64,000 bases of DNA from Pseudomonadales bacterium (GTDB lineage Bacteria; Pseudomonadota; Gammaproteobacteria; Pseudomonadales; Azotimanducaceae), in the NCBI GenBank assembly GCA_019090615.1, contig JAHRVQ010000033.1, positions 1 to 64,000 of the forward strand, given 5' to 3'. The position numbers and the translations under genes are program-made. Positions 1 to 64,000 of the stretch are shown here, piece by piece (position 1 is the first letter of the stretch; the number at the start of each line of letters is the position of its first letter). The notes under the pieces were generated by a model. It searched no databases. It was not told the DNA's origin and saw nothing but the letters and a program-made list of their open reading frames with translations.

Positions 1-121
1 TATTACCCAATTGTAAAAACTGGGCAGAAAAGTCGTAATTATCCCATGGCCCAGGCTGCGCGCCCCGCCAAAGACCACGTAGCCTGCATTTAGAAAAAAT
101 TGACGAGCGTTACGGAATCTC
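1..121 (+). repeat. R1 dispersed repeat, right-hand part
   Basis: This stretch closely matches 18450-18572: ATATTACCCAATTGTAAAA, then a GC-rich stretch containing CCCAGGCTGCGCGCCCCGCC, then TTGACGAGCGTTACGGAATC. The window edge cuts its left side. Related ends occur near 3171, 32480 and 34012. No coding potential is seen. It is interpreted as the right part of a non-coding mobile repeat. Confidence 0.7.
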
Positions 122-570
122 TACCTTTTGAGGGCGAGTTTTAGGGGCGATTCTGTGGCTGATACTGCGGTATTTTCTCTTAGTGTGGCGTTTGAAGTTT
201 CTTCTTTTGAACTATTGGTCTGAAATACTGTGGTATCTTCGGTATAGAAAAAAAGCCTTCTCAGCGATCAACCAAACAGTCTGTAAGACAGCATACCAGT
301 AGCTTGGCAGTGACTGACTATTTGAAGGATCACCACACCAAGGGGAGTAAATTTAACTGGTCATATTATGTACATCAAATTGTCGATGCGGTTTACTGTT
401 TTTTGGATTGCAAAAGCTGAACCATGGTAACTTGTTGTTTAAACGAATTAAAAAGACTATGGAACATAATTTGCTTGTAGTTAAACCTTCCAACGAGGTG
501 GAGGATAATTTAACTTCATTGCAACTTTTATAACTATTAACTACTCAATTAACTGAAAGGATACACAGCA
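122..570. other. Intergenic region upstream of PEP-CTERM gene
   Basis: No convincing gene is seen in about 450 bp. Bases 297-345 (GGCAGTGACTGAC... AAGGATCACCACACCAAGG) resemble the end of repeat R4 found at 26720-26760. The last 30 bp are AT-rich leader sequence with AAAGGA about 11 bp before the ATG at 571. Confidence 0.5.
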
Positions 571-1251
571 ATGTTCAAACCGATTTTGCTCCGATTGATT
601 ACCACATTGGCAACGGCTCTAATTTACACATCAGCTCATGCAACAATTGTCTCCACCAATCACGCTGACTTTGGTATAGATTCTATTACTTACGACAGCG
701 ATCAGGGACTAGGATTCTTAGATCTAACATTCACCAAAGCTAGGGCATTCATCGATGTTGCAAACGAACTAGGCACGGGAGGTGACTTCGAAGGATTCCG
801 CTATGCAACTGAAGTGGAAGTTATTTCTCTAATTAATAACTACGGCTTTAATCCCGCGGCAGTAGCGGGTGCTAAAAGGATTGGTAACACCGGTGTTGAT
901 CAATTATCTGGCCTGGTATCCTTGCTTGGTACTACAGACTCACTTGACAATCTATATCTAGGCTCTAGCGGCATGACAAGCAATTCCCGTACAGCATTCG
1001 GAGTAACCGGCCCGAGTACAGTGAGAATTTTTGACATACTTGCCGGCCAAACTCATATTGGTGGCGATGAAAGCGATATAGTCCTTTCAAACCAGGCGTT
1101 TAGTTTTACGGAAGCTGGCAATTCCAGCTACGGCTCTTATTTGGTTACATCTAATGTATCAGTACCAGAACCGTCAACAATAGTATTACTGGGGCTCGGG
1201 TTAGCTGGGCTTGGATATAGTCGGAAAAGGAAATTAAACACGACCACTTAG
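571..1251 (+). CDS. PEP-CTERM sorting domain protein
   Basis: This 226-residue exported protein has an N-terminal signal peptide (roughly residues 1-24, ending SAHA) and a C-terminal PEP-CTERM signal. The signal is VPEPST, a hydrophobic stretch LVLLGLGLAGLGY-like, then a basic tail SRKRK. Such proteins are exported by Sec, cleaved by an exosortase and displayed on or released from the surface, often with exopolysaccharide. The middle (residues about 25-195) is Gly/Ser/Thr-rich and matches no enzyme I recognise. The start is supported by AAAGGA upstream. A hairpin with a T-rich tail follows. Three more PEP-CTERM genes lie in the window (22613, 27163, 34779). The exosortase itself is not here. 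Confidence 0.88.
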   Translation: MFKPILLRLITTLATALIYTSAHATIVSTNHADFGIDSITYDSDQGLGFLDLTFTKARAFIDVANELGTGGDFEGFRYATEVEVISLINNYGFNPAAVAGAKRIGNTGVDQLSGLVSLLGTTDSLDNLYLGSSGMTSNSRTAFGVTGPSTVRIFDILAGQTHIGGDESDIVLSNQAFSFTEAGNSSYGSYLVTSNVSVPEPSTIVLLGLGLAGLGYSRKRKLNTTT

Positions 1252-1278
1252 CTTCACGCATAAATAAGGGATCACCTG

Positions 1279-1306
1279 TCACCGCTATATGGCGGCTCCT
1301 TTTTCT
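1279..1306 (+). terminator. Probable terminator after PEP-CTERM gene
   Basis: ACCGCTATATGGCGGCTCC forms a short CCGC/GCGG hairpin followed by a T-run (CCTTTTTC). It lies about 30 bp past the stop codon of the PEP-CTERM gene. Confidence 0.5.
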
Positions 1307-1397
1307 CCCAAATAAAGGCGACCACCGAAATTTCCAACGATCACCCCCCTTCGTTTACAAATTTAAATTCACACCTGCCCTCTCCTACCTGTAGTGC

Positions 1398-1451
1398 GAC
1401 CTTAGTCACCCGTTGTCCTTGACCAAAAAAGGGTCGATGGTGTGCCCCATG
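1398..1451. repeat. R6 repeat, copy next to IS1380 left end
   Basis: TTAGTCACCCGTTGTCCTTG and the following 30 bases recur at 24296-24346 with a few differences. The match ends where the IS1380-like element begins, so this is the flank and not part of the element. Confidence 0.55.
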
Positions 1452-3148
1452 ATCCTAAATAAATCAGTTGCAAGTCATCCTGCCAACCGGTTTTAGCATC
1501 AATTCTTCTCAAAAATGTCTCCGTTAGTTATTTATTAGGAGTACTTTCGGCGGTCCGGGGCCGCCTTTGGGGATAATTCTTTCGACAACCTTCGGGTCCA
1601 GTATTCCACCGAACTCAACTGCGGTGCAATTTGTTTTAGCGCATTAAAAAATTCACCCATTTGTTGGAACCCAGCTTGTACCTGGGCCTGGCGGCCATGC
1701 TGGCTGGTAATGGTCATGGTCTTTTGTTTGCCTGTGGTAGTGAGACGGCCAACACTCGTTAACATCAGCGGCCTTGACGTGATCGCTTCCTGGTGCCCTT
1801 TGGCATCAGGATTGGCCATTCGGGAAAACAGGCTCCACCAGTTGTAGACCAAGGCGATGATTCTTGACATCAAACGACTCGATTTCAGGTCGCGGGTGGT
1901 GTAGCCGCCCCAGCCCCACTGGTTCTTGATCTCATCAAAAACATTTTCGCAGTCAGCCCGATCACGATAGTGTTGGAATACTGTCACCAGATCGTCATCT
2001 AAAGACGTGACCAGCACCGAATAAGCGTAGAGTTTCATGTTCTCTGGCTCATTAATAAAACCAAAACTCTGCTGGCCATCTACCTGAGTTTCTAGCAATA
2101 AGGCAGCGTCTTTTTCTACCCGGTGTCGAACAATGACAACACGTCGGGTGTGCTTCCAGCCATGGAGTTTCAATTGATCCTCTTTGGCTTCCCAGCCTGG
2201 CTTCACCGGTTGCCATTGACCTAACGCATGATGCTTAATAATAAGCTTTTGAACGTTCTTTGACTTCCTTAGCTTAAATAAATACTGCATGTTTATTTCT
2301 TCTAAAGCGGTCATTATCGGTCCTGAACCCCAGTCACAATCACCCCGAACAAATGCCGGCCAACAAGATATTGGCAATTGATCTAACAAGCCAATCAGAC
2401 CGGGCGCTGAACAGGATGAATTACCTTGTTTTCCTGGTTGTACTTCAACATCCAACACCAACCTTAAGTTAGCCATCATATAGGTATGTAAGGTATGCGA
2501 TGGTCGGCCCGGTTTATGCGGGTTGTAGCCGACCTCTGCACCTTCCTGATGACCATAAATGGGTTTGATCGTCACATCACTATCCAATATCCATGGCGCA
2601 GTCAGCAGCGGCTGATAGCTTTTCCTTAAATGATCCTGTAGCCATTCTATACCCTCTTGCTCTGGGATCTTTTTTAGCGCCCGACGGGCTGAATCATCAC
2701 TGACTACTTTGCTCATGCCGAGTAATTTGGAATTGACGCTGTCACTAAGCAATGCCGTCATATGGGGACACGTTATAAGAGAAATGACGGTGGCCAGATA
2801 AGATAGAAAGAAATAGCGAGCCGAGCACATTGACTACTTTCGGTGCATTTGGGCTTTGGTAAACTAGCGGACAATCTTCTACCCATGGCTCAAATCGGCA
2901 GCCCAATTTCAGAAACTGGATGAAAAATGGCAGCTGTCCGAGCGGCGTTACCGCTGCATCTGGATCCCATTCAATAAAAAGCTTGCCGTCATAAGTATCG
3001 ACTTCGAGCGGGGTAGAAATGAGCGTTTTCGCAGTAGTTTTTGACTCACCCTCTGGGGGAGTGGCTGGCGGCTTGATAACCATAGATAAACCCTACAAAT
3101 ATCGAAGATTCAGCTTATCATAAGTGCGGCAACTGATTTTTATAGGAT
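1452..3148 (-). mobile_element. IS1380-family insertion sequence, nearly complete
   Basis: The ends are ATCCTAAATAAATCAGTTGC at 1452-1471 and its near-perfect reverse complement at 3129-3148 (18 of 20 bases agree). These bracket a single transposase gene on the minus strand. The 1.7-kb length fits the IS1380 family. No clear target duplication was found beside the ends. The transposase is frameshifted, so the element is probably immobile unless helped in trans. Confidence 0.75.
1535..3083 (-). pseudogene. IS1380-family transposase, frameshifted
   Basis: This is a DDE transposase of the IS1380 family in two frames. The N-terminal part (3083 down to about 2776) ends NVLGSLFLSILSGHR and the remainder resumes at HMTALLSDSVNSKLLGMSK. 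Family landmarks that can be read are SKVVSDDSARRAL, the segment around GHQEGAEVGYNPHKPGRPSH, DVEVQPGKQ, and RGDCDWG. The break lies near 2763-2775 and amounts to one extra base modulo 3. Aligning GHR-HFS-HMTALL to the usual GHRRYAHMTAL suggests a 13-bp insertion rather than a single-base slip. Apart from this break the gene is full length. A small relic of the same family lies at 31986-32090. Confidence 0.85.
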
Positions 3149-3295
3149 AACCCGTTGCCAGGGAAAAATCGAAGCGTCGTACGGAATCTCTGCATAGCTT
3201 CAGCTAGATTTTCATAGAAGATATAATTCACTTCTCACGGCAGATCTGGTCACTATAGTACATCCGCAATTTGGTATGTCTTGCACGATTCTGCA

Positions 3296-4860
3296 ATGCA
3301 AGAAAATCACACACCACTAAGCTCACTATCAAAATCTCCCGGTGGTTTTGCTTACCAACGACACAAACCCGAAGAAACTGATTTATACAAAATCATTGAA
3401 CAAAACCTTCCTATATTCCAGCCCTATCTTTCCAATGCTGACATTTTACTACCTGCTTTCGTCCACAATGAATTTCGCAGCTACCTTCGATGCGGATTGT
3501 TAGAACATGGTTTTCTTCGTGTGAAATGCAACGGTTGCAGATTTGAACATTTGGTGGCGTTCTCCTGCAAACTCAGGGGTTTTTGTCGGGGGCGCCTAGC
3601 CCATCCTGCGGTGCCCGTCGTATGGTTGAAACATCAGCACATTTGATTGATCACGTGATACCTGCGGTACCAGTAAGACAATGGGTTCTCAGTTTTCCCT
3701 GGTCACTACGATTGCTTTTTGCTCGTCAACCCAACACGCTTAGCCAATGCCTCGCCGTCATCATCCGTGCAATAGAAACAGACCTCATTCTTCGTGCTGG
3801 ACGAACGCGAGCATGTGGTGCCCAAACCGGAGTTGTAACACTTGTACAGCGCTTCGGATCTGCTCTAAACCTCAATATTCACCTGCATATGATCGCGCTT
3901 GATGGGGTCTACACCATTGGCAAATCAGGCAAAGTCAAATTTCATCGCGTAAAAGCACCAAATCAAACGGAGCTGCGAACTTTACTCAATCGAGTGATCC
4001 AACGTGTAGTTCGTAAACTTGAAAAAGAAGGCTTGCTCATTCCCGATCCAGAGCAACCATGGCTCGATCTTAATTTCCATGAACCAATGGATACCGTTAG
4101 CGCCGCATCCACCGAAGCGTCGGACCGACGATATCGTATCGCCATAGGACCTCATTCTGGTAGCCGCACACTCACATTGCACGATCCAATGTTTATCAGA
4201 ACAGGCAAACCTGCCAAAGCACTTACCGCAGACCGGGATGGCTTTTCGCTCAATGCCGCCGTGTCATCTCAGCCCTATCAGCGGGATCGATTGGAACGAT
4301 TATGACTAGGCGTCCCCGCAGCTATGTCACCAGACCTGCCATTTGTCTGGACCGACTCGCAGTCAGAGAAGATGGCAAGCTCCAATATGAGCTGAAAAAT
4401 CCGTTTAGTGATGGAACTACGCATATTCTGTTTTCACCCCTGGATTTTCTAAGCAAACTTGCAGCTCAGGTACCCAGACCCCGACATAATCTTGTGCGAT
4501 ATCACGGTGTATTCGCTCGGGACTGCCATCAGTACAATGCAAAGATTAGGAAACTCATTGTGCCAAAGAATAGCAAGACACCCGTGAAGAAAGTTAAGGG
4601 CAAAGGGGATGACAAAAAACATGATGAAACTGGCGAGGACGAACTTGTCGCCCCACTCACTTGGGCTCAACGACTCAAACGTGTGTTTAATATGATGGGA
4701 CCGCCTTCGGATTACCGTATGCCCAGTGTGCAGCGGTACCTTGCGTATCATTGCCGAAATCACTGACCCATATGTCATTCAGCAAATCCTGTATCACATG
4801 AGGGGACCACCTAGGGCACAAGCACCATCATCTGAATCTGCTACAGCCCGTCAATCCTGA
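3296..4860 (+). pseudogene. IS91-family transposase broken by short insertions
   Basis: This is a Y2-type rolling-circle transposase spread over four frame segments. The zinc-binding N-terminus (HLVAFSCKLRGFC) breaks at 3587. The catalytic core runs from PSCGARRMVE through QRFGSALNLNIHLHMIALDG to DRLERL and breaks at 4305. The next part runs YVTRPAICLDRLA to LKRVFNM and breaks near 4695. The C-terminal part (TVCPVCSGTLRIIAEITDPY) ends at 4860. Removing 14, 14 and 13 bases at these points restores FCPSCGARR, RLC-YV and FNM-ITVCPVC, as in normal family members. The first two inserts are near-identical in opposite orientation. A start at ATG 3296 is chosen. A short relic of a related transposase is at 28213-28262. 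Confidence 0.88.
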
Positions 4861-5070
4861 GTCATCTTTTGATTAACGGGTAAAAGTTCACCCTGCCCTG
4901 TCAACTTCTCCCAAACGACTAATAGATGAGAACGTGGAATAAAGCCCACGGACCTGTTCGGAGTCAAGAGTCAATTGCCATGAGACGAGGTGATGAGTTA
5001 ATGGCGAGAACAAGGCACTGTTCCGAAATTCTGCCACTCTTGCGGGTATATGTATGCCTGAAGTAGATGT
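4861..5070. other. Region between IS91 relic and HAD gene
   Basis: No gene is seen. It may hold the origin end of the IS91-like element, but I could not identify a certain oriIS hairpin. Confidence 0.3.
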
Positions 5071-5688
5071 TTACTCTATATTGATACCGTGTTTTTTCAG
5101 AAATCCAAACATCTCCGAAACGCCGTGCTTCAAATCAAAAACCTCTGCTTGCATACCTGATTCGCGGGCACTGAGGACATTGTCCTGCCTATCGTCAAAG
5201 AACAAGATTTGATTTGCGGGTATTTGCAAAGATTCACTTATACGCTGGAAAAACGTCAGATCTGGCTTCGCGACGCCCAATTCACAGGAAATAAACAAGG
5301 CATCAAACTTATCCTGATAAGCCAACTCATGTTTCATATAATCTGCGCGAAACGCTTGTTGGTTCGTGGCGAGGCCAACGACTATGCCGTTTTTCCTGAG
5401 TTGACTAATCAACGATAACATTTCCTGGCTGCATTCGATGTGGGTCCACACTTTTAGTATTTCATCCAGGCTGAAAGCTTTATCCCAACGCCGCAATAGA
5501 TCTGTGATTGTCGCCAGAAAATCGCCATCGCCAGTAAGACAGGGTTTTTCGGCCGCAAACGCTTCATCCATAAACGCCTCAGCCTTGGCTCTATTTGCCA
5601 GCAGGGTTTCAACCCGTGACATCCAGTCTTTGGGCATCTGCTGGATCACACCATCAGCATCAAACAAAACTGCCTTAATTTTCGACAT
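5071..5688 (-). CDS. HAD-superfamily hydrolase
   Basis: This 205-residue protein is of the haloacid dehalogenase superfamily, subfamily I type with a helical cap. Motif I is VLFDADGVIQ at the N-terminus (nucleophile Asp at about residue 9). Motif II is in VGLATNQ (about residue 107). The K of GVAKPDLTFF (about residue 139) is motif III, and FFDDRQDNVLSA (about 158-169) is motif IV. All catalytic positions are present, so it is probably an active phosphatase on a small metabolite. The substrate cannot be told from sequence. The gene stands alone between an IS relic and an amidase remnant. Confidence 0.85.
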   Translation of the reverse strand: MSKIKAVLFDADGVIQQMPKDWMSRVETLLANRAKAEAFMDEAFAAEKPCLTGDGDFLATITDLLRRWDKAFSLDEILKVWTHIECSQEMLSLISQLRKNGIVVGLATNQQAFRADYMKHELAYQDKFDALFISCELGVAKPDLTFFQRISESLQIPANQILFFDDRQDNVLSARESGMQAEVFDLKHGVSEMFGFLKKHGINIE

Positions 5689-5819
5689 AAGTGAATGAGT
5701 TCCTACCAGACATTACTTGGGTATTGAGTAAAATTCTACAAGAAAGCGAACTTTGCCATCCGCTTTCACACTATGCAACATCGTTGGCTGCCTAAAAGCT
5801 ACCACCCTGACTTTCTGAT

Positions 5820-6002
5820 GTGAAAAAACCTGATCAAGATACTTTGGCAGTCTGGGAAAAATGCGGTTTAAAATACTTATCTACACCTGTTGGTGTCATG
5901 CTGACAGCCGCTTACGGCAAAGAAGAACTGTTGCTCAGCGTAGCCGCAGAGCTTGAGCGCGCGCTCCCATGGACGGAACATAAGCCACCTTTGTGGGCTT
6001 GA
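5820..6002 (+). pseudogene. Amidase C-terminal remnant
   Basis: A 60-codon open frame reads STPVGVMLTAAYGKEELLLS followed by VAAELERALPW. This matches the end of amidase-signature enzymes, where GLPVGVQL, YGREDLLL, LAAQLE and PW occur in this order. The catalytic Ser-Ser-Lys core lies about 300 residues upstream in the family and is absent here. The frame opens with GTG but no ribosome site is evident. It is most likely a leftover of a deleted amidase gene. Confidence 0.5.
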
Positions 6003-6172
6003 AGGCCCTAAAAGGTCATTGACCACTACGACCACTGCGTACTTCGAAATCATATAGGACGCCTTCACCACATACGAAAAATGAGGGACACCGATGTTTT
6101 AATGACTTAACTCAATACACACTGATTCGACATGTAAATGTAACTTGGCAGTACCTGTGGAAGGAAAGGAAA

Positions 6173-6203
6173 TTGACAATACATATGTAGTGCCTTACAC
6201 TAC
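6173..6203 (+). promoter_or_regulatory. higBA-1 promoter with overlapping palindrome
   Basis: TTGACA (6173-6178), 17 bp, TACACT (6196-6201), then 6 bp to the ATG at 6208. A perfect inverted repeat, GTAGTG-CCTTA-CACTAC (6187-6203), covers the -10 box and is a likely HigA operator. Transcription would start at or within about two bases of the ATG, so the toxin message is predicted to be leaderless. Confidence 0.65.
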
Positions 6204-6207
6204 ATTT

Positions 6208-6489
6208 ATGATTAGAACGTTTGCAGATAAACGAACTGAACAAATTTTTGACGGCATAGTGGTAAAACGATTTGATAACTCCTTGCAAAAGAAAGCACTG
6301 CGTCGTTTGCGTTACATTGATGCTGCCGAAAAAATTGATGATTTGAGAATCCCTCCATCCAACAAACTCGAGAAGAAAGGAGGTGACTTGAGGGCATTCT
6401 ACGCAATATGGGTAGATACGCAGTGGCGAATTATTTTCCGATGGAAGAATGGTAATGCAGACGATGTGCAACTTGTAGATTATCATTAA
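6208..6489 (+). CDS. higB: HigB-family toxin (RelE/ParE fold), locus 1
   Basis: This 93-residue protein of the plasmid-maintenance 'killer' type (HigB/YoeB-like RelE fold) would be a ribosome-dependent mRNA endonuclease. Landmarks are MIRTFADKRTEQIFDG at the N-terminus, LRRLRYIDAA, DLRIPPSNKLEKKGGD, QWRIIFRWKNG and the C-terminal VQLVDYH typical of the family. The ATG at 6208 is chosen over an upstream in-frame ATG (6145) because a strong promoter lies directly before it. The antitoxin gene follows after 14 bp, the usual toxin-first higBA order. Regulation is probably by HigA binding the palindrome over the -10 box. Confidence 0.88.
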   Translation: MIRTFADKRTEQIFDGIVVKRFDNSLQKKALRRLRYIDAAEKIDDLRIPPSNKLEKKGGDLRAFYAIWVDTQWRIIFRWKNGNADDVQLVDYH

Positions 6490-6503
6490 TAGGAATCATA
6501 ACG

Positions 6504-6812
6504 ATGACTGACAAATATATAGAGTTAGAGCATCCAGGTGTACTTTTAGAAGAAGATTTTCTGGATGATCTAGGCATCAAGCCTGGCACCTTGGCGAGCG
6601 CCATTGGCGTGGATCGTACCGCCATCAAGAACATCATAGATGGTAAACGTGCTATTACTGCAGACATGTCATTGCGACTTGGTCTGTTTTTCAACATGAG
6701 TGCAGGCTTTTGGTTCAACCTGCAAAAAAACTACGAGCTACGAATTGCCCAACGTGAAAACTTGGCAAAATTTGAAAAAATTGTTCGACCCTTTAAAGCT
6801 GCCGGCGCGTAA
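6504..6812 (+). CDS. higA: HigA-family antitoxin, locus 1
   Basis: This 102-residue antitoxin has a single XRE-type helix-turn-helix: LASAIGVDRTAIKNIIDGKR followed by AITADMSLRLGLFF. The family signature of HigA is present (HPGVLLEEDFL at the N-terminus, RLGLFFNMSAGFWFNLQKNYE toward the end). It neutralises the HigB encoded 14 bp upstream and represses the shared promoter. The sequence is full length. Just after the stop codon lies an R1 repeat copy (6836). Confidence 0.9.
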   Translation: MTDKYIELEHPGVLLEEDFLDDLGIKPGTLASAIGVDRTAIKNIIDGKRAITADMSLRLGLFFNMSAGFWFNLQKNYELRIAQRENLAKFEKIVRPFKAAGA

Positions 6813-6835
6813 CAACATAGCGAAAAGAAACGAAT

Positions 6836-6944
6836 GGGTGTATATCTCGACAATTCCACTACTAACCATTTACACGATCGGTGTTAACGAGCATTATTTG
6901 TGGCTGATAACGATATAACACGGTAGGCCAATCAGTCTGAAAAT
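6836..6944 (+). repeat. R1 dispersed repeat, left-hand part
   Basis: It starts GGGTGTATATCTCGACAA and ends GGTAGGCCAATCAGTCTGAA. Both ends match the copy at 9251-9360. Its right boundary falls inside the integrase-type transposase relic, replacing that gene's natural 3' end. Confidence 0.65.
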
Positions 6945-7751
6945 GATCGAGTTTCCTTTGTAAATCCAGCTTATTGAAAAAGCTATGCTGGTCCAGGCAC
7001 TCTCTCCTGATCGCGCCAATAACCCGCTCAATAAACGGGTGTGAAGTCGGGATGCCAGGAACGGATTTTAGTTCGCCTATTTCAAGAATACGCAGGTTCG
7101 CCTGCCAACGATGAAAGAGAAACAGCGGATCATTATCGGAACTCAGATATTTTGGCACCGAGCTACTGCCCGCTATCTGGTTAAACATTCGACAATAAAC
7201 AATGCCATCACAATCACCAGCATGGACGGCGAAACCAATGATCCTTCTTGTAAACTGGTCAATGACAACCATCACCCAGTGAGATTTCAACAGGGCGGAT
7301 TCACACCGAAACAGGTCTACTGACCATAGGCTGTCTTTGATGTGACCGATAGATGTTAACCATGATGGACCATCTCCAGGCGGGAGGTTGTGTTTGTTTT
7401 TTCGCAATATCCTACCAACGGCGAAGCGACTGATAGTAATCCCGAAAGCTTCGACTAGTGTTCGCTGTATTTTCGTTTCACCAGCGCTTTATGGAAAGCG
7501 AGAACGGTTGCGGGTTTAAGAATGACGGCAACCTTCTGGAGGCGATGTTCACCGATTAACATTGCCAACAAGCCAAACAAAAATCGATCACCAATCGCAA
7601 GTGATGGTGCCCTCTTCCTACGACGACTCATAACGATGAGTTGTTGTTTCATTGCAATTGTTTCAGCCATCACCACCTTCACTCCACCTGGCTTCAGAAG
7701 TTTGATTAGCGTAACGAAGCAGTGGGCTAGCAGTTCGATGATTTCAAGCAT
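6862..7751 (-). pseudogene. Integrase-core (rve) transposase, deleted and truncated
   Basis: This is a relic of a DDE integrase-type transposase. The N-terminal part (7751 to about 7455) reads KVAVILKPATVLAFHKALVK. After a deletion of roughly 40 codons with frame change, the core continues FGITISRFAVGRILRKNK, DGPSWLTSIGHIKDSLWSVD, HWVMVVIDQFTRRIIGFAVH, YLSSDNDPLF and HPFIERVIGAIRREC, covering the D, D and E residues of the catalytic triad. At the 3' end LDHFQ runs directly into R1 repeat sequence (from about 6944), so the last residues are not native. The element ends were not recognised. Confidence 0.8.
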
Positions 7752-7853
7752 TCCCTGTATTTTATCATGCTCGATACAAGGCAGCTAAACCGTTGTTCCT
7801 ATTTGAAATAGAACAATTCGCACAGGAGACGCAAAACAACGTACAGAACACAA

Positions 7854-7888
7854 TTGACAAAAACAACTAAACCTCCCATAGTGGGAGG
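7854..7888 (+). promoter_or_regulatory. higBA-2 promoter with overlapping palindrome
   Basis: TTGACA (7854-7859), 17 bp, CATAGT (7877-7882), then 6 bp to ATG 7889. A perfect inverted repeat, CCTCCC-ATAGT-GGGAGG (7872-7888), has the same 6-5-6 geometry and position as the palindrome at higBA-1 although the sequence differs. Confidence 0.6.
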
Positions 7889-8182
7889 ATGCGAGTGATA
7901 GCTATGAGGACACTTAAGTCTTACTGGGATGAGCATCCTGAGACCCGAGAACATATTGAGTCATGGTACACAATTACAAAAGCGGCAAGCTGGAAAAACC
8001 CAAACGACATTAAAGCCCAATTTAGAAATGCGAGTATTCTTAAAAACGGCAGAGTGGTTTTTAACATTAAGGGAAATGAGCATCGCCTCATAGTGAAGAT
8101 TCACTATAACACGGGGATTGTTTTCATTAGATTTATTGGCACCCACAAAGCGTACAACCAAATTAATGCAGAGCAGGTGTAA
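7889..8182 (+). CDS. higB: HigB-type toxin (HigB_toxin family), locus 2
   Basis: This 97-residue (or 92 from ATG 7904) toxin is of the other HigB group, related to E. coli HigB (YgjN), an mRNA interferase. Landmarks are LKSYWDEHPETREHIESWY, NDIKAQFRNASIL, VFNIKGNEHRLIVKIHYN and the ending FIRFIGTHKAYNQI. The first ATG (7889) is 6 bp past the -10 box, as in the neighbouring locus. The second (7904) would leave a 15-nt leader. The stop codon overlaps the antitoxin start (TAATGG, 8180-8185), indicating translational coupling. Confidence 0.88.
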   Translation: MRVIAMRTLKSYWDEHPETREHIESWYTITKAASWKNPNDIKAQFRNASILKNGRVVFNIKGNEHRLIVKIHYNTGIVFIRFIGTHKAYNQINAEQV

Positions 8183-8544
8183 TGGACATTCAACCAATTC
8201 ATACTGAGAAAGATTACGAATTTGCATTAGCTAAAATCGAACAACTAATGGATATCGACACGACGGATGCAATAGATGAACTGGACATCTTGGCCACCCT
8301 GGTCGAAGTCTATGAGGCTAAGCATTTCGCCATACCAGCTGCTCACCCCTTGGCGGCAATTCGGTTTGTAATGGAACAAAATGGTCTTATCGCGAAAGAT
8401 CTTACGCAATTCATCGGATCATCAGGCCGAGTATCGGAGGTTTTATCTGGTCAAAGACCACTATCTATAAGCATGATCAGGAACCTCAATAAGGGACTAA
8501 AAATTCCTGCTGATATACTTATAAAGGAATACAAAGTTGCTTAG
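8182..8544 (+). CDS. higA: HigA-type antitoxin, locus 2
   Basis: This 120-residue antitoxin is of the HigA/YgjM group. It has an N-terminal region rich in acidic residues (DIDTTDAIDELDILATLVE), which contacts the toxin, and a C-terminal XRE helix-turn-helix (LIAKDLTQFIGSSGRVSEVL then SGQRPLSISMIRNL). It overlaps the toxin stop codon. The locus converges with higBA-3, whose antitoxin gene ends only 40 bp away. Confidence 0.88.
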   Translation: MDIQPIHTEKDYEFALAKIEQLMDIDTTDAIDELDILATLVEVYEAKHFAIPAAHPLAAIRFVMEQNGLIAKDLTQFIGSSGRVSEVLSGQRPLSISMIRNLNKGLKIPADILIKEYKVA

Positions 8545-8584
8545 CGACTAACAACGTACCAATGTCGCAACCCAAACTTATTTG

Positions 8585-8893
8585 CTAAGCCGCCCTCGGG
8601 TCAACTTCTTTTTCTATAGCCCTTCCTTTCTCGATAGCAACCAGACGTAAATCATAATTGGTCTGAAGATTCATCCACGACTGTGCGTCTCCACCGAAAT
8701 ACCTGGCGAGACGCATGGCAGTATCTGCCGTTATCGAACGTCGTTCTTTTACAATTTCATGTAGTCGTGTAGATGGAACATGCAAATTGCGTGCTAACGC
8801 ATTCACACTCATATCTAAAGGCAGAAGGAATTCTTCTCGAAGAATTTCGCCAGGGTGTATAGGCCTCATCTTGTTCTTGATATCAGTCTTCAT
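8585..8893 (-). CDS. higA: HigA-family antitoxin, locus 3
   Basis: This 102-residue antitoxin reads MRPIHPGEILREEFLLPLDM at the start, with helix-turn-helix VNALARNLHVPSTRLHEIVK and ERRSITADTAMRLARYFG. It is a typical HigA. The ATG at 8893 lies 10 bp after the toxin stop and is preceded by AGGAGA. Upstream in-frame codons overlap the toxin gene and are not used. It converges with higBA-2. Confidence 0.88.
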   Translation of the reverse strand: MKTDIKNKMRPIHPGEILREEFLLPLDMSVNALARNLHVPSTRLHEIVKERRSITADTAMRLARYFGGDAQSWMNLQTNYDLRLVAIEKGRAIEKEVDPRAA

Positions 8894-8903
8894 AAAGAAT
8901 CTC

Positions 8904-9182
8904 CTAATGGTAATCCACGATTTCAAGGTGAGATGCATTACCATTTGCAAAAGTAAAACATACCCGCCATTGTTGATTAATTCGAATACTCCATTGTCCT
9001 CGCCTTTTACTGGCAAGCTTCTCCAATCGATTTCCCGGTGGAGATTTTAAAAACTCGATGGTTTCAGCAGCATCGATAAGAGTGAGCTTTCGTTCCGCTT
9101 GGTTACGAATCGTTCGAAATTTCCGCGGGCAAACACCACCGTAAAGCTTTTCAGTATCCTTACATTTAAACGACACTATCAT
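8904..9182 (-). CDS. higB: HigB-family toxin, locus 3
   Basis: This 92-residue HigB starts MIVSFKCKDTEKLYGG and contains AERKLTLIDAAETIEFLK, PPGNRLEKLASKRRGQWSIR, INQQWRVCF and the family ending LEIVDYH. It is close in sequence to locus 4 (20442). The family cleaves mRNA on the ribosome. Its ATG is 6 bp after a TACAAT -10 box, with no room for a Shine-Dalgarno sequence. Confidence 0.9.
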   Translation of the reverse strand: MIVSFKCKDTEKLYGGVCPRKFRTIRNQAERKLTLIDAAETIEFLKSPPGNRLEKLASKRRGQWSIRINQQWRVCFTFANGNASHLEIVDYH

Positions 9183-9188
9183 TGATGA

Positions 9189-9217
9189 ATTGTATTACGC
9201 ATTGCGTAATACGTCAA
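9189..9217 (-). promoter_or_regulatory. higBA-3 promoter with perfect 9-bp palindrome
   Basis: On the minus strand: TTGACG (9217-9212), 17 bp, TACAAT (9194-9189), then 6 bp to the ATG at 9182. The spacer is filled by a perfect inverted repeat, GTATTACGC-AAT-GCGTAATAC (9192-9212), the likely HigA operator. Confidence 0.7.
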
Positions 9218-9250
9218 ACGGAACACCCATGCAGTCATTCGAAGTTTTCG

Positions 9251-9570
9251 GTGAGTGTAAATCTCGACAATTCCACATTCACCCATCCACACGATGGCAG
9301 TTAGCGTGCAGTTCCAGTGGTTTCTTGCAATTCCAAAAGGTAGGCCAATCAGTCTGAAAACCCCCGTGTCGGTGCCGAATGCGGACCAGTCCGATTCCAC
9401 CTCTGGCCAGCAAATTCATGGCTTTTCGCTGCGCGAAAAACATGAATGAGGTCTAGCAGTACTGATAGGCAACAGCCATTTCACCCAGTGAAATTGCGAG
9501 TGCCCCATCCAAGCACAAATACCCCCCAGTTTTGAACCCTATTCGCACGATATTACCCAATTGTAAAACC
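9251..9570 (+). repeat. R1 dispersed repeat, long copy
   Basis: This copy links both halves of R1: GTGAGTGTAAATCTCGACAA (9251), GGTAGGCCAATCAGTCTGAA (9340), a hairpin around 9417-9445 (TTCATGGCTTTTCGC with GCGAAAAACATGAA), AGCAGTACTGATAGGCAACA (9456) and ATATTACCCAATTGTAAAA (9550). The right end degrades into a tandem duplication. It lies between the higBA-3 promoter and the IDH-like gene. Confidence 0.65.
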
Positions 9571-9592
9571 TGACATAAAACCTGACATAAAA
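9569..9592. repeat. 12-bp exact tandem duplication
   Basis: CCTGACATAAAA occurs twice head to tail inside the decayed right end of R1. Confidence 0.8.
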
Positions 9593-9695
9593 CCCATCAC
9601 TGTTATTGGTTACTATGCAGTTTATGCAGCTATAACAGAATTGTTGGGGGATACTGAATCCGATGCGCGAGATGCCACAAATTTTCTCAGCAGGC

Positions 9696-11435
9696 TTAAG
9701 GGGCGATGTTCGCTTCCACCGCGTCGAGGAAGCCTTGCATATCAACGAGTGTTTCAGAGCCAGGGTTGGTAGTTTTTCCCTTCAGGTCACCGGTGATAAT
9801 GCCTTCGGCCACGGTATCGATCAACGCTGCTTTCAGCTGTTGCGAATACTTAAGCAGTGCTTCGTTGTCCTCACGATCACTCAGTGTTTTGAGGGCATTT
9901 GCCACAGCGTATATCAAGGCGGAGGAATTAAAAATTGCTACCTCACCATCACTTTCGACATACTTTATGTAGAGGTCATGTGCTGTGCCATGGGGCGCCT
10001 CGTACAGCATGGTGCCATCTGTGCTTTCTATGATAGAACTTGCCGTGGCCAGGCTACCGCCGAGCGCGGCTGATATATCAGAGAAAATATCACCATCCAG
10101 GTTCTGCGTCGGGTAAAGGCCCCAACGCGGCGGATCGGTAATCATTTTACTCAGTTGTCGAGAGGGACGCATTATCATAAACGAAGGCGGTGGCGTATCC
10201 TGCTCGGCTAGCTCGTTTCGGACTTCATTGATGACGGTACTATAAACATCGTCGTAGTCCATAAACTCACGTTTAAGACCGAAGTAGACTTCCTTTTTAT
10301 TGATCGCGGCATCGCGAAAGACCTGGGTAACCCAGTCTTTAATGGCCTGGCGATCATTTGACATAAACAGAACAGGATCATTCTTGCTCACAAAGCGAGC
10401 ATGTTTTTCGACACCGTCGACGACAACTTTCAATATGCCATCTTCCTCAATCGGCATATTGAAACTGCCGTATTGGTCGCCACCACCGGCACTCATTCGA
10501 GACAGTGAGACATGATGTTTGCGGCTCGGAAGTCCATAGGCTTTTAATTGTTGTACTAGTTTAAAAAGCTTCATGCCGGTCGTATTGTCCGGGATGCCCC
10601 ATAGCGCTCGTTGAGGTGGATTAGATACGATGCGGGCGGCTTGTGCGTCAATAAGTTCATAGTGATAATTGAGGCCAGCGTCAGCGAATGCGTGTTGGTA
10701 GTTGTTCGTGTAGATATCTTCTATCGCCGCCTTCATCACACCGTCGTAGCCAGAGATTACTGTATCCTTAAGGCCCAGGTAGGCATCCCTCTTTTCCGCT
10801 AGCGCGCGCTTAAAAAACTGATGAGCCCATTTTTTTATTTCAGCGATTTCATTGGTTGCCAGTAGCCATGGATCGCCTTTTCTGAGGGTACGGCGATGGA
10901 GTTCAACCGGGTCACCACTACTGCCAACGAAAATGACCTTGGCGATACCGGTGGAATCAGATAACTCGTTGTAGCTATGATCCAGACCTCCGCTGTCCAT
11001 GGTGTCAACGTCTATGTCACGACCTATCCAGTTAGGTTGTTCCACTTTCAAATTCGTGAACTCGATATCCGCTCGAGTGATATTGCCGCCAATGCCTTTT
11101 CGTATAGCGCCGTTGGGCGATTTAGTGGCGAGCTTGTTGAGTTCGTCTTCTACTATAGCGGGGTGTTTCGCCAGCATCTCATCGAGCTGCTGGCGATTGA
11201 CCGTCATGCCGGCATTTTTAACGCCAACGCCGTATTTTTTGAGCGCTGCGATGGCATCGACCACTGCCTCTCCATTCGTGATCAGACGGTTCTCTGCAGA
11301 TAGGTCTATTTCGATGAGTTCGATGTCCAGTTTCGATACAACGAACTGTTGCAAAATCTGCTCGAAAGCAATCTGGGCCATCTCGTCACCATGTAGGATG
11401 ACTAAAGGCTGCGCTACGCTAATTGTTTGATTCAT
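9696..11435 (-). CDS. Isocitrate dehydrogenase-like protein with duplicated middle
   Basis: This 579-residue member of the isocitrate/isopropylmalate dehydrogenase superfamily is closest in motif order to the eukaryote-type NADP-IDH, which is near 410 residues. Recognisable features are HGDEMAQIAF (14-24), KSPNGAIRKGIGG (105-117, substrate residues S106, N108, R112), WIGRD with R139, LKDTVISGYDG (222-232), ELIDAQAARI (260-269), NLDGDIFSDISAALGG (445-460, metal-binding Asp) and EAPHGTAHDLY (479-489). The segment around 200-245 recurs at about 367-405 (WAHQFFKRALAEK... YLGLKDT against WVTQVFRDAAINK... YFGLKRE), which explains the extra length. The usual HGTVTRHY cofactor motif is altered to HGTAHDLY, so NADP use is doubtful. 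AGGAG precedes the chosen ATG. Confidence 0.75.
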   Translation of the reverse strand: MNQTISVAQPLVILHGDEMAQIAFEQILQQFVVSKLDIELIEIDLSAENRLITNGEAVVDAIAALKKYGVGVKNAGMTVNRQQLDEMLAKHPAIVEDELNKLATKSPNGAIRKGIGGNITRADIEFTNLKVEQPNWIGRDIDVDTMDSGGLDHSYNELSDSTGIAKVIFVGSSGDPVELHRRTLRKGDPWLLATNEIAEIKKWAHQFFKRALAEKRDAYLGLKDTVISGYDGVMKAAIEDIYTNNYQHAFADAGLNYHYELIDAQAARIVSNPPQRALWGIPDNTTGMKLFKLVQQLKAYGLPSRKHHVSLSRMSAGGGDQYGSFNMPIEEDGILKVVVDGVEKHARFVSKNDPVLFMSNDRQAIKDWVTQVFRDAAINKKEVYFGLKREFMDYDDVYSTVINEVRNELAEQDTPPPSFMIMRPSRQLSKMITDPPRWGLYPTQNLDGDIFSDISAALGGSLATASSIIESTDGTMLYEAPHGTAHDLYIKYVESDGEVAIFNSSALIYAVANALKTLSDREDNEALLKYSQQLKAALIDTVAEGIITGDLKGKTTNPGSETLVDMQGFLDAVEANIAP

Positions 11436-11615
11436 TGTCGGTACTACTCCTGGAACACTACTATCAACTGCAAATTTGAGCGAGTTTACCGCATATCCAG
11501 GCAGTGCCGTTTGTTTTAAGATAACGACTGAGGTCTTATTAGATTGACAGAAGTGGCCCCCGCATTTTAGACAGTTTGCTAAGGTGTGGTCGAAAGGCAA
11601 AGGAGCCTAATCGAC

Positions 11616-11850
11616 ATGGCAAAAAGAAAACAATATTCCAATGAATAGAAGGCCAAGGTTGCTCTTGCAGCAATCAGGGGCGACGGCACGATGGCTGAGC
11701 TTTCACGCAAGTTTGGAATTCATCCCAACATGGTCGTGAAGTGGAAGCATGAAGCCTTAGATGGTATGAAAGACACGTTCGCCAGGAAAGGAAGTACTAA
11801 AAAGTCAGTCACGAAGTTGGCACCAGCTGTCCTTCCGAAAATAAAGCATC
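11616..11850 (+). pseudogene. IS3-family OrfA remnant
   Basis: The N-terminus of an IS3-family OrfA reads MAKRKQYSNE-stop-KAKVALAAIRGDGTMAELSRKFG followed by IHPNMVVKWKHEALDGM. The stop is TAG at 11646. The helix-turn-helix and the start of the leucine-zipper region are present. After about 11850 the similarity is lost, and an R1 fragment begins at 11902. OrfB is absent. The terminal repeat may be GACAGAAGTGGCCCCCGC near 11545. Confidence 0.75.
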
Positions 11851-11901
11851 TTTTTAGCACCCATATCGGTGGTAAAGCACTCCTACTCTCTGCAAATAGG
11901 A

Positions 11902-11928
11902 GCGGGTGTAAATCTCGACAAACTCACC
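11902..11928 (+). repeat. R1 left-end fragment
   Basis: GCGGGTGTAAATCTCGACAA matches the left tip of R1 copies at 6836, 9251 and 21541. It directly follows the truncated IS3 OrfA. Confidence 0.6.
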
Positions 11929-11996
11929 ATCAGCCCGTAAGCCAGCAGATTCAAGCCATACAGCCATCGGCCTTTCCAAGGGTCACTACGTCATAG

Positions 11997-12591
11997 TGTC
12001 TCGAAGATGACTGAAGATTGGCAATTGCCATACTTGACCACCCTTCTAAGAATATGGTTTATTAGCCTCATTTCTGGATTGGAACATACTGGATCCAAGT
12101 GAATATAGGGGGCTTCTTAGAGTATATTAAAATCCGTCAACTCCTACCAATTCTAATATATTAGTTTTTGCGAAATCATTAATTGTAAATTCAGCTAGAG
12201 AAACAGTAATTAGTAAATATTGTCCGAGAAGAAAACTAAATCAATCAGGGTTTTTTTCATGAATCACATAAATTGAGATTTTATTTTTTTAAAATTTTAA
12301 CTACGTCAAAAGTAATGCCCCCCATAACTGATCACATCGAAGCGCAATCACCGACCGATTAAACGAGCAACAACAATCTAATCATAAAACATACTCGGAG
12401 AAACTGGTGTTTTCGCGGTCAGCAGATTATAAGTGTCCAACTTCGTAGGAAGATACAATTTTTTGCTGCCAGGTTCTTTTCAATATCTAGTTTGGACGAA
12501 TCGCCCGTATTTTGAGCGGAGTGAAAATAGTGACGTGTTGGTCATATTCTCAACTATTCTGATAAGAAGGGATCAGATAAGGTAGAGCCAG
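11997..12591. other. AT-rich intergenic region with R7 repeat
   Basis: About 600 bp without a supported gene. Bases 12008-12065 (AATTGCCATACTTGACCA... ATGGTTTATTA) resemble 26774-26834 (AATTACCATACTTGACCG... ATGGTTTATAC), a short dispersed repeat called R7 here. The rest is AT-rich with no clear signal. Confidence 0.5.
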
Positions 12592-12819
12592 ATGGATGCG
12601 TGGAGTCTTGTAGTTGAAACTTACCGAGATTTGAAGCGCCAACTTCATATTGAGTCAACGCATAAATTAGAGCGCCTGCTCTCAAGCTGTACGGAAAGTG
12701 AGATTGAAGAATTACAACTACGATTTAGAGAACAAGTAGGTTGTATTGATGATAGGCCTTCTGAATTGCCGACCAAGGCAATGCTTGATTCAGCTTTCGA
12801 GCGCAGTATCCGACATTAA
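12592..12819 (+). CDS. Small hypothetical protein
   Basis: A 75-codon frame with AAGG about 12 bp upstream of the ATG. The product is hydrophilic and helical by appearance (MDAWSLVVETYRDLKRQLHI, then EEIEELQLRFREQ-like charged stretch), with no recognised domain. Its last 30 bp overlap the convergent gene ending at 12790, which weakens the case. It could be a chance frame. Confidence 0.35.
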   Translation: MDAWSLVVETYRDLKRQLHIESTHKLERLLSSCTESEIEELQLRFREQVGCIDDRPSELPTKAMLDSAFERSIRH

Positions 12820-13092
12820 CTTGCCTGGGATTCTTTTTGTGCTTCTTCTACGCAGTGACTTAGCAGGCGCATCTTCAAAGATGATTTCGTCTGGCAGCGG
12901 CGCAATGCGTTTGGACTTGCCGGCTTGTGAACGAAACCAAACCTGGAGCTGTTCGAGCGCCCCTATATTAACAGACGAAAATAAACACTGCATTTTGTTA
13001 GCAATATTTGGCACATTCAAATTACTTACTTCCAAATTATTCATTTTGTGAATGGCTGATTTGAATCTTAAATCCCTTTTTAGAGAATCCAT
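12790..13092 (-). CDS. Small hypothetical protein, partner of the 13102 gene
   Basis: A 100-residue protein that I do not recognise. It contains HKMNNLEVSNLNVPNIANKM, GALEQLQVWFRSQAGKSKR and a basic C-terminus (SLRRRSTKRIPGK). A strong GAGGAG precedes the ATG by 8 bp, and the gene starts 9 bp after its upstream partner ends, so the two form an operon. The basic tail could bind nucleic acid. The setting among toxin-antitoxin loci is suggestive only. Confidence 0.65.
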   Translation of the reverse strand: MDSLKRDLRFKSAIHKMNNLEVSNLNVPNIANKMQCLFSSVNIGALEQLQVWFRSQAGKSKRIAPLPDEIIFEDAPAKSLRRRSTKRIPGKLMSDTALES

Positions 13093-13101
13093 TATTGCTC
13101 C

Positions 13102-13767
13102 TCAACGAAACTTATCAAACTTCTTTAGCAGTCGTTCTGCTTTTTGTTCATCGCAATAGAAGTATCTACCATCATTTCCCTTTTGCCTAAACTGCCTGCC
13201 TTTAGGCAGCGCTTTTGTCGCAGCAAGTCTATCCAGCCCAACGGCTTTTTCGTAGTAACTGTCGAGGCTGGGATCTGCCGGATCAGCATGGAGGCCTATT
13301 TTGCCATGTTTCCCAGCTTTATGGCTAGTGACTATTGCCGAATCAACTATCAATCGACCTATAGATTTAGGCATTTGGTCGGTATTCAACCCAGCAGCAG
13401 TAAAAAATTCTTCTGGTGCAGTGCTTAGATACCATAAGAATATAGCAGACTCATTTAATTGGTTAAGGTAATTATAATTTTTCGCCATTAAAACCATACC
13501 GCATGGTATCCACCGACCATCGTTATCGGTAATTTTCATGCAATATCCCAACGGGTCTTGTTTGAGAAGCTTGGCAAAACCGCTATTTATAGAAAATATT
13601 CCAGGCCATTTCCATTTTTTGTCTGCTCGAGTTGGCTCCGCTCGGTCGCAAAAGGGTTGAACGTATTTATGCCAGTGCCTTGTTTCTTTTGATGTCATTG
13701 GACAATAATCCAATGGCACCTTGTTTCCGTTTCTCAAAGGTGCATATTTGGCTAACTCAAATGGCAA
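13102..13767 (-). CDS. Hypothetical protein, possibly GNAT-like
   Basis: A 221-residue soluble protein, first gene of a two-gene operon. Residues about 150-190 (RLIVDSAIVTSHKAGKHGKI, GLHADPADPSLDSYYEKAVG) resemble the acetyl-CoA-binding and C-terminal part of GNAT acetyltransferases, where a G-x-[IV]-x-L-H stretch is followed by a Y/F-Y-E-K helix. The first half (PLDYCPMTSKETRHWHKYVQ, KKWKWPGIFSINSGF) is Trp- and Lys-rich and unfamiliar. No signal peptide or membrane segment is seen. The GNAT reading is an inference; a different fold is possible. Confidence 0.6.
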   Translation of the reverse strand: MPFELAKYAPLRNGNKVPLDYCPMTSKETRHWHKYVQPFCDRAEPTRADKKWKWPGIFSINSGFAKLLKQDPLGYCMKITDNDGRWIPCGMVLMAKNYNYLNQLNESAIFLWYLSTAPEEFFTAAGLNTDQMPKSIGRLIVDSAIVTSHKAGKHGKIGLHADPADPSLDSYYEKAVGLDRLAATKALPKGRQFRQKGNDGRYFYCDEQKAERLLKKFDKFR

Positions 13768-14111
13768 AACTTTCTTCTTGTCGGTTCTGTTAAATTGCGA
13801 GCGGTCATGCTAACAGCCTGATTTCGAGACTGCAATTGTTTGCCCCTTAGTGATAGCCTGTTTCATTTTATGAGTGGTGGTTGAAATCCGTACGGATCTT
13901 TTTGATGCCAATATAATAGGGTGTAGCCAAATTAACCTTTCAAGAACACAAAATACCAAACATTTTACCATTCAAACCATCGCTGCATTTTTCCAAGACG
14001 CAAATGAAAGCAATCTAAATTATCGAAAAGTTTCAGCTGATACTAAATATCAATCTAGATTGAACAAATTGTAGATGGCAGCATAGGCATTCAAGAACCG
14101 CTGTATTTGCT
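13768..14111. other. Intergenic region, nothing recognised
   Basis: About 340 bp. A 66-codon frame at 13874-14074 has no ribosome site and an ordinary composition. I see no reason to call it a gene. Confidence 0.4.
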
Positions 14112-14359
14112 TCATAGAGTTAAACTCCGAGACGTCAGTATTGCCCAACCTAGTGCTTCGCCCAATAGACCATCGAGTAATAACTGATCAGGCTTTTCAT
14201 CCGCTAAACGGCGTTCCGATTTGCTACCGAACATCTGTTTCTGGAACCAGGCCACTTGCCGCTTGAGATTTTCAATCTGGCTTTCCAGCACCTGAACCTG
14301 CCTGCGTTAGCATCTTTTATCTCAGCATAACCTGGCTGTTGGTTGGTGTCTTTTGGCAT
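14112..14359 (-). pseudogene. IS66-family TnpC N-terminal remnant
   Basis: The start of an IS66-type transposase reads MPKDTNQQPGYAEIKDANA, then after a one-base frame change VQVLESQIENLKRQVAWFQK, QMFGSKSERRLADEKP and DQLLLDGLLGEALG. The coiled coil and the (L/M)FG-x-KSER motif are diagnostic. The gene is cut after about 80 codons. TnpB, expected between TnpA and TnpC, is missing. Confidence 0.75.
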
Positions 14360-14488
14360 ACCAGTGTTATAACAAACACTGCCTGTTTTTACCGCTTGAA
14401 TCGCTTATATTGTCGACTATTTTCAAGATCAATGCCCTCCAGCAAAGGCTTTAATTGCATCCAGTTCAACAGAGTTTTACCGGTCGCA

Positions 14489-14767
14489 TCAGGCTTGTTT
14501 CAGATTGAATTTAATACCGTCGCCCAAATCAAGCTCGATATGCCAGTGTACGGATGAATCGATGGCAACAACACTGGCGATATCAATCATGTTGCCCGCT
14601 TCTGGCGCCGCGGATACTTCAAGCCGCTTGCGCCATCGATAAAAACTTTGATACCGACTCCCTTCTTGCTCGCAAAAAGTACTTACAGGCAGTTTTGATT
14701 CTGTCTGCTAGTCAATGAGTTTTTGCCAGTCTGCTTCAGATCGATATAGCCGAGTTTGCCGTTTCAT
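14489..14767 (-). pseudogene. IS66-family TnpA accessory protein remnant
   Basis: It reads MKRQTRLYRSEADWQKLID, a TAG stop, then QTESKLPVSTFCEQEGSRYQ and SFYRWRKRLEVS. This W..L...SGLSV..FC...S..SFYRWRK pattern is the IS66 TnpA accessory protein. It is full length apart from the nonsense codon and lies upstream of the TnpC relic on the same strand. Confidence 0.75.
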
Positions 14768-14890
14768 AAATGCGTTCCTCAAGTTGAAGCGCAAAGATAC
14801 TGATAAATTAGGTTACGGGGTAGAACGGTCTGGTATGAACCAGACACAAATTTAATGTGTTAGCAAAGGTCGTGTTAGTGGCTGATGGTA

Positions 14891-14911
14891 GAAATGTCGA
14901 GCTTTACACCC
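14891..14911 (-). repeat. R1 left-end fragment, inverted
   Basis: The reverse complement, GGGTGTAAAGCTCGACATTT, matches the left tip of R1 with two or three changes. It is opposite in orientation to the other copies. Confidence 0.45.
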
Positions 14912-14952
14912 ACCCCTCTAATTTCCTAATAAGGAAAAGTGGTACTCGGATA

Positions 14953-15045
14953 CCACAGGATTTTGGATTGTAGTTTGAAAGTTTGACAAATGTAGTGGGA
15001 TCAATAGGCAATTTTGCGGTATCTTCGGGATGCTGACGAGATGGT
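14953..15045 (-). repeat. R2 repeat, inverted copy
   Basis: The reverse complement (CAGCATCCCGAAGATACCGC ... TATTGATCCCA ... CCTGTGGTAT) matches 21098-21183 over about 90 bp with scattered differences. It lies 95 bp downstream of the PIN toxin gene's stop. Confidence 0.7.
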
Positions 15046-15139
15046 CATAGCCGGGTTCTTTCTAAAGTCGCTAAAAGTGGGTCAGATCGAATATTCGCGA
15101 AGGACAACTGTTTCTCTTTCATCCTGTCCCGCGAATTCA

Positions 15140-15526
15140 CTACTCAGAAGCGTGAATTAACTTAATTCCGTATTCAGGGAAATAGGTATCCCTGGTCATA
15201 AGCTGCAGCCCTTCAGCTTGAGCCTGTGCGATGAGCATTCTATCAAAAGGATCTTTATGGAAAGGAGGCAGCGCGCCCGCTTGCTGCCCGTGGAACAAGG
15301 AAATTGGCAATTTAATAAAACCTGCTTGTTCGATTTTTTCTTCGATGTCCAAAGGGGCTTTGAGTTTTCCCATTTGTCGTTTTATTGACATTTCCCATAC
15401 AGAGGCTGCGCTCACATAAACTTGGTTGGTTGGTGATGCTATGTTGGCTTGCGCTGTTGTTCCAAGTTTTGAGTCGCCTTGAAACCACCATATCAAGGCG
15501 TGGGTGTCCAATAGTATTCTTTTCAA
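15140..15526 (-). CDS. vapC: PIN-domain toxin (VapC-like)
   Basis: This 128-residue PIN-domain ribonuclease reads MKRILLDTHALIWWFQGDSK at the start (first catalytic Asp at residue 7). AASVWEMSIKRQMGKL carries the conserved Glu. DPFDRMLIAQAQAEGLQLMT carries the next Asp cluster, and TRD lies near the end. Such toxins cleave tRNA or rRNA in a metal-dependent way. The start lies 2 bp after the antitoxin stop, so the two are cotranslated. The downstream flank carries an R2 repeat. Confidence 0.9.
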   Translation of the reverse strand: MKRILLDTHALIWWFQGDSKLGTTAQANIASPTNQVYVSAASVWEMSIKRQMGKLKAPLDIEEKIEQAGFIKLPISLFHGQQAGALPPFHKDPFDRMLIAQAQAEGLQLMTRDTYFPEYGIKLIHASE

Positions 15527-15528
15527 AA

Positions 15529-15759
15529 TCAGCTGCCAAATAACGTTGATATTTCATCGTTAGTGTCATGCGAGTCAAAATCATCCGTCATCTCAAACTC
15601 ATTTTTGAACTGACCAAAAATCCTTTCTTTCTGTGCGGCACAAGGGATCAGTTGCGCAACCGGTTTACCTGATTTTGCAATAATGACTTCTTCTCCAGAC
15701 AAGGCGATATCAACTAATTGTGATAATTTACTTTTCGCTTCATGCATATTTGCTTGCAT
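15529..15759 (-). CDS. Phd/YefM-family antitoxin
   Basis: This 76-residue antitoxin carries the Phd/YefM fold at its N-terminus (MHEAKSKLSQLVDIALSGEE then VIIAKSGKPVAQLIP), which dimerises and binds DNA. An acidic C-terminus (FEMTDDFDSHDTNDEIS) would wrap the PIN toxin. It is the upstream gene of the pair. AGCTAA repeats just before the ATG are a plausible operator for self-repression. Confidence 0.9.
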   Translation of the reverse strand: MQANMHEAKSKLSQLVDIALSGEEVIIAKSGKPVAQLIPCAAQKERIFGQFKNEFEMTDDFDSHDTNDEISTLFGS

Positions 15760-15768
15760 ATTAGCACC

Positions 15769-15792
15769 TTAGCTTAGCTATACTTAGCTAAA
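15769..15792 (-). promoter_or_regulatory. AGCTAA-repeat operator of the Phd/PIN locus
   Basis: On the minus strand TTAGCTAAGTATAGCTAAGC is followed by TAA, giving three AGCTAA units and a TTAGCTAA palindrome within 24 bp. They lie about 10 bp upstream of the antitoxin ATG and overlap a TATAGT/TATAGC -10-like sequence. Confidence 0.5.
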
Positions 15793-16105
15793 CTATAATT
15801 TGATTGTGGGTAAATGTAAAATACTTAATTGCTATGGCCCAGGTTGTCACCGCTACAAGCCTACCCGCTGGCTACGCCCCGGGATCGTGTCCTCGTACCA
15901 GCGGGCCGACCCATCCAGGGGCTTTGGGCTGTGCCACGCTCATAACCGCTTAGGTTTTTTTGCCCCAAATTGATTTTTCTCCTCAGTACGTGTGAAAAAC
16001 TACTGCGTAAACTTGAAAAAGTGATTGCATCGCAATGAAATACAATGAACTTTCAGCGCGTCCGTTTTCCTAAACCAGGTTCTGGTGCAACCTGCGCGCT
16101 ATTAC

Positions 16106-16137
16106 CTTTTGACGTAGCTTTTGACGTAGCTTTTGGC
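16106..16137. repeat. 12-bp tandem duplication
   Basis: CTTTTGACGTAG is repeated twice, with a third partial unit (CTTTTGGC). Confidence 0.75.
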
Positions 16138-16169
16138 ATATCGCTGACCTCTTGTAAGTCACCCTGAAA

Positions 16170-16222
16170 CCTATGTTATCCCAAACTGAGGGTGTATGGG
16201 GTCAGGTTGACACACAGGGCCC
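16170..16222 (-). repeat. R5 dispersed repeat
   Basis: The reverse complement contains TGTGTGTCAACCTGACCCCA followed by TACACCCTCAGTTTGG. Near matches are at 47478-47530 and, shorter, at 28163-28200. The GGGGTCAGGTTGACAC core is a repetitive sequence often met in gammaproteobacterial intergenic DNA. Confidence 0.6.
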
Positions 16223-16236
16223 CATAACTTTTCAAT

Positions 16237-16379
16237 CTATCTGTCACAATAATTGCGTGTTGAGCCAACAAATCTTTAATCTCTCGGTGGCTTAGGTTAA
16301 ATCGAAACTAGCGCCAAACTGCGTATTGAATGATTTCAGCAGGCAATCTGTCTCGTTTGTACCTACTTGAATCAGTCAT
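16237..16379 (-). pseudogene. IS6-family transposase N-terminal relic, copy 1
   Basis: It reads MTDSSRYKRDRLPAEIIQYA, VWR-stop-FRFNLSHREIKDLL and AQHAIIVTD. IS6/IS26 transposases begin with F..R..P.E.I..AVW.Y.RF.LS.R....L...G.. in the same order. It carries a TAG stop and ends after about 47 codons. It lies 45 bp downstream of the MFS gene. Confidence 0.65.
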
Positions 16380-16424
16380 TTTCAAATGGTGGCCCAGACA
16401 CAGTTAACCTGCCAATACCGCGGT

Positions 16425-17816
16425 TTACTTCTGAGGGGCTTGGTCCATCGACCAGTCACCTGATTCAGCTTCAATAACCGCTGCTTTGTAGCCGCCGAGA
16501 CAATACCACAGGAGTAAGACGGCCAGTGGGTAAAACATGGCGTTAACCGATGCGAGTGAGTAGTGCAGCATGTTGTCGTCCTTGAAGACGAAATCAGTAA
16601 ATGCGGCCAGCAGACTGCCTCCAATTGCCATGCCGATGATATTAGTAATAAAAATGTACATAGCGGTCATCTGGCCGCGCATTTGATTCGGTGTGATAAT
16701 TACGAAGGAAACGGCAATAAGACCCATGTAGCCACTGCCGACGAATATCGCCGGAGCCAATATCAAAAGGGTCATCTCGGCGCTGCCAGCGAGGGGAGCC
16801 ATAATGCTTAACGGCATTGCTATAGTCGTGGTGATCAATATGGTTCTAACATTGGAATCAATGTAGCCTAACTTTTTCAGGCGTTCCCCCAACCAGGCCG
16901 CGGCCATGATACCCGTACTGCCACCGAGCATAGTGATCGTGCCGAAGGCCAGCCCTGCCTCGCTTTTTGACAGGCCATAGTTTCTGAATAGTAGTTCCGG
17001 ATACCAGGCTGCGCTGCCATACCAGGACATGGACAACAAAGAGGAGCCAAGGAACATGGATATGTAGACCCTGCGTCTTGCCCAGGTAAAGCGCAGTATA
17101 GTGCTCATTGGCAGGCTGGGGCTGACGGTTCCATCAGTATTGCTGACTGTGCCTTTGCGATCAGGCTCTTTCATCGTCAACATCAGCAGGGCAAGAAACA
17201 CTCCTGGTGCACCGACAGAAATGATAGTTGCTTGCCAGGGGGCAATGTTGCCAATCACAGGAATGATGATAGCATCCATGCTGTCGTAGAAGTCATAAAG
17301 GAAGCCGCCGACCACAAGCGCCAGCCCACCCCCAATGTGGATAGCCACTTTATAAATAGACATTGCGTAACCGACATGTTTTGGTCGAAAACTGTCAAGG
17401 ATTAACGAATAAGCGCTGGGTGTAAGGCCTGCTTCCCCGGTGCCGACACCCATTCGGCCAATAAAAAGTTGAGTGAAATTCTGCGACATGCCACAGGCCA
17501 TCGTTGCAATGCTCCAGAACATCACAGACCCGGCAGCTATCAGGCGGCGTGAATAACGATCGGCTAACCGTCCGAGCGGGATGCCAGCGAAAGTATAGAG
17601 GAGCGAGAAAGCGACACCCTGCAATAGGCTATATTCAAAATCGCTGATGCCAAATTCTTCACGAATCGGGCCGACAAGCAGTGAAAGGATCTGACGATCC
17701 ATAAAAGAAAAGATGTAGGCAACAAAAAGCAATGCCAGTGTGTAGCTGGCTACGCCTAATCCAGGGTAGTCGTCATCCTCCGAGAGAGTCTCGGCCTCAG
17801 TGGTTTTTTCAGTCAT
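16425..17816 (-). CDS. MFS transporter, Spinster-like
   Basis: A 463-residue, 12-helix major facilitator. After a cytoplasmic N-terminus the first helix region reads YTLALLFVAYIFSFMDRQIL. The loop 2-3 motif is GIPLGRLADRYSRRLIAAG (G-x-x-x-D-R-x-x-R/K). GRMGVGTGEAGLTPSAYSLI is typical of the Spinster-type subfamily found in degraders and lipid or aromatic-acid uptake loci. The substrate is unknown. Full length. It stands alone between two IS6-family relics in the same orientation, which suggests arrival as part of a composite element. Confidence 0.9.
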   Translation of the reverse strand: MTEKTTEAETLSEDDDYPGLGVASYTLALLFVAYIFSFMDRQILSLLVGPIREEFGISDFEYSLLQGVAFSLLYTFAGIPLGRLADRYSRRLIAAGSVMFWSIATMACGMSQNFTQLFIGRMGVGTGEAGLTPSAYSLILDSFRPKHVGYAMSIYKVAIHIGGGLALVVGGFLYDFYDSMDAIIIPVIGNIAPWQATIISVGAPGVFLALLMLTMKEPDRKGTVSNTDGTVSPSLPMSTILRFTWARRRVYISMFLGSSLLSMSWYGSAAWYPELLFRNYGLSKSEAGLAFGTITMLGGSTGIMAAAWLGERLKKLGYIDSNVRTILITTTIAMPLSIMAPLAGSAEMTLLILAPAIFVGSGYMGLIAVSFVIITPNQMRGQMTAMYIFITNIIGMAIGGSLLAAFTDFVFKDDNMLHYSLASVNAMFYPLAVLLLWYCLGGYKAAVIEAESGDWSMDQAPQK

Positions 17817-17869
17817 ATTGGTTGAATTCTCTTATTGGCTCACGTTTGCCTGCCGGCACAAATATCACA

Positions 17870-17908
17870 GGTGGGAACCAATAAATAAACCGGTGGGAAC
17901 CAATAAAC
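17870..17908. repeat. 22-bp tandem duplication upstream of the MFS gene
   Basis: GGTGGGAACCAATAAATAAA plus CC, then GGTGGGAACCAATAAAC. The duplication lies about 55 bp upstream of the MFS start codon. Confidence 0.8.
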
Positions 17909-18011
17909 TATCTGCTCTGACTGTATCATGGGAATATTTACACGGCTACGTTTGAGTGTCAAACACAGAGCCTATAAGGATCTTGGTCTAAAACCGGCAT
18001 TGCCAAATTAA

Positions 18012-18121
18012 CTTGCCGAAGCCAACAAACCCTCAATATCCTGCTGACTAAGATTGAAGCGAAAATAGAGCCAAACTGCGTATTGAGTGATTTCAACGGG
18101 TAACCGGTATCCTTTGTCCAT
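18012..18121 (-). pseudogene. IS6-family transposase N-terminal relic, copy 2
   Basis: MDKGYRLPVEITQYAVWLYF followed by RFNLSQQDIEGLLASAS is the same domain as copy 1 at 16237, in the same orientation, without an internal stop. Nothing after about residue 37 is recognisable. Confidence 0.65.
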
Positions 18122-18137
18122 ATTTGATTATGTCATT

Positions 18138-18774
18138 GTGTGTTTATCACTGAATGACACTTAACTTGGCAGTACCTCACATAATACTGTGATACTCATT
18201 GTCTGACATCTGCCGTTATCACCCAAATTATTTAGTTATTATGCGCAATATTTGCCCTATTTGGGAATGATCTCGCCTAAATTTCTTCAGTATTATTTGC
18301 CACTAAGCGGACCATACAGCCCTATTTAAATTGTCAGGCACAGGCAGTCCCTTGCGCTATCTCACATCGACCTTTTCCCCATCAATGTAAGAAATTTCGA
18401 GTGCCCCTGCCAAACACGATTACCCACCAGTTCTGAATTCTATTCGCACGATATTACCCAATTGTAAAAACTGGGCAGAAAAGTTGTAATTATCCCGCGG
18501 CCCAGGCTGCGCGCCCCGCCACAGGCCAGGTAGCCTGCAAAACGAAAAAATTGACGAGCGTTACGGAATCGCTACCAAGGGAAAAATCATTTGAGCAATC
18601 AACTCGATCACTCGCAAACCTTAGATCAACACCAGCAAGGTCCATCAAAAACATGCTCGAATATACGAAGCAAATTCTAATGCAGAGACCCTAACCTGAA
18701 CCCCGCCCCCAAGTTGGTATGTTATTGCCGTTTTAAGTTTATAATGAAAGACTGCCCATTACTGCTAACAGGAT
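18138..18774. other. Repeat-rich intergenic region
   Basis: No gene is seen. TAACTTGGCAGTACCT (18170-18185) also occurs at 6141-6156, upstream of higBA-1. The R1 copy occupies 18390-18575, and the remainder is unremarkable. Confidence 0.5.
18390..18575 (+). repeat. R1 dispersed repeat, right-hand part
   Basis: It begins AGAAATTTCGAGTGCCCCTG (as 21757) and passes through ATATTACCCAATTGTAAAA, CCCAGGCTGCGCGCCCCGCC and TTGACGAGCGTTACGGAATC. Together with the copies at 9251 and 21541 it lets a full element of roughly 450-500 bp be reconstructed. Confidence 0.7.
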
Positions 18775-18780
18775 GTGATC

Positions 18781-19845
18781 ATGGCTTTCTTTGACATTTC
18801 TGATAATGAACTACACGAGATCCCCTCAACAACCTTTGCTAAAGCAAACGTTAGCGAACGGGATGATTTACAACAACTATTGAGAAGAAACGTCGAAGTA
18901 ATCTCCCCCGATACACTTGTAATTAGTGAGGAATTTTCTAACTGGGCAGATAGCAGGCGCAGAATCGACCTTTTAGGCGTAGATAAAGACGCCAACCTTG
19001 TTGTGATAGAACTTAAGCGAACCGAAGATGGTGGTCATATGGAATTACAGGCACTACGTTACGCCGCCATGGTATCCCCTATGACGCTGGACCAGGCTAT
19101 TGATGTTTACCAAAAATACTTAACAGATAACGAATCTGATCTTGATGCGCGACAAAGCCTACTCGACTTTCTAGAGTGGGACGAAGAAGAAGAAAATGAA
19201 TTCGCGCAAGAAGTTCGTATTGTTCTTGCATCTGCGGAATTCTCGAAGGAAATCACAACAACCGTACTTTGGCTAAATTCACTAGGCCACGACATTAGCT
19301 GTGTGAGGTTAAGACCATACAAGGATGGGAAAAGAACACTAATTGACATCAACCAATTGATTCCTTTACCCGAGGCAAAGTCTTATCAGGTTCAAATGAA
19401 AGAGAAGAACCAACGGGAACAGGCCACTAGAAGAAACAAAAGAGACTATACAAAGTTCGACGTAACGGTAAATGACTCAACCCAGACCGACTTGGCCAAG
19501 CGTAGGGCTGCACTTGCTGTAGTTAAGGGTTTAATAACTGCCGGTGTCGACCCTGTCGACATAGCGAATACACTTTCATGGAGAAAAACATTCTGTATAT
19601 TTAATGGCGAATGTACCCCTGACGATGTAACGAAAGAACTCTCAATAAAGGAAAAAGACGAAGGCCCATCATTTGCAGAACAAAATTGGTTCGCCAAAGA
19701 AAATGAAATCATCCACCACAATGGTAAAACTTATGTGCTATCGAGCAAATGGGGACCCAGGACAGAAAAAGCACTAAAAGAACTTATCAACGAGTTCTCA
19801 GAGCGTGGGGTATCATACCGAAAAGCCAACGCAGCCACTCACTAG
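18781..19845 (+). CDS. NucS/DUF91-like PD-(D/E)XK nuclease domain protein
   Basis: A 354-residue soluble protein. Residues about 50-85 carry the nuclease motif: FSNWADSRRRIDLLGVDKD (Asp), then NLVVIELKR (E-x-K) followed by ELQALRYAAMVSPMTLDQAI. This matches the NucS-like/DUF91 branch of PD-(D/E)XK nucleases. A middle region (EKNQREQATRRNKRDYTKFD) is a charged linker. The C-terminal third (LAKRRAALAVVKGLITAGVD ... YVLSSKWGPRTEKALKEL) may bind DNA or sense modified bases. AGGA precedes ATG 18781. It stands alone in the toxin-antitoxin island. A defence role is an inference. Confidence 0.75.
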   Translation: MAFFDISDNELHEIPSTTFAKANVSERDDLQQLLRRNVEVISPDTLVISEEFSNWADSRRRIDLLGVDKDANLVVIELKRTEDGGHMELQALRYAAMVSPMTLDQAIDVYQKYLTDNESDLDARQSLLDFLEWDEEEENEFAQEVRIVLASAEFSKEITTTVLWLNSLGHDISCVRLRPYKDGKRTLIDINQLIPLPEAKSYQVQMKEKNQREQATRRNKRDYTKFDVTVNDSTQTDLAKRRAALAVVKGLITAGVDPVDIANTLSWRKTFCIFNGECTPDDVTKELSIKEKDEGPSFAEQNWFAKENEIIHHNGKTYVLSSKWGPRTEKALKELINEFSERGVSYRKANAATH

Positions 19846-20306
19846 CACCAGAATCTCGGCGAGATAGCAGAGGACACACCGTTCGCACTACGTAACCCGC
19901 TAAATAAGACCGTTCTACCCACAGGCCGAAAAAACCTGTATTTAAGGTGCCCCAAAAATGCTGAAGATAATTTCAGCACGAGAGACTTTACTTCCGCAGC
20001 CAACCTTAGCCGCCGGGATTTAGCTCCTCTAGATTTGTGGCGCCAATACAATTTGAACGCCCTTCTATACCAACGAACCCGTGTCGTTGGCTGAACTATC
20101 ACCAACGAATCTCTCCTACTCGGCCAGATATTGGCTAGAACCTGCCAAAACAATCGATCACGTTCTTTTAGTTGAGGGTGATTCTGGCTTCGATTCAGCA
20201 CATTCAACTGCTGACCAAGTGCAAGATTCTCAGCCGTCAAACAGGCAACAATATTGAACTTTCGGGAGAATTGACTGAGGATCATCTGGATCAAAAACAA
20301 CATCAA
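19842..20306 (-). pseudogene. Integrase-type transposase N-terminal relic
   Basis: It reads LTAENLALGQQLNVLNRSQN, LKERDRLFWQVLANIWPSRR, SLVIVQPTTRVRWYRRAFKL and YWRHKSRG. This is the N-terminal region of integrase-core transposases (LALRQQLAVL, RDRLFW, W..W, ALVIVQPETV, WHR.GFRLYWRWKS). The similarity ends near 19990 and the catalytic core is missing. The 3' end abuts the stop codon of the NucS-like gene. It is a different subfamily from the relic at 6862. Confidence 0.75.
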
Positions 20307-20405
20307 TAAACACTAAACCGGAAATGCCTGAAAGACAATCGCAACAAATAGTACAAATAATTGTGAACGACACGTCTTCTTGAGACACAAATCAAACAGT
20401 AACAC

Positions 20406-20434
20406 TTGACGTTAATAACGCGTCGCATTACTAT
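20406..20434 (+). promoter_or_regulatory. higBA-4 promoter with imperfect palindrome
   Basis: TTGACG (20406-20411), 17 bp, TACTAT (20429-20434), then 7 bp to GTG 20442. The spacer holds TAATAACGC-GTC-GCATTACTA (7 of 9 positions paired, 3-bp centre), the same 9-3-9 geometry as at higBA-3. Confidence 0.6.
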
Positions 20435-20441
20435 TTGATTT

Positions 20442-20720
20442 GTGATTGTATCCTTCAAATGCACAGACACCAAAGCTCTATCGAACGGTAAGAGAATTAG
20501 ACGCTTCGTCAAGTTTGAGAGAGTTGCACTTCGTAAGCTTAGACAGTTACAGGTCTCTGGGACGCTTTCAGACCTAAGAGTTCCGCCAGGAAATCGACTT
20601 GAAGCATTGAAAGGTGACCGAAAAGGTCAACATAGCATTAGGATTAATGATCAATTCCGCATTTGCTTTCGCTGGACGTTAACTGGAGCCAGCAATGTGG
20701 AAATAGTGGATTACCACTAG
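20442..20720 (+). CDS. higB: HigB-family toxin, locus 4
   Basis: This 92-residue HigB begins with GTG (MIVSFKCTDTKALSNGKRIR), followed by ALRKLRQLQVSGTLSDLRV, PPGNRLEALKGDRKGQHSIR, INDQFRICFRW and the ending VEIVDYH. It is a ribosome-dependent mRNA endonuclease by family. It is the closest relative in the window to locus 3. The GTG start is chosen because the reading frame begins there, 7 bp after the -10 box, and because the homologue starts at the same residue. Confidence 0.9.
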   Translation: MIVSFKCTDTKALSNGKRIRRFVKFERVALRKLRQLQVSGTLSDLRVPPGNRLEALKGDRKGQHSIRINDQFRICFRWTLTGASNVEIVDYH

Positions 20721-20729
20721 GAGATGATA

Positions 20730-21035
20730 ATGAAGAAACTACCACCAGTCTCACCAGGAGAATTGCTGAAAGAAGAGTTCCTCGATCCAATGGGGATCTC
20801 TAAGTATCGTCTGGCAAAAGAGATCGAAGTCCCGGCTCAAAGAATCGGGGCTATTGTTTCTGGACAACGCTCAATTACAGCTGATACAGATTTGCGGCTC
20901 TGCAGGTTTTTCGGATTATCAAATGGCTACTGGCTTCGAGCCCAGGTTGCGCACGATATTGAGATTGCCGCAGAAGAACTAGTCGACGAACTGGAGAACA
21001 TTAAACCCTGGAAACAAGTAACCGGACAAAGCTAG
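20730..21035 (+). CDS. higA: HigA-family antitoxin, locus 4
   Basis: A 101-residue HigA: PPVSPGELLKEEFLDPMGIS, helix-turn-helix KYRLAKEIEVPAQRIGAIVS then GQRSITADTDLRLCRFFGLS, and the tail. ATG 20730 is preferred over ATG 20724 because AGGAG (20719-20723) is well spaced for it. The gene follows its toxin by 9 bp. The antitoxin would repress through the palindrome upstream. Confidence 0.9.
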   Translation: MKKLPPVSPGELLKEEFLDPMGISKYRLAKEIEVPAQRIGAIVSGQRSITADTDLRLCRFFGLSNGYWLRAQVAHDIEIAAEELVDELENIKPWKQVTGQS

Positions 21036-21089
21036 CCCTTTCGATGCTGGCCGACTTCTAGCAACTTTACAAAAAATCAAACTATGACA

Positions 21090-21190
21090 TTCTCACCAGC
21101 ATCCCGAAGATACCGCAAAATTTTCTATTGATCCCAGCATATTTGTTGAATTCTCAAAACTAAATTTCAAAACCCTGTGGTATACGGGCA
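21090..21190 (+). repeat. R2 repeat, direct copy
   Basis: CAGCATCCCGAAGATACCGC (21099) through TATTGATCCCAG to CCTGTGGTATAC matches the reverse complement of 14953-15045. Its right edge falls exactly where a truncated higB begins. Confidence 0.7.
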
Positions 21191-21261
21191 TTACTTTTCA
21201 ATACAAAAACGGCGAATTTTCTGCAGTGAAAATTGAGAACTACCATAAAGGTAAAACATGA
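21187..21261 (+). pseudogene. higB: HigB 3' remnant, locus 5
   Basis: In frame with the family ending: GITFQYKNGEFSAVKIENYH then KGKT-stop, corresponding to ICFRW..GNA..VEIVDYH in intact HigB. Only the last 24 codons remain, and the 5' side is R2 repeat. The stop overlaps the antitoxin start (ATGA, 21258-21261). Confidence 0.65.
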
Positions 21262-21518
21262 TTGACAACCCACTTCCATTACATCCCGGAAAGGTTTTAT
21301 CTGAGATTTACATGAACCAGATGAACCTTAATCAATCTGCGCTAGCGAAACTCTGCGATTGTTCGCCGAGAAAAACAAACGAAATAGTTAACGGAAAACG
21401 TGGTATTTCACCATCCTTCGCAATCATTCTTGAGCCAGTTTTAGGTACATCAGCAGAAATGTGGGTACGAATGCAGGCTGAGTTCGTTATATGGGTGGCC
21501 CGCCAGAAGGTTGCCTAG
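21258..21518 (+). CDS. higA: HigA-family antitoxin without toxin, locus 5
   Basis: An 86-residue HigA-type protein: PLPLHPGKVLSEIYMNQMNL, helix-turn-helix QSALAKLCDCSPRKTNEIVN then GKRGISPSFAIILEPVLG, and EMWVRMQAEFVIW. The domain is intact and AAAGG precedes the ATG. Its toxin gene survives only as a 3' stub, and the original promoter is lost, so it is an orphan. It might still cross-neutralise one of the other HigB toxins or act as a stand-alone repressor. Confidence 0.85.
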   Translation: MIDNPLPLHPGKVLSEIYMNQMNLNQSALAKLCDCSPRKTNEIVNGKRGISPSFAIILEPVLGTSAEMWVRMQAEFVIWVARQKVA

Positions 21519-21540
21519 ACGCTACAAAGAAAAAAGATGA

Positions 21541-21795
21541 GCAGGTGTAAATCTCGACAAATTGGCCGCCCATCATTTCGAACAAGCAGCATTAGTGGAT
21601 GTTTACGACCCTCCAAGGCCGGCTATCAGCCTGAAAACCCCCGTGTCGGTGACCTGGGCGGCCCCGTTATTGCCACCCAATTCATGGCTTTTCGCTTCGC
21701 GAAAAACATGAATGAGATCTAGCAGTACTGATAGGCAACAGCCATTTCTCCCAGTGAAATTTCGAGTGCCCCCGCCAAGCACGATTACAGTCATT
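21541..21795 (+). repeat. R1 dispersed repeat, left and middle parts
   Basis: It starts GCAGGTGTAAATCTCGACAA, continues CTGAAAACCCCCGTGTCGGT (21631), then a near-perfect hairpin around 21683-21713 (TTCATGGCTTTTCGC, TTC, GCGAAAAACATGAA), AGCAGTACTGATAGGCAACA and AAATTTCGAGTGCCCCCGCC. It is the best-preserved middle section of the family. Confidence 0.7.
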
Positions 21796-21879
21796 AAAGC
21801 CCTTGCCAATCAGCCTCAGGCATGAGAGCTTAGCCCGCTCCAATTAAAGCGCCCCAATCTGCGCTCAACAGCCGCCACT

Positions 21880-22389
21880 ATGCCCGAAGTTTTAAAGTAC
21901 CTATCAGGTTATGCAACGGAGATACAAACTCAAGTGCAAACCTTGATTGAGCAAGATCGCTTAGCGCCATTTTTGCTGAATAAATACCCCAGGCCCCATA
22001 ACATTAGTAACGACAAGGCACTACGCAGCTATGCAATGGCAATTAAAAATCGCCACCTAAAAAAGTCTGCCCCGCTTAACCAGGTTCGATATGACGGTAA
22101 GATCCATGTCATTAACAATGCACTGGGTTTACACAGTTACACCAGCCGTGTACAGGGCAGCAAACTCAAAAGTAAAAACAACATTCGTATTAGCGCCAGC
22201 TTTAAAAAATCGCCGGAGGAATTTTTAAATATGATAGTGGTACACGAACTCGCCCACCTTAAAGAAAAGCAACATACCAAAGCGTTTTATCAGCTATGCC
22301 TGCATATGCTACCCGACTATCACCAGTTAGAATTTGACATGCGGGTTTATCTTACTCAACTTGAACTAGCCGGCGATATCTATATTTAG
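21880..22389 (+). CDS. YgjP-like metallopeptidase domain protein
   Basis: A 169-residue protein of the YgjP/DUF45 (WLM) metallopeptidase group. The zinc motif is VVHELAHLKEKQH, with H122, E123 and H126 and a further His at 132. Upstream, NNIRISASFKKSPEEFLNMI and downstream YHQLEFDMRVYL are typical. The family is predicted to be a zinc peptidase; partners and substrate are not known to me. The region before the stop is full length. It stands alone. Confidence 0.85.
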   Translation: MPEVLKYLSGYATEIQTQVQTLIEQDRLAPFLLNKYPRPHNISNDKALRSYAMAIKNRHLKKSAPLNQVRYDGKIHVINNALGLHSYTSRVQGSKLKSKNNIRISASFKKSPEEFLNMIVVHELAHLKEKQHTKAFYQLCLHMLPDYHQLEFDMRVYLTQLELAGDIYI

Positions 22390-22469
22390 TCTAGTGGGCA
22401 TTCGCCCAGGGGTAATTAGGCTATCTCTGATTCCTGCCCTTTGTACCTAATAAGACAGGTGGAAATCAG

Positions 22470-22600
22470 TCGACAATTTTAAAAATGGAGAACATCGACT
22501 GATGCCCTGTGTGACTATCTTCTTGTTCTATTAACTGAACGAAGGTTGTTAAATTCCCAAGCTTGAAGTTTCCTGTAAATTTTACCCCGACCTATATTGC
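22470..22600 (+). repeat. R3 repeat (IS4-type end), copy 1
   Basis: AGAACATCGACTGATGCCC, then AACTGAACGAAGGTTGTTAAA and GTAAATTTTACCCCGACC, match 23473-23592 in the same orientation over about 120 bp at moderate identity. The second copy sits directly after an IS4-family transposase relic, so both are probably ends of that element. Confidence 0.65.
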
Positions 22601-22612
22601 TGCCAATAGTCC

Positions 22613-23224
22613 CTACGCTAATTTTCTCTTTCGACCGAAGCCTAAGCCAGCAAAACCCAGGCCCATTAGTACCAGGGAAGAAGGTTCGGGCACTGAAGCT
22701 ACACCCAGGCTACCATTGAAGTTTATCGTTGAATTCCATTGAATCCGATTATTATTGAAACCGTTGAAATCGCTGATGGAAATACTATTCAAGGTTATCG
22801 TCACGTTGTCGATAGTATTCCCTATCAGGTCTATGCCGTTGAAACCAGGTCCCGAGTATCTAGCAGCTTCATCGGCTGGGGCAACAGAGACAAAAAAACC
22901 AAAAGCCCTTAGGGTTAAGCCATCATCCACGCCGTTTGTCGCTAGTGCCACAAAGTCTAAGAAATCCGCATCATTACCAGCATTGGCAGTAAAGGTAGTA
23001 CCCGCATCACCAAGCGCAAAATTCACGTCCTCGAATAACTCTTCACCAGACAAAAATGGGCCCAGTTGGATTCCAAGATGCAATCCAGAGAATGCCGGGT
23101 CATCTGCCAAAACAGCCGCAGCACTACTATGATTAACCGAAGCAATAACGGCAGCATGCGCTCCTCCCGATCCAATGCTTGCTGCAATCCCAAATGCGAT
23201 TAATGGCTTAAGAAATGATTTCAT
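22613..23224 (-). CDS. PEP-CTERM sorting domain protein
   Basis: A 203-residue exported protein with signal peptide MKSFLKPLIAFGIAASIGSG and AHA cleavage site. The body is rich in Asn/Gly/Ser with DADFLDFVALATNGVDDG and NSISISDFNGFNNN. The C-terminal signal is VPEPSSLVLMGLGFAGLGFG plus RKRKLA. It is a likely substrate of an exosortase and surface-exposed. AAGAAG lies upstream of the ATG. The gene is flanked by two direct R3 repeats, so it may have moved with, or been captured between, IS ends. Confidence 0.88.
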   Translation of the reverse strand: MKSFLKPLIAFGIAASIGSGGAHAAVIASVNHSSAAAVLADDPAFSGLHLGIQLGPFLSGEELFEDVNFALGDAGTTFTANAGNDADFLDFVALATNGVDDGLTLRAFGFFVSVAPADEAARYSGPGFNGIDLIGNTIDNVTITLNSISISDFNGFNNNRIQWNSTINFNGSLGVASVPEPSSLVLMGLGFAGLGFGRKRKLA

Positions 23225-23459
23225 AGTAATTGGCTTCTTGTTTATTGTTAGTTATTAAAAGTTGAATCCACATCAACGTTGGTGGCCCCGATTAACTGAT
23301 TCTCGACGGTTACTGGCCGCTTACTCGGTCGACTTAAGGACATTTACTATGCGTATTCACTGTCTAGCGCCAAGCGACACTTATAGTAATTGACCTACCA
23401 CCAGTGGACCATCAGGTGATCACCTGAATTGGGGGGGATTTGGGGGGATTTCAGTGTCG

Positions 23460-23592
23460 AGGTAAAATTCGCAAAAATTGAGAACATCGGCTAACGCGGC
23501 TGTTTGACAATCTTTTTGTCCGATTAACTAAGCAAAATTTGTTAGATTCTCAAGTATGACGTTTTTTTGTGAATTTTACCCCAACCCGAATG
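23460..23592 (+). repeat. R3 repeat (IS4-type end), copy 2
   Basis: AGAACATCGGCTAACGCGG, AACTAAGCAAAATTTGTTAG and GTGAATTTTACCCCAACCC correspond to copy 1 at 22470. It is located directly past the 3' end of the IS4-type transposase relic (23601). Confidence 0.65.
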
Positions 23593-23600
23593 GCACTTAC

Positions 23601-23940
23601 TTAAGCTGCTTTGGGTGCCCATTCTCCCACGCTTCTGCTCTTGGCTACATCAGCATAGGGTAGGCTTTAGGACTATGTTTTAGCGCCCTTGGCTCAATTC
23701 TACCCGGTCTGTTCCCGATCCGTTGCTGTGCCATAATTGCGACTAACAGCTGCATTGATTCGGCATCAATTATTGCCGTGAGTTGTAGATAATTCAGCCA
23801 TAGTTGTAAACAGTGTTTGAAATTAATATCCATCGGCCTCAGGTATGCAATTGCCGCCGATTGCACCATCAGTAGCCGAATAATATTGTACCCCAGAATA
23901 TACACCCATATTTCTTTGCTGATCATTTTTTACCGTGGTC
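23601..23940 (-). pseudogene. IS4-family transposase C-terminal relic
   Basis: It reads MISKEIWVYILGYNIIRLLM, VQSAAIAYLRPMDINFKHCL, QRIGNRPGRIEPRALKHSPK, AYPMLM, a TAG stop, then PRAEAWENGHPKQLK. The (K)EIW...LAYNLIR, R.GNRPGR.EPRA.KRRPK.YP.L pattern is the end of IS4-family transposases. The catalytic part is gone, and the TAG interrupts the last 16 residues. R3 follows as the element's right end. Confidence 0.8.
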
Positions 23941-24928
23941 ACCATCATAAGTGACCTAACTACATTGTGGTTCCTACGTGAAATTATTTTTAATTGACCC
24001 AAGCTGCGTAGAGAAAAACCCGCCTATCTTTAGCAAACCACATCGTGCTAAATGAAAACAATGGTGCATTTCGATGTACTGGCCACAGAATTAAAATATT
24101 GTAATGATATCAATCATGACAAATAGGGATATGTTGCGCGAACCGCACAATTTTATCCCGTTGTTGAACAAGCTCTGGTTAAACGTAATAAACCTATCTC
24201 TAGATATTCCCTTTTGTAAAACTGGCAAGCAGCAGCCTCAGAATATTAATTCTGAGGCCCTACTTACAATTGGCAATGAAAATTGCCACGCCAACCTAAG
24301 TCACCCGTTGTCCTTAACCAAAAATGGCCAATGGTGTTCATGATCAAAAATCAAACAATTCGCGCTGATGTCGCTCTCGGCGTAAAAATCGACCAAGCGA
24401 ATTGAGTTACTCCAAACGGCAACAAGCGCGCTAAATGAACCCACCTAACGAATAAAGATATGCAAAAAATTGGGAAACAGAGCAGGATTAATCGTGAGGA
24501 GTGCGACTTCCTGAACGAGCTACCATAACTATGGGGGGATTGCTTTCAATAAAAATACAGACCACTTTTCCCCAGCCTGCTACACTACCCCGATTGATGA
24601 CTCTGTAGCAGGTCTAAACCCTGCACCTATGAATCGTACAGCTCTGACTGGCTCCCAGCAGCGACTCATTGCCAAACAAAAGCACAGCTATGTTCTGACA
24701 ATGGCGAACCTTTTAACAATAGAGAAAAGCCTTGACGACAAATTCCACCAACGACCAACATCTAACCTGAACCGCACTTGAAACGCCTAGAAAGTGGCAT
24801 TGTGATATCCATATGACACTTCTATCAAGCTTACTTCTTGACTTGCAGAACCTTCTCTAGATGAAGTATCCTGCTCGTTAATCCCTTGAGGCTAGTCCAA
24901 TGAAAAGAATAATAAGAACACACCAGCT
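23941..24928. other. Long intergenic region
   Basis: Nearly 1 kb with no gene I can support. It contains the R6 copy at 24296-24346. A 79-codon frame at 24104 lacks a ribosome site and spans that repeat, so it is not called. Confidence 0.5.
24296..24346. repeat. R6 repeat
   Basis: AAGTCACCCGTTGTCCTTAA and the next 30 bases match 1398-1451, the flank of the IS1380-like element, with a few differences. Confidence 0.55.
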
Positions 24929-25507
24929 ATGTCCTTGGGGCACGGTTTGAAAAGGATAATTTTTCGGATATTAGTTCCCCTCGCCTTAGCGATGACCACG
25001 GGATGCGCTACAGTTGTTAAAGGTACCTCACAAGGGATATTAATTTCTTCTGATCCGGCTGATGCGCAAGTTCAGGTCGATGGGGTGAACCGGGGGCGGA
25101 CGCCTGTTGATGTCCAAATGAAGCGTAAGCGGGACCATTTGGTAACCATTTCCAAAGAGGGGCATAGGACAAAGAGTATTCCGGTAATTAAGGGTGTAGG
25201 AGGCGCTGTTTGGGGCAACGTGCTTGTAGGCGGATTGATTGGATGGGGAGTCGATGCCGCCAGTGGCGCTCAATATAACCTCAACCCACCCACTATCTTT
25301 GTAAAACTTTCTCCAGTCGATCAAGTACTTGAAGGGCTTCTTCCTGTTAGCAATGAGACGCAATCCACCGGCCTTGTTAAGGAGCTAAACACCCTGGATG
25401 ATCTAAAGGCCAGTAGTAAGCTGACAGAAGTAGAGTACAAGATACTAAGGGTTGGCCTGTTGAAGAAGTATTTTCCTCAGGCTGATTTCAAACATAAAGA
25501 TGAATAA
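24929..25507 (+). CDS. PEGA-domain lipoprotein
   Basis: A 192-residue predicted lipoprotein. Residues 10-26 form a signal peptide with lipobox TTGC (Cys 25). Next comes a PEGA-type domain (GILISSDPADAQVQVDGVNR, GRTPVDVQMKRKRDHLVTIS, KEGHRTKS). A glycine-rich, possibly membrane-interacting stretch follows (GVGGAVWGNVLVGGLIGWGV). The C-terminus (LNTLDDLKASSKLTEVEYKI) resembles a SHOCT oligomerisation motif. PEGA domains are found on surface proteins. First gene of a three-gene lipoprotein operon (17 bp to the next). Confidence 0.82.
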   Translation: MSLGHGLKRIIFRILVPLALAMTTGCATVVKGTSQGILISSDPADAQVQVDGVNRGRTPVDVQMKRKRDHLVTISKEGHRTKSIPVIKGVGGAVWGNVLVGGLIGWGVDAASGAQYNLNPPTIFVKLSPVDQVLEGLLPVSNETQSTGLVKELNTLDDLKASSKLTEVEYKILRVGLLKKYFPQADFKHKDE

Positions 25508-25524
25508 TTAACGGAACTAGTGAG

Positions 25525-25911
25525 ATGATTCGATTAACTGCTGTTCTTTTGATAGCTTGCATCCTTTCCGGCTGTGCGGCGACCAGAAGTTCCTCAAAAG
25601 TTACACAGAACGAAAATGCGGTAGTAAATAAAAATACTGAAACTATAATAGCGTCGGAAATAATCCTGACAGAAGAGGACATCCTTGACAGGAAATATCT
25701 GATCTTAGGCGACATCAAAGTTTCGGTGAGCAAAACAACTATTTTTAACAAAGACCCGACCAATGAAATGGTCGCAGTGAAGCTCAAAGAAGAAGCTGCA
25801 GAGTTAGGTGCCGATGCTGTTATCCTTGTTAGATATGGCACCGTTGGTATGTCAATGATGAGTTGGGGTAAATTAGGCGGTAATGGCAGGGCGGTTAAGT
25901 TTGTTAAGTAA
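25525..25911 (+). CDS. Lipoprotein with YbjQ-like core
   Basis: A 128-residue predicted lipoprotein: signal MIRLTAVLLIACILSGCAAT (Cys 17). The mature part LILGDIKVSVSKTTIF ... VAVKLKEEAAELGADAVILV has the pattern of small YbjQ/DUF74-like or heavy-metal-associated domains (KLKEEAxxLGADAVI). This reading is tentative. It is the second gene of the lipoprotein operon and overlaps the next by 29 bp. Confidence 0.75.
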   Translation: MIRLTAVLLIACILSGCAATRSSSKVTQNENAVVNKNTETIIASEIILTEEDILDRKYLILGDIKVSVSKTTIFNKDPTNEMVAVKLKEEAAELGADAVILVRYGTVGMSMMSWGKLGGNGRAVKFVK

Positions 25912-26431
25912 AATTGGATGTATCATCTCATCCTGTCTATTAGTCGGAAGCTGCACGCAATCAGCACTTGAGTTGCCAGCCGATTACGGTTCAATAAATT
26001 CGAAACCTCTCGATGCCTCGATGTTTGAGAACGCGGACTTGCAACTGGTTTGTTCTCAGATCGATGAAGAAAGGAATGCGCTAAAGAATCAGCGCGTTGC
26101 AATTCGGAACAATATTGTGACCAGCCGGAGTGGTGATCAAATCGTAGGCTATATAGCCAGCGTCGCATTTCCTCCATTGTGGTTGGCAGTTGACAATCAA
26201 TCGGGACAGAAGAGCCAGGTAAGATCAGTTGAGCACCGTTTAGATACATTGGGACAACTGACACGCTTTAAATCCTGCTTGCAAGAGAGTCAAAGTGTCG
26301 ACCCAGGTTCTGCTTTTGAGCGAGAACTTAACGAGTTATCTATGCTCCAAAAACAAGGAAGTATTTCTCAGGAAGAGTATGCGGTGCTTCGTCTTGGGGC
26401 GTTTAAAAAACACTATCCTGAAGGGTTTTAG
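25883..26431 (+). CDS. Lipoprotein with SHOCT-like C-terminus
   Basis: A 182-residue predicted lipoprotein: hydrophobic signal IGCIISSCLLVGSC with a Cys around residue 24. Then a helical region (LQLVCSQIDEERNALKNQRV), a hydrophobic segment (YIASVAFPPLWLAVD), and a C-terminus ELSMLQKQGSISQEEYAVLR typical of a SHOCT motif. The C-terminus resembles that of the first operon gene, so the two may interact. The gene overlaps the preceding one by 29 bp, which suggests coupled translation. Confidence 0.75.
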   Translation: MAGRLSLLSKIGCIISSCLLVGSCTQSALELPADYGSINSKPLDASMFENADLQLVCSQIDEERNALKNQRVAIRNNIVTSRSGDQIVGYIASVAFPPLWLAVDNQSGQKSQVRSVEHRLDTLGQLTRFKSCLQESQSVDPGSAFERELNELSMLQKQGSISQEEYAVLRLGAFKKHYPEGF

Positions 26432-26460
26432 TAAGCACGACTCATTGATGTAAAGGCTAA

Positions 26461-26625
26461 ATGGAAGTAATCGATCAACTAAGCCCGTTTGTGCAAAAAT
26501 TGGTAAATCTGATCAACATAGTCTTTAATATTGATATCACTGATCTCGACCTAATTCAGAAAATTCTAGACCCTATTGCGACACAACTACCACCGTTTAA
26601 ACCTGCAACACCTATCCAATCCTAA
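26461..26625 (+). CDS. Possible small protein
   Basis: A 54-codon frame (MEVIDQLSPFVQKLVNLINI, then IDITDLDLIQKILDPIA) with a regular amphipathic pattern. No clear ribosome site. It lies 30 bp past the lipoprotein operon. It may be chance. Confidence 0.3.
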   Translation: MEVIDQLSPFVQKLVNLINIVFNIDITDLDLIQKILDPIATQLPPFKPATPIQS

Positions 26626-26641
26626 AACATGCTTTGACAAA

Positions 26642-26752
26642 CAAGCCAAATCACCCTTGCCCAACCTCTATATTGCCTAAGTGATCAACCCGACTGGCTG
26701 TTGGCCATCAGGCCAGCACCATGACAGTCATTGACCATCAAAAGGATCACCA
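26642..26752 (+). repeat. R4 repeat, copy 1
   Basis: AAGCCAAATCACCCTTGCCC, GATCAACCCGACTGGCTGTT, GGCCATCAGGCCAGCACCAT and GACAGTCATTGACCATCAAA are shared with 28263-28371 at over 90% identity. It is not coding. Confidence 0.8.
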
Positions 26753-27051
26753 CATCACGGCGTCTTAATTTTGATTGGAAATCAGCAATTACCATACTTG
26801 ACCGTTGTTCAGAAAACATGGTTTATACTGCCCTTCCTTGGTTAGTATGTTTTTGTCGACCAACAGTATTTCGCATGTGATAAAACAAGGTGCCCGCTGC
26901 CAAACCTGTTTAATTTTTAAGATGAAATACCGATATATAGGTTTAAACCTTAAAATAGCTTGTGCCCAATTATTAAGGCTTTAAATAAATTAGACGGCCT
27001 GCTATATCTCAATCTTGTATCGATTTCTCGATGCTCACTGATAGCAATCGT

Positions 27052-27073
27052 TATTGCTATTGCTATTGCTATT
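27052..27073. repeat. TATTGC hexamer repeat
   Basis: About four head-to-tail units of TATTGC, 90 bp upstream of the PEP-CTERM start. A copy-number-variable tract is possible. Confidence 0.7.
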
Positions 27074-27162
27074 CTGTTCGCTTTTTCGGTATTCTTCCTA
27101 TGATAACACTAAAAATTAGTAGCATATTTTTTGAATGAGGTTTTTTAACAAAGGAATTTAGT

Positions 27163-27933
27163 ATGAAGAATAGTTTTCTATTCGCGGCCACCATGGCGGG
27201 AGTATTCGCCCTAAACCCAGCATCGACCATCGCCGATATCATTACACACTACGACATTGATTTTGAGTCTCCCACGCATACTGTTGGATTAGAACCGAAT
27301 GCCGGTTCTAATCCTGACCAGGTTACTTCTGTAAATGCGAACGGCCCAATCATCAGTAGCACCTTTGCGGGCAACACTAATCAGTCGTTACTATTTGATA
27401 GGGGCAACCCAGATAATAGCAAAAAGATTACTCTTGAAATGGGGCAAGGATATGACAACTACCAGTTGTCATATGATGTCTACACAGAAAATTTAGTGGA
27501 CTCATTATATGTCTTTACACTTCTCGCAGATACACCTTCTGTTAGAAACCTTAGTTTTCATGGTAGTTCTGGTATTGATGAGTTTCGTCCTTCTACCAGT
27601 GATTTTATAGCAAGCCAACCTTTCCTTGACGCTACAACCTATAATATTTTAATTGATTATGACCTTAAAGCATCTCAGTACTCGATCTGGGTAAATAATG
27701 TCATTTTCGGTTCAGCTGAATTTACGACGTCAGGAGATGACATCGAGTCATTTCGCTTTAGCTATTCGAACTGGCATGGAAGTGCCGGTATTGCTCCGGA
27801 TATCATCGTTCAGCTCGACAATATATTGGTCACAAGTCAAGTGGTACCAGAACCTGGCACCTTGTTTCTCCTATCTTGTGGGCTCGTCGGGTTATGCCTA
27901 AGACGTTTTGAGGGGGCGAAAAATGTGGGATAG
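27163..27933 (+). CDS. PEP-CTERM sorting domain protein
   Basis: A 256-residue exported protein: signal MKNSFLFAATMAGVFALNPA then STIADI. The body has alternating hydrophobic β-like segments (KKITLEMGQGYDNYQLSYDV, TYNILIDYDLKASQYSIWVN, IIVQLDNILVTSQ) consistent with a concanavalin-like β-sandwich. The C-terminal signal is VPEPGTLFLLSCGLVGLCL followed by RRFEGAK. AAAGGA lies 9 bp before the ATG. A long hairpin follows the gene. Confidence 0.88.
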   Translation: MKNSFLFAATMAGVFALNPASTIADIITHYDIDFESPTHTVGLEPNAGSNPDQVTSVNANGPIISSTFAGNTNQSLLFDRGNPDNSKKITLEMGQGYDNYQLSYDVYTENLVDSLYVFTLLADTPSVRNLSFHGSSGIDEFRPSTSDFIASQPFLDATTYNILIDYDLKASQYSIWVNNVIFGSAEFTTSGDDIESFRFSYSNWHGSAGIAPDIIVQLDNILVTSQVVPEPGTLFLLSCGLVGLCLRRFEGAKNVG

Positions 27934-27972
27934 ACCGCCTTTCCCAAAGAAAATGCTGTCGTTGGTTAAAAC

Positions 27973-28015
27973 CTCAATGAACATGATTAAACAAAATTCA
28001 ATCATGTTCATTGAG
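27973..28015. terminator. 16-bp perfect hairpin after PEP-CTERM gene
   Basis: CTCAATGAACATGATT and its exact complement AATCATGTTCATTGAG are separated by 11 bp, 40 bp past the stop codon. There is no T-run, so it may be an mRNA-stabilising or processing hairpin rather than a true intrinsic terminator. Confidence 0.6.
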
Positions 28016-28212
28016 TCGGAATGACATTGCGTTTCAAGGGATTTCCGCCACTAGCAAAAACCTTGAAACACAACACCTTGTAGTTCTCACAAGATCCCCA
28101 CCGGCAGACTTGATTTGGCCGTTGGACGTATTGCTGCCAGTCTAATTTAGATCAGTGGATGCCCTATGTATCAACCTGACCCCATAAATCCCTTGGTTGG
28201 AATCAGCTTGGG

Positions 28213-28262
28213 TTTTCCTGGCAAGCTTGCAGCGCTAGTTCCCCGATCCAGGCATAATCTTA
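28213..28262 (+). pseudogene. IS91 transposase relic
   Basis: GKLAALVPRSRHNLT can be read, matching SKLAAQVPRPRHNLV of the IS91-type gene at about 4451-4495. The fragment ends exactly where R4 copy 2 begins. Confidence 0.55.
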
Positions 28263-28371
28263 CAAGCCAAACACCCTTGCCCGGCCTCTAAATCGCCTAA
28301 CTGATCAACCCGACTGGCTGTTGGCCATCAGGCGAGCACCATGACAGTCATTGACCATCAAAAGGATCACT
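28263..28371 (+). repeat. R4 repeat, copy 2
   Basis: It matches 26642-26752. The left edge is shared with an IS91 relic junction and the right edge is GACCATCAAAAGGATCAC. Confidence 0.8.
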
Positions 28372-28814
28372 GATGCCAAGCTCCCTGGCAGTAGCTGCTT
28401 ATGGCTGATCAGTTTCTATCGCCAATTTAACGGCACTGGCACGAAATCCAGGCCACGAAATTCAGGCATATAGGTGGGACTTTTTATCTTGGGCTGCATA
28501 ATTGAAAACTGCTTTAGATAGGTTAATAAAATGTGAGTGTTTGTGTCCCGAAAAGTCTACCCATTTCAGTTTATTTAGCAGTACTCTGGTAACTTATGTA
28601 TATTACAACCGATCATATACAATTGATTTGGTTTACATGAAGTGAGTCATAATCGTTTTATGTCAACTTGACCAGCCGTTGTTGATGCGTTTTCCCATAC
28701 AAAAAATTTTGCCGAGCAAAGACGGCCAATTTCTATTAGCTTCGATGACGCCAACTCATCGAAATTTGATAAAGTAAGCGCTTAATTTTTACCGTTATTC
28801 CAGAGACCGTATTT

Positions 28815-31280
28815 GTGACCAAAAGTAGCCGAAACCGAATCTCAGAACCCCTTATCCTGTCCATCCTGATCGCTATAGCTGTCGGAATCGCCGTTTACTA
28901 CGGCCAGGATTTCGCGTTGGATGCGTCAAGTGATACCTTGTTGGATCAGAACGATCCACAATTACGTTACTATCAATCGAGCCGAGAACGTTACGGCGGT
29001 GATGAAGAATTTTTGATACTTACCTATTCCCCCAACAACGATGACCTTTTCTCGCCTGCAACACTACAGAAGGTTGGCAGTCTGCAGCAACAACTGGCAG
29101 CGCTAAATGGCGTAGCTGGCGTTTATACGATCCTGGATGCGCCATTACTAAAAAGTCCACCAACAACCATTGCAGAATTAGCAAATGGATTTCGCACTTT
29201 AAACTCTCCGGATGTGAATCTTGAATTAGCCAGGCAGGAACTAACAACCAGCCCAATATTTAGCGACCTACTTGTCTCTAAGGATGCTCAGACAACAGCG
29301 CTACGTATTACTATGTTTAATGACAAAAAACTACTGGGCTTACGTAAAAGTCGAGACGCCATTGAACTTGCCGTACAGCGTGGGTCCGCTACAGAAGATG
29401 ATCTTAACAAGGCCCGCAATCTATATCGCGAAGAAAAAGAAAATTACCTCGAGCGGCGCGCCCAATTACTTTTAGATGTAGGAAAAGTCCAACAACAATT
29501 CTCGGCTGATGCAAGCCTTTACCTGGGCGGCGTGCCATCGATTGCCAATGACATTATCGATTATGTGCGGCAGGACCTGTTAGTGTTTAGTAGCACAATC
29601 TTAGCGCTGGTAATGATTATGTTGTTCTGGTTTTTTCGCAAAGTTCGTTTTGTCGTGATCCCAGTTGTTGCCAGTGCTGTGTCGATCCTGTTGACAATAG
29701 GGGTATTAGGGTTTTTGCATCAGAAGGCGACCATTGTCTCATCCAACTTTATTTCCATCCTTGTAATCACGACAATTTCTTTTTGCATTCACCTGATTGT
29801 CAAATACCGTGAATTACGCGTCGAACAGCCAAACCTGGAACAAAGGACACTTGTGCTTGATACCATGCACGGCAAGTTTGCACCGTGTGTTTATACCGCC
29901 CTGTCAACAATTGCTGCATTCGGTTCGCTGTTAACAAGCGGGATTCTACCAGTGCGCGATTTTGGCTGGATAATATGCATTGGCATCATTATTTCATTCT
30001 TGTCGGCATATAGTTTATTCGCTTGCATCATGTTGTTTTTACCAAAAGGAAAAGGCAGCTCAACCTTAAAAAACAGACCAATACTCACGAAAGCTTTTTG
30101 TCAGATTGCGACCCAGCATTCAAAGAAGATTTTGGCTTGTACCTTTATTATCATCACGCCAGTGGTATTAGGCGTTACCAAGCTAAGCCTTGACAACAGC
30201 TTCATCGATTACTTCAAGGAAAATACAAGTGTGCATCAGGGGCTGAAATATATCGATAACAACCTTGGTGGCACAATTCCTTTTGATGTCATTATCAAAT
30301 TTCCACCCTATGTTGCAGAAACTAATCTGGACGCAGATTTTGAAGATGACTTTTTTGATGAAGATTCAACAGAACAATTTCCGGAAAAATACTGGTTCAC
30401 GCCTGACAAGGTTAACCTTGTTAGAGACTTACATGACTATATAGAGTCTTTACCGCGCACCGGAAAAGTGCTTTCACTTGCCAGCGTGGAACGGGTGGCG
30501 AGGGAATTTAATGACGGCAAACAGCTTGGTGCCCTGCAGTTGGTAGGCGCATTAGGTGCCTTGCCAGATGACGTTAGAGCAGAGCTAATTAATCCTTATG
30601 CCTCACCTGCTGACGGCGAATTCAGAATTTCGATTCGGGTGAAAGAATATGGCGAGCCATTTTCCAGGGACCTTATGCTGCGAGAGATACGTTCGTATGC
30701 GCAGAATAAATTGAACATTGAACCCGAGAATATTCGGCTTACCGGCATGATGGTAATGTTTAACAATATGCTTAAAGAGCTATTCACATCGCAACAGTCC
30801 AGTATCTTATTTGTTATCTGCTCTACTTTCGTGATGTTTCTGATATTGCTACGCTCCCCTTTACTTGCCTTGTTTGGCTTGTTACCGAATATTCTCGCGG
30901 CGGGAGTAATCCTGGCGTTTATGGGGTTTGCAAAAATTCCACTGGACCTGATGACAATTACAATTGCCGCACTAGTTATCGGCATTGGTGTTGATGATGC
31001 CACACATTACCTACATCGCTTCCGGAAGGAATTTTCTGCCACAGGCGATGTTATAGAATCTGTGCAACGTTGCCACGCTAGCACGGGACACGCCTTGTAT
31101 TTCACTTCATTTACAGTTATCGCAGGATTTTCAGTACTTGCATTTTCAAATTTTGTACCGACAATGAGCTTTGGTCTGCTTACCTCATTGGCAATGATTA
31201 TTGCACTAATTGCAAATCTTGCCCTGTTACCTGGTTTGTTAGTTTGTTTTCACCCAAATGGTCACTCTCATGAGTCATAA
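28815..31280 (+). CDS. RND superfamily (MMPL-type) exporter
   Basis: An 821-residue inner-membrane transporter of the RND/MMPL group, with two homologous halves. Each has one N-terminal helix, a periplasmic loop, then five helices. The first helix is LILSILIAIAVGIAVYY. The sterol-sensing-like clusters are at about 255-400 and 660-815 (second-half motif LVIGIGVDDATHYLHRFRKE carries the G-x-x-x-D-D/Y pattern). It resembles HpnN-like exporters that move lipids or hopanoids. The start is GTG. It overlaps the next gene, an MlaC-like protein, by 11 bp, which suggests outer-membrane lipid traffic. Confidence 0.88.
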   Translation: MTKSSRNRISEPLILSILIAIAVGIAVYYGQDFALDASSDTLLDQNDPQLRYYQSSRERYGGDEEFLILTYSPNNDDLFSPATLQKVGSLQQQLAALNGVAGVYTILDAPLLKSPPTTIAELANGFRTLNSPDVNLELARQELTTSPIFSDLLVSKDAQTTALRITMFNDKKLLGLRKSRDAIELAVQRGSATEDDLNKARNLYREEKENYLERRAQLLLDVGKVQQQFSADASLYLGGVPSIANDIIDYVRQDLLVFSSTILALVMIMLFWFFRKVRFVVIPVVASAVSILLTIGVLGFLHQKATIVSSNFISILVITTISFCIHLIVKYRELRVEQPNLEQRTLVLDTMHGKFAPCVYTALSTIAAFGSLLTSGILPVRDFGWIICIGIIISFLSAYSLFACIMLFLPKGKGSSTLKNRPILTKAFCQIATQHSKKILACTFIIITPVVLGVTKLSLDNSFIDYFKENTSVHQGLKYIDNNLGGTIPFDVIIKFPPYVAETNLDADFEDDFFDEDSTEQFPEKYWFTPDKVNLVRDLHDYIESLPRTGKVLSLASVERVAREFNDGKQLGALQLVGALGALPDDVRAELINPYASPADGEFRISIRVKEYGEPFSRDLMLREIRSYAQNKLNIEPENIRLTGMMVMFNNMLKELFTSQQSSILFVICSTFVMFLILLRSPLLALFGLLPNILAAGVILAFMGFAKIPLDLMTITIAALVIGIGVDDATHYLHRFRKEFSATGDVIESVQRCHASTGHALYFTSFTVIAGFSVLAFSNFVPTMSFGLLTSLAMIIALIANLALLPGLLVCFHPNGHSHES

Positions 31281-31878
31281 ATTCAGAAAAAGCATTTATT
31301 TAACTTTTTTGTTCTGGTTTTCAGCATTTGTTCATGCCCAAACCGCGGATGAAATAGTTCAACATTCAATCCATCAACTGACACCCCTCATTGAATCTCG
31401 TCAGGAATATTACACAGAAGATCCCGAACAACTGTATAGCCAGGTATCCGATTTATTAGGCACATTTTTTGACTTCGATGGCCTGGCAAAAGGCGTTATG
31501 GGAAAGAAGAACTTCACCCAGGCCACGGACCAGCAAAAAAGTAAATTTGCTGTAGTATTGCAACGAAGCATGGTGACAACCTTAACTGACGGTTTGATAA
31601 GTCTTGGCAGCTACTCGACGAGCGTTAGTCCTGCCAGGCAGAGCAAACCCAACAAAGCCAAGGTATCTATGAGCGTCACTACCGAAGCGGGCGCTAGTCA
31701 CAAGATAATATTTAGCCTTACTTTAGACAATAACCAGAATTGGCTAGTACGTAATGTTGTCTTCGACGGGGTGAATATTGGCCTCACATTTCGCAGTCAA
31801 CTCGCCAATGAAATTGTCAAATCAGGTAGTTTAGATGCGGCGATTAATAACTGGACGATTAATATAAATGAGACATAA
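31270..31878 (+). CDS. MlaC/Ttg2D-family periplasmic protein
   Basis: A 202-residue protein with a signal peptide (residues 1-23, ending FVHAQ). The mature domain is of the MlaC/toluene-tolerance family: DEIVQHSIHQLTPLI, then FFDFDGLAKGVMGKKNFTQA and WLVRNVVFDGVNIGLTFRSQ, matching the D-Y/F-D..MA...LG..W...T.EQ and W.V.DV...GVSL...YR patterns. MlaC proteins carry phospholipids across the periplasm. ATG 31270 is chosen because it gives a proper signal peptide. It overlaps the RND gene, so the two act together. Confidence 0.88.
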   Translation: MSHKFRKSIYLTFLFWFSAFVHAQTADEIVQHSIHQLTPLIESRQEYYTEDPEQLYSQVSDLLGTFFDFDGLAKGVMGKKNFTQATDQQKSKFAVVLQRSMVTTLTDGLISLGSYSTSVSPARQSKPNKAKVSMSVTTEAGASHKIIFSLTLDNNQNWLVRNVVFDGVNIGLTFRSQLANEIVKSGSLDAAINNWTININET

Positions 31879-31949
31879 GGTATCCTGGAGTCCACAGTAT
31901 TAGCAGTATAATCAGCGCCAAAAATTGCAGGATGTTCAGCTTCAAAACT

Positions 31950-31980
31950 CCAGTCAATGTATTCCAGTCAATGTATTCCA
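31950..31980. repeat. 14-bp exact tandem duplication
   Basis: CCAGTCAATGTATT occurs twice head to tail, followed by CCA. Confidence 0.8.
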
Positions 31981-31985
31981 AAGCA

Positions 31986-32090
31986 ATCTCCATTAATTTG
32001 CTGCCTGGATATAGTCATCAAAAAGGCGCAGAAGTCGGCTATAACCCGCACAAATCAGGCCGAAACTCGGGTACTCCGCATACAGGCAAT
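31986..32090 (+). pseudogene. IS1380 transposase relic
   Basis: INLLPGYSHQKGAEVGYNPH then KSGRNSGTPHT can be read. This matches IKPIYGHQEGAEVGYNPHKP of the element at 1452-3148. About 30 codons remain. Confidence 0.65.
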
Positions 32091-32135
32091 AAAGAGCAAT
32101 CCCCAAAAGCAAATTGACTGTTTGGCAGTACGAAA

Positions 32136-32246
32136 ATGGTCTTGATTACCGACATGGTGCTCGTTGAAGCGCTGTGGACGTTAAGGGGTAAGAAATATAA
32201 TCTTGGCAAGTAAGATCAGCTACTGGTGCAGTCTCAGTCATTTAAT
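32136..32246 (+). pseudogene. Possible PIN-domain (VapC) fragment
   Basis: MVLITDMVLVEALWTLRGKK then YNLGK-stop-DQLLVQSQSF resembles the ISxxVLVExxWxLRxxYK segment of PIN toxins around the conserved Glu. A TAA stop breaks it, and nothing else of the domain is found. Confidence 0.3.
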
Positions 32247-32733
32247 CTGCTTGGCCGGCATAAATACTGGCTCACCACATTAACACTCGTGACCTCATAT
32301 TGAAATCAAAGATAATCTCGATATTTCGACTATCAACCAGCCATAGCCTCTATTCCAACGTGCATTATTCGTGTCTACCCACAACGCTTAAAGCTAGGCC
32401 GACTAGCCCGTTAATCCCCTTGTCGGTGGGCCTGGGCGACAACGCAGCCAAGGGTCAGCTGGCCCACATAACAAAAATATTGACGTACAGCACAGAACCT
32501 CTACATAGCTTCAACATGTAAATACCACACATACAGCGGCATTTTATGTCTAAGATTGCTCTACGGCTTCGAATTATTGCAGCGGGCACAAAATATTCAG
32601 CTATCGATTACATCCACTTTCAACGGCTTAACAGCTGTAACCGAAGTCGCTGCGGCAGCTGCTGAAATACTATCTAACCTTTGCCAAAATAATCTATATA
32701 ATGCGCCGCTTACCAGAAAATCGAGGACACGCC
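32247..32733. other. Region upstream of the helicase gene
   Basis: No gene. Bases 32480-32515 (TTGACGTACAGCACAGAACC then TCTACATAGCTTCAACA) resemble the right tip of R1 as at 3171-3200 in degraded form. Confidence 0.4.
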
Positions 32734-33984
32734 ATGAACGCGTTTACCAACTTAGGTCTTTCCGAATCACTCAATCAACCCCTGGAGCAACTGGGTTACA
32801 GCCAGGCAACAGAGATTCAGCAACTCGCAATTCCACCGATCATCGCGCGGCGCGATATCCTGGCTTCAGCCCAAACAGGGAGTGGTAAAACCGCCGCATT
32901 TGTATTGCCATTACTGGATCGACTGCAACAGAAAAAACCTGCTAAAGGTCGCCCCATCAGGGTATTATGCCTTGCCCCAACACGTGAACTGGCGCAACAA
33001 ATCGATGCCAATGTCGCGTCATATATCGGTGAATTACCGCTTCGTCATGCGGTGATTTATGGCGGCGTGCCAATCGACCAGCAAATTCGTAAAATTGGTA
33101 ATGGGGTTGACTTCCTGATTGCGACACCTGGGCGATTACTCGATTTGCTCACCCAAAAAAAGCTCGATCTCAGCCAGATAGAAACCCTGGTATTAGACGA
33201 AGCTGATCGTATGCTTGATCAGGGCTTTCAGGATCAGATCCAACAGATTCTCAATCATCTCCCCAAACAACGTCAAAACCTGTTGTTCTCGGCAACCTTT
33301 AACGCCAAAATCACCAGCTTTACTGATGGCCTGCTGCATAATCCCGTCATTGTACAAAGCCAACGTTTAAATAAAGCGGCAGACGCCGTCAAACTGATCA
33401 TTTACGAAGTAGAACAAAACGAAAAACCAGATATCATTTACTACCTGCTGGCTAACAATAAGCAGCAATGTTTAGTCTTCGCCCGTACACGCCGAAACGC
33501 TAACCTCGCTGATACTTACTTGCGAGACAAAGGCTTGAGCTGCGCTGCGATCCATAGTGATAAGTCTCAACAGCAGCGAACACAAACTTTACAGAAATTT
33601 AAAAACGGGGAAATCCAGATACTCATCGCCACGGACATTGCTGCAAGAGGACTGGATATTAAGCAACTACCATTGGTTATCAACTACGATATTCCACGTC
33701 ACGCTGAAGATTATGTGCACCGTATTGGTCGTACCGGCCGTGCTGGTATGCAAGGGGTTGCTATTTCATTAATGGGTGGCGACGAGCGTGGCAACGTCGC
33801 AGCCATCGAGAAACTTATTCAACAGAAGATATTCATTGCCGCTATTCCCTATATCGACGGGGAAAACAAATTCGAATACGATAATGAAATCATTGCTTCA
33901 GCTGGCAGCCATATTCAGGCACTTAAAGACGAGAAATCTAGTCGTGCTGCAAAACGCAAAAAATATACTAAACCCAATAAGTAG
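32734..33984 (+). CDS. rhlE: DEAD-box RNA helicase, RhlE-like
   Basis: A 416-residue DEAD-box helicase. The Q motif is FTNLGLSESLNQPLEQLGYS (Phe then GY-x-x-A-T-E-I-Q). Motif I is AQTGSGKT, Ia PTRELA, II VLDEADRML, III SAT, IV LVFAR, V ATDIAARGLD, VI HRIGRTGR. All are intact. A short basic tail (RAAKRKKYTKPNK) ends the protein, as in RhlE, which acts in ribosome assembly or RNA decay. ATG 32734 is chosen so that the Q motif sits in its usual place. No operon partner. Confidence 0.92.
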   Translation: MNAFTNLGLSESLNQPLEQLGYSQATEIQQLAIPPIIARRDILASAQTGSGKTAAFVLPLLDRLQQKKPAKGRPIRVLCLAPTRELAQQIDANVASYIGELPLRHAVIYGGVPIDQQIRKIGNGVDFLIATPGRLLDLLTQKKLDLSQIETLVLDEADRMLDQGFQDQIQQILNHLPKQRQNLLFSATFNAKITSFTDGLLHNPVIVQSQRLNKAADAVKLIIYEVEQNEKPDIIYYLLANNKQQCLVFARTRRNANLADTYLRDKGLSCAAIHSDKSQQQRTQTLQKFKNGEIQILIATDIAARGLDIKQLPLVINYDIPRHAEDYVHRIGRTGRAGMQGVAISLMGGDERGNVAAIEKLIQQKIFIAAIPYIDGENKFEYDNEIIASAGSHIQALKDEKSSRAAKRKKYTKPNK

Positions 33985-34011
33985 CACGGCTGATAAACCC
34001 TGTGCTGCGCA

Positions 34012-34040
34012 ATTGTTGACCAGCGTTACGGAATCTCGAC
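34012..34040 (+). repeat. R1 right-end fragment
   Basis: TTGACCAGCGTTACGGAATC matches the right tip of R1 (TTGACGAGCGTTACGGAATC) with one change. It lies just after the helicase stop codon. Confidence 0.55.
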
Positions 34041-34061
34041 CTGTCTAATAAGCTCAGCCAG

Positions 34062-34691
34062 TCAGCCCATCACACTGACGATCAGCCTATCTCCCACAGA
34101 TGAATCTACAATGGTAGCTAAAACAATCGATGCATCTGAACCCACCTGCCTATCTGCATATTTCGCAATCGAGGTAAATTCACTCAAACTAATAACTGCC
34201 TCAGCCCTAACAGTTATAAGCAAGCCTTTTAGCCTGAGAAAATCAGCAGGACAGTCGTTAATTGCATTTTGGACTGCCCTGGATGCCCGATTACCCCCAA
34301 CTGCCCTGCCTATACCCACACTCGGTTGATCCATGTAAGCCATTACTGATCGAATATCTACATCGTCAACATATGGACACCCGTGAAGAAGATCGCCAAT
34401 TTCCTGGATCATGTGCGAGTACATCTGCAATGCTCGCTGGGTTTTAATCTGCCACCAATACCCTATGCTACGATCTTTTGCGCGGCTTACCACCTGTTGA
34501 AATTCAGCCTTTATCGACTTATCTTCAGTCCAGTCAACGGTGTCCAGTAAGAAATTCACCTCGGTAAAATTTTCAAAATCAATGTCTGTTGGACTAGCAA
34601 CCTGATGAAAATATATTTCTCGAAAATTCAACTTTGTGGTCGCCGAATCAGCACCATTGGTAAAAACACTGACTTTTGCCGATTTTTTCAT
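34062..34691 (-). CDS. FtsZ-like protein lacking the GTP-binding domain
   Basis: A 209-residue protein whose residues about 95-209 align with the C-terminal domain of FtsZ. DVDIRSVMAYM matches D-F-A-D-V-R-T-V-M-x-x-M. GIGRAVGGNRASRAVQNAI matches G-x-G-x-A-x-G-x-x-R-A...A-I. GLLITV, ISLSEFTSIA and SIVLATIVDSSVGDRLIVSV match the following β-strands. Residues about 45-95 correspond to the segment around the tubulin signature, but GGGTGTG is replaced by TVDWTEDKS. The N-terminal nucleotide-binding half is absent. It cannot bind GTP in the usual way and may cap or modulate FtsZ. It stands alone. It may also be a decayed ftsZ paralogue, but the frame is open. Confidence 0.75.
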   Translation of the reverse strand: MKKSAKVSVFTNGADSATTKLNFREIYFHQVASPTDIDFENFTEVNFLLDTVDWTEDKSIKAEFQQVVSRAKDRSIGYWWQIKTQRALQMYSHMIQEIGDLLHGCPYVDDVDIRSVMAYMDQPSVGIGRAVGGNRASRAVQNAINDCPADFLRLKGLLITVRAEAVISLSEFTSIAKYADRQVGSDASIVLATIVDSSVGDRLIVSVMG

Positions 34692-34778
34692 CTTACCAAT
34701 GCATTCGAATCGTTAACAAACAAGTAGCATAAACCTGGATTGACTATTGAGCTTGAACGTAAAAATTTAACGTAATTA

Positions 34779-35396
34779 CTACTTGCGACGGCGCATAAAG
34801 CCAAGACTTAGTAGTGCAGAGCTGAACAAAATCAAGCTTGATGGTCCTGGTACGGCAGTAGCCGTATAAAACTGGAAAAACTCATTAGCGTTACCAGTGC
34901 CATCATCTTCCCGTATCTGAACCTTGTTAAAACCTGCCGTGCTACTAAAGCCAATAAACTGCACTGTATCAAATTGGGCCGCAGAAGTGGTAAAACTGGT
35001 TGCGCCAACGGCAGTGCTGTCCAGGAAAAATTCTAGATTGAAGATACTAACGATGTTGTCATCCAGGTAATCCATGGCAAAGGCGGTTTGGGTACCCGAA
35101 AACAGTAGGTCAAAGTTTTCGTCACCATTAAGTACGTATTCGGTGCCGACCATGGTGCTATTGAAGTCTTGATAGCCGTGAGTACCCGTGATGTCGCCGA
35201 CGGTGCCAATACCGGAGGCGTTATCCAGACTGAGGGCACCACTTGTGCTAACAAGATTCGCATTTGTTCCCAGCGGCGTGGTGTTAAAAACCTCAGCAGT
35301 TAGATTAAAATCGGCAGTGTCCGTTGACACCAGAATCGCGGCATTACTGGACAGCGCGGACAGGGCAATTATCAGGGTAATAATCAATCTATTCAT
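34779..35396 (-). CDS. PEP-CTERM-like protein, VPGP variant
   Basis: A 205-residue exported protein. ATG 35396 gives signal peptide MNRLIITLIIALSALSSNAA. The body is β-rich with Asn/Thr/Ser (NLVSTSGALSLDNASGIGTV, MVGTEYVLNGDENFDLLFSG). It ends VPGPSSLILFSSALLSLGFM then RRRK. The PEP triplet is replaced by PGP, a variant seen in PEP-CTERM relatives and possibly sorted by a different exosortase. An upstream in-frame extension of 25 codons is not used because it has no signal peptide. Confidence 0.8.
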   Translation of the reverse strand: MNRLIITLIIALSALSSNAAILVSTDTADFNLTAEVFNTTPLGTNANLVSTSGALSLDNASGIGTVGDITGTHGYQDFNSTMVGTEYVLNGDENFDLLFSGTQTAFAMDYLDDNIVSIFNLEFFLDSTAVGATSFTTSAAQFDTVQFIGFSSTAGFNKVQIREDDGTGNANEFFQFYTATAVPGPSSLILFSSALLSLGFMRRRK

Positions 35397-35907
35397 TTGG
35401 AAATAAGTCTCTATATAAGGGGCTGAGGTATTAATACAATCACTCCAAAACCTAGGCAATATTTCGGCCAAAATATCTTTCTAATTAAAAACCTCCAACT
35501 TTTCAATAGGTTGCATTTCCATAATGTTATTTTTTTAGCTCAGCGGAAAGGACCTGTAAAAAATACCGACAGTTATTGAGATATCGAAACCCTGTTGTTC
35601 CAGGTTGTGATAATTAGAGCCAGATACAAATCAGCATGCAATTTAAAGGTGATTGGCTGACTTATATCCGTTATGGCAGAATTTAAGTTATCGCCACGGT
35701 ATTTAACTTTGATAGACAAATTCAACCTACAGCCCCTGAAGCACTTAAATTGGTCGAAGTGTCAGGGTATAAGAAAGAAAAATGGGCGGCTCATGTAACT
35801 CAATTCGAAGCGGCTAAATCGTTCCAATTACCGTAACTGGCCTGAACGAGTCACCAACTGAAGGAATAGAAATAGTCGCCTTGTCGCTGAGGCCAGCCTC
35901 TCTGGAA
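35397..35907. other. Intergenic region with a possible coding remnant
   Basis: Bases 35687-35836 form a 49-codon frame without a start codon, reading VIATVFNFDRQIQPTAPEAL then KLVEVSGYKKEKWAAHVTQF. The composition is protein-like, but I cannot name a family. The rest is featureless. Confidence 0.3.
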
Positions 35908-36897
35908 TCAGGTGGCTGTCTGACCACTAAAACGCTGTCGATAACGGTTTGGCGCAACACCAAAGCGATGCCTGAATGCTTTTGAATAAGCCGCTGCATT
36001 ACTAAAGCCACATTCATGGGCAATACTCTTTACGGGTAAATTCAGTTGATGCAATAGATTGCGCGATCGTTCAAGTCGCAATTCGCTAAGAATCTGCGCG
36101 GGTGTCATATCAAGCGCATCCAGGCACCGCCGGTGCAAGGTCCGCACCGAGGTCATCAAATATTCTGCCATCTGCTCAACCGTAACAGCTTGATGCAATT
36201 GCGCTTCCAGCCAGAACACCAAATTTAAAATATCGGCACGACTGGCCTTTGACTGCAAATCAATTGGCCCTGAAAATTGTGACTGACCACCATCACGAAA
36301 TAAAAATACCACCAGTGCACGGGCAATATTTAACGCGACAGCCGCACCAAGATCCAGTCGAACCATGGCAAGCATCATATCTACCCCGGATAAAACACCC
36401 GCTGATGTCCACAGTTTGTCATCCTGCACATACAATGTATTGTCTTCGACACTGGCCCTGGGGAATTCATTTTGTAAGCTGCTGGTGCCCATCCAGTGAG
36501 TCGTGACGCGATGATCATCCAGATAACCCAATTGCCCCAGTAAAAAGGCACCGGTACAAACTGAAGCCGTCACCTGCGCATTAGCAGCCGCTTTATCCAG
36601 CCATTGCATCAGCTCATCATCTGCACGTACCTGCGCCAATGCCGGTAGATCAGCGCCGGGAACCACCAGTGTATGAATCTTATTGGCGCTGGGCAAGGGA
36701 TCAATACCAAGCTGCAATCCGGCACTGGACATAACTTTACCATCAGCTTGTCGGCCAACATACTGGACATCATAGACTTGCCGGCCCGCCTCTCTATTGG
36801 CTTGCGACAATACCTCTGCCGGTCCTGATACATCCAGCAACTGCACACCTTGATAAAGCAGAAAGCAGACTTTTTTTGGTTTGGCAGTTTGAGACAT
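35908..36897 (-). CDS. GlxA-type transcriptional regulator (DJ-1/PfpI + AraC)
   Basis: A 329-residue regulator with an N-terminal DJ-1/PfpI-like domain (residues about 7-190) and a C-terminal AraC helix-turn-helix pair (about 225-325). Key segments are VCFLLYQGVQLLDVSGPAEV, ASVCTGAFLLGQLGYLDDHR (nucleophile-elbow Cys), TTHW, then TVEQMAEYLMTSVRTLHRRC and IAHECGFSNAAAYSKAFRHR. GlxA regulators sense small metabolites. Here it is divergent from a DJ-1 family gene at 37002, with a 104-bp shared promoter region, and probably controls it. Confidence 0.9.
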   Translation of the reverse strand: MSQTAKPKKVCFLLYQGVQLLDVSGPAEVLSQANREAGRQVYDVQYVGRQADGKVMSSAGLQLGIDPLPSANKIHTLVVPGADLPALAQVRADDELMQWLDKAAANAQVTASVCTGAFLLGQLGYLDDHRVTTHWMGTSSLQNEFPRASVEDNTLYVQDDKLWTSAGVLSGVDMMLAMVRLDLGAAVALNIARALVVFLFRDGGQSQFSGPIDLQSKASRADILNLVFWLEAQLHQAVTVEQMAEYLMTSVRTLHRRCLDALDMTPAQILSELRLERSRNLLHQLNLPVKSIAHECGFSNAAAYSKAFRHRFGVAPNRYRQRFSGQTAT

Positions 36898-37001
36898 AAA
36901 ATTAGCATAACTGCCAGGAAGAAGGTTTGCTACATTTACCTTCAGTCATAGGGCAATCACTGGACTAGCCCACATGCAACCTACACGCTTCAGGAGTTTT
37001 T

Positions 37002-37640
37002 ATGAAAATTACTATGTTAGCCTACCCCGGCCTTACACCCCTCGATCTCATGGGACCCTTGCAAGTGTGGAGTTTATGGCCCGACGCCGAAATTCAGGTT
37101 GTCTGGAAAACCACCGATCCCATCATGACAGATACTGGCATGGCCATCGTGCCAACCCATTCCTTCGAAGACAGTTTTGATAAGCCGGATATTCTTTTTG
37201 CACCCGGCGGAACCAAAGCAACCTTTGAGCTGATGGCTGACGTAACCACAATGGCATTTCTCAAAGCCAAAGGTGCCAACGCGCAATGGATAACCAGCGT
37301 TTGTACCGGCGCATTATTACTCGGTTCAGCAGGCTTACTGGCGGGATATAAGGCAACAACACACTGGGCTGCACATGCCAACCTGGAAGCCTTCGGCGCC
37401 ATCGCTACACAGGGTCGTTATGTAATTGATCGGAATCGCGCCACTGGCGGCGGCGTTACCGCTGGCATTGACTTTGGCCTGGCATTACTTGCGGCGATTG
37501 CTGGCGACGAGCTGGCCAAAACCGTCCAATTATCACTGGAGTATTCACCCCAACCACCCTTCAACTCAGGCACCCCCGAAGAAGCCTCTGAAGAAACAAT
37601 ACAACAGGTATTAGCGCGCTTCGCAACAGCCATCAGCTAG
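37002..37640 (+). CDS. DJ-1/PfpI family protein, isonitrile hydratase-like
   Basis: A 212-residue protein of the DJ-1/PfpI superfamily: MKITMLAYPGLTPLDLMGPL, DILFAPGGTKATFELM, ITSVCTGALLLGSAGLLAGY (Cys of the nucleophile elbow, about residue 102), KATTHWAAHANLEAFGA and ATGGGVTAGIDFGLALLAAI. This order matches isonitrile hydratase and related enzymes. The substrate is unproven. It is divergently transcribed from the GlxA-type regulator, a common arrangement for a regulator and its target. The start is supported by AGGAG about 8 bp upstream. Confidence 0.88.
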   Translation: MKITMLAYPGLTPLDLMGPLQVWSLWPDAEIQVVWKTTDPIMTDTGMAIVPTHSFEDSFDKPDILFAPGGTKATFELMADVTTMAFLKAKGANAQWITSVCTGALLLGSAGLLAGYKATTHWAAHANLEAFGAIATQGRYVIDRNRATGGGVTAGIDFGLALLAAIAGDELAKTVQLSLEYSPQPPFNSGTPEEASEETIQQVLARFATAIS

Positions 37641-37748
37641 CTTTTAACCAGCGTACTTTTGCAATAAAATAGGAGGGTTAAAAACAATTATCAGCGGACC
37701 CTACCATGACCAAAAACCACGGGTATCGCAACATCGACCCTAGGAAAC

Positions 37749-37782
37749 GGCGCTAAAGGGTAATTGTCAATCCTTTAGCGCC
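37749..37782. terminator. 11-bp perfect hairpin
   Basis: GGCGCTAAAGG and CCTTTAGCGCC form a perfect stem with a 12-bp loop about 110 bp downstream of the DJ-1 gene. There is no T-run. Function uncertain. Confidence 0.45.
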
Positions 37783-38044
37783 AAAGAAATGAAGAAACTG
37801 CTTGAACAGGAGGATGTACTAAGCATGTCGTTAACCCACTCTGGCTTGCCAGAAACATCTCTCCTTTAATTGGTATTTACCCTGCGAGAGCTATACTTTA
37901 GCTGTTGGAATTATCGATTTTTTTTATAAAACCAACTTTATTGATGAATGCCTAACAAAATACTAAGTGGCGGAGATAGATCATTGGGTTATTAAAAGCC
38001 TTTAGATCAAATTCTCTCCTAGATGCCTGGACCAGGCGACTCGC

Positions 38045-38072
38045 CAAGTAACAAGTAACAAGTAACAAGTAA
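38045..38072. repeat. AAGTAAC heptamer tandem repeat
   Basis: About four units of AAGTAAC, 35 bp upstream of the TpsB start codon. Copy-number variation here could alter promoter spacing. Confidence 0.75.
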
Positions 38073-38106
38073 AATATTACAACGCTATAACCCTTTTATA
38101 TAATTA

Positions 38107-39750
38107 ATGCCGACACTTCCTTTGCTAAAAAAAATACTTACCCTATGCTGCTTTGGGTTGCTTGCGAACTTAGCTTGCGCACAACAAACTCGACCAGTGC
38201 TACCTGTAGTACTACCTGAAAAATTACCCGCCATCTCCTTACTAGAACTGCGTGGTACAAAAGCCGTTATGGCGGGTCAACTGATAATCATCAAACAGAT
38301 TATCATCACCGGTAATCACGTCCTGGCCCCCAGTTTGCTGGCGGCGATTACAGCGGCCTATACCCATCGCGAAATCGGCTACAATGACCTGCTTAATTTA
38401 CGCGACGAAGTAACTCTCGCCTATGTTAATCGGGGCTTTGTTACCTCTGGGGCCATCGTGCCTGACCAGGATGTTGCCGATGGGGTACTGGAAATTCACA
38501 TTCAGGAAGGTCACCTTGGTGCAATCAATATATCAGCAGACAGGTTTCGCCCTGAATATATTCAATCAAGACTGTCATTAAATGCAGGCGACGTGGTCAA
38601 TGTTAAGCTGCTGGAAACAAAGATTCGTCAGCTACAACAAGATTTTCGCATCGACAAGGTGGCCTTAACCTTAGTGCCAACCGAGCAAGGTAATACCGAT
38701 GTAAAGGTGCAAATTGCAGAAGCCGCAGCTTTTTCTCTTCAGGCTGGTTTCGATAATACAACCTCTCCCGCAGTCGGTTCGGATACCCTACGCCTCAACC
38801 TGCAGCACGCCAACCTGTTGGGTTATGGCGATGTTATTTCGTTTCAGTCAGTACATACCCCAGGCCTGGCAGCCCAGGAACTATATTATACCTTGCCAGT
38901 AACGGCTCATCATGGGCAATTGTTAATCGAGGCTCGTAACAGCGACAGTGACATTGTTGACGACCTGTTTTCCGGCCTGGATATCGAAGGCGCCTCTGAG
39001 TCTTATAGTCTGGGCTTCAAACAACCGTTTCAGCTAGCCAATGAAGATCAATTGATTCTGACCCTTAAAGGAGAATTTAAACGCGCAGCCTCTTCATTAT
39101 TAGGCCAGGGTTTCTCCTTTTCGCCAGGTGCAGATGATGGCGAGACACGGGTTGCGGCATTGCGATTTTCTGCTGGCTTAAGCAGGCGACGGCTAAACTA
39201 CATCTACTCATTGCATTCCACCTTATCTGTTGGTACAAAGCTACTCGATGCGACAGCGCATTCTGGCGACACACCCGATAGCCAGTTCGTCAACTGGCTA
39301 GTTCAGGCGCAGTGGGCAAGGCGTTTCACTTCAACTCAGATCGAACTTCGCAGCCGGGTTGATCTACAGGTAACAGATTCCTCTCTGCTCGGCCTTGAAC
39401 AATTCGTTCTAGGTGGAAGCACATCAGTACGCGGCTACCGAGAAAATTTACTGGCTCGGGATGCAGGCATCACAGCCTCATTTGAATTACGTTATCCACT
39501 GTATACAACAAATACCTTAAGCCTCGATGGTGCAGTATTTCTGGATGCAGGTTATGGCCGAAATGTGCATCGGGCACCGGCAGCAGAAACCTTGACATCG
39601 GTTGGCATCGGATTCCATATACAAATTTATCAATATCTCAATCTCTCTATCGAATGGGCTGAAGCACTGCAGGATGTGGGGGTGATCGGCGAGCACAATC
39701 GCCAGGACGATGGTGTTCATTTTGGCCTGAATTTTGGGTGGGCGTTATGA
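38107..39750 (+). CDS. TpsB-type outer-membrane transporter (ShlB/FhaC family)
   Basis: A 547-residue two-partner-secretion transporter. Signal peptide residues about 1-25 (CLANLACAQQ-like end). POTRA domains lie at about 60-200 (IIIKQIIITGNHVLAPSLLA, LEIHIQEGHLGAINISADRF, LNAGDVVNVKLLETKIRQLQ). The 16-strand barrel ends with LGGSTSVRGYRENLLARDAG, the conserved VRGY tetrad of the L6 loop near residue 440. It should export the TpsA protein encoded next, whose ATG overlaps this stop codon (ATGA). Confidence 0.9.
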   Translation: MPTLPLLKKILTLCCFGLLANLACAQQTRPVLPVVLPEKLPAISLLELRGTKAVMAGQLIIIKQIIITGNHVLAPSLLAAITAAYTHREIGYNDLLNLRDEVTLAYVNRGFVTSGAIVPDQDVADGVLEIHIQEGHLGAINISADRFRPEYIQSRLSLNAGDVVNVKLLETKIRQLQQDFRIDKVALTLVPTEQGNTDVKVQIAEAAAFSLQAGFDNTTSPAVGSDTLRLNLQHANLLGYGDVISFQSVHTPGLAAQELYYTLPVTAHHGQLLIEARNSDSDIVDDLFSGLDIEGASESYSLGFKQPFQLANEDQLILTLKGEFKRAASSLLGQGFSFSPGADDGETRVAALRFSAGLSRRRLNYIYSLHSTLSVGTKLLDATAHSGDTPDSQFVNWLVQAQWARRFTSTQIELRSRVDLQVTDSSLLGLEQFVLGGSTSVRGYRENLLARDAGITASFELRYPLYTTNTLSLDGAVFLDAGYGRNVHRAPAAETLTSVGIGFHIQIYQYLNLSIEWAEALQDVGVIGEHNRQDDGVHFGLNFGWAL

Positions 39751-42700
39751 ATCGTTTAATTTTACTGCTGTGTTGCTTTTGCATGGCAACTTTGCGGGCA
39801 GATCCGGTACGTGATGGTAGTATTGGTCCAACAACGACCATCCAGCCGACTGGGCCAGAATTTTTGATCGACGCCTCCATGGGTGCCCGTCGGGGCCCAG
39901 CATTGTTTCATAGTTTTAGCGAATTCAGTCTCGATAGAGACCAGACAGCAACATTTACCGGCGATACCTCTGTCGATTTTGTTATTTCCCGCGTATCGAG
40001 CAATACCCCCTCTCTGATCAACGGCAAACTAGTCTCTGCAATCCCAGGCGCGAGTTTTTTCCTGCTCAACCCAAACGGCATTTTGATATCGAAAGATGCT
40101 CAGCTAGATGTGGATGGCAGCGTCTTTTTAAGCAGCGCTGACTATCTGGCATTTGATAATGGTGAGATATTCACATCAGATTTCGGTAGCTTGCCGACCA
40201 TCGACATTTTGACACCAACTTCGTTTGGCTTTCTGGATGCTGAAATCGGTAATATTAGCCTCAATGGCACTATACTTGAACTGCCAGACAGCACCTCACT
40301 TTCGTTGGTAGGCGGTAATATAAATATCGAATCTGCATCGATAAGCCTTACAAGCGGCGAGGTTCAACTTGTGGCTGTAGCTTCTGCAATAGAAGTCCCT
40401 ACACTTGCAACAGCGCCACCTACACTGGGCCAGCCAGGCATAGGCTCGACTGGTCAACTGGCAGATATTGTCCTGTTAGATTCGACCATCGATGTAAGCG
40501 GTGATGCTGCAGGTACCGTTCGTATTCAGGCAGGCCGACTGGATATCCAGGATAGCAATATAAGTTCCGTTGGTATCAACGCTACAACACTGGCACCTGT
40601 CGCCATCAATATTATTGCCATCGATTCAATCAAGCTGGCGGGTGAAACAGAAATTTCAGCTTCAACCGAAGGCAATGCAACTGGCGGCGACATAGTTATT
40701 ATGACGGACCAATTTAAACTGCTGGATGATGCAGAAATTATCAGTGACACAGCTGGGGCTGGTGCCGCCGGATCAGTTGCCATTGTTGCAGGTGAGGTAC
40801 TCATAGCCGGTGATGCAGAAATCGCTAGCGATGTCGAGACTGGCGCCACAGGCAATGGTGGTGCAGTCACCATTACAGCCGCCAATATCCTGTTACAGGG
40901 CGCACCCGAGATTAGCACCGATACTGACCCGATGAGTTCCGGCCAGGGTGGCAACATCATATTGACCGCCGCCGATGCGATTGTGCTGGATATAGACTTT
41001 GAGGCCGGCGAAGAAGCAGGCGTCTTATCCAATACAGAAGGCAGTGGCCCTGCAGGCTCAATTCAAATTCAGACACCGCTCCTGTCTATCCGCGGCGGAA
41101 CAATTAACGCCATGAGCGATGGCGCAAGTTTAGGCGGCAGCATCATTGTTGAGGCCAACGATGTGTTGCTAACAGACCATGCCAGTATCAGCGTTGAGAG
41201 CTCGGGGACTGGCGATGCAGGCGACATTCTAATCACCGGCAAAGGAAGCGTAAAACTAGCACCGACCACCAGTATTAGCGCCAAAGCAACAATCGCTGAT
41301 GGCGGCAATTTATTGCTCACAGGTTATTCGCAAATCATCTCCCAGTTTGCCGATGTGACCGCGAATGTAGGTGCTGGTATCGGCGGCAATATTAATTTAT
41401 CTGCAACCCAGGTTGTTGCTGATAATGCAGCGATTATTGCCCAGGCTGGTGCCGGACAAGGCGGCGCAATCAATATAGATGGCGATTTTTTCTTCTCTGA
41501 TAGCAGCCTTGTAAGCGCCTCTGCGGGACCGGCAGGCATTTCTGGAACCGTAGCAATTAACGCCCCTGAAGTAGATTTAAGCGCCAGCCTTGAAGCGCTG
41601 CCGACGGCATACCGAGACCCCACTAATTTGTTTCGTCAGGCCTGTGCGGCAAGAACCGGCGTTGATGCCACAAGCAGTTTTGTGATTACTGAAAAAACCT
41701 TAGTGCCATCTACCGTTGAGGGCATACCGCTTGCCCGAGTCGAGCAGATAATATCTGCCGACCTTGTAATAGCGCGCCATGCGGCTCAGACCAAACCAGC
41801 CCAACAGGCACTTGATCTATTATTACTCGCACAGACAACGCTGCAATATGCTGAACCGAACACCAACACGATCTACGGTCTTGTTCATGTAGCGCGTAGC
41901 TATACACTTGTTGCTAAACGACTCGAAACATCACCGCGGCATCCATTATTGCTGAATGCCGCTAACCTGCTGCAGCGCGCCCGTGGTTTAAGCAAAGCAA
42001 TCGACAATCTACCTATTCAGTCGTATGTATTGGGTAACCTGGCAGACCTATATGCCGCTAACCAGCAACTGGATGAAGCATTATATCTGGCTCGTAGCGC
42101 AAGCAATTTGGCACAAGAGGCTGAAACACCAGCCAGCGAGTATCGTTGGTTGGCATTGCAAGGACAAATCCTTACCGCACAGCGGCGACCTACTGAGGCA
42201 ATCGATGCCTACCGTCGCTCAATTAGTGTGATTGAGAATTCCAGCCAGTCAGCACTGGTTAGCGTTGATGTCAGTGGCGACTACTTCTATCAGCAAATAG
42301 TGCCTGTTTATCATGCGCTGGTTGCATTGTTATTAGACCAGGCAAAGTCGGCCAGTTCAGCCGCAGCACAGACGATGTTTCATGAAGCAAGACAAGTGAT
42401 GGAGTTATTTAAGGCCGCTGAACTACGTGATTATTACCAGGATGAGTGCGTTGCAGAGAGTCAGTCTAGCATAATGAATCTTGACGAGGTTGCGAGCGGA
42501 GTGGCAGTAATCTATCCCATTGTACTGGCCAACCAGCTTGAACTGCTGGTTGGCATTGATGGCCGACTACAGCACTACAGTGTCAATGTAACCGCTAAAG
42601 CAATTGCTGACCAGGTTGCCGAGTTACGTGAAATACTAGAAAACCTCGAAGACGATTACCTTGATATCAGCCAGGCGTTGTATGATTGGGTTGTTAGACC

Positions 42701-43472
42701 CTATGCCAGCGCACTTACTGCAGTGGATACCCTGGTCTTCGTTAATGATGGACCATTACGCGGTTTATCGGTTGCAGCATTACACGACGGCGATGAATTT
42801 TTAGTGCAGCGCTTTGCTTTGGCCGTGGCACCAGGGCTCAATATGGTGGACCCAAAACCATTGCCTGAAGCACCGCCGGTAGTATTTCTAGCAGGCCTCA
42901 GCCAGGCGGTTGACGGCTTCTCCGCATTGCCTGGTGTGCCAGGAGAATTAAATGCAGTGGCATCCGCCATGTCAGGTGAAGTAGTACTTAATTCTTCTTT
43001 TGCGCTGGATCAACTACGATTGGGGCTGGTTGAGAATAACCCATCCATGGTGCATCTGGCGACCCATGCAAGTTTCGGCAATGATTCTAGCGCCAGTTTT
43101 ATCCTCACCTGGGATGGTCAACTTAGCGTTAATAAACTGTCTGAATACGTACTTGCCAATCGCTTTCAGCAACGCCCACTTGACCTGTTAGTATTAAGTG
43201 CCTGTGAAACTGCAGTGGGAGATTCACGTTCCGCACTGGGTCTGGCAGGCATTGCCGTGCGCGCTGGAGCGAAAAGCGCTATGGGCTCTCTGTGGACTAT
43301 TTCAGATGAAGCCACTGCTTTGTTAATGGGTGAATTTTATTACAATTTGATACATCGCTCACTATCGAGATCAGAATCGTTACGCCAGGCTCAATTGACA
43401 CTGCTCAACGACCCTGCTTTCAACCACCCCTTTTTCTGGTCGCCATTTTTGTTAATCAATAATTGGTTATAG
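39747..43472 (+). CDS. TpsA-type secreted protein with C-terminal CHAT domain
   Basis: A 1241-residue exoprotein. Signal peptide residues 1-18. TPS/haemagglutination-activity domain at about 20-250: PTGPEFLIDASMGARRGPAL, LFHSFSEFSL, SRVSSNTPSLINGKL and FLLNPNGILISKDAQLDVDG. A Gly/Ala-rich β-helix extends to about 620. TPR-like helices occupy about 640-870 (LADLYAANQQLDEALYLARS). A CHAT (caspase-like) domain spans about 930-1240 with catalytic His in MVHLATHASFGND (about 1104) and Cys in LSACETAVGD (about 1151). Export by the overlapping TpsB is likely. The protein would be a surface-delivered cysteine protease. Confidence 0.9.
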   Translation: MNRLILLLCCFCMATLRADPVRDGSIGPTTTIQPTGPEFLIDASMGARRGPALFHSFSEFSLDRDQTATFTGDTSVDFVISRVSSNTPSLINGKLVSAIPGASFFLLNPNGILISKDAQLDVDGSVFLSSADYLAFDNGEIFTSDFGSLPTIDILTPTSFGFLDAEIGNISLNGTILELPDSTSLSLVGGNINIESASISLTSGEVQLVAVASAIEVPTLATAPPTLGQPGIGSTGQLADIVLLDSTIDVSGDAAGTVRIQAGRLDIQDSNISSVGINATTLAPVAINIIAIDSIKLAGETEISASTEGNATGGDIVIMTDQFKLLDDAEIISDTAGAGAAGSVAIVAGEVLIAGDAEIASDVETGATGNGGAVTITAANILLQGAPEISTDTDPMSSGQGGNIILTAADAIVLDIDFEAGEEAGVLSNTEGSGPAGSIQIQTPLLSIRGGTINAMSDGASLGGSIIVEANDVLLTDHASISVESSGTGDAGDILITGKGSVKLAPTTSISAKATIADGGNLLLTGYSQIISQFADVTANVGAGIGGNINLSATQVVADNAAIIAQAGAGQGGAINIDGDFFFSDSSLVSASAGPAGISGTVAINAPEVDLSASLEALPTAYRDPTNLFRQACAARTGVDATSSFVITEKTLVPSTVEGIPLARVEQIISADLVIARHAAQTKPAQQALDLLLLAQTTLQYAEPNTNTIYGLVHVARSYTLVAKRLETSPRHPLLLNAANLLQRARGLSKAIDNLPIQSYVLGNLADLYAANQQLDEALYLARSASNLAQEAETPASEYRWLALQGQILTAQRRPTEAIDAYRRSISVIENSSQSALVSVDVSGDYFYQQIVPVYHALVALLLDQAKSASSAAAQTMFHEARQVMELFKAAELRDYYQDECVAESQSSIMNLDEVASGVAVIYPIVLANQLELLVGIDGRLQHYSVNVTAKAIADQVAELREILENLEDDYLDISQALYDWVVRPYASALTAVDTLVFVNDGPLRGLSVAALHDGDEFLVQRFALAVAPGLNMVDPKPLPEAPPVVFLAGLSQAVDGFSALPGVPGELNAVASAMSGEVVLNSSFALDQLRLGLVENNPSMVHLATHASFGNDSSASFILTWDGQLSVNKLSEYVLANRFQQRPLDLLVLSACETAVGDSRSALGLAGIAVRAGAKSAMGSLWTISDEATALLMGEFYYNLIHRSLSRSESLRQAQLTLLNDPAFNHPFFWSPFLLINNWL

Positions 43473-43579
43473 GGTTTTTCTGCGTATTTATTGGTCAATC
43501 ATGTGAAATCATGACCCACTCATTGTCGATTTATTGTGGCAATTTGCACTGACCTCAGAAAACTGCCACTCGAATCCGA

Positions 43580-43615
43580 CCCCAATGTTCAACCCCAATG
43601 TTCAACCCCAATGTT
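43580..43615. repeat. 13-bp tandem repeat between convergent genes
   Basis: CCCCAATGTTCAA occurs 2.7 times. It lies between the convergent CHAT and HDOD genes. Confidence 0.8.
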
Positions 43616-43620
43616 TATCA

Positions 43621-45087
43621 TTATTTGTTATCCATCTGCTGTGTTGCTGATTTTTTTTGCGCTAGCAGTGCAAAAGCTACGGTGGAATAGTCCGCCATTC
43701 GGCAAAAACTTTGAAACTCATTTTCGGTGAATGATTCTTCACCTTGTTTACGCGCCCCATAGACCAGTCCCACTGGGGTTTGCTTCAGCAATATTGGATG
43801 TAATAAGAACTCCTTAGCAGCCAATTTTCGCAGCAATGGGTCAAGATCCTGAGGTTTATATTTTTCACCTTGCCTGGCTGTATGCCACATAGGCTGACCC
43901 ACCGTAAAAAGTTGTTTGACCAGTTTACCCGTGGATTGCTCGCCTTTTAAAATATTCATAATATCAATCTGAGCATCCGCTGTTGTCGCATCCCATTGAT
44001 TACCAATAACCCGCTTAGCTTGCAACCGATAGGTTTTAGCATTAACCAGTGCAAAAACCACCTGGTCCATCTTCAGTGCATGATGAATGCCCTCTAAAAC
44101 TGCCATCAAGGTCACATTAAGATCAGTGAATTGGCTCAGCATATGGGTCAAGCGGCCAAGAATTTCTAACTCATCCTGAAATTTTGACAATTTTAGTGCC
44201 TGTTCCTTATCCGCCATATCGTTGGCATTAAGTTCATTGGGCGGCAATAGCGAGTGTATTTGCGGAAAGCCAAAAGACTTCAGCCCCTCGGCAGCCACAC
44301 GGGCGCTGGCGTAAACATGTTTTTTAGCATCCACAACAGGCACCGATAAATAAACGCCAGCGCGTTTAATCTGCTTCTCGACCGTATCAGATAACCAACC
44401 ACGAGAAATGCCATTCGCAATACCAGAACCAATAGCAATCGCCTGTTCTTGTTCCTGCTTACGACTGGGCATCATTGACTTCCTCAACATCTCACTGAGA
44501 TTCCATTCTGAGATTAGGCCGCCAGTCAAATCATTCAGACTAAAACCAAGCACCCGTCGCTCGGCTTGTTCGCCTGAGTCATTTTCGCGATAAGCATCGA
44601 GCAGCTCATTACCTTTGCCAAAAGGAAAACACCAGAAGATTATCGATCCCAGCCGGTTTAACAGGGCCGCAATATAGATCGCTTCAAGCGCCTCAGGGTC
44701 AGATTTTTTTGCCAGTCGTTGAGCCTGCACGGCCGCGTGATAGGCTGAAACCATTTCCATTTGCAGCTGCTGTTGCGGCTCTGCATCCAGCACTGTATCT
44801 ATCATGGCAATGGTCAGGGCAATATTCCGCACCTGTTCAAAACCAAGCACGACCGTAGCATAACTTACGGTTTTAATCGGTTTGCCGGTTGGATTGTAAT
44901 GCGCGCTATTGGCAATCCTGAGGATTCGCGCAGTCATGGCGGTATCGTGCAGAATGATATTCGACAAGTCTTCGGCAGAGCTGTCATTTTCCCGAGAGAC
45001 ATAAGCCAAAGAACGTGCGGTATGGGCAAATGCCGGAAGTTGCTGTTCAGATAATTTGTCGATCCAGATTTGAAGTTTATCAATCAT
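43621..45087 (-). CDS. HDOD domain protein with GAF-like C-terminus
   Basis: A 488-residue signalling protein. The HDOD domain lies at about 12-215: LSEQQLPAFAHTARSLAYVS, IILHDTAMTARILRIANSAH (the D-P/D-x-L-x-x-R-I-L-R-I-A-N-S signature) and VSYATVVLGFEQVRNIALTI, but no catalytic HD pair. Residues about 300-475 form a GAF-like sensory domain (LGRLTHMLSQFTDLNVTLMA, VLEGIHHALKMDQVVFALVN, EFQSFCRMADYSTVAFALLA). HDOD proteins act in second-messenger and motility or stress networks. The gene is convergent with the CHAT gene. No DNA-binding domain is seen. Confidence 0.88.
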   Translation of the reverse strand: MIDKLQIWIDKLSEQQLPAFAHTARSLAYVSRENDSSAEDLSNIILHDTAMTARILRIANSAHYNPTGKPIKTVSYATVVLGFEQVRNIALTIAMIDTVLDAEPQQQLQMEMVSAYHAAVQAQRLAKKSDPEALEAIYIAALLNRLGSIIFWCFPFGKGNELLDAYRENDSGEQAERRVLGFSLNDLTGGLISEWNLSEMLRKSMMPSRKQEQEQAIAIGSGIANGISRGWLSDTVEKQIKRAGVYLSVPVVDAKKHVYASARVAAEGLKSFGFPQIHSLLPPNELNANDMADKEQALKLSKFQDELEILGRLTHMLSQFTDLNVTLMAVLEGIHHALKMDQVVFALVNAKTYRLQAKRVIGNQWDATTADAQIDIMNILKGEQSTGKLVKQLFTVGQPMWHTARQGEKYKPQDLDPLLRKLAAKEFLLHPILLKQTPVGLVYGARKQGEESFTENEFQSFCRMADYSTVAFALLAQKKSATQQMDNK

Positions 45088-45336
45088 CTCGGGTTATCAA
45101 AGACCTTTAACCCAGTATAGCGCAAGGCCAAAAAGCCAGAAAATTCACCTGTCACTAGCGTCAGCCAAAAACGCAGGGTATTCAAGCTTACCACAATGGC
45201 GAATACCTATAGAAAAAAAGCCGCATTAGCCGGTTTCAAGCCAGGTACCGCTATTCCAGCCTGCATATTGCTGCGGTCATGCCTTGATGCTAATGGGGAT
45301 AAATTTGTTATACTGGTCATTTACCTATTGCCAAAT

Positions 45337-45567
45337 ATGCTTGCCAGGTACATTGCTGTCTTCTTATCATTCGTTGCTATCCACGGCTACGCCAACGGCG
45401 TTAGCCAGCAAATTGAACGGCATAGCCCTGCCTGTTTTGAAAAACTAGCCCATTCCACCGGTGCTTTCATTCTTGACAAGGGCGAGGATGCGCTACTCAG
45501 CCGCGCCTGGTTAACCCAAAAAACCACCCACAGTATCGATATCCAGTACTTTCCGATAAAAAATTAA
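45337..45567 (+). pseudogene. Phospholipase D-family N-terminal fragment
   Basis: MLARYIAVFLSFVAIHGYAN is a good signal peptide. It is followed by CFEKLAHSTGAFILDKGEDA and LLSRAWLTQKTTHSIDIQYF, the N-terminal pattern of PLD-like proteins, where an HKD domain should follow ID(I/L)QY(F/Y). The frame stops 4 codons later (PIKN). The catalytic HKD motifs are absent. It is a truncated gene, joined directly to a different broken frame. Confidence 0.6.
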
Positions 45568-45569
45568 GC

Positions 45570-46564
45570 TTGAGTTTTGAGCAAGGTGGTCTCCAGGCAG
45601 TTGCCAGCGAACATGGTACCAGCTTCAAAAATGAGACCCATCAGCTGATTGAATGGATGGATGGATCGCCAAATTACGATGTCGTCTTTTCGGTTGATCA
45701 AACAGGGTTATCTACTTCACCAATTGTGGCCTTTTTTAGCAAAGGCGAAAAAATTGGCAGCAAGGGCGTATATCTAGACGGGACTTCTGCAGAAACTTAT
45801 ATTGATTCGATCGAATATATGACCAGAGGTGCCCATCCAGCAGCGCTTCAGGATTTTCAAATTGCGCTTTTAAAAATCTCAAATACGTTATCGGTCAATT
45901 CAGTAACAGCGGATAACGTGCGGCAAAAAACCAACCAAATGCTGGCTGAAAAATTAAATAATATGACCTTTACTGAAATCGTCTTGCTAGGGGATACACT
46001 TACGCCGGACAAAAAAACGAAAAAGATAATTAAGGATTTTAAACAAACCGGAACTAGTAGAGATTTTCAGCACGATGCTGATATCGTGAGATTGAAGCAC
46101 ATTTTTTATCTCGGTGATTTAATTGAAAAATATTATGCGCAAACCGGCAATTACCCTTTAGTCCCTCACAAGAAAAATATGCGGCGGGAAATAAAATGTT
46201 CGTAAATAAGGCAGTACATTACAGCGAGTTTAAAAACGCGATAGAGTCAACTTTAAAAATGGAAATGATTATCCCCTTTGACCCTCAACTGGTACCCGTA
46301 AATAAACCTAATTTCTATGTCTATCGTAGCGATAAGTCCGGATACACCCTGACTGCTCATTTATTCAATGGCAAAGGCATAAGTAAGAAGATTGACAAAT
46401 ACTATTACGAGCTAAATGTCTCAAATAATTCAAATAGCAAGGCGTCTGTTTATACTTATAACGCGCTTATAAACAGACCCAAATTTATAAAAAGGCTAAA
46501 TGCCCAATATATCCTGGTCGGGCCAAAGAACCCGGAGCAACAAGGCGTAGTAGTTAACAGATAG
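45570..46564 (+). pseudogene. Hypothetical protein gene with a frameshift
   Basis: Two frames (45570-46205 and 46196-46564) appear to be one gene. The first ends TGNYPLVP, and the second, read upstream of its ATG, continues SQEKYAAGNKMFVNKAVHYS. A single-base loss near 46165 would explain the break. The second half of the first frame (LGDLIEKYYAQTGNYPLV) looks like the D..R...L..A...Y....G.YP motif of pseudopilin-like proteins. No family is recognised for the rest (DVVFSVDQTGLSTSPIVAFF, KSGYTLTAHLFNGKGISKKI). The 5' end has no proper start (TTG only) and adjoins the PLD fragment, so it may be truncated too. Confidence 0.5.
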
Positions 46565-46695
46565 CCTGGCATTAGCGCCGTTTTTAAGTTAACGGCCATG
46601 TCGTGGACAACCAGGAGGCAGCAAGGCGCTGGTCGCCAACACCGCGTTACCCTCACTCAACCACAGCTTGACCACACTACGCAGAGGGTGCCATT

Positions 46696-46919
46696 TTATT
46701 GTGACCATAAACGCATTTTGCCATCCTTTTCGTCCTCGAATCGTTCTATCATGGCATCGTGGTGTTCATCCTCTAAATTAAGGCAATACATATACGATGC
46801 CCATTCCGGATCGTTGATATCACCATTGGTCATTGACGGGTCTGTGTTGCATATCAGTGTGCCGCTGCGGAGGCTCAGGCAAACAAATCTGCCAGGATTA
46901 ATCCCATAAACCAGGTACT
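46696..46919 (-). pseudogene. Possible C-terminal coding remnant
   Basis: This minus-strand frame reads YLVYGINPGRFVCLSLRSGT then NGDINDPEWASYMYCLNLED and EHHDAMIERFEDEKDG. It is protein-like (acidic, no stop for 73 codons) but opens after a stop with no start codon. No family is recognised. Confidence 0.35.
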
Positions 46920-46939
46920 AATGGCTTAAAGACGCTCAA

Positions 46940-47464
46940 ATGAACAAACTAGTGAATAGTCGTAAACAATTGATTAATGAAATCAGGGCCGCGTTTGGGC
47001 CGATCACTTTTCCGACTCATCAAGGGCTTAGAGCGGCAATGGCTGGTGATGATTGGGTTTCAGATCCAGAAACCCTGGCTCAGATAACAGCGAAGGAAGA
47101 TATTCACGGCGAATGGTGGGAAATACCAGAAGAAGAACTTAAAAGTTGTACACTGGCTCTGTTCTACCTGGATGCTTCAGGTATCGAGTTTTACCTGCCT
47201 GCTTATCTTTCAATGACGTTACAGGATTTGAAATATGAAAATTATAACCATATTGTATTCCTGCTTGATCCAGGTGCAGAGGGTGAGGACGAAGAGTTAT
47301 ATGAATATTTTTGCCAGCAATTTGAAAAAATAACTAAAGGGAAAAAGAAAGTTTGTATAAAATTTTTAGAGTATTTATTAGAAACTAAACTGGATCAATA
47401 TTGTGAGTCAGAAACTAAACAAGAAATTGAAAATATTCTTGTTCGTGATTTTTGGCAGATATAA
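46940..47464 (+). CDS. DUF6714-like hypothetical protein
   Basis: A 174-residue acidic protein. NKLVNSRKQLINEIRAAFGP and ALFYLDASGIEFYLPAYLSM (x-F-L/Y-x-x-x-G-x-x-x-Y-L-P-A-Y-L) match a small family of bacterial proteins I know as DUF6714. No function is known. It lies near broken genes. Confidence 0.6.
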   Translation: MNKLVNSRKQLINEIRAAFGPITFPTHQGLRAAMAGDDWVSDPETLAQITAKEDIHGEWWEIPEEELKSCTLALFYLDASGIEFYLPAYLSMTLQDLKYENYNHIVFLLDPGAEGEDEELYEYFCQQFEKITKGKKKVCIKFLEYLLETKLDQYCESETKQEIENILVRDFWQI

Positions 47465-47477
47465 CTTTTCTTGCCTG

Positions 47478-47530
47478 CCCTGTGTGTCAGCCTGATCCCA
47501 TACACCCTCTGTTTGGTATAAACCGTAGCT
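47478..47530 (+). repeat. R5 dispersed repeat
   Basis: TGTGTGTCAGCCTGATCCCA then TACACCCTCTGTTTGG matches the copy at 16170-16222 (minus strand) with few changes. Confidence 0.6.
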
Positions 47531-47655
47531 TATGGTTCATAACACTGAAGCTCAAATTATGCTGCCATTAATTATGTGCCATCGGCTATGTCTGAAACGC
47601 CGAACCAAAATTCAGACAGCCAGCATTACGCCGACCGCCTGAAGTTAAACTGCCA

Positions 47656-48837
47656 CTAGTCCGGCAAGCCCAGCACCCGTTTGGCAATGATGTTTAACTG
47701 AACCTCTGAGCTACCCCCGGCAATGGTCAATGCCTTGCCGAATAACATCGCCCGGGTGGTTTGTAAATCAACTTTGGCAAAACTCTCACCTTCCCAGCCC
47801 ACCCCTTGAACACCGCGGAGATAGACCGCCGTATCCTGTTCGCGACAGGTCAATTCTGATGAATAATACTTAAACATCGAGGTTGCAAAGGTCGGTGTGC
47901 CACCCTTGACATTTTCCTGTTGACTACGACTGCGGGTAGCACTGAAGGCCTTTGAATCCATTTGCAGCTGAATGACCCGGTCTCTGGTGACCGGATTTGC
48001 TATTTTGCCGTCGTGTTCACCCTCATACTGTCTGGCAATCTCATACAGGGGTACGCGACTAGTAAAATTGCCAGCACTGCCACTGGAAATAGACGAACGT
48101 TCGTATTCAAGCAAACGTTTACCAATGGCCCAACCCCTGTTTTTCTGACCCACAAGGTCAGCTTTTTCTGCCCTCACATTATCAAAAAAAGTTTCACAAA
48201 AAGGCGAAGCGCCATTGATCAGCTGAATCGGCCGAACAGTTACGCCAGGGTCATTCATTGGCAAGAGTAAAAAACTGATACCATCGTGTTTTGCCGCATC
48301 AGGGTCGGTACGCACCAGGGCGAACATCCAGTCGGCATATTGCGCACCTGAGGTCCAGATCTTTTGGCCGTTTACTTCATAGTAATCACCCTTGTCGACC
48401 GCTTTGGTTTGCAATGCGGCCAAATCAGAACCTGCCCCGGGTTCGGAATAGCCCTGGCACCAGCGTACCTCGCCTGTTGCGATGCCTGGCAGATGTTTTA
48501 GTTTTTGCGCATCATTACCAAACTCCAGCAGGGTGGGGCCAATCATAATAGTCCCCATACCCGTTAATGGCGCTGGCGCACCATAGCGACCCAGTTCCTG
48601 CCGCAGGACTCGATGTTGCTCGCCACTCAGTTCAGCGCCGTGATAAGCCTTAGGCCAGGTGGGCACAGTAAAACCCCGTTGTAAACAGGCATCAAACCAA
48701 CGTTTGGCATCAGTATCCAGGGTTTTGGTTGCACCTAATGCACCACCATCGATCCTGGATTGGCCGCGCAAAGATGCCGCACAATTGGCTTTAACCCAGT
48801 CACGAATATCTTGCCTAAATTCATTGATATCACCCAT
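47656..48837 (-). CDS. Acyl-CoA dehydrogenase
   Basis: A 393-residue FAD-dependent acyl-CoA dehydrogenase. N-terminal helical domain (MGDINEFRQDIRDWVKANCA). The signature WCQGYSEPGAGSDLAALQTK lies at about 131-150. The β-domain segment is YYEVNGQKIWTSGAQYADWM. The C-terminal helical bundle ends AMLFGKALTIAGGSSEVQLN then IIAKRVLGLPD. It introduces a 2,3 double bond in an acyl-CoA in β-oxidation or side-chain degradation. The subfamily resembles those of sterol/terpenoid catabolism, but no partner subunit is adjacent. It is full length. Confidence 0.9.
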   Translation of the reverse strand: MGDINEFRQDIRDWVKANCAASLRGQSRIDGGALGATKTLDTDAKRWFDACLQRGFTVPTWPKAYHGAELSGEQHRVLRQELGRYGAPAPLTGMGTIMIGPTLLEFGNDAQKLKHLPGIATGEVRWCQGYSEPGAGSDLAALQTKAVDKGDYYEVNGQKIWTSGAQYADWMFALVRTDPDAAKHDGISFLLLPMNDPGVTVRPIQLINGASPFCETFFDNVRAEKADLVGQKNRGWAIGKRLLEYERSSISSGSAGNFTSRVPLYEIARQYEGEHDGKIANPVTRDRVIQLQMDSKAFSATRSRSQQENVKGGTPTFATSMFKYYSSELTCREQDTAVYLRGVQGVGWEGESFAKVDLQTTRAMLFGKALTIAGGSSEVQLNIIAKRVLGLPD

Positions 48838-49148
48838 TTTGCTCCCTTGTTTTATCTTTTCGCTATTTTATATCCCATGAGGGCGCGGATTGAAACTATT
48901 GTCGCTACCTATTCCGAGATTACCACCGCGCTATCAAACGCTAACCTAATCTGTTCGAAAGACATTAAAAATTAAAACTGATCATTGCAGGGGATGATGT
49001 TGACTGGGTGCCTCACTTACACTGACACTTAAAACCAGTAGGTCAAATAAATCACACATGGTTGTTGAACTCAAAATTTAAAAATGGATTCATATTTGTT
49101 ACAACAATAAGGATATGCCGGTATTGCGTTGATAATGGCAAAATTTTA
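48838..49148. other. Intergenic region, nothing recognised
   Basis: About 310 bp with no gene or repeat that I can support. Confidence 0.4.
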
Positions 49149-50426
49149 CTATTTCTGTGGATCAGGCATTTCCTTGCCGGGCTTTTCCTCGCGCGGCTTT
49201 TCCTCTTGATGCCTTTTCTCGAAGGGCAGCGTTTCTGGTGCAAAGCGAGCGAATGCCAGAGCAACTGCAAACAACAAACAGCTGCCTAGAAATAGCGGCG
49301 CAGTTAAGCCGAATTCATCAGCGATAATGCCCAGCAAAATAGGTCCGACAACATAACCCACATCAGACAGGGTGCGAAAACTACTCATGGCCGTCGCCGT
49401 GTAGGCTGTTGGTGAAATATCTGCAGCGTAAGCTGAAGGAGCTGCGCCAGATACAGAACTGGCAATACCCCAAATACCGCTGGCGACTATAAACCAGAAG
49501 TAATCGTCTGCAAGGCCAAAGGTAATAAAGGCAATACCCGTTACAACAGTGGCAGGAACAATAACCGCCTTGCGACCAAAAAAATCCACCAGCATGCCGG
49601 CTGGATAAGTAAGCAGGACCCCGGCAATGCTGCCAAAGGCCATGGAGAAGCCAATTTCTGTGGCACTCAGGCCCAGTCGTGAAGTACCGACGATTGGAAT
49701 AATCGCAAATAGGCCACCGGTGCGTACCAGTGCGTTGATAAAACCGATACTACAGACAAGCCGAAAGCCGACCGGTTGAAGCACCTGTTTGAGTTGTTGA
49801 AAGTAAGGCAATGGGCCCGCTTGATCCGTCCCCTGGGCGCTGGTATCAGGTCGCGTTTCACTGATACCGAACCAGCCCAATAAAGCTGCGACCGCACTTG
49901 CTGCGCCACATACCAAAAAAGGCACGTCCAGACCCCAGGTTTGCGCAAGATAACCGCCAGGCAAGGGCCCAATACCCACAGCAAACAAAAATACCCCCTG
50001 GTAGATTGCCATAACACGGCCACGGCGGGCCGGCGTGCTAATATCCGCAAGTACAATGATGCCTGCCGTTAGAGTAAGCCCCGCTCCTGCTCCGGCAACA
50101 AATCGCGCCACGATTAGTTCAGGAAAGGTTGTAGCCAAAGCGCACCACAAGTTTCCGCCTGCAGCTACCAGACCACCTAACGCCAATACACTGCGGCGTC
50201 CCAACCAGTCCGCAAGCCGTCCGGCCGGCAAGCCCAGCATTAATCGCGCTACCCCATAAACTGCGATAGTGCTTCCAATCGCCGCCTGGCTAACATCAAA
50301 TGAACTGGCATAGAGAGGCAAAACCGGAACAATTGCGCCAAAACCTAGTTGGTTTACGCCTATTAAAAGGCACATCCAAATCAATACCTTGCGTTCTGAT
50401 TGCTGTCCGACGATGTTGTTCACCAC
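49149..50426 (-). CDS. MFS transporter (DHA1-like drug/proton antiporter)
   Basis: A 425-residue, 12-helix major facilitator. Early helices run CLLIGVNQLGFGAIVPVLPL, and the loop 2-3 motif is GLPAGRLADWLGRRSVLALG. The antiporter motif C region is AIYQGVFLFAVGIGPLPGGY (G-x-x-x-G-P-x-x-G-G). The motif supports efflux. The substrate is unknown. The cytoplasmic tail is short and charged (KRHQEEKPREEKPGKEMP). It stands alone. Confidence 0.9.
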   Translation of the reverse strand: MVNNIVGQQSERKVLIWMCLLIGVNQLGFGAIVPVLPLYASSFDVSQAAIGSTIAVYGVARLMLGLPAGRLADWLGRRSVLALGGLVAAGGNLWCALATTFPELIVARFVAGAGAGLTLTAGIIVLADISTPARRGRVMAIYQGVFLFAVGIGPLPGGYLAQTWGLDVPFLVCGAASAVAALLGWFGISETRPDTSAQGTDQAGPLPYFQQLKQVLQPVGFRLVCSIGFINALVRTGGLFAIIPIVGTSRLGLSATEIGFSMAFGSIAGVLLTYPAGMLVDFFGRKAVIVPATVVTGIAFITFGLADDYFWFIVASGIWGIASSVSGAAPSAYAADISPTAYTATAMSSFRTLSDVGYVVGPILLGIIADEFGLTAPLFLGSCLLFAVALAFARFAPETLPFEKRHQEEKPREEKPGKEMPDPQK

Positions 50427-50576
50427 AAATACCCTGATGGCCGCAACGATACCTGATAATGCCGGTTGATGCTGGCCGAGTCTTTCATTCCTATGCCGGC
50501 ATTTATACCTGCAACAGGCCCCATCGCGCCGCTTAAATTAATAACAGTCCTGATGAATCTCGACAGGAGACTGTTT

Positions 50577-50684
50577 ATGCAACAAATCACCTTAGCGAAA
50601 AACCCCGTTCTCGACGGTCTAGTGAAAAAACCACAATTGCCCAGTGGCGATCATATTGCCTGGCACGAACAAATAAAGGAATAA
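50577..50684 (+). CDS. Possible small protein or 5' gene remnant
   Basis: A 35-codon frame, MQQITLAKNPVLDGLVKKPQ then LPSGDHIAWHEQIKE, is preceded by a well-spaced AGGAG. It is either a genuine small protein or the start of a truncated gene. No family is recognised. Confidence 0.35.
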   Translation: MQQITLAKNPVLDGLVKKPQLPSGDHIAWHEQIKE

Positions 50685-50806
50685 CCACTAACAAGTTTGC
50701 TGACGTAAATAAAGAATGGCGAAAAAGCAGAGTTATCGATAAACCTGCGCATTATTTTTATGCTTTACGGTTGGAACAACCCATGTACGCACATTACCTA
50801 ATCATC

Positions 50807-50834
50807 ATTATCTGCTCAACATTATCTGCTCAAC
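50807..50834. repeat. 14-bp exact tandem duplication
   Basis: ATTATCTGCTCAAC occurs twice head to tail in the intergenic region before 50957. Confidence 0.8.
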
Positions 50835-50956
50835 ATTGCCTACCCATGATTTTATCAACCACTTCACCAGGTCCTTATTGTTGCGCATTGTTGCACATGG
50901 ATGTTTTTAAAAACTCCTGTTAATCTCGGATTTATTTTCAGGATCAGCAAATAGCC

Positions 50957-51334
50957 ATGGAAACAGCAAATACTCTTTTTATTCTCGCCAAATGGGGGCT
51001 CAAGGTTGTCAATGGCGTATTTGAATCTCATATGTGGCTTCTAGACGATCACGAAACCTCAATGAAGTACATTTCTCTACACAAATCAAAAGCCGACAGA
51101 GCGACCAAAGGCGGCGAAATTATCAATATACGCCGTGCCACAGCGACTGAAATAGCAGCTCACCAAGCTTTACTAATAAAGAATGGCATTGGACAGATGA
51201 AAAATGAAGACAACAGAAAAATAATCGAATTCAGGCTCGACCCAAAATGGAAAGCACTTTGGCCCCTACATGCCAAAACTAATCCAATGGCCTATAAAGG
51301 TCTGGGATATCTCTCTATCCCGCCAGTCTCTTAA
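50957..51334 (+). CDS. Hypothetical protein
   Basis: A 125-residue soluble protein with no domain that I recognise. It contains LFILAKWGLKVVNGVFESHM, GGEIINIRRATATEIAAHQA and IIEFRLDPKWKALWPLHAKT. The Trp/Lys-rich C-terminus is unusual. No clear ribosome site. It stands alone upstream of the exonuclease gene. Confidence 0.6.
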   Translation: METANTLFILAKWGLKVVNGVFESHMWLLDDHETSMKYISLHKSKADRATKGGEIINIRRATATEIAAHQALLIKNGIGQMKNEDNRKIIEFRLDPKWKALWPLHAKTNPMAYKGLGYLSIPPVS

Positions 51335-51440
51335 ACAATCTATAAGCCAGCATAAATGAGTGGAAGGAGTGACATTGTCCATAACATCTTTTCCGCATTC
51401 GCACCTGACGCCGCCATGGCAGGGAATTTAGTATTTAGAT

Positions 51441-52070
51441 ATGAGCGCAAGTAGCTTAGTCATTCTCGATTTCGAGACCACCGGATTATCACCAGACATG
51501 GGCGACCGTGCGATTGAAATTGGCGCGGTACGTTTAGTCAATGGAGAAGTAACTGAACGCTTTCAGGAGCTAATGAACCCAGGCCAACGGATCAGTGGCT
51601 TTATTGAAAGCTATACCGGCATCAGCAACAATATGTTGGCCGACGCGGCTTCTTGCACGGTGGTAATGGATCGTTTTGCTGATTTTATTGGCGATGACAA
51701 TTTAATCGCCCATAACGCAGCATTTGACAAACGCTTTTTAGACGCGGAATTTAACCGTATTGATCGTGATTATAACGGCGAGTTTTCCTGTTCGCTGTTA
51801 CTCGCCAGGCGCATTTTTCAAGATTCTTACAATCACAAACTGGGCGAATTAGTGCGCTTCTGCAACATCAACAGCAACGGCAATTTTCACCGTGCTTTAT
51901 ACGATTCTGAAATGACCGCGAAGGTATGGATGGCTATGCTAAATAGCATGGCTGAGCGCTATGGGATATTCGATGTTTCGTTTGAGCTGATTAAAAAATT
52001 GACTCGAACGCCAAAAAAGAACGTGCACAAACTACTTTCATCATACCGCCAACCCAATAAGAAACCTTAA
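51441..52070 (+). CDS. DnaQ-like 3'-5' exonuclease
   Basis: A 209-residue DEDDh exonuclease: Exo I in SLVILDFETTGLSPDMGDRA (D and E), Exo II in NLIAHNAAFDKRFLDAEF (D), Exo III in NFHRALYDSEMTAKVWMAML (H and D). It resembles the epsilon subunit of DNA polymerase III but lacks the C-terminal polymerase-binding region in recognisable form. It is probably a repair or nucleotide-clearing exonuclease. All catalytic residues are present. It converges with the dehalogenase gene (12 bp between stop codons). Confidence 0.88.
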   Translation: MSASSLVILDFETTGLSPDMGDRAIEIGAVRLVNGEVTERFQELMNPGQRISGFIESYTGISNNMLADAASCTVVMDRFADFIGDDNLIAHNAAFDKRFLDAEFNRIDRDYNGEFSCSLLLARRIFQDSYNHKLGELVRFCNINSNGNFHRALYDSEMTAKVWMAMLNSMAERYGIFDVSFELIKKLTRTPKKNVHKLLSSYRQPNKKP

Positions 52071-52081
52071 CCAGGCAGTAA

Positions 52082-52957
52082 TTATAAATTAGCGTACCAC
52101 GCTGCCAGCGCGGCACTTATTTCGGCGGGTGAATCCTCCTGAATAAAGTGGCTACCTTTCACCGTCACTTCCGTCTGGTTAGGCCAGGCGCGACAATATT
52201 CTCGTGGCGCGCCCACCAAAATAGCCCCCGGCTCAGCATTAATGAATAACTTGGGGATTGGGCTTTGGGCCATAAACGTGGCGTAAGCGCGCGCTTTGCT
52301 GACCATGGCCTCGGGTTCACCACCTAAAGGAATTTGCCTTGGCCAGCTTAATGTCGGCCGACGGTCTTCCCCAGGATTAGCAAACGGGCGTCTATAAACC
52401 GCCATTTCTGCATCACTAAGCCCTCGCAATACAGAACCGGGCAACACTTTTTCAACAAAAATATTTTTCTTTAATACCATGTCCTCACCAGCTGCTGATC
52501 TAAAACCTTTAAATACCGGCGTGCTGGCTGCGGGCCAATCTGCCCATTCCATTGCGCAGGGAATACCCTCCATATAGGCAATTGCTTTAACTTTGTCCGG
52601 GTTTAAACTCGCCCAATAAAAACCTAAAGCCGAACCCCAGTCGTGTATCACCAGGGTAACATTTTCACTGATGCCGAGTGCTTGCCAGGCAGCATACAAA
52701 TATTCTGCCTGCTGATCGAAGCTATAGCTGTTGGCACCCACATTATCGAGCTTGTCACTATCTCCCATACCTATCAGGTCAACAGCAATACAACGCCCTT
52801 TATCCGCCAGCGCCGGCATAATATTGCGCCATAAATAGGAAGACGTTGGATTACCATGTTGAAATACGATGGGATCGCCCTTACCCATTTCAACATAACT
52901 CATGCGCTTGCCATTTACTTTAATGGTTTTTTTGGGGTGCTCTTTGCTTGATATCAT
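52082..52957 (-). CDS. Haloalkane dehalogenase (HLD-II type)
   Basis: A 291-residue α/β-hydrolase that hydrolyses haloalkanes to alcohol and halide. The triad and halide residues are in place: N36 in QHGNPTSS, D106-W107 in VIHDWGS, E130 in AYMEGI and H270 in GSHFIQED. These match LinB/DhaA numbering closely (LinB N38, D108, W109, E132, H272). The cap region (MEWADWPAASTPVFKGFRSA) is normal. The protein should be active. The natural substrate is unknown. No dehalogenation operon surrounds it. Confidence 0.92.
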   Translation of the reverse strand: MISSKEHPKKTIKVNGKRMSYVEMGKGDPIVFQHGNPTSSYLWRNIMPALADKGRCIAVDLIGMGDSDKLDNVGANSYSFDQQAEYLYAAWQALGISENVTLVIHDWGSALGFYWASLNPDKVKAIAYMEGIPCAMEWADWPAASTPVFKGFRSAAGEDMVLKKNIFVEKVLPGSVLRGLSDAEMAVYRRPFANPGEDRRPTLSWPRQIPLGGEPEAMVSKARAYATFMAQSPIPKLFINAEPGAILVGAPREYCRAWPNQTEVTVKGSHFIQEDSPAEISAALAAWYANL

Positions 52958-53252
52958 GCTTACCCTCCTACGATTACCGCAGCGCCTGGTTCCATAAACG
53001 CATGCCCTGCTTAATCGATTTGAAATCCGATAAGTCCAACCAGCCCATGCTCCACTCGCTATACCATAACGTCGCTATTGGTCAGTTACAAATCAGCCAG
53101 AATTATATTTTTTCATCCACCAAATACTACTAAATCGCAGTTTATGTCGCAGTACCTAATATCTTGCGTAGCTGATATTGTGGCTACTTTAAAACTGTTT
53201 AAAATACGATTTGTCCTGCCCGCAGCGAAATATACTTCGAAGGAACCAGAAT

Positions 53253-53726
53253 ATGTATAAATGCCATCAGCCATTAATTCATCGGCCAATGATGCATCGG
53301 CCACTAATTATTGCAGCATTGCTTTTACTCAATGCTTGCACCGACTACCTGCCGTTTTCTTCTGCCGCGTTACAAGGCACTGTAACCGAGAACCCCCAGG
53401 ACTGGAGCGAGGTCGCGACAACCGAAATCATACAATTAGAAACTGGCGGCGCACAGCCATATTCAGTTAACCTTTGGGTGGCCGAAATCCAGGGCGATCT
53501 GGTTGTTTTTGCCGGCGATAACCAAACCACCTGGGTTGAAAATATCAATAAAAACCCACAGGTTAGGCTGCAGGCAAAGGAGCGAATCTACGAACTGACC
53601 GCCACGCAAATAACGGACGCAGAAACTTTTGCGGAGTTTGCTCAGGTCTGGGAGGCAAAGTACGGCAAGCGACCACGGAATGAAAAAGTAGATGAAACCT
53701 ACCTGTACCGGCTTAGAGCCCGCTAA
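53253..53726 (+). CDS. Lipoprotein with flavin-reductase-like split barrel
   Basis: A 157-residue predicted lipoprotein with a hydrophobic signal PLIIAALLLLNAC and a Cys. The mature part (SVNLWVAEIQGDLVVFAGDN, WVENINKNPQVRLQAKERIY, FAEFAQVWEAKYGKRPRN) follows the PNPOx/DUF2255 split-barrel pattern, where a T/Q-x-x-R-V-W..V-V-x-G-x-x-S-x-W..N-I-x-x-x-P-x-V-x-L order is usual. It may bind a flavin or deazaflavin. Membrane anchoring of such a domain is less common. ATG 53253 is chosen for the signal. Confidence 0.7.
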   Translation: MYKCHQPLIHRPMMHRPLIIAALLLLNACTDYLPFSSAALQGTVTENPQDWSEVATTEIIQLETGGAQPYSVNLWVAEIQGDLVVFAGDNQTTWVENINKNPQVRLQAKERIYELTATQITDAETFAEFAQVWEAKYGKRPRNEKVDETYLYRLRAR

Positions 53727-53847
53727 ATGGCACGGCCAAATCCAGGCTTAAAACATCGCGATGCCTGCCATCAACGGAAAATGTATCGCCATATTCCAGA
53801 TAGTTTCTTCACTAACTGGCGGGGTATTTCGACCCCTGCTTGCTCGC

Positions 53848-54993
53848 CTAAGCAGCAATTTCGGCAATACAAACTCGATTTTTCCCCTTTCTTTTAGCCG
53901 CATAAAGCGCCTCATCGGCGCTTTTTAACAAGCTATCAATACTCTCGACATCATGCTCTGCAGCAACACCAAAACTTGATGTCAATGTAATGGAATCGTG
54001 CTCCAGTGGTATCACCAGGGCCTGCAAGTGTTGCCTTATTCTTTCGGCAATTTTTAATGCTTCTGATGTTTCTGAATCAAGCATTATAATGACGAACTCT
54101 TCTCCACCAAAACGACAGCAAATATCACTAGCCCTGGTATAACTCATCAATACCTGCGACAAACTTTGTAAAACCACATCGCCACTATCATGTCCATAAG
54201 TGTCATTGATCAATTTAAAATCATCGATATCAACCGCAATCACACTAGTCCAGTTATGAGAACGCAGCGCTGATGACAAGGGTACCTTTAACGAATATTC
54301 CATTCCTCGCCGATTAAGCAGCCCAGTTAACGGATCTTTTAAAGCAAGCAGCGTTAGTTCATTCCGTTCATCAATGAGTACAGACGATAAAAAACCAAGC
54401 GCGATCATTACGAAGGCAACAGCATTCATCACAAAAGTAATCTGAAAAACAAAATCTAAATCCACGTTGAAAAGCAAATAATAAATCTCAACTGGCACTG
54501 AGCAAAATGGTACTAATAGTGCCAGGGTTGTTATCGCATAGCCGGCATTTTTCTTCGACAGGGCACGCTTATATGTTCTATAAAATATACAAGGGTAAAT
54601 CATGGCTTTATAAATACTCATAGCGAGTAACGCCGCCTGATCGTCTGCGAAAGCCAGCACACACAGCGCGCAGGCGACATGAGCAACCGCCAGACAGACG
54701 GTTAGTTTAGTGATGCCAGTCAACCCCGTCGTAGCGAGTAACATAGCTAAACTACAAAGGAAAAAATATGCAGTGGGAAAGGTGATTGGTAAGGCTATAT
54801 CAAAAACATCTCTTAGCGCCAAACTAAGCCAGCCAACCATCCCCAGGAAAAAAAGGAGATTATATAATTTAAGAACGGCTATGGGGCGTTCTGCATCGCG
54901 AAGAGATCTAACAACAATAAGCAATCCGACAATCAATGAAATCATCACCGAATAGAGTGCGTAAACATACCCTTCAAGATCAGATCCGATCAT
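53848..54993 (-). CDS. Membrane diguanylate cyclase (GGDEF)
   Basis: A 381-residue protein with about seven N-terminal membrane segments (residues about 8-205) forming an unidentified sensor. A GGDEF domain (about 220-375) follows: LKDPLTGLLNRRGMEYSL, IDDFKLINDTYGHDSGD and the active-site GGEEF (296-300). An RxxD inhibitory site (RASD, 287-290) lies five residues before it, so c-di-GMP feedback is expected. All residues for c-di-GMP synthesis are intact. No effector is adjacent. Confidence 0.92.
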   Translation of the reverse strand: MIGSDLEGYVYALYSVMISLIVGLLIVVRSLRDAERPIAVLKLYNLLFFLGMVGWLSLALRDVFDIALPITFPTAYFFLCSLAMLLATTGLTGITKLTVCLAVAHVACALCVLAFADDQAALLAMSIYKAMIYPCIFYRTYKRALSKKNAGYAITTLALLVPFCSVPVEIYYLLFNVDLDFVFQITFVMNAVAFVMIALGFLSSVLIDERNELTLLALKDPLTGLLNRRGMEYSLKVPLSSALRSHNWTSVIAVDIDDFKLINDTYGHDSGDVVLQSLSQVLMSYTRASDICCRFGGEEFVIIMLDSETSEALKIAERIRQHLQALVIPLEHDSITLTSSFGVAAEHDVESIDSLLKSADEALYAAKRKGKNRVCIAEIAA

Positions 54994-55272
54994 TTATAAC
55001 TTGAGCCCACAACATATCAGTCAGTTTGTGTTTTGGTAGCCAACATCGAGTTCAGCTTAGCTCGATTGATCAATCCTACAAGCTACTGCATGGTGCCGAT
55101 CAGGCAAACCCACTCAGCAACTCTCATTCAACTGGTTTTGCTCGACGACCTAGAACAACAAGCTTTTAGAACAACAACCTTCAAAATTTAATGATCAGTA
55201 CCACCCTTGTCGATCTATATTGCGCGAATCTAGTTTATACTCGCAACTCCAGAACAGGGAAATATTTGGCAA

Positions 55273-55704
55273 ATGAAAAAAATAGCTATTGGCAGTGATC
55301 ACGCGGGTTATGCGCTAAAAAAGTCGCTTATTAAACATTTAGAAGCAAACGGTTATGGCGTCACTGATTATGGTACCGATAGCGAAGAACGGGCGGATTA
55401 TCCGGATTTCGCACATCCCGTAGCTGACGCAATCGAAAGAAAGGACTTTGAATATGCGGTATTAGTTTGTGGCAGCGCAAATGGGATCAGCATGACCGCA
55501 AACAAACATCAAGGGGTACGATGTGCAATATGTTGGCAACCAGAAATTGCCATCCTGGCAAGAGCACATAATGATGCAAACATCATTTCCTTTCCGGCCA
55601 GGTTTATTTCATTGGCAGATGCAACAATCGGCCTGGATAATTTTCTCGGTACTGAATTTGAAGGCGGAAGGCACAGCCTCCGAGTGGATAAAATCAACAG
55701 ATAA
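55273..55704 (+). CDS. rpiB: Ribose-5-phosphate isomerase B (RpiB/LacAB family)
   Basis: A 143-residue isomerase interconverting ribose 5-phosphate and ribulose 5-phosphate in the pentose phosphate pathway. IAIGSDHAGYALKKSLIKHL is the N-terminal phosphate-binding part. The catalytic Cys is in VLVCGSANGISMTANKHQGV (family C-G-T/S-G-x-G-x-x-x-x-A-N-K). HNDANIISFPARFIS is the other conserved segment. It is full length. The family also contains isomerases for allose 6-phosphate, so the exact sugar is not certain. Confidence 0.9.
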   Translation: MKKIAIGSDHAGYALKKSLIKHLEANGYGVTDYGTDSEERADYPDFAHPVADAIERKDFEYAVLVCGSANGISMTANKHQGVRCAICWQPEIAILARAHNDANIISFPARFISLADATIGLDNFLGTEFEGGRHSLRVDKINR

Positions 55705-55883
55705 TGGAAGGATGAAATCAACCAGCACAGCGGTTCAACTTCATCCCGCTCATTGGTTAACTATCGAACAAATTTTAACGACTGCCTGAACGACTACATA
55801 CGCTACTCGCGCAATCAGACGCTTCCTTGCCTCAAGAAACTTTGTCGCCAGTAAATTCAATTGTTAGATAAACAGGAAAAGAT

Positions 55884-56543
55884 ATGAATTACGAACTAAA
55901 TAATGATATTGCGGTATTGCATTTCGATGACGGCAAAGCCAATGCCATAGGTCATGAGTTTATTGATAACATAGAGCAAGGTTTAAAACAGGCCGAACAG
56001 GAAGCAAAGGCCGTTATCATCCTCGGCAAAGAAAAAATGTTTTCTGCCGGTTTTGATCTTACAGAAATAAATAACGGGCCGGCAGCGTCAAAGGCCCTGA
56101 TCGATCGCGGCGCAAAAATGCTACTGCAATTATTTTCTCACCCTCAACCCGTAGTGGCAGGCTGTACCGGCCATGCAATTGCAGCCGGCGCTTTGTTATT
56201 ACTCGCCGCGGATACCCGTCTTAGCGCAGCGGGCAGTTACAAAATAGGCCTCAACGAAACCGCCATTGGGCTTACACTACCAACGTTTGGTATTGAATTA
56301 GCGCACGCCAGGTTAGCCAAACGACATATCACGGCTGCCGTAATTCAAGCCCAGCTTTACTCACCCACAGAGGCGGTTGATGTCGGTTTTATAGATGAAG
56401 TAGTCGACCAGAAAAACCTGCAGGCAGCCTGCATAAAAACGGCCAGTCAGCTTTCTGAATTACCAACAGCAACCTATGCGGCGATGAAATATAAACTTCG
56501 CAAGACGCATATAAACCGCATAAAACAAAGCATCACGGCTTAA
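55884..56543 (+). CDS. Enoyl-CoA hydratase/isomerase family protein
   Basis: A 219-residue crotonase-fold protein, shorter than the usual 255-260. GKEKMFSAGFDLTEINNG is the CoA-binding oxyanion-hole segment. AGCTGHAIAAGALLLLAADT is the second oxyanion glycine region, and KIGLNETAIGLTLPTFGIEL follows. The position usually held by the second catalytic Glu is occupied by Glu-Thr (LNETAIG), so an isomerase or hydrolase role is possible. A fatty-acid or small acyl-CoA role is likely. GGAAAAG lies upstream of the ATG. Confidence 0.85.
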   Translation: MNYELNNDIAVLHFDDGKANAIGHEFIDNIEQGLKQAEQEAKAVIILGKEKMFSAGFDLTEINNGPAASKALIDRGAKMLLQLFSHPQPVVAGCTGHAIAAGALLLLAADTRLSAAGSYKIGLNETAIGLTLPTFGIELAHARLAKRHITAAVIQAQLYSPTEAVDVGFIDEVVDQKNLQAACIKTASQLSELPTATYAAMKYKLRKTHINRIKQSITA

Positions 56544-56562
56544 CGAATTTTTATTGCAACGA

Positions 56563-56586
56563 TTTCATCAACTATTTCATCAACTA
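56563..56586. repeat. 12-bp exact tandem duplication
   Basis: TTTCATCAACTA occurs twice head to tail. Confidence 0.75.
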
Positions 56587-56646
56587 CGACTCGCTAAAAC
56601 CAGACTAATCTAAACTACAGATATAGTTGAGGTTGGATGTACGTCG

Positions 56647-59600
56647 GTGTTAATCAGGGTATTACGGTTCAAACCAGTTAGTTTACAGTTTTTCTTCATT
56701 ACCCTGCGCTGCAATCTCTTGCTGACCAGAGTATTGCCCGGCCTAATCCTCTTATTGACTAATTTCTCGGTCACGGCTGCTAGCTGCGGATTGATTGACA
56801 GTCGTTATGCCCTATATTCAAATTCTAGCCTTAGCCTGGCTAGCAATATAAAAATCAATAGTAAAAACATAGTCGACGGCACAACCGTAGGCACTGCTGG
56901 CCTTAACCCAGACGGAACCGTCACTACCAGCAGCATCAACATTCCAGGCCTGGACCCAGCAAGTTTTCCTTCAAACACTGCGACGACTGACCTGGATGAA
57001 GCTAATTCACCGCTCAATGCCAACACGGCAGTATTTTATGATCAGGTTAACATTGGCACTCGCGAAGAATTTCGTTTCACCGGTAGCGGCCCCTTTCATA
57101 TCAACACCTTAACCGTTGAAGATGATGCTGATGTATATTTTTCTGCTGGCACCTATTATATCAACACACTTATTTTGCGGGATACAACCCATCTACGCCT
57201 CGATGCTGGTCCGGTCAACTTACATATCGGCAATAGCCTCGATTTAAACGACCGCAAGATCCATATTAACGAACATGACGGTGGCGAACCTGAAGACCTA
57301 AGGATTTATCTGCATACCAATGCCAGCATTACCAATAGCGGCAGTAACGATGACAACAAAATAAAAGCCATTATTATCGGGGTAAATAATGGTCCGATTA
57401 AATTTGGCCCAAAATTATCTTTCGACGGCGTTATCCTAAGTGACAACGACATCACAATAGATACAAAATCCCGTTTCGACTTAAACTCATCAATGCAATC
57501 AGTGATTGGTGCAATTTCCACCTGTGATACTGCTGGCTCGGTTGTCGCTAGTATTTCAAGCATCAGCGTTGTCCCAGGTGCCAATGCAATAGTTTCTATT
57601 ACCCTGTCTGGCACATCAGCTTCGGATACTGTATTCAGTTATACAACCCAGGATGGTACCGCGACCGCGGGCAGTGATTACACCGCCAAAACAGGATCAA
57701 TAACAATTAGTGCCGGTAATACCAGCGCCCAAATCACGATTAACACCAGTGCCACTGCACAGACTGGCGAGGCATTCAGCATCAATTTGTCCAGTAGCGA
57801 TGTGAGCCTTAATAACACCTCAGCCACGGCAACTTTCAGTGCGCCAGCAGGTGCCTGCAGCTTAATCGATAGCCGTTACGGGCTTTATTCCACTGTCGGG
57901 CTTAACCTCGGTTCTGGCATCACTATCAACAACAATGGGGTCGCTAGTGGAAACGCTATGGGCACTTCAGGTTTAGACCCAAATGGATCAATAATTACCA
58001 GCAGTATTAGCGTCCCAGGTTTTGACCCAGTAAATTTTCCCGCCAATAACTCAACCACAAATCTGGACGATACAAATTCTCCTCTGACGGATAACAGCGC
58101 AGTATTTTATGATCTAGTGCGAGTCAACGATAACAAAGAATTGCAGTTTACCGGGTCCGGCCCGTTCCATATCAACACATTAATTGTTGAGGATGACGCT
58201 GATGTGTATTTTTCTGCAGGTATCTATTATATCGACACATTAATTCTCCGCGATACTACCCATATCCGCCTGAATAACGGACCTGTGCAGCTACATATCG
58301 GCAGCGAGTTAGACTTAGACGATCGCAAAATTCATATCAATGAACATGATGGTGGCGAAGCCGATGACCTGCGAATTTATCTCCATGAAAATGCCACCGT
58401 AACCGATAGCGGCAGCAACGATGACAATAAAATAAAGGCCATTTTTATCGGTAACAACAACGGCCCGATTCAATTCGGCAGCCAATTAAAATTTGAAGGT
58501 TTAATTATCAGCGAAAATACCATCACGGTTGGCAACGATGCCGATCTTGAGCTGGATAGTACCTTAAAGACCGCCATTGACGCAGTCACCACCTGTGACG
58601 CTGCAGGTACCTTAAGCTTGAGCATTTCCAGCGTTAGTATGATGCCAGGAAACGATGCAACATTTTCACTGGCACTATCTGCAACCACCGGCACGGATAT
58701 AGTCATTAATTACGCCACCCAGGATGGCACCGCAACAGCGGGCAGTGATTACACCAGTGACAGTGGTACGGTGACAATTGCCGCAGGCAGCCTAACAACC
58801 TTAATCAGTATCAACACCAGCAGTACAGCAACAGTTGGCGAAAATTTCAGCATTAATCTAACCAGCAACGATGTCAGCCTGAGTGTTGCAACAGCCTTAG
58901 CATCTTTCACCGGTGCCGCCGGTGCCTGCGGCTTGTTAAATAGCACCTATGGTCTCTATTCGACCACTAGCCTTGCGCTGGGCACCAACACTACAATTAA
59001 CACGATCGCCGTCACCAGTGGTACAACTTCTGGTTCAGTTGGCCTCGACGTCAGTGCTGCCATTACCGCAACAAGTATTAGTATACCGGGCCTTGATCCC
59101 AGCGGCTTTCCCACAAATAGCTCAACCACAGATATCGATGAAACCAGCTCGCCGATTGACGGCACAACCGAAAAGTTTTTTGATGAGGTAGTTGTCAACG
59201 ACAATCAAGTGTTGACTTTCAACGGCAACGGCCCCTTCCATATTAAGACCCTAACCATTGAAGATGACGCAGATGTTTATTTATCCGCTGGCACCTACTA
59301 CATCGACACATTAATTTTACGCGACACCACCCACATTCGCTTAAGTAACGCGCCAGTCGCGCTGCATATTGGCACCGAGCTGAACCTGGCAGATCAGAAA
59401 ATTCATATCAATGAACACGAAGCCGGCAGCCCGGAAAACCTCTTAATCTATCTGCATGCCAATGCTGTGATTACAGGTGGCGCGAGCAATACAGAGGCCA
59501 AAATCCGTGCAGTTATTGTTGGCGTAGACAATGGCGTAATTGATTTTGGTGACAAGCTAAAATTTTCCGGCATTATTCTTAGCGAAAACGACTTAACATT

Positions 59601-62541
59601 CGGCAGCGATGCAGCATTCACCCTGAACACCGCAAATCAAAATGCCATCAACAATCGTTCCACCTGTCTAATCACTGATTTCAGCACATTTTGTGGCGCT
59701 GTTTTTACTGCCGGCCTGCAAATCTCTAACAGCGATGGAACAGTCGAGTTCGAAGCAAGTGGCCAACTACTTGCCAACCCAAGCAGTGTGCTTATTACCC
59801 CGTCAATCAACAAAAATCACAGTAGTAGCTGCGATACGACTCAATGTACAGCCGGTGAAAACCAGTCTGAGGCGCCAATTTTCCCGACCTTTTTGACCTC
59901 CAGCACCACTACTGACCTGGATATTTCCAGCGACCAGACCATTGGTAATAGCGGTGTAAACGCTTATCGAACAGTGACAGTGCGCAGTAATCAAAGTTTA
60001 GATTTTTCAACCGCTCAAAGCAGTTATATAATCGACACACTAACCGTAGAAAATAGCGGCACAGTCAATTTTGTCGCTGGCGATTATTATATCGCTGACC
60101 TTAAAACTGACAATAGCGATTTAACGCTGAATGTCGTTGGCCCAGGTACAGTGCGGATTTATTCCACCGCTGATATTAAGTTTAAAAACAATGCCATCGT
60201 TAATTCTCCTTCAGCTGCCAATGCTGGCACAGCTTCTGTATTATATGTGCATTCACAAAACAATCTCAAAATCGAATCTGGCGCTACGATCACCGGTTTT
60301 TTAGTCGCCCAAAACGATTTTGAGGCAAAGGGTTCATCTACTGTATTCGGCGCAGTATCTGCCGGTGAAAAAATAAAACTAAAAGATACTGCCACCCTGA
60401 CCTATATCAACAACGAAATTACCAGTACCGATTTCGGTGCCTCTTGCAGTCAAATTGATCCAGCCAATAGCCTTAACTATTTCACCTTAAACCATGATGG
60501 CAATGGAATTAATTGCGTATCTGAAACACTGGTAATAACCGCCCGTAAATCCAGCGGTGATATTCAGGATAGCTACGCAGAAACGGTAACCCTTGACACC
60601 CAATCAAGCAAAGGCAGCTGGAGTCTGGTAGCTGGCAACGGTACCTTTTTAGATGCCACCAATAACGATGGCCTGGCCAGTTATAGCTATAGCGACCTGG
60701 ATGACGGTATAGCCAGTTTTGGCCTCAACTACTCTGAAGGTGCCGCGAGCCTGGACGTCGACATTTTTCAGACTTCAAATTCAACCCTGCGGGACGATGA
60801 TTCAGAAGCTACTTTAACCTTTAACCCGAGCGGTTTCAGTTTTACTCAATCAGTCCTGACCAACCCGCCACCAACACCGATTAACGATCCTTTAATCACT
60901 CAAACAGCAGGCAGTGAATTTAATTTACATATCACGGCCTTCGGTCAAACTGCCGATGACCCTGACTGCGGTATTATTGAAGCTTATACCTCGGATCAGA
61001 GCATTGCCTTCTGGGCTGATTACGAGAATCCAACTACCGGCACCTTAACACCCACAATTAACAGCACGATTGTTGCAACTAACCAGTCATCGGCTGCCGG
61101 ACAGACTATTAACTTTTCCAACGGTCAGGCAATGGTGCTGGTCAAGTACAAAGATGTGGGCCAGATTCAACTGCATGGCCAGGATTTAGCCCAGACAGGC
61201 ATAACAGGTGCCACCAATATTTTTCTTGTTAAACCCTCGGACCTGATCATCACTGAAATAAAAACAGCGCTGGGTAGCAGTAATCCGGGTGCAACATCCG
61301 CAACCGGCAACGGTTTTGTTGCTGCTGGCGAGGCCTTCACCGTTGTCGTTGAAGCCCGCGACGCAGAGAATGCAGTAACGCCGAATTTTGGCCGAGAACT
61401 GGTGCCAGAGGGTATTGAGATTACGTCAACGGCGCTAGTAATACCGGCCGGCGGTATCAACGGCTCTGCCAATGATGGCAAAATTGGCAATAGTAGCGCT
61501 TTTTCAGCTACAGCAATCGCCGGTGTCTTTGCAGGCAATAATTTTAGCTTTGATGAGTACGGCATTATCACCCTGCAGGCAAGTATTGCCGATGATGACT
61601 ACCTCGGCGGCGGTGAAATATCAGGCAGCGTATCTGGCAATGTTGGGCGATTTTACCCCGCCAGTTTTACCTTGGATTCAAGCAGCGTTGTCGCCGCCTG
61701 TAATAACTTCACCTATATGGATCAGCCAGAAATCATGATCAGCTATAACCTACAGGCGCTCGATACACTGGGCGCTCAACTGAGCAATTATGATGCCGGT
61801 TTATTGGGTAGCAGCGCTGTCGCCATACCAGTTTTTCACATTGAAAACGACAACCAGGGCGTTGATCTAAGTAGCCGACTTGCAGTGACATCTAGCACCT
61901 GGGTTAACGGCAGTTATCAACTGACTAACATCAATCAACAATTTAATCGCGCCACCAGCCCAGACGGCCCTTTCACATCGCTTCAGCTGGGTGTCTCCAT
62001 CACTGATAACCTGGACACGCTGAAAATTACCAATGCCAACATGAACCCCAGCACCAGCAATGATTGTACAGCTATCTCTGACTGCGATACCAGAGCCTTA
62101 TCCGGTACGACCAACCTGCATTACGGCCGAATGGTATTAAGCAATGCTTTTGGCCCAGAAACCGAACCACTCGCCATACCACTAAGCACGCAATATTTTA
62201 CTGAAAATGGCAATTTTGTGGAGAATACAAATGACGATTGTAGCGCCTATATTAATAGCGCTAGCACACTGAGCAATTATCAGGATGGTTTGGGTAGCCT
62301 AAGTATTATATCACCCACCAGCTTCGAATTTGTTGTTAACGGGTCTGCTACGCCAGGCAACAGAATAACCCTGTCAGCACCTGGGGCGAATAATACCGGC
62401 AGTGTTGACATAAGCTACAGCGTACCCGCATGGCTTAAATATAATTGGCAGGGCAGTGGCGATGAAGATCCCCAAGCGACCGCTTCCTATGGCCATTTTC
62501 GCGGTCATGACAAGGTCATCTATTGGCGCGAAGTCTTCTAG
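56647..62541 (+). CDS. MshQ-like surface protein with internal repeats
   Basis: A 1964-residue exported protein starting with GTG. A hydrophobic segment (about 28-45) serves as signal. Three repeat units start with a Cys at residues 47, 404 and 761. The first two are exactly 357 residues long. Each has a polymer-forming β-helix part (FTGSGPFHINTLTVEDDADV, RKIHINEHDGGEPEDLRIYL), and the first two end in a Calx-β domain (FSYTTQDGTATAGSDYTAKT). A fourth, diverged copy of the β-helix part follows at about 1010-1260. The last 700 residues match the DUF6701/MshQ C-terminus, ending with a characteristic YNWQGSGDEDPQATASYGHF. MshQ proteins are linked to type IV (MSHA) pili. No other pilus gene is here. 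Confidence 0.85.
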   Translation: MLIRVLRFKPVSLQFFFITLRCNLLLTRVLPGLILLLTNFSVTAASCGLIDSRYALYSNSSLSLASNIKINSKNIVDGTTVGTAGLNPDGTVTTSSINIPGLDPASFPSNTATTDLDEANSPLNANTAVFYDQVNIGTREEFRFTGSGPFHINTLTVEDDADVYFSAGTYYINTLILRDTTHLRLDAGPVNLHIGNSLDLNDRKIHINEHDGGEPEDLRIYLHTNASITNSGSNDDNKIKAIIIGVNNGPIKFGPKLSFDGVILSDNDITIDTKSRFDLNSSMQSVIGAISTCDTAGSVVASISSISVVPGANAIVSITLSGTSASDTVFSYTTQDGTATAGSDYTAKTGSITISAGNTSAQITINTSATAQTGEAFSINLSSSDVSLNNTSATATFSAPAGACSLIDSRYGLYSTVGLNLGSGITINNNGVASGNAMGTSGLDPNGSIITSSISVPGFDPVNFPANNSTTNLDDTNSPLTDNSAVFYDLVRVNDNKELQFTGSGPFHINTLIVEDDADVYFSAGIYYIDTLILRDTTHIRLNNGPVQLHIGSELDLDDRKIHINEHDGGEADDLRIYLHENATVTDSGSNDDNKIKAIFIGNNNGPIQFGSQLKFEGLIISENTITVGNDADLELDSTLKTAIDAVTTCDAAGTLSLSISSVSMMPGNDATFSLALSATTGTDIVINYATQDGTATAGSDYTSDSGTVTIAAGSLTTLISINTSSTATVGENFSINLTSNDVSLSVATALASFTGAAGACGLLNSTYGLYSTTSLALGTNTTINTIAVTSGTTSGSVGLDVSAAITATSISIPGLDPSGFPTNSSTTDIDETSSPIDGTTEKFFDEVVVNDNQVLTFNGNGPFHIKTLTIEDDADVYLSAGTYYIDTLILRDTTHIRLSNAPVALHIGTELNLADQKIHINEHEAGSPENLLIYLHANAVITGGASNTEAKIRAVIVGVDNGVIDFGDKLKFSGIILSENDLTFGSDAAFTLNTANQNAINNRSTCLITDFSTFCGAVFTAGLQISNSDGTVEFEASGQLLANPSSVLITPSINKNHSSSCDTTQCTAGENQSEAPIFPTFLTSSTTTDLDISSDQTIGNSGVNAYRTVTVRSNQSLDFSTAQSSYIIDTLTVENSGTVNFVAGDYYIADLKTDNSDLTLNVVGPGTVRIYSTADIKFKNNAIVNSPSAANAGTASVLYVHSQNNLKIESGATITGFLVAQNDFEAKGSSTVFGAVSAGEKIKLKDTATLTYINNEITSTDFGASCSQIDPANSLNYFTLNHDGNGINCVSETLVITARKSSGDIQDSYAETVTLDTQSSKGSWSLVAGNGTFLDATNNDGLASYSYSDLDDGIASFGLNYSEGAASLDVDIFQTSNSTLRDDDSEATLTFNPSGFSFTQSVLTNPPPTPINDPLITQTAGSEFNLHITAFGQTADDPDCGIIEAYTSDQSIAFWADYENPTTGTLTPTINSTIVATNQSSAAGQTINFSNGQAMVLVKYKDVGQIQLHGQDLAQTGITGATNIFLVKPSDLIITEIKTALGSSNPGATSATGNGFVAAGEAFTVVVEARDAENAVTPNFGRELVPEGIEITSTALVIPAGGINGSANDGKIGNSSAFSATAIAGVFAGNNFSFDEYGIITLQASIADDDYLGGGEISGSVSGNVGRFYPASFTLDSSSVVAACNNFTYMDQPEIMISYNLQALDTLGAQLSNYDAGLLGSSAVAIPVFHIENDNQGVDLSSRLAVTSSTWVNGSYQLTNINQQFNRATSPDGPFTSLQLGVSITDNLDTLKITNANMNPSTSNDCTAISDCDTRALSGTTNLHYGRMVLSNAFGPETEPLAIPLSTQYFTENGNFVENTNDDCSAYINSASTLSNYQDGLGSLSIISPTSFEFVVNGSATPGNRITLSAPGANNTGSVDISYSVPAWLKYNWQGSGDEDPQATASYGHFRGHDKVIYWREVF
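56785..57855 (+). repeat. MshQ-like repeat unit 1 (357 codons)
   Basis: It runs from the Cys codon TGC at 56785 to the base before the equivalent Cys codon at 57856, 1071 bp. The end of the unit is a Calx-β domain. Confidence 0.75.
57856..58926 (+). repeat. MshQ-like repeat unit 2 (357 codons)
   Basis: 1071 bp, exactly the length of unit 1. Segments such as FTGSGPFHINTLIVEDDADV and GSNDDNKIKAIFIGNNNG are nearly identical to unit 1. Confidence 0.75.
58927..59690 (+). repeat. MshQ-like repeat unit 3, without Calx-β part
   Basis: It begins CGLLNSTYGLYSTTSLALG and retains DDADVYLSAGTYYIDTLILR and RDTTHIRLSNAPVALHIGTE. It stops after the β-helix segment, so the Calx-β part is missing. Confidence 0.65.
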
Positions 62542-62633
62542 ATTATAGAGCGCCAGAGGCATTTTCTGACTAGTAATAATTGCCAAATTAGCTACACTTT
62601 TCGAACAGGTAATAGCCCAGACTGGAAGTGTTA

Positions 62634-63797
62634 ATGCAATTATTTAGTCCAACTGAAGTAGAAAGTCTACAAATGTTTGAGCTTTTAGCCGACGTCACAG
62701 AAAACGTTGATGAATGTGAAATCGTACTGGTCATGCTCGAACATGATCACCACAACATGAAGCTATATGCGACATTGCTCCAATCCATTAACAACGTTAG
62801 ATCAAAGATGCATATTGCCTGTATGGAACCGATGATCCCACTTATTGTGGCCATAGAAAATGTATTAGCGTTACAGGAGCAAGGGGAATTCAACTTTAAT
62901 AGCCTGGTATCCGATCTGGCATTAACTACCCTTGAACTGGTACAGAATTTTGTTGATGATTGTGCCCATCACGAATGCGCAAAATACGATTCAGACCTAC
63001 TAGCCAGGGTCGTTAACCTGTTGTCCGAGATTAAAGGCAGCAACCAGGCTAAGCATCAGCAATTAATTACCCAGGCGTTACTGGAACTAGACCCGACACT
63101 TGGCATCGATATTAAGTCTCCTTCTACAGCCACAATTGAGCCACTAAAGTCCGAAACCACCACCTCATTACAGCTCGAATTAAATAATCAGTCACAGATG
63201 ACCGCTGATCTTGAATTTTTCAAAGATATTATGACGCCAATCGAAAAACGCATCAACAATTGGGCAGGACGTAGCGCTCGCCAAACGATGCTTGCAGCAA
63301 GTTTAAATCAGGCGGCGGGACTACCTGTCGATGCCCAACAACTAACTGCTGCCGTGCTACTACACGATATTGGTATGCCCCTGATGCCGTTAAAACTATT
63401 GGACAAACAATCTAAACTGAACGATCAGGAAATCGAACATTTACGCAGCCATATCAATGCCGCCATGGCATTCGTGCAGGATATGCACCATTGGGATGAA
63501 GCGATGGGTTTTATCACCGATCATCACGAACGTTTTGACGGCAGTGGCTACCCAAGGGGAGCCAAAGGCACTGAAATATCCGAAGGTGCAAAAATACTGG
63601 CCATTGTCGATTCATTTGAAGCTATGACCCATGAGCGTTCACAAGTTACCCATTACAAACGCCCTTTGGTGCATGCAGCAAAAGAAATAGAACTAAATAG
63701 TGGTACTCAATTTTGTCCTTTCTGGGTGAATATTTTTAAAGATGTGTTCAAAACACTACTACGTAGAAAGCGTCATATTACTGAGTCCACTATCTAA
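62634..63797 (+). CDS. HD-GYP domain protein
   Basis: A 387-residue protein with an HD-GYP domain in its C-terminal half: LLHDIGMPLMPLKLLDKQSK (HD and G-x-P), LRSHINAAMAFVQDM, ITDHHERFDGSGYPRG (HHE-x-x-x-G-x-G-Y-P) and KILAIVDSFEAMTHERS. The metal-binding His/Asp set is present, so c-di-GMP phosphodiesterase activity is likely. The N-terminal half is helical and unrecognised (LVMLEHDHHNMKLYATLLQS). ATG 62634 is chosen; GTG 62628 is an alternative. It would oppose the diguanylate cyclase at 53848. Confidence 0.88.
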   Translation: MQLFSPTEVESLQMFELLADVTENVDECEIVLVMLEHDHHNMKLYATLLQSINNVRSKMHIACMEPMIPLIVAIENVLALQEQGEFNFNSLVSDLALTTLELVQNFVDDCAHHECAKYDSDLLARVVNLLSEIKGSNQAKHQQLITQALLELDPTLGIDIKSPSTATIEPLKSETTTSLQLELNNQSQMTADLEFFKDIMTPIEKRINNWAGRSARQTMLAASLNQAAGLPVDAQQLTAAVLLHDIGMPLMPLKLLDKQSKLNDQEIEHLRSHINAAMAFVQDMHHWDEAMGFITDHHERFDGSGYPRGAKGTEISEGAKILAIVDSFEAMTHERSQVTHYKRPLVHAAKEIELNSGTQFCPFWVNIFKDVFKTLLRRKRHITESTI

Positions 63798-63907
63798 ACC
63801 GTCTCTCCCGACCCTGTATTATTTAAGCGCCATTCATCTCGTCTATACTCAGAGATAGGAAGTAATTCCTCACCATCGTAAAATCGTACCTTCGCTATAG
63901 ATGCCAT

Positions 63908-64000
63908 ATGAGCTCAAGCAAGACCTCAAAGATTGATCATCCACGCTGGCATTTAATCTATTTTGTACTTGCAGCTTTCGATGTCATCACCGTTATAGCC
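63908..64000 (+). CDS. Membrane protein N-terminus, cut by window edge
   Basis: The frame is open to the last base: MSSSKTSKIDHPRWHLIYFV then LAAFDVITVIA. A hydrophobic segment follows a short polar start, as in sensor histidine kinases or cyclases of this type (HxxWHLIYF.LAAFD). Only 31 codons are visible. Confidence 0.55.
   Translation, partial: MSSSKTSKIDHPRWHLIYFVLAAFDVITVIA

Follow-up and report, generated by a model that had tools for sequence, protein, structure and literature searches.

A diverged FtsZ C-terminal domain without its GTPase domain in an orphan open reading frame of a Pseudomonadales bacterium

FtsZ (TIGR00065; PF00091 plus PF12327; e.g., P. aeruginosa 1ofu and M. tuberculosis 1rq2) shares helix H7, the T7 Asp pair, and the entire C-terminal domain, as judged from sequence and predicted fold, with the product of an open reading frame (ORF) in a member of the Azotimanducaceae. 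Unlike FtsZ, the ORF protein has no GTPase domain, GGGTGTG motif, T7 Asn, linker, or conserved C-terminal peptide. MciZ of B. subtilis, a short peptide that is not an FtsZ relative, caps FtsZ filaments and provides a functional analogy only, as a small GTPase-less protein acting on FtsZ ends. The FtsZ surface bound by MciZ is the bottom face (PMC8936486), whereas the ORF protein would itself bring a bottom face and would meet the opposite end. The non-canonical relatives FtsZl-1 and FtsZl-2 (Makarova and Koonin 2010, PMC2875224) stand beside a true FtsZ, as does the ORF, but keep the GTP-binding loop that the ORF has lost; FtsZl-1, with no recognizable FtsZ C-terminal domain, is the reverse of the ORF protein.

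The ORF lies at 34,062-34,691 on the minus strand of the window, the 64,000-nucleotide stretch analyzed here (GCA_019090615.1, contig JAHRVQ010000033.1), with its ATG at 34,689-34,691 and its stop at 34,062-34,064; the frame is open over 209 codons and has no internal stop. The protein is an FtsZ C-terminal domain without the GTPase, and its similarity to FtsZ is far beyond chance. Pfam FtsZ_C (PF12327) matched residues 125-207 (34,071-34,319, minus strand) with an E value of 6.8e-9 and 36.4 bits, passing the gathering cut-off of 27; P. aeruginosa FtsZ 1ofu was the best PDB match in phmmer (residues 95-208; 1.3e-8), and residues 90-208 were covered at 56.5 bits by a profile of FtsZ from relatives. 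These results bear out the original prediction of an FtsZ C-terminal domain in residues 95-209, and the motifs it named (DVDIRSVM, GIGRAVGGNRA, GLLITV, and SIVLATIV) are all there. The counterpart of FtsZ begins somewhat earlier, with residues 85-209 (34,065-34,439, minus strand) corresponding to helix H7, the T7 loop, and the C-terminal (GTPase-activating) domain; the T7 (synergy) loop PYVDDVDI was placed by alignment at residues 106-113 (34,353-34,376, minus strand). The frame stops straight after the last strand of the C-terminal domain, leaving neither a linker nor a conserved C-terminal peptide for FtsA/ZipA. The score against the FtsZ equivalog TIGR00065 (31.8 bits) fell below the curated cut-off of 295. 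When AlphaFold2 was given 39 FtsZ rows, the C-terminal domain was modeled confidently (pLDDT mostly >80 over residues 121-209) and superimposed on 6ym9_B and 2q1x_A with an rmsd of 1.2-1.3 over 89 columns, and the PDB matches listed were all FtsZ; as the model was fed an FtsZ alignment, this is a consistency check and not independent proof of the FtsZ fold. The loss of GGGTGTG was likewise correctly predicted, and the whole PF00091 GTPase domain is absent from the ORF in a Pfam search. Judging from the sequence, no recognizable GTP-binding loop is left, so the protein cannot bind or hydrolyze GTP in the manner of FtsZ.

The remaining domain had been described as well kept, which proved overstated. 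The ORF is 36% identical to the FtsZ of its host and about 37% identical at most to FtsZ, carries two small deletions, and retains 19 of 35 near-invariant columns (≥90% conserved among 39 diverse FtsZ). In the domain tree, its branch measured 1.67 substitutions per site versus ≤0.66 for the most divergent FtsZ, ~2.5 times the longest ordinary FtsZ branch sampled, and its placement was not resolved. The structural glycines G104, G126, G128, and G132 are kept and the SPLL motif is lost. In T7 (Y107-V-D109-D-V-D112), the Asp pair is kept, the Asn is replaced by Tyr107 so that the NxDxxD pattern is not satisfied, and Phe-Ala has become Asp-Val. In S. aureus FtsZ, D210 and D213, which correspond to D109 and D112 of the ORF, hold the catalytic water (PMC8936486).

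The original prediction also held that the N-terminal half was missing. This is correct for the GTPase domain, but 84 residues of unassigned sequence (34,440-34,691, minus strand) precede H7. Residues 1-84 had no relative in the domain and profile libraries searched, and their profile and pairwise similarity to FtsZ N domains stayed at the shuffle level. Their codon usage is host-like, resembling that of local genes, and was equaled by just 2% of non-coding segments. No frameshifted remains of a GTPase domain were found in any frame of the ORF flanks (six-frame profile search, tblastn). AlphaFold2 did not resolve the region, either from the single sequence or when aligned rows were supplied for the C-terminal part. 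The single-sequence model did place strand-strand-strand-helix-strand ahead of H7, which would suit a shrunken FtsZ that keeps a reduced, GTPase-domain-derived Rossmann-like N domain, but at a pLDDT of 45; the pattern changed when the C-terminal alignment was supplied, and no FtsZ appeared among the PDB matches listed for the single-sequence model. Together with the shuffle-level similarity, this makes a shrunken GTPase domain improbable, and we set this candidate aside. Homologues of the N-terminal part were also considered among three marginal matches in the family (E 0.009-0.09); the two that were checked were sited away from FtsZ-like genes, and no credible match was obtained across 206 family genomes.

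The host genome carries one complete ftsZ on another contig, flanked as usual by ftsA-like and lpxC-like genes (named by eye from ORF translations), and the 36% identity to the ORF extends over residues 92-208. PF00091 matched only this real ftsZ in the host genome and nothing near the ORF. Identity between the two at codon positions 1/2/3 was 52/59/33%, and 4 of 20 four-fold sites were identical, indicating saturation; neutral decay from the host ftsZ to the observed amino-acid identity would need only about 0.53 substitutions per site. A recent decaying duplicate of the host ftsZ was rejected on account of the 33% third-position identity and the saturated four-fold sites. On the reading favored below, the H7-T7-C-terminal half would derive from an FtsZ copy other than a recent duplicate of the host ftsZ. 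The codon-position data are still compatible with a decaying foreign ftsZ, which would have arrived with its silent sites already saturated, and the asymmetry among codon positions was consequently dropped as proof of selection on the truncated form, since a foreign source copy gives the same pattern.

The absence of homologues with the same truncation had been named in advance as counting against a functional protein, and none was found in the data searched. At a threshold of 3e-15, a level that ordinary FtsZ did not reach, searches of overlapping samples from the order (390 genomes), the class (369), and the phylum (398) matched the whole ORF protein only in its own genome. Each of 58 relatives had one ordinary ftsZ or nothing. 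Across the family, a second Pfam FtsZ_C copy was confined to the host genome and three others, which proved to hold either a full-length ftsZ in tandem or partial matches below the threshold, and nothing of this kind. The viral, phage, and plasmid collections and GTDB contigs yielded no whole-length match, and matches were to the FtsZ-like C-terminal part only, belonging to full-length FtsZ wherever the frame was checked; the contig-collection scans used short exact peptide patterns, which are insensitive and may miss a distant homologue. One viral FtsZ_C frame without GGGTGTG was discarded as a counterpart, its frame being cut by the contig end. As a separate observation, one family member carries a tandem pair of ftsZ-like open frames, both full-length and separated by about 1.1 kb.

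We tentatively favor a lineage-specific, strongly diverged FtsZ-derived protein, in which the H7-T7-C-terminal half stands behind a short N-terminus that is unrelated or has diverged beyond recognition. The main rival is a decaying, functionless ftsZ fragment, either acquired from another source or left over from an old second copy, that has lost its 5' end and is still open by chance, which we consider rather unlikely though a serious contender. For comparison, neutral decay was simulated from 39 FtsZ genes down to the number of conserved columns that the ORF retains. This required 0.31 substitutions per site, a divergence at which the chance of meeting no stop in 209 codons was ~5%, indels not counted. 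Hydrophobic residues occupied 89% of the hydrophobic columns in the ORF versus 79% in the simulations, and 4.9% of runs reached 89%, so the pattern lies above 95% of them. Both results speak against a decaying fragment, as do the gene-like codon usage of the N-terminal part and a GC content that is host-like and close to that of the window. On the other hand, the FtsZ profile score of the ORF was not above that of the neutral runs, 73% of which scored at least as high, and conserved columns had been lost about evenly from one conservation class to the next, much as a neutrally decaying foreign copy would lose them. The low retention of near-invariant columns, the distribution limited to a single genome, and a transposase remnant 2 kb away, which marks decaying DNA nearby, also fit such a fragment. 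No good Shine-Dalgarno sequence precedes the ATG. On balance, the codon usage, stop-free frame, and hydrophobic pattern incline us toward a genuine protein that is, or until recently was, under structural constraint, and the ORF is probably translated and folded.

FtsZ is a common target of the division inhibitors of phages and of chromosomal toxins, and this lends some appeal to a fast-evolving mobile-element or phage gene that mimics the FtsZ C-terminal domain to disturb host division. An orphan with a very long branch, in a 64-kb window that contains transposases, would suit such an origin. Yet no phage genes were recognized near the ORF or in its flanks, no PHROGs match was obtained, the viral, phage, and plasmid collections held no whole-length match, and the GC content again resembles that of the host; we regard this origin as quite improbable.

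If the favored reading of a diverged FtsZ-derived protein holds, a functional partner of the true FtsZ, for example one with a filament-capping or regulatory role as first proposed, is possible. The ORF protein presents only one conserved surface for binding, the FtsZ bottom face, and has no membrane tether. T7, H8, S9, and H10 are elements of the four contact regions of FtsZ, and mutations in the bottom interface are toxic, unlike those in the top interface (PMC8936486). A molecule with a bottom face only, such as the ORF protein, would by analogy resemble a top-interface mutant. Should the ORF protein act, the likeliest route might be weak binding of the bottom face (T7 Asp pair, H8, S9, and H10) to a host FtsZ subunit at its nucleotide face; as a subunit that cannot be extended, the protein would then modulate filament length. 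We rate this specific mechanism as improbable. In T7, the replacement of Asn by Tyr and of Phe by Asp argues against normal docking onto FtsZ. Capping through the normal longitudinal face appears disfavored because the T7 Asn is Tyr in the ORF and N208L, at the same position (Tyr107) in S. aureus FtsZ, abolishes assembly (PMC8936486). It is highly doubtful that the protein could serve as a stand-alone FtsZ GTPase-activating domain, whose T7 Asp pair would enter the nucleotide pocket of host FtsZ and lead to hydrolysis or a filament end, never to extension; if true, this would be an FtsZ-derived, GTP-free regulator of FtsZ. If real, the ORF would represent a natural single-domain FtsZ without a GTPase, which could show what the C-terminal domain does alone and would bear on a possible regulation of live FtsZ by dead paralogues. 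As a remnant, the ORF would be ordinary, and that reading stays with just one genome known.

The genes around the ORF give no functional hint because congeners that have the downstream helicase carry other genes beside it. This convergent neighbor, a DEAD-box RNA helicase (32,701-33,984, plus strand), is kept in three congeners with 83-89% identity and is followed there by different genes; its downstream flank in the congeners is unlike that of the window, and an empty site could not be read. Two congeners have relatives of the MMPL-family transporter, but with different neighbors. Upstream of the ORF, a 230-aa protein (34,779-35,471, minus strand) ends in a PEP-CTERM-like tail (VPGPSSLILFSSALLSLGFMRRRK), and it is probably functionally unrelated to the ORF; the 87-bp gap between the two has no terminator-like site, and no intrinsic terminator-like site was found between 33,900 and 35,600.

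Several other features of the window were recorded. The short transposase remnant (31,989-32,084, plus strand) aligns with residues 85-116 of the DDE transposase encoded at 1,535-2,830, with 62.5% identity. PEP-CTERM-like sorting tails occur in the proteins at 571-1,251, 22,613-23,224, 27,163-27,933, and 34,779-35,471. A two-partner secretion pair (38,107-43,472, plus strand) consists of a ShlB/FhaC-type transporter followed by a 1,244-aa TPS-domain protein that also has TPR repeats and, at its C terminus, a CHAT (caspase-like) domain. Farther along, 56,647-62,541 (plus strand) encodes a 1,964-aa protein that combines four DUF7305 stretches with two Calx-beta domains and has a DUF6701 at its C terminus.

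Follow-up and report, generated by a model that had tools for sequence, protein, structure and literature searches.

A two-partner secretion cassette with a TPR-CHAT protein: a candidate envelope protease for cysteine-tagged TpsA proteins

Introduction

Pseudomonas aeruginosa anchors its CdrA adhesin, the TpsA of the CdrA/CdrB two-partner secretion (TPS) system, through a C-terminal tail that bears cysteines and stays in the periplasm; a periplasmic protease releases the adhesin (PMC4694147, PMC5422565, PMC11898600; all in excerpt). This protease, LapG, cuts the periplasmic tail (PMC4694147; PMC5422565; both in excerpt). Similarly, Haemophilus influenzae HMW1 retains its C-terminus in the periplasm through a disulphide loop, and export of FHA was blocked by fusing a folded, disulphide-containing partner to its C-terminus, according to excerpts of a review (PMC3297439). 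In the FhaB/FhaC system of Bordetella, the TpsA C-terminal region is processed during secretion (PMC5422565, in excerpt), although the protease there, SphB1, is a subtilisin autotransporter encoded elsewhere.

Separase, the eukaryotic cohesin protease, and Csx29, the TPR-CHAT component of the RNA-guided type III-E complex Craspase, which cuts Csx30, belong to a protease family usually discussed as cytoplasmic. We found no description of CHAT in two-partner secretion in literature searched largely outside subscription journals. Here we analyse a tpsB/tpsA pair, in which TpsA is fused to a TPR-CHAT region, from a 64,000-nucleotide stretch of a Pseudomonadales bacterium genome (the window), together with related loci from other genomes. 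We consider it an even call whether this is a two-partner secretion locus with an added third part, a separase/caspase-like CHAT protease inside the cell envelope.

Results and Discussion

The window encodes a TpsB and a TpsA-CHAT fusion

A sequence-only reading of the window had described a TpsB and a TpsA-CHAT partner overlapping by ATGA, the latter with a TPS domain, a beta-helix, TPR-like helices and a CHAT domain with His and Cys in place. The pair and its overlap were confirmed from the open reading frames and from the DNA read directly, and the domains by Pfam and structural models (Table 1). At the junction (...GCGTTATGAATCG...), the TGA stop of tpsB (39748-39750) overlaps the tpsA-CHAT ATG at 39747, an arrangement that suggests translational coupling of the two genes. 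TpsB starts with a hydrophobic signal segment, followed by a POTRA_2 domain (residues 61-135, E 2.2e-17) and a ShlB/FhaC barrel (195-503, E 3.1e-29). The putative signal peptide of TpsA-CHAT was judged by eye. Its TPS domain matches in fold the secretion domains of HMW1, EtpA, HxuA and FHA; residues 1-641 are modelled as a beta-helix, for which HMW1 (2odl) is the closest solved TPS fold (Z 28.7, rmsd 2.7 over 352), and in model m37c4a50588a7 (mean pLDDT 85.4) the strands are regular up to residue ~605. With a ShlB-type POTRA domain and FhaC-like barrel in one protein and a TPS domain and beta-helix in the other, the locus belongs to type Vb, and we predict that the TpsA is secreted through its own TpsB. 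The domain assignment of the pair is far beyond chance. GC3 of the two genes (0.447 and 0.448) is similar to that of neighbouring genes, and thus gives no sign of recent foreign DNA.

Table 1. Features of the tpsB/tpsA-CHAT locus (window coordinates; residues are those of TpsA-CHAT).
Feature	Position	Strand	Basis
tpsB, outer-membrane TpsB transporter, 547 aa	38107..39750	+	ORF and Pfam
tpsA-CHAT fusion, 1241 aa	39747..43472	+	ORF and Pfam
ATGA overlap of tpsB stop and tpsA-CHAT start	39747..39750	+	Read directly
Putative Sec-type signal peptide, MNRLILLLCCFCMATLRA	39747..39800	+	Read directly; cleavage point inferred
TPS secretion domain, residues 29-217	39831..40397	+	Pfam E 4.9e-28; fold match
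Beta-helix stalk, residues about 218-610	40398..41576	+	AlphaFold2 model m37c4a50588a7
TpsA C-terminal cysteine-motif region, residues 593-662, ...LFRQACAARTGVDATSSFV...	41523..41732	+	Motif profile
Motif cysteine Cys633	41643..41645	+	
TPR-like helical array, residues about 662-897	41730..42437	+	Model m56cd629ca6c9; weak TPR Pfam matches
Non-catalytic conserved cysteine Cys901	42447..42449	+	Invariant in alignment A3, 40 rows
CHAT domain, residues 974-1237	42666..43457	+	Pfam PF12770 E 7.7e-51; fold match
Catalytic His1107, then Ala (HLATHA)	43065..43067	+	Invariant column, 40-row alignment
Catalytic Cys1153 (LSACETA)	43203..43205	+	Invariant column, 40-row alignment

The C-terminal half was assessed in the same way. 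TPR-like helices occupy positions 103-338 of model m56cd629ca6c9, and a TPR_12 match (residues 761-828, E 1.9e-5) lies under its curated cut-off. The model of residues 560-1241 matches both Craspase TPR-CHAT (7y84_C, Z 31.5, rmsd 8.6 over 486), which shares the His/Cys dyad, and separase, whose protease domain superposes on the CHAT core (5fby_A, Z 24.8, rmsd 3.3 over 308). Residues 974-1237 thus resemble active cysteine proteases in fold, and the catalytic His and Cys are conserved in 40/40 aligned rows of homologues; a lack of such conservation would have counted against the sequence-only reading. The window CHAT, with this fold and dyad, is a separase-like peptidase domain, and proteolysis is predicted, although the residue after His1107 is Ala instead of the usual Gly, which might reduce activity. 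Unlike Craspase, the window protein is predicted to be exported and is not CRISPR-linked: Pfam scanning of 18 window neighbours found no cas7-11 partner gene.

CHAT is usually a separate and probably exported protein

To place the fusion in context, we surveyed related loci. A single-sequence scan of genome contigs (query P0002) recovered no relative, but an alignment-based scan succeeded; the best 80 loci, obtained by scanning with the CHAT sequence only, come from nine phyla, and up to 10 kb was fetched on either side of each. In the window's own family, CHAT, TpsB and TpsA are separate genes in varying order, and the window genome itself holds a second locus (L035) of this kind. TpsA and/or TpsB lay within the fetched stretch at 67/80 of these loci, and both at 39/80. 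Where both a CHAT and a TPS/TpsB ORF were called, the nearest such ORF was on the same strand and less than 200 bp from CHAT at 42 of 61 loci; the ORF caller missed the CHAT ORF at three loci (L098, L124 and L130). Neither partner was found in the remaining 13/80, some of which are contig ends, although L064, L070, L109 and L127 are 18-22 kb long.

By a simple rule, 66 of 79 separate CHATs have a signal-peptide-like start, versus 129 of 364 other ORFs of at least 250 aa at the same loci. We consider the CHAT protein very likely to be exported from the cytoplasm. The separate CHATs carry no TPS domain; since they pair a signal peptide with this absence and lie next to tpsA/tpsB, they would be periplasmic, and delivery through TpsB is unlikely. 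A candidate TpsB-CHAT fusion (L104) was ruled out, as an ambiguous residue (X) stands at the TpsB end and is followed by a signal peptide.

These results bear on the earlier proposal that the protease would face outside in a contact-dependent or prey-targeting role; on such a view, CHAT would be carried through TpsB on the stalk to act on neighbours, prey or matrix proteins. Two observations are in its favour: the structural matches include gingipain R, a secreted protease (4ief_D, Z 17.8; 1cvr, Z 17.2), and CDI toxins are a case of effector domains at the C-terminal end of a TpsA stalk (PMC5422565, in excerpt). However, the separate CHATs lack a TPS domain, and the reported block of FHA export by a folded C-terminal fusion (PMC3297439, in excerpt) speaks against passage of such a domain. 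In CdiA, a pretoxin/VENN-type module precedes a variable toxin tip, whereas we found no such module among Pfam matches to E 0.1, and the tip is a conserved CHAT, unlike those of polymorphic toxins. Nor is there an immunity-like gene directly 3' of tpsA-CHAT: the ORF that follows (43621-45087) lies on the other strand and encodes an HDOD protein. We thus regard action outside the cell as quite unlikely, and the outward-facing location and targeting role find no support here.

A C-terminal cysteine motif of TpsA tracks CHAT

The TpsAs of CHAT loci end in a conserved cysteine motif with a second cysteine near the end, which resembles the "cysteine hook" that CdrA and HMW1 have in the periplasm. 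Because a regular expression for the motif (64/64) is loose, we relied on a profile and on counts of terminal cysteines. The profile, built from the same set, matches 63/64 complete TpsAs in CHAT loci, and in this set 57/64 have, in addition to the motif cysteine, another within their final 9 residues, against 2.1 expected. The profile also matches the window protein (E 1e-16), as does A2 (41532-41726, E 5.4e-21), but of these two cysteines the fusion has only that of the motif.

We then asked whether the motif follows CHAT across genomes. Of 32 relatives that have a TPS domain, the motif was present in 11/11 with a cassette CHAT and 0/21 without (Fisher 7.8e-9, a value that overstates independence because the genomes are related). 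Likewise, it occurred in 12/22 genomes with CHAT versus 3/299 without in a class sample, and in 9/18 versus 2/380 in a phylum sample; 10/22 and 9/18 CHAT-positive genomes, respectively, had no motif match. With CHAT called at E 1e-40, the motif appeared without it in G554 (three TpsAs), G123 and G194, and weakly in G118 and G534; G001 likewise has a weak match and no cassette CHAT. The TpsA after CHAT in G744 carries a divergent motif and a terminal cysteine, so the profile misses some motif-bearing TpsAs. Away from CHAT, we found no credible match in 10 TpsAs from 20 stretches, 7 of them flagged as cut at one end, a control too weak to count. By the genome-wide counts, the cysteine motif tracks CHAT across genomes.

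The fused CHATs form one clade

Seven fused CHATs, from the window's family, Myxococcota and Nitrospinota, form one clade spread across phyla in a quick tree (with SH-aLRT as its only support measure and some long branches flagged), so that fusion counts as one event and not as repeated evidence. The CHAT nearest to the window's by identity (48%) is from a Myxococcota MAG. The sequence-only reading had also stated that TPS-CHAT fusions occur in cyanobacteria; in the best 80 loci, CHAT is unfused at all nine cyanobacterial ones (L108, L113, L118, L122, L126, L128, L129, L131 and L133). An apparent reverse-order CHAT-motif fusion in G023 was rejected: its ORF lies at the end of a contig and combines a partial CHAT with a TpsA tail, which we take to be a remnant left by decay or misassembly.

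In each of the seven fusions, the motif cysteine is retained ahead of TPR-CHAT. In the window protein and those of L040, L057 and L084, the only cysteines beyond the signal region are those of the motif, linker and catalytic site. The fused proteins have lost the terminal cysteine, and hence a two-cysteine hook is not intact there. That fusions retain CHAT despite this loss would fit a non-cutting role, in which CHAT would bind the tail as a plug or chaperone and so retain TpsA in the outer membrane; TPR arrays bind peptides, and the extra conserved Cys901 could pair with the TpsA tail. We nevertheless consider a plug very unlikely, as it would have no need of the His and Cys that are invariant in every aligned row.

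A proposed role in release of the TpsA tail

Our preferred reading, held at about an even chance, is that CHAT is a dedicated envelope protease that acts on TpsA much as LapG acts on CdrA, cutting or otherwise releasing its tail, and that in the window it is fused in cis. We infer that CHAT is periplasmic, that the cysteine tail serves as the anchor and that this tail is cut and released, and likewise any signalling through CHASE2. TpsA would be exported by Sec and threaded N-to-C through TpsB, with the beta-helix folding outside while the C-terminal tail with its cysteine motif remains in the periplasm as an anchor. There, TPR-CHAT would meet the tail and, on activation, cut or otherwise release it, with maturation or shedding of the surface fibre as the outcome. 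Most bacteria with the cassette would use a separate, exported CHAT for this step; in the window and its small clade, the fused CHAT would act in cis and its folded bulk would double as a stopper. We found no cut site in TpsA.

The comparison with known systems has limits. HMW1/HMW1B shares the retained C-terminus but has no CHAT; its third partner is HMW1C, reportedly a glycosyltransferase. LapG belongs to an unrelated family (PF06035) and lies outside the TPS operon, whereas TPR-CHAT is encoded within the cassette or as part of TpsA; PF06035 is absent from the window locus, where the protease is CHAT. We considered mutual exclusion of CHAT and LapG and rejected it, since PF06035 is present in 24/58 relatives, including the window genome on another contig (G000:C50). 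CHAT is therefore not a simple replacement for LapG.

More broadly, we tentatively propose a three-partner secretion in at least nine phyla, in which an operon-encoded TPR-CHAT would recognise the TpsA cysteine tag, perhaps through a mixed disulphide with its invariant non-catalytic cysteine, and cut or transfer it. It is conceivable, with similar reserve, that tag recognition controls the display or release of surface fibres, and that CHASE2 and DUF928 contribute accessory sensing; TPR-CHAT might then correspond to LapG, or to the PorU sortase, but with a caspase fold in place of the LapG one. If true, the cassette would form an exception shared by many phyla, placing a separase/Craspase-type family in the envelope, and the TpsA motif would be a named, directly testable candidate substrate tag.

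DUF928 and CHASE2 genes often accompany the cassette

DUF928 occurs in 40/80 of the best loci and CHASE2 in 22/80; CHASE2 also adjoins the CHATs of L160 and L163. A literature search on DUF928 brought up only work on WD40 proteins. The association at these loci would also fit another role, in which TPR-CHAT, CHASE2 and DUF928 form a sensor of envelope stress or phage at the TpsA/TpsB machine and TpsA proteolysis is not the main function. Consistent with such a role, Craspase TPR-CHAT is a defence protease (PMC9729208, in excerpt), and in Nostoc 7120, excerpts of one study (PMC10811720) report phage-resistant isolates altered in a TPS-domain protein, and a double mutant also changed in the CHAT gene all2170, both of which may belong to the family described here. 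However, the window genome lacks DUF928 and its CHASE2 genes are on a different contig, and a sensor leaves the TpsA cysteine motif and the TpsA fusion unexplained. The gasdermin or immunity neighbours that the first reading had raised did not appear: Pfam on 18 window neighbours and PADLOC on a few found no gasdermin and no convincing defence family, PADLOC yielding only a weak BovA match (E 0.0028). We thus judge a sensor to be unlikely as the main role. For DUF928, a family of unknown function, the cassette would nonetheless provide a working context.

The window fusion and its relatives

A TpsB transporter gene followed, after an ATGA overlap, by an exported partner ending in a CHAT protease domain had been described in the sequence-only reading; ORF calls, inspection of the sequence and Pfam matches all agreed with its two ORFs, their overlap and the domain order, with the CHAT domain matched at E 7.7e-51. 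AlphaFold2 models support the domain reading of both halves of the TpsA: residues 1-641 (mean pLDDT 85.4) are predicted to resemble the secretion domains of HMW1, EtpA, HxuA and FHA, and residues 560-1241 (mean pLDDT 80.7) to resemble Craspase TPR-CHAT, separase and gingipain R. The expected conservation of the CHAT His and Cys was borne out, as His1107 and Cys1153 are invariant in 40/40 aligned rows.

Features located in the window, elsewhere in its genome, and in fetched loci
Feature	Location	Strand	Description
tpsB	window 38107-39750	+	547 aa; POTRA_2 domain and ShlB-type barrel
tpsA-CHAT fusion	window 39747-43472	+	1241 aa, start ATG 39747; signal segment, TPS domain (29-217), beta-helix, TPR-like helices, CHAT (974-1237)
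Short AAGTAAC copies in tandem	window 38045-38075		Upstream of tpsB
Large putative surface protein	window 56647-62541		1964 aa; DUF6701, Calx-beta and DUF7305 matches
Second CHAT-TpsB-TpsA locus of the window's genome (L035)	G000:C86:1681-11472		Unfused
CHAT of a separate ~1300-aa family (L050)	G000:C82:59845-60867	-
Protein between the CHAT and TpsA genes	L043:9432-13520		1363 aa; one FG-GAP repeat match
Contig-end ORF	L166:7985-8908		Partial CHAT joined to TpsA tail; probably deletion remnant or assembly error

Within the window's family, we found the fused form in the window and L040 only. In the other fetched loci, CHAT, TpsB and TpsA are encoded by separate genes that lie near one another in varying order: CHAT-B-A (L035, L036, L037, L038, L039, L041, L042), CHAT-A-B (L045), B-OmpA-CHAT-A (L044) or CHAT-x-A-B (L043), with L046 and L047 cut by contig ends. 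The single protein query P0002 matched in 30/97 relatives, in many of them solely via other CHAT types. Of 61 CHAT rows from the relatives' genomes, 12 have a TPS domain no more than 10 kb away, and the remaining rows are other CHAT types, except for fragments and contig-end cases. The ~1300-aa CHAT family begins with a signal-like segment; its members are common among the window's relatives and do not lie near TPS genes. One of them lies ~1 kb from a CHASE2 gene in G013 (C138) and G044 (C345).

The cassette across phyla

Genome contigs were then scanned with an alignment of 12 CHATs, and the best 80 loci of a larger total were taken. Using profiles built here, we found TpsA and/or TpsB in 67/80 (both in 39, neither in 13); three of the 80 gave no CHAT ORF, and L115 is apparently the same locus as L038. 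By their tree labels, the hosts represent at least nine phyla: Pseudomonadota, Nitrospirota, Nitrospinota, Myxococcota, Thermodesulfobacteriota, Planctomycetota, Verrucomicrobiota, Methylomirabilota and Cyanobacteriota. The cassette is real and widely conserved, and within our searches of the literature it is undescribed as such; its parts are already known, and their combination and proposed job are new. Two to three tandem TpsA genes accompany a single cassette in L085, L089, L091, L107, L112 and L126.

DUF928 occurs in 40 of the best 80 loci and CHASE2 in 22 (either in 46). Among 12 family genomes searched, DUF928 was found in G015 only, adjoining the family's other fusion, and not in the window's genome; CHASE2 was present in 11/12, unlinked in the window's genome.

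The seven fused CHATs (window, L040, L054, L057, L084, and L056 and L087, both cut at the N-terminal side) form a single group in a quick tree of 93 CHATs (SH-aLRT 91). The simplest reading of these sequences would be one fusion event, followed by spread across phyla.

A conserved TpsA tail that often co-occurs with the CHAT

Complete cassette TpsAs share one ending: the last beta-helix turn, a C-A-x-R-like sequence, S-S-F/L and often G-R-x-G-L-P and P, followed by a second Cys near the C-terminus. The motif profile matches 63/64 complete TpsAs from cassette loci, and 57/64 have a Cys within the last 9 residues, versus 2.1 expected from composition. The unfused TpsA of the window's genome (1846-aa frame) bears this tail motif. 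The motif Cys (Cys633 in the window) is kept ahead of TPR-CHAT in 7/7 fused proteins; Ala follows the catalytic His in 6/7. Past the signal region, the fused proteins of the window, L040, L057 and L084 contain no cysteines other than those of the motif, the linker and the catalytic site. All 40 aligned rows have the linker Cys (window residue 901), and 53/74 separate CHATs have just two Cys past residue 70.

The motif is present in 14 of 97 relatives' genomes. Among the 32 relatives with a TPS domain, it occurred in 11/11 with a cassette CHAT versus 0/21 without; the three further motif genomes, which have no TPS match, hold a cassette CHAT on a short contig (G044), a CHAT remnant (G023) or a weak motif match (G001). 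In an even class sample (321 genomes), CHAT (E 1e-40) was found in 22, the motif in 15 and both in 12; in a phylum sample (398 genomes), the counts were 18, 11 and 9. G000 and part of its order are in both samples. The Fisher values for motif versus CHAT (7.8e-9 in relatives, 1.3e-13 in class, 4.1e-12 in phylum) should be taken as rough, because the genomes are related and the profile derives from CHAT-linked TpsAs. In G127, the motif was matched at nine places and CHAT at three, all on different contigs, which would allow the CHAT to act in trans on several TpsAs.

The pairing has exceptions. The motif occurs without CHAT in G554, G123, G194 (73% complete) and, weakly, G118 and G534. G554 has three motif-bearing TpsAs (L154-L156); the search of that genome gave no CHAT belonging to this clade, and the fetched stretches showed neither TpsB nor CHAT. 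Conversely, CHAT lacks a motif match in 10/22 genomes of the class sample and 9/18 of the phylum sample. Six such stretches were fetched: in G744 there is a TpsA whose motif has diverged, a CHASE2 protein adjoins CHAT in G303, G327 and G586, and G248 and G394 showed neither a motif-type TpsA nor a CHASE2 protein. Judging from these stretches, a subset of such CHATs may work with different partners.

A proposed role in TpsA release

The separate CHATs have no TPS domain. By a simple rule (not SignalP) with mechanically picked start codons, a signal-peptide-like start was found in 66/79 of them versus 129/364 further ORFs (250 aa and longer) from those loci; some of the 364 will themselves be truly exported. 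Because of these features, the periplasm is the most likely location of the CHAT. By eye, a lipobox-like sequence closes the signal in a few (for example, L095 and L111).

The sequence-only reading suggested a role in contact-dependent action or prey targeting. A prey-directed or defence role is kept as a rival because CRISPR defence employs CHAT proteases with this fold (PMC9729208) and because a CHAT gene and a protein with a TPS domain are listed among the changes in phage-resistant Nostoc isolates (PMC10811720). It lacks local support: among the window neighbours surveyed, neither an immunity gene nor a gasdermin turned up, and PADLOC gave just one weak match.

We instead propose release of TpsA. 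Earlier reports describe how the periplasmic protease LapG sheds CdrA, a TPS adhesin, by cutting its tail (PMC4694147, PMC5422565, PMC11898600), and how a disulphide loop locks the HMW1 tail in the periplasm (PMC3297439). By analogy, the cassette CHAT would take a LapG-like role, cutting and shedding TpsA via its tail. LapG-CdrA is a close working parallel for this job, although the cassette is not a LapG system, its protease belonging to another family. A LapG gene is present elsewhere in the window's genome.
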